Source: Porticoccus sp. (GTDB lineage Bacteria > Pseudomonadota > Gammaproteobacteria > Pseudomonadales > Porticoccaceae). From it: a stretch of DNA of 5,593 nucleotides. This document shows, one piece after another, positions 1 to 5,593 of this stretch (position 1 is the stretch's first letter; every line of letters begins with the position of its first letter). The position numbers were made by a program, and so were the translations under genes. The stretch lies in contig DRHD01000186.1 of the NCBI GenBank assembly GCA_011049795.1, positions 1 through 5,593 of the forward strand, given 5' to 3'. The notes beneath the pieces were generated by a model that was not told the DNA's origin, did no database searches, and saw only the letters and a list, made by a program, of their open reading frames with translations.

Positions 1-1
1 C

Positions 2-1426
2 TTCCGGGAGCATGTAAAACACCTGCTGGATGGCCAGGCCAAAGCCATGGTCGTCACCAGCAGTCGACAGGAAGCCGTGCGCTACCAGCTGGCCATGCTG
101 GCTTACGCCAAAGAACAGAGCTACCAGGACGTGCATCCCTTGGTGGCCTTCTCCGGCACAATTCTGCCGGATGACGTTATTCCCGAAGAAGTCTCGGAAA
201 ACAGCCAACTGCTGAACCCCGGATTGAAAGGCCGTGACCTGGCGGATGCCTTTGATACCGACGATTACAACGTAATGATTGCCGCCAACAAATACCAGAC
301 CGGGTTCGACCAGCCCAAGCTCTGCGCCATGTACGTGGACAAAAAGCTGCAAGGTGTGGATTGCGTGCAAACCCTCTCCCGTTTGAACCGCACCTTCCCG
401 GGCAAGCAAACCTTCGTGCTGGATTTCTTCAACGATCCCAAGGACGTACTGGAAGCCTTTCTGCCGTACTACACCAAAGCCGAGCTGGAAGGCGTCTCCG
501 ATGCGCAGGTCGTGTATGACCTTCAGACAGCTCTGGATGCAGAACAGATTTACCATTGGAACGAAGTCGAATCCTTTGCGCTCGCCTTCTACGACACCCG
601 GGCAGCAGCCAGCAAACTTACCTACTACTGCCAGCCAGCCAAAGAGCGCTTTACCAAGCGTTATAAGAACCTGCTGGATGAAAAGCTCTCAGCCAGGGAG
701 GCTCGCAAGCGGGCCGAAAGGGATGGCGACAAAGTTGGCCTGACCAATGCCGAGAAAACCCTGAAGGACATCGGCGAGGGTCTGGACCAGCTGGATCTCT
801 TCAAGAAGAACTTGACCAGCTTCGTGCGGGCTTATGAGTTTCTGTCACAAATCGTCAGCTATGAAGACCGGGAGCTGGAACAGCTCTGCGTGTTCGCCAA
901 GCACCTCTCGCCCCTGTTACGCATAGATCGCCTGGACGATGATGAAATCGATGTGTCGGAGCTGGCGCTAACCCATTACCGACTCACCAAGCGCAACGAG
1001 CAACAGCTTAAGCTCTCCGAGGAATCCGAAGAGTACGCCCTAAAGCCCCTCTCCGATGTGGGTTCCGGCAAAGCCCATGACCCGGAGAAAAGGCGCCTCT
1101 CTGAAATCATCGAAACGCTGAATGATCTGTTTGGCTCAGAAGTAAGTGATGAAGACCAGCTGCACTTTGCCAAGGGAGTGGCTGACAGGATAAGCCGGGA
1201 TGAATCTGTGATGGCTCAGGTGAATAGCCACTCCCCGGAACAGGTAATGCACGGGCTATTTCCGAAGCGTGTGTCAGACATGGTGCTGGATGCTATGACT
1301 GACAATGAGAAGCTTTCTATGGAGGTGTTGGGGGATGAGCAAACACAAAGAGGCTTTGCCTTGCTGATATTGCGGATGTTGGCTGGATCAAAAACGGTTC
1401 CTCAGGATTTCCAATCCTCAACCTAA
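2..1426 (+). CDS. hsdR: Type I restriction endonuclease subunit R (HsdR), 3' part only
   Basis: This is the motor and nuclease subunit of a type I restriction-modification complex, which translocates DNA and cleaves unmethylated foreign DNA together with HsdM and HsdS. The reading frame is open from base 2, so the gene starts upstream of the window; 474 C-terminal residues are visible. They begin with KAMVVTSSRQEAVRY (the start of the second RecA-like domain). Helicase motif V follows (NVMIAANKYQTGFDQP, about visible residues 90-105), then motif VI (QTLSRLNRTFPGK, about 123-135, with the arginine finger region). The rest is a charged, mostly helical C-terminal region of the kind that contacts the methylase core. 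The N-terminal nuclease domain and Walker motifs are outside the window, so activity cannot be judged. The frame is uninterrupted to a TAA stop. hsdM and hsdS are presumably upstream. Confidence 0.95.
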   Translation, partial: FREHVKHLLDGQAKAMVVTSSRQEAVRYQLAMLAYAKEQSYQDVHPLVAFSGTILPDDVIPEEVSENSQLLNPGLKGRDLADAFDTDDYNVMIAANKYQTGFDQPKLCAMYVDKKLQGVDCVQTLSRLNRTFPGKQTFVLDFFNDPKDVLEAFLPYYTKAELEGVSDAQVVYDLQTALDAEQIYHWNEVESFALAFYDTRAAASKLTYYCQPAKERFTKRYKNLLDEKLSAREARKRAERDGDKVGLTNAEKTLKDIGEGLDQLDLFKKNLTSFVRAYEFLSQIVSYEDRELEQLCVFAKHLSPLLRIDRLDDDEIDVSELALTHYRLTKRNEQQLKLSEESEEYALKPLSDVGSGKAHDPEKRRLSEIIETLNDLFGSEVSDEDQLHFAKGVADRISRDESVMAQVNSHSPEQVMHGLFPKRVSDMVLDAMTDNEKLSMEVLGDEQTQRGFALLILRMLAGSKTVPQDFQSST

Positions 1427-1478
1427 ACACCCGTCATCCTGACACTAACTCGCTTGCAGAGCTTGGTACAAAAGGACT

Positions 1479-1501
1479 ACTATAAATCCACATAGTTACT
1501 A
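1479..1501 (+). promoter_or_regulatory. Candidate operator/promoter region of the AbiE operon
   Basis: The 92-base gap before the AbiE pair contains clustered ACTA/TAGT elements. There is an inverted repeat ACTAT (1479-1483) and ATAGT (1492-1496) with an 8-nt spacer, overlapped by a small palindrome TAGTTACTA (1493-1501). An AT-rich TATAAA (1481-1486) could be a -10 element, but no well-spaced good -35 is visible; TTGCAG at 1454-1459 is weak. Characterised AbiEi antitoxins repress their own promoter by binding inverted repeats, so this is a reasonable operator candidate. The assignment is inference from position and symmetry only. Confidence 0.3.
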
Positions 1502-1507
1502 ATTTGT

Positions 1508-1511
1508 CAGG
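1508..1511 (+). promoter_or_regulatory. Ribosome binding site that sets the AbiEi start
   Basis: CAGG lies 7 nt before ATG 1519. The frame is open back to a TTG at 1504, but no purine-rich site precedes that codon, so ATG 1519 is the better start. Confidence 0.55.
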
Positions 1512-1518
1512 TCAAAGC

Positions 1519-2142
1519 ATGTCTACATCAGAGAAAGTGACCCGCCAACTGCAGCGCATGAGGCGGGGCGTCCCGTTTTCCATCAGTCAGTTCCACGAGC
1601 TAGGCACAGTTACGTCTGTACAAAAAGCGCTGAGCAGGCTTGCCCATGAAGGTGTCATTGAACGGGTCGCCAAAGGCATTTATGTGCGCCCAAAGTCGCT
1701 GGCCAGCATGCCATCGATCAAAATCACCGCAAGCGCAGAACAAATCGCCAAAAAATGGGCACAGCAGAACGGCTATACACTGGTTAGACAAGGCATTGAA
1801 TCCGCTTATCGACTTGGCCTTCAGACACAGGCGCCGGTAAAAACAGTGTTTTGGACAAACGGCGCCAGCAGAACGTTTACGGTTGGCAATGAAGTTGTTG
1901 AGGTGCGACACGTTGCGGAGTCAAAGCTGCGTTGGAAATCGCGCCCTGAGGGCGAGCTACTAAGAAGCTTCACCGTCACCCCAGCCAATTCCGTTAAACT
2001 CAGCGAATTGAAAAAGGCACTGTCCAGACTGAAGCTCTCTGAGTCAGAAAGCCGCACGGCCATCAAGAAGCTTAAGTCGACGCCTCTGCCTGAAGGATGG
2101 CACGTCAAATTGGAGCAATTTGAACAGGAAATGATGGCTTGA
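1519..2142 (+). CDS. abiEi: AbiEi-family type IV antitoxin / transcriptional repressor (DUF6088-like)
   Basis: This is the likely antitoxin of an AbiE system. Family members have an N-terminal winged helix that binds the operon promoter and a C-terminal domain that counters the toxin. With the ATG start the product has 207 residues. The first 60 or so carry the typical pattern: GVPFSISQFHELG, then a recognition-helix region (SVQKALSRLAHEGVIERV), then the wing ending AKGIYVRPK. The stretch QGIESAYRLGLQTQAP followed by VFWTNGASRTF is the hallmark of AbiEi/DUF6088 proteins just after the winged helix. The C-terminal third is helical and basic. It precedes the toxin gene with a 4-base overlap (TTGA), so the pair is one operon with coupled translation. 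I assign the family from remembered sequence patterns, not from a search. Confidence 0.9.
   Translation: MSTSEKVTRQLQRMRRGVPFSISQFHELGTVTSVQKALSRLAHEGVIERVAKGIYVRPKSLASMPSIKITASAEQIAKKWAQQNGYTLVRQGIESAYRLGLQTQAPVKTVFWTNGASRTFTVGNEVVEVRHVAESKLRWKSRPEGELLRSFTVTPANSVKLSELKKALSRLKLSESESRTAIKKLKSTPLPEGWHVKLEQFEQEMMA
2126..2130 (+). promoter_or_regulatory. Ribosome binding site for the TTG-started AbiEii toxin
   Basis: AGGAA lies inside the last codons of the antitoxin gene, 8 nt before TTG 2139. No in-frame ATG exists near the N-terminus of the toxin, and conserved sequence (LEKDIWVAEIL) begins about 37 residues in, so this site supports the TTG start and translational coupling. Confidence 0.7.
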
Positions 2143-3218
2143 CGGATATTTTCGACTTCTATCGCGACCCAGCGAAGCATGGTGACCTGAAGGCCATTTT
2201 GGATTTGGGCGCCCAAAAGCATCCTGCTGGTTTAGCCCAGAATTTCCTGGAAAAGGATATTTGGGTAGCTGAAATACTGCGACTGCTCTACGACGAAAAC
2301 CTGCTGGGCACTCACTCAACAGCCTTCAAAGGCGGAACCGCCCTGAGCAAGTGCTGGAAGACAATAGAACGCTTTTCCGAGGATATTGACCTCTCTATTC
2401 ACTGGAGTGATCTTGCTGGTGAGCCTGATGAAGTAGCAGCGTGGGAGCAGTCCACTCAAAGCAACAGCCAAAAAAAGAAATTCCGTGAGCGGCAGACAAA
2501 GTTACTGACAGAATGGTCAGACGCTTTGGTCAACCGGCTCAACGAGAGGCTGGCTATATACGGGATTGATGGACTTCGAGCAGAGCTGGAACCTGGCTCG
2601 AAAGGGGAAAAGGTGAACGTCCATTTTCCCAGGTTGAGCAGCTACGACAGCAACTACCAACTTGATTATATCCTGCTGGAATTTGGTGGCCGTAATCGGG
2701 GCCGGCCAACAGTAACCCATGACGTTGGATGCTATCTGGCTGAGCTGGAGGATCTTCAAGCTATCGCATTTCCGAAAGCGACGGTTGCCGCCTATCACCC
2801 TGGCTATGTTCTTTGGGAAAAGCTGACTGCCCTGCACCAATTTTCGACGCAGGATAAAGACCCAGACCCGCATCGACTGGCGCGGCATTGGTACGATGTG
2901 GACTGCATTCTTCAACAAGATGAATTCAGTCATGCCCTTGATGCCACGGATGCAATGACAGATGTAGTGACCATGAAGAGCCAGCGCTGGGCACAAAAGG
3001 GTGTCACCTTTGAGGAAGTGCTTGAAGGCCGATTGGTGCTTGTGCCGGAAGGGGAAAGGCTTGAGCAGATTGCAGCGGATCACCAGGCTGCTATTGAGGG
3101 CAGGATGTTTTTTGGTGTCCCGGATGGTTTTGAGACCATCATTTCAAGGTTGCGGAAAGCTCAGGGTAAAATAAATTCCGGCATCAGCCGCAAAAAGCCG
3201 AGGCAATCTCCCAGATAG
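2139..3218 (+). CDS. abiEii: AbiEii/AbiGii-family nucleotidyltransferase toxin
   Basis: This is the toxin of the AbiE system, a DNA polymerase beta-type nucleotidyltransferase. Studied relatives (the MenT toxins) transfer nucleotides to tRNA acceptor ends and stop translation. The family's motifs are present in order in the 359 residues. LEKDIWVAEILRLL (37-50) is the family N-terminal signature. FKGGTALSK (63-71) followed by RFSEDIDLSI (78-87) supplies the hG-G-T and D82-x-D84 metal-binding acids. LLEFGGRNRGRP (179-190) is the second motif region, LWEKLTALHQ (225-234) carries the conserved lysine, and ARHWYDV (248-254) is the C-terminal motif. No key residue seems missing. The start is TTG, sharing bases with the antitoxin stop. 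The basic tail (about 340-359) is unremarkable. The next gene converges from the other strand only 43 bases away. Confidence 0.93.
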   Translation: MTDIFDFYRDPAKHGDLKAILDLGAQKHPAGLAQNFLEKDIWVAEILRLLYDENLLGTHSTAFKGGTALSKCWKTIERFSEDIDLSIHWSDLAGEPDEVAAWEQSTQSNSQKKKFRERQTKLLTEWSDALVNRLNERLAIYGIDGLRAELEPGSKGEKVNVHFPRLSSYDSNYQLDYILLEFGGRNRGRPTVTHDVGCYLAELEDLQAIAFPKATVAAYHPGYVLWEKLTALHQFSTQDKDPDPHRLARHWYDVDCILQQDEFSHALDATDAMTDVVTMKSQRWAQKGVTFEEVLEGRLVLVPEGERLEQIAADHQAAIEGRMFFGVPDGFETIISRLRKAQGKINSGISRKKPRQSPR

Positions 3219-3261
3219 CAACCGACTAAAATCATCAGTGTAAGGCTGTGTTTAGCAGCAC

Positions 3262-4248
3262 CTAAGTAGCGCCGAAAAATGGGCGATCCAATCCCGGACT
3301 ATCAGGCTCGAACGGCAACCCAACATGAGCGTTTTCTCCAAGATCAGCCACAAAGTTTGCCCAAGCATCGGCGACAACTCTTCGGGAAACGTAAGCATTT
3401 GCCATGTGCACAAACGCACTGGAAACATCGTTCAGGTCACAAACGAATTGCGCTAACCGTTCGGTATAATCGTTGCCGTAGGTAAGATAAATTGCATCAC
3501 GATAATTAGCCTTACCCCGATAACGAAATGCTTGGATTAAAAAGTTGACATTCCCTTGTGTTAATTTGGCGTCTCGAAGCGCTTTCGCGGCATTTGTTCG
3601 GAAATTCGTATATCCCCCTTCTTTGAATTCGCGACTCTTTTTAACCACTTCTTCAAGACGCTCCTTTTCATAGTTTGCAGTACCCTTCAAATAAGAATAG
3701 AGAGCACCGAGGGCCATTTCTGAATTTTCTGGGGTGGTATTCTGGTCGAATTTGTTCTCGCCTCGAAGTATTTTCATCGAAGCCTCAATGTTAGCGGGAG
3801 TAAGATCGGTAAAACCAAGATCGAACGGATGCTTTACCCATCTCTGCGATGCGAACTCCCTCCCCCACATCTTAGCCGTGCCACTATGGTTTTGGGGATC
3901 TGCCCCACTCGAAGCGGCCAACATTGCCTTGCTTGAGAAGTAAACGGAGTAGTACCACGCAATGATGGCAGTCTTAACGATGGGATATGGATTGTTGGTG
4001 CCCTTCAACTCACTCAGTGCAGCTTTTTCATGAAACGCCATAAGCAAGTATTGAAAAGCTAAAGTATCTGCCGAATCATTTGGCTGTCTCCGCTGAACGG
4101 CTTGATAGTACTCACACAATCCATGCTGCGAAAAGTCTTCGTGCTGGCATCGGATCGCCAAGGCTCGCATCCAATTAACCGTACCCTGAAATGCGAAACG
4201 CGGGGACGGATGGTCGTGTTGTTCGTAGAACCGCCTCAGCAACCACAT
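3262..4248 (-). CDS. Hypothetical protein, possibly HEPN-related, in a cassette-like position
   Basis: I do not recognise this 328-residue soluble protein. There is no signal peptide or membrane segment. Residues 95-121 (AIIAWYYSVYFSSKAML and on to NHSG) have the aromatic-rich helix followed by a histidine seen in some HEPN-type helical bundles. FRYRGKANYRDAIYLTYG (241-258) is a striking R-x-x-x-N-Y-R-D block that may be a signature of its family. No HEPN RX4-6H catalytic motif is visible, so a nuclease role is not supported. The start ATG has a strong Shine-Dalgarno (AAGGTGAG, 5 nt away or less). It lies 16 nt after the right box of the attC-like site at 4265-4345, as in an integron cassette. 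It converges on the AbiEii gene. A defence role is suggested by neighbours only. Confidence 0.85.
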   Translation of the reverse strand: MWLLRRFYEQHDHPSPRFAFQGTVNWMRALAIRCQHEDFSQHGLCEYYQAVQRRQPNDSADTLAFQYLLMAFHEKAALSELKGTNNPYPIVKTAIIAWYYSVYFSSKAMLAASSGADPQNHSGTAKMWGREFASQRWVKHPFDLGFTDLTPANIEASMKILRGENKFDQNTTPENSEMALGALYSYLKGTANYEKERLEEVVKKSREFKEGGYTNFRTNAAKALRDAKLTQGNVNFLIQAFRYRGKANYRDAIYLTYGNDYTERLAQFVCDLNDVSSAFVHMANAYVSRRVVADAWANFVADLGENAHVGLPFEPDSPGLDRPFFGAT

Positions 4249-4251
4249 GGA

Positions 4252-4259
4252 CTCACCTT
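4252..4259 (-). promoter_or_regulatory. Ribosome binding site of the unknown gene ending at 3262
   Basis: AAGGTGAG on the minus strand sits 3 nt before ATG 4248 (its AGG core is about 8 nt away). It is the strongest Shine-Dalgarno of the minus-strand genes and fixes the start. Confidence 0.7.
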
Positions 4260-4264
4260 AAAAA

Positions 4265-4345
4265 ACATAACGTCCGCAATACATGCGGCTTTATAGTGGA
4301 GGCACAGTCGCAACAAAAAAGCCGCGGCGCCTGCGATTTTTAGGC
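4265..4345 (-). other. Degenerate integron attC-like site
   Basis: Read on the minus strand this 81-base element starts with GCCTAAA (4339-4345; consensus RYYYAAC, last base differs) and ends with GTTATGT (4265-4271; consensus GTTRRRY, one mismatch). Between them is an interrupted hairpin: CGCA (4332-4335) pairs with TGCG (4275-4278). After a symmetric 6-base unpaired spacer, GCGGCTTT (4318-4325) pairs perfectly with AAAGCCGC (4285-4292) around a 25-nt loop. The upstream ORF's TAA stop is inside the left box, and the next ORF begins 16 nt after the right box. Both features are shared with the better site at 5175-5246. The end boxes are imperfect, so this may be a decayed or non-functional site, or a chance hairpin between genes. 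Confidence 0.5.
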
Positions 4346-4351
4346 TTTTTT
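4315..4351 (-). terminator. Possible rho-independent terminator overlapping the Abi gene end
   Basis: AAAAAAGCC (4343-4351) and GGCTTTTTT (4315-4323) on the minus strand form a 9-bp A/T-rich inverted repeat ending in a T run, with a 19-nt loop rich in GC. It begins inside the last codons of the abortive-infection gene. The stem is weak outside the three G-C pairs and the loop is large. It also competes with the attC-like fold, because bases 4318-4323 are used by both. It could work in either direction. Confidence 0.4.
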
Positions 4352-5158
4352 AGCATGCAGCACCTCCATGATGAAGACCACTAAAGTGTGTGCAACATTG
4401 ACAAAAAGCCGCGCTTCTGCAATCACAATACTAGGTGGGCTAGAGCCACGACCATGAGCAGAACCTATGTGTGATCTAAAGGCCCCTACACCATCAATGA
4501 TTGATGAAATACCTTTTAGCACTTTATGCTGATCTGCTGCCAGAGTAGTATCAGCGTTCAAACTTAGGTGCGGCTGAACCACCGCCCACAACGGCATAAC
4601 ATTCAATTTATTTGGCGCCACCAAATTGAAATGCTCTATATAAAACTTAAGAGCTGACTCAATAATAGAACAGGCGGCAGTAACTGATGCGTGAGGGTCA
4701 GTTTGAAGATGCTCTACAGCTCTCTCAAACTCCTTTTCAATAGATGAAAAATTACCCGACTTTAAATAGTCCTGTAGCGTTTTAGAAATTGGAGTTGACG
4801 CAGCTTGAGTAATGCAGCCATTAAGACGGTAGGAAAGCTGGTTCTGGGCCAACGCTGTATTAATCCGCTCTTGGCCCTCCTCGATTCTTGAAGGCGAATC
4901 ATCAAAAAACGAAACAGGTGGCGACTGATCCATGTAGGTCTGAATGATTCTGCCCAAGACCTCAAGAGCATCAACTTCTGGATCTTCATTGCAGCGCTTT
5001 AACCACTCACTGCATTTCCGTTCGCAATTCCCTTCTGGCGCATCACCGGGAGCGCCACTTTCCATGAAAAGGGTCTCCAACTTTGAATGGCTGTAGTAAT
5101 GGCTTGCGATTACCGAAGCAACAGCGCCTATTACTGAGTTTGGAATACTATCGCTCAA
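4340..5158 (-). CDS. Abortive infection family protein with C-terminal Abi_C (HEPN-type) domain
   Basis: This predicted anti-phage protein has 272 residues and no membrane segment. The C-terminal part (about 145-265) matches the Abi_C pattern: DPHASVTAACSIIESALKF, a variable linker, then LKGISSIIDGVGAFRSHIG followed by SAHGRG, then a final helix rich in A, V and H. R228 and H235 form an RX6H motif within the R-x-x-x-G-x-AHG block, typical of HEPN ribonucleases, so RNA cleavage on infection is a fair inference. The N-terminal part (about 10-75) has HYYSHSKLETLF and GAPGDAPEGN, which I recall as a conserved region in front of Abi_C domains; its role is unknown. The start is TTG 5158, with GGAG 8 nt upstream. 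The nearby ATG at 5172 is out of frame, and the first in-frame ATG would delete conserved residues. It is framed by attC-like sites on both sides. Confidence 0.92.
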   Translation of the reverse strand: MSDSIPNSVIGAVASVIASHYYSHSKLETLFMESGAPGDAPEGNCERKCSEWLKRCNEDPEVDALEVLGRIIQTYMDQSPPVSFFDDSPSRIEEGQERINTALAQNQLSYRLNGCITQAASTPISKTLQDYLKSGNFSSIEKEFERAVEHLQTDPHASVTAACSIIESALKFYIEHFNLVAPNKLNVMPLWAVVQPHLSLNADTTLAADQHKVLKGISSIIDGVGAFRSHIGSAHGRGSSPPSIVIAEARLFVNVAHTLVVFIMEVLHAKKA

Positions 5159-5166
5159 TTTCGGAT

Positions 5167-5170
5167 CTCC
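5167..5170 (-). promoter_or_regulatory. Ribosome binding site that decides the TTG start of the Abi gene
   Basis: GGAG on the minus strand lies 8 nt before TTG 5158. Going further upstream in frame, a TAG occurs inside the attC right box, so TTG 5158 is the only plausible start that keeps the conserved N-terminus. Confidence 0.7.
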
Positions 5171-5174
5171 ATGA

Positions 5175-5246
5175 GCCTAACGCTTGCAGTTTCGGTGTGT
5201 ACGCGGCGTAGCCCAGTACACATCCGACAATCTGCAAGTGTTAACC
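5175..5246 (-). other. attC: Integron attC recombination site
   Basis: This 72-base element folds as an attC. On the minus strand the left box is GGTTAAC (5240-5246; one mismatch to RYYYAAC) and the right box is GTTAGGC (5175-5181; perfect GTTRRRY). One base further in, CTTGCAG (5232-5238) pairs perfectly with CTGCAAG (5183-5189). An asymmetric unpaired spacer follows (ATTGT against AAA). Then CGG-A-TGTGTAC pairs with GTACACA-CCG, with the A opposite plus-strand T5223 bulged out, closed by a 13-nt loop (5203-5215). The bulged base lies on the left arm of the minus strand, the arrangement known from cassette top strands such as aadA-type attC sites. Cassette orientation therefore agrees with the minus-strand genes, and attI should lie to the right. 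No integrase is visible in the window. Confidence 0.8.
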
Positions 5247-5390
5247 ATTTTTCTTAGGTGGCGGCGGCGGCGGTGGCGGAGATGGCCGGACATTCGTTGG
5301 AGAAGGTGGATTTACATTTAACCCATCCCTGAACCCACCTTGCCTGTTTGGCGGCATTGGGGGTGGTGGATTTGACCCTTTCTTACCCAT
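5241..5390 (-). CDS. Small proline-rich protein (49 residues), unknown function
   Basis: This small ORF starts at ATG 5390, eight bases before the end of the upstream gene, in another frame. GGAG is 7 nt upstream. The product begins MGKKGSNPPPPMPPNRQGGF and ends with a run of eight prolines followed by KKNG. It is basic and rich in P, G and N, so it is probably disordered. About a third of residues are proline, encoded by CCA, CCG, CCC and CCT rather than by a single repeated codon. The TAA stop lies inside the attC left box, a common arrangement for cassette ORFs. Overlap with the preceding gene suggests translational coupling, so the two may form a functional pair in one cassette. I cannot assign a function; the alternative is a chance ORF in GC-rich sequence. 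Confidence 0.7.
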   Translation of the reverse strand: MGKKGSNPPPPMPPNRQGGFRDGLNVNPPSPTNVRPSPPPPPPPPKKNG

Positions 5391-5593
5391 CGTTGCTCTC
5401 CCAAGTTTTTTCTATGAACTCGACCCACTTAACGTCAGCGACATTAATTAGAATATTTGCCACTCCTACAATACGCGCTTCACTTCCATCATCGAGCAAC
5501 CAGGATGGATCAGCAATAACAAAGTGTCCTTTGGTTGGTTCTGACGGCCATTCAATCGGCCATCCATATAGCCTCCGTTCATCATGCAAGTGC
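5383..5593 (-). CDS. C-terminal end of an unidentified protein, cut by the window edge
   Basis: The frame is open to the right edge, so the true start is outside; 69 C-terminal residues are visible. TTG (5589) and ATG (5585, a different frame) near the edge are not needed as starts. The segment LYGWPIEWPSEPTKGHFVI, then a tryptophan and acidic stretch (SWLLDDGSE), then a final strand-like NILINVADVKWVEFIE, reads like a conserved C-terminal domain. It reminds me of the ends of DUF6338-type proteins, but I cannot confirm this from so short a piece. Its stop overlaps the start of the proline-rich small ORF by eight bases. Both precede one attC site, so they may be a two-gene cassette. Confidence 0.8.
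   Translation of the reverse strand, partial: HLHDERRLYGWPIEWPSEPTKGHFVIADPSWLLDDGSEARIVGVANILINVADVKWVEFIEKTWESNDG
5398..5401 (-). promoter_or_regulatory. Ribosome binding site for the 49-residue proline-rich ORF
   Basis: GGAG on the minus strand lies inside the last codons of the upstream gene, 7 nt before ATG 5390. A correctly spaced site here is the main reason, besides the attC context, to treat the small ORF as real. Confidence 0.55.

Follow-up and report, generated by a model that had tools for sequence, protein, structure and literature searches.

We analysed a 5,593-nt stretch of Porticoccus sp. DNA, referred to below as the window, and with high confidence regard its right 2.3 kb as the distal (3′) end of a minus-strand array of integron cassettes. 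Read from right to left, the array would include cassette 1, with a DUF6338-like gene and a 49-amino-acid ORF, ending in an attC site named attC 1; cassette 2, with an Abi_C (AbiJ-like) gene, ending in the decayed site attC 2; and cassette 3, with a HEPN-like gene, which has apparently lost its 3′ end and its attC at the junction with an hsdR/abiE defence block. A preliminary description had already taken the right half of this DNA for a cassette array after noticing attC 1. That reading is now borne out by a further attC in the same orientation, which had been overlooked, by boundaries at the core sites, and by one relative that lies in an integrase-linked array.

The attC 1 site is located exactly where it had been placed, at nucleotides 5175 to 5246, and is identified by its fold, comparison with shuffled sequences, two covariance models (R1 and R2) and its bulges. 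Read along the minus strand it starts with GGTTAAC and ends with GTTAGGC. Its size, 72 bp, is inside the range of 57-141 bp given for attC sites, whose consensus has R″ (RYYYAAC) and R′ (GTTRRRY) at the ends (PMC3053210). The R′ box (GTTAGGC, 5181-5175) agrees exactly with this consensus and the R″ box (GGTTAAC, 5246-5240) has one mismatch. The L boxes, CTTGCAG and CTGCAAG, pair perfectly and without a gap, and the 72 nt folded as single-stranded DNA form one closed stem, with z-scores of −6.0 for the plus strand and −4.7 for the minus strand that none of 200 shuffles equalled on either strand; both features had been described correctly.

Other details of the hairpin differ from what had been proposed. 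The fold of the plus strand, which is the attC bottom strand, contains not one but three bulges of a single base each (T5231, C5228 and T5223), all of them on the R″-L″ arm, i.e. the 3′ arm of this fold. Extrahelical bases are by definition on the R″-L″ arm and number two or three per attC (PMC2727003), which is what attC 1 has. The minus-strand orientation deduced from the bulge therefore stands in spite of the wrong count, since all three bulges are on the expected arm. The pair formed by an extrahelical G in L″ and a T located 6-8 nt away is particularly conserved (PMC2727003), and the bulged bases T, C and T differ from it; other extrahelical bases and spacings are tolerated by some integrases (PMC3053210). 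The asymmetric unpaired spacer claimed for the site is not clearly present, as a G.T wobble and a C-G pair leave the spacer between the R and L boxes almost closed. Pairing in the spacer of a test attC site lowered recombination 27-fold (PMC2727003), and for this reason the activity of attC 1 may be below that of a canonical attC.

To search for attC sites we built our own covariance models instead of using that of IntegronFinder. Model R1 includes 14 sites from relatives (alignment A3), seven of which are downstream of Abi relatives (five close ones plus L011 and L013); an earlier 17-site alignment, A2, was dropped after L012 (two sites) and L015 were found misaligned and one site truncated. 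Model R2 includes 21 sites from three integrase-linked loci of other genomes, seven from L024, 12 from L052 and two from L056. The latter two loci have no Abi relative and none of the seven Abi-downstream sites of R1 is in R2, although the R2 training sites were located by R1 and include L024:6951-7045, the site preceding the Abi relative of L024. The E-values of both models are rough by the search tool's own account. In an unfiltered search of the window R2 matched 4265-4345 on the minus strand with 27.8 bits (E 7e-6) and 5175-5246, also minus, with 18.1 bits (E 0.0021), the third-best match being at 9.9 bits; the maximum in 56.5 kb of control DNA, consisting of 11 loci hand-picked as not integron-linked, was 9.0 bits. 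The refuting test that came with the preliminary description therefore does not go against it. Matches in 167 kb of relatives extended down to 17.7 bits, and some of them may be false. Model R1 gave a weak 11.1 bits (E 0.12) to 5175-5246 on the minus strand versus 5.9 on the plus strand, in agreement with the proposed orientation. The 47.1 bits that R1 gave to 4265-4345 are not independent evidence, because half of its training sites (7 of 14) are downstream of Abi relatives. We also observed that the attC at 1606-1689 of L056, beside the Marinomonas lutimaris integrase, has an R1 score (77.5 bits) resembling those of sites downstream of the Abi gene, yet L056 has no Abi relative.

The combined results indicate that the window very probably has two real integron attC sites, the 5175-5246 hairpin being one of them. 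An intrinsic terminator or other regulatory hairpin between two minus-strand genes would also appear as a strong stem-loop between genes, and the sequence ATTTTTC does follow the hairpin on the plus strand. However, there is no T run after it on the gene-carrying minus strand, a terminator scan found none at 5175-5246, the end boxes fit R″ and R′, R2 matches the site, and the core site is the point of divergence among relatives; we regard a terminator as very unlikely. A search of Rfam with the window at E-values up to 1 gave no match. With a finder that combines R-box motifs and L pairing, attC 1 scores 14; in 1200 dinucleotide shuffles of the entire window this value was reached once. That single shuffle is what can be said for a chance inverted repeat with attC-like ends, an explanation that we find barely credible in view of the second same-strand attC at cassette distance and of a boundary common to 10 of 21 relatives.

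The second site, attC 2, encompasses nucleotides 4265 to 4345 on the minus strand, with the boxes GCCTAAA (R″) and GTTATGT (R′), and is recognised by its R2 match and by its counterparts in relatives. In five relatives (L004, L005, L007, L015 and L027) an attC is found directly after the same Abi gene, with scores of 52-84 bits from R2, whose training set did not include these sites. In the window's own copy three of the 13 model pairs are non-standard and the fold of 4256-4345 is no better than that of shuffled sequences (z −1.1 and −1.2), and we therefore read attC 2 as a partly decayed attC copy. Four terminator-like matches were found in 4200-5593, where 1.3 were expected, and all of them are within 4274-4345. 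The window thus has a gene flanked by two attC sites of the same orientation, as in a cassette array.

The core-site boundaries delimit a complete cassette of 910 bp (cassette 2, 4271-5180, minus strand), which carries the 272-amino-acid Abi_C gene at 4340-5158 on the same strand. The gene has a TTG start preceded by GGAG at 5170-5167. Its product matches PF14355 (E 2.5e-13, residues 190-264) and the PADLOC AbiJ model (E 1.9e-11, 42.2 bits, residues 127-270), and 447 homologs were found among 1179 candidates. Residues R228 and H235 are invariant in 27 aligned sequences and fit the HEPN RX4-6H nuclease motif, which makes abortive infection by RNA cleavage the likeliest function of the protein. 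A role in phage defence is likely both for this gene and for the HEPN-like gene of cassette 3, as judged from family membership only.

The boundaries of cassette 2 were further defined by comparison with relatives of the Abi gene, which were taken from genome contigs (26 loci) and plasmids. The region upstream of the gene was compared in 21 of the 26 loci, leaving out L012 (no comparable start), L020 (contig end), L025 and L029 (partial) and L028 (distant), and a leader was considered shared when the local alignment score was 11 or more over 15-21 bases. Ten relatives (L004, L005, L006, L007, L010, L011, L013, L015, L024 and L027) have the leader in common with the window from the core site onward; it begins at G in seven of them and at TT in L006, L013 and L027. 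In the 40 bases before the core site only 6-15 positions agree with the window in these same ten relatives. The cassette boundary is consequently at G^TT of the attC 1 R′ box, and the leader shared from the core site together with the attC sites found after the gene in relatives identify the Abi_C gene as the content of the cassette. The other 11 relatives have scores of 5-9, below the threshold, so that the Abi gene occurs with other leaders too. Two plasmid loci that are not among the 21, L002 and L003 (Rahnella and Enterobacter), have an upstream sequence without the cassette leader when read by eye. The distribution of the gene is compatible with its being mobile by other means as well. 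Near DNA matches of the window in plasmids were limited to two records, both hsdR fragments; distant matches comprised 97 records with 60-80% identity, and the 20 listed of these 97 have 66-72% over the Abi gene. Viral contigs included two distant Abi relatives (37%).

To the left of attC 2 is the gene of cassette 3 (3262-4248, minus strand), coding for a 328-amino-acid protein with a HEPN-like predicted fold. It was characterised through homologs, an alignment and a structure model, as searches of Pfam, NCBIfam and PADLOC with the window's protein gave no match; 903 homologs were found among 2062 candidates. The predicted structure has a pLDDT of 85.9, with residues 316-328 under 50, and HEPN chains rank first and second in a structure comparison. 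In an alignment of 29 rows, 27 have a different, shorter tail after about residue 315. The last 13 residues of the window's protein are unlike those of its homologs, and for this reason the 3′ end of the gene and its own attC appear to have been lost. An attC for cassette 3 was sought in 3219-3262 by fold, R1 and R2, and none was detected; neither was a strong fold in 3215-3275. We consequently take 3219-3303 as the place where the broken distal part of the array meets the hsdR/abiE block, on the grounds of the divergent tail and the lack of an attC match there. The block, identified with Pfam and PADLOC, includes the hsdR C-terminus (2-1426), abiEi (1504-2142) and abiEii (2139-3218; AbiEii, PADLOC 630.8 bits), all on the plus strand and therefore tail to tail with the array. 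No attC match above 9.9 bits was found in 2-3218, and the block is taken as being outside the array.

In L063 and L062, relatives of the cassette 3 gene have a GTTATAT core 15 nt before their start. The gene in L063 is followed by an attC that scores 28.3 bits with R2, and the family is thus carried on a cassette in this locus at least, outside the present genome. No sites next to the gene were scored by R2 in L062, where they were read by eye, and R2 scored no attC in L064. A relative in Vibrio europaeus pVEu is also apparently cassette-borne. The gene was found in two of 145 genomes, in 35 plasmid records, among which L062 alone was inspected, and in none of the viral contigs. We propose tentatively, as a rather doubtful idea, that the gene represents a large, integron-cassette-borne HEPN-like family that could be an unnamed anti-phage system, stranded here with the AbiJ-like cassette beside hsdR/abiE as a cassette array feeds a chromosomal defence island.

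The part of cassette 1 present in the window includes two minus-strand ORFs. The first (5383-5593) codes for the C-terminus of a DUF6338-like protein whose 5′ end is beyond the window; it was assigned through a match to PF19865 (E 0.072) that falls short of the family cut-off, and through its 50.8% identity over 61 amino acids to an annotated DUF6338 protein. The second (5241-5390), defined by ORF reading, overlaps the end of the first and codes for a 49-amino-acid proline-rich peptide. Its TAA stop is inside the R″ box of attC 1; cassettes commonly have a stop codon within R″ or next to it. The peptide had no family match and no match in plasmids, using as query 47 of its 49 residues plus one upstream codon. 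The cassette 1 gene was found in one plasmid record and in none of 194 genomes, the latter in a search without a positive control. No promoter-like sites were found in 4200-5593, versus 1.7 expected; cassettes are usually devoid of such sites.

The preliminary description had predicted attI and an integron integrase to the right. Neither is found in the window, which ends at 5593. An integron integrase that passes the TIGR02249 cut-off was found in 10 of the 22 genomes with Abi relatives and not in the other 12, while the 14 control genomes all gave weak TIGR02249 signals, none over the cut-off. Linkage of the Abi gene to an integrase was established for L024 only. This locus, an 8.2-kb contig of an Alteromonadales MAG, includes an integrase gene at 375-1340 on the minus strand (TIGR02249, 380.9 bits against a cut-off of 265) and, 5.7 kb from it, an Abi relative at 7056 that is interrupted after about 182 residues. 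The region in between has seven attC matches on the strand opposite the integrase, three of which trained R1. The layout of L024 is the one expected to the right of the window, in the DNA beyond position 5593, although it is no proof of it. The region 375-8142 of L024 also includes a gene for a TIR-domain protein (2704-3597), which with the interrupted Abi relative makes up a defence-like integron cargo.

Cassettes or attC sites without an integron integrase are known as CALIN, and the array could be such a fossil, kept with its attC sites by an integrase-less genome. The decay of attC 2, the apparent absence of the 3′ end of cassette 3 and the 12 of 22 genomes without an integrase over the cut-off speak for this variant of the array reading, while attC 1 is nearly intact. 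The fossil differs from the array preferred here only in the right flank beyond the window, and we consider it a real possibility, albeit not a probable one.

If the array is served by an integrase of the host, this enzyme would bind the folded plus strand (the bottom strand) of attC 1, strand exchange would take place between G5181 and T5180 in R′, the predicted crossover point, and cassettes would be added or removed upstream, i.e. to the right, of attC 1. This follows the established mechanism, in which the integrase binds the folded bottom strand and recombination occurs in R′ (PMC2727003 and PMC3053210). With the broken pairs of attC 2 and a third cassette without attC, the last site to recombine efficiently is probably attC 1, and the Abi_C and HEPN-like genes located to the left of it have probably become stranded. 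Cassette genes could plausibly be fixed beside a defence locus in this way, through the decay of an attC and the truncation of the terminal cassette.

Starting from one attC spotted by eye, the analysis has thus verified the site and arrived at an entire cassette, and AbiJ-like and HEPN-like genes join those that integrons are likely to carry for defence. The protein of cassette 2 resembles known Abi_C/AbiJ-like proteins in matching both PF14355 and PADLOC AbiJ, the latter match being modest and the N-terminal part uncovered by both. The attC sites of the window are like those of L052 (Marinobacter sp. ELB17), L056 (Marinomonas lutimaris) and L024 in their boxes, their head-to-tail order on one strand and their length. 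In contrast to the window, where no integrase is visible, the sites of these loci are near integrase genes, and attC 1 differs from them in its near-closed spacer and its T, C and T bulges. Defence genes in Xanthomonas cassettes have been described in PMC12444791, which refers to Darracq 2025, Getz 2025 and Kieffer 2025 for integron-borne anti-phage cassettes. The window is like these systems in having likely defence genes as cassettes, their function being deduced here from families only, and since integrons with anti-phage cassettes are already in print it is a further instance of a published kind.
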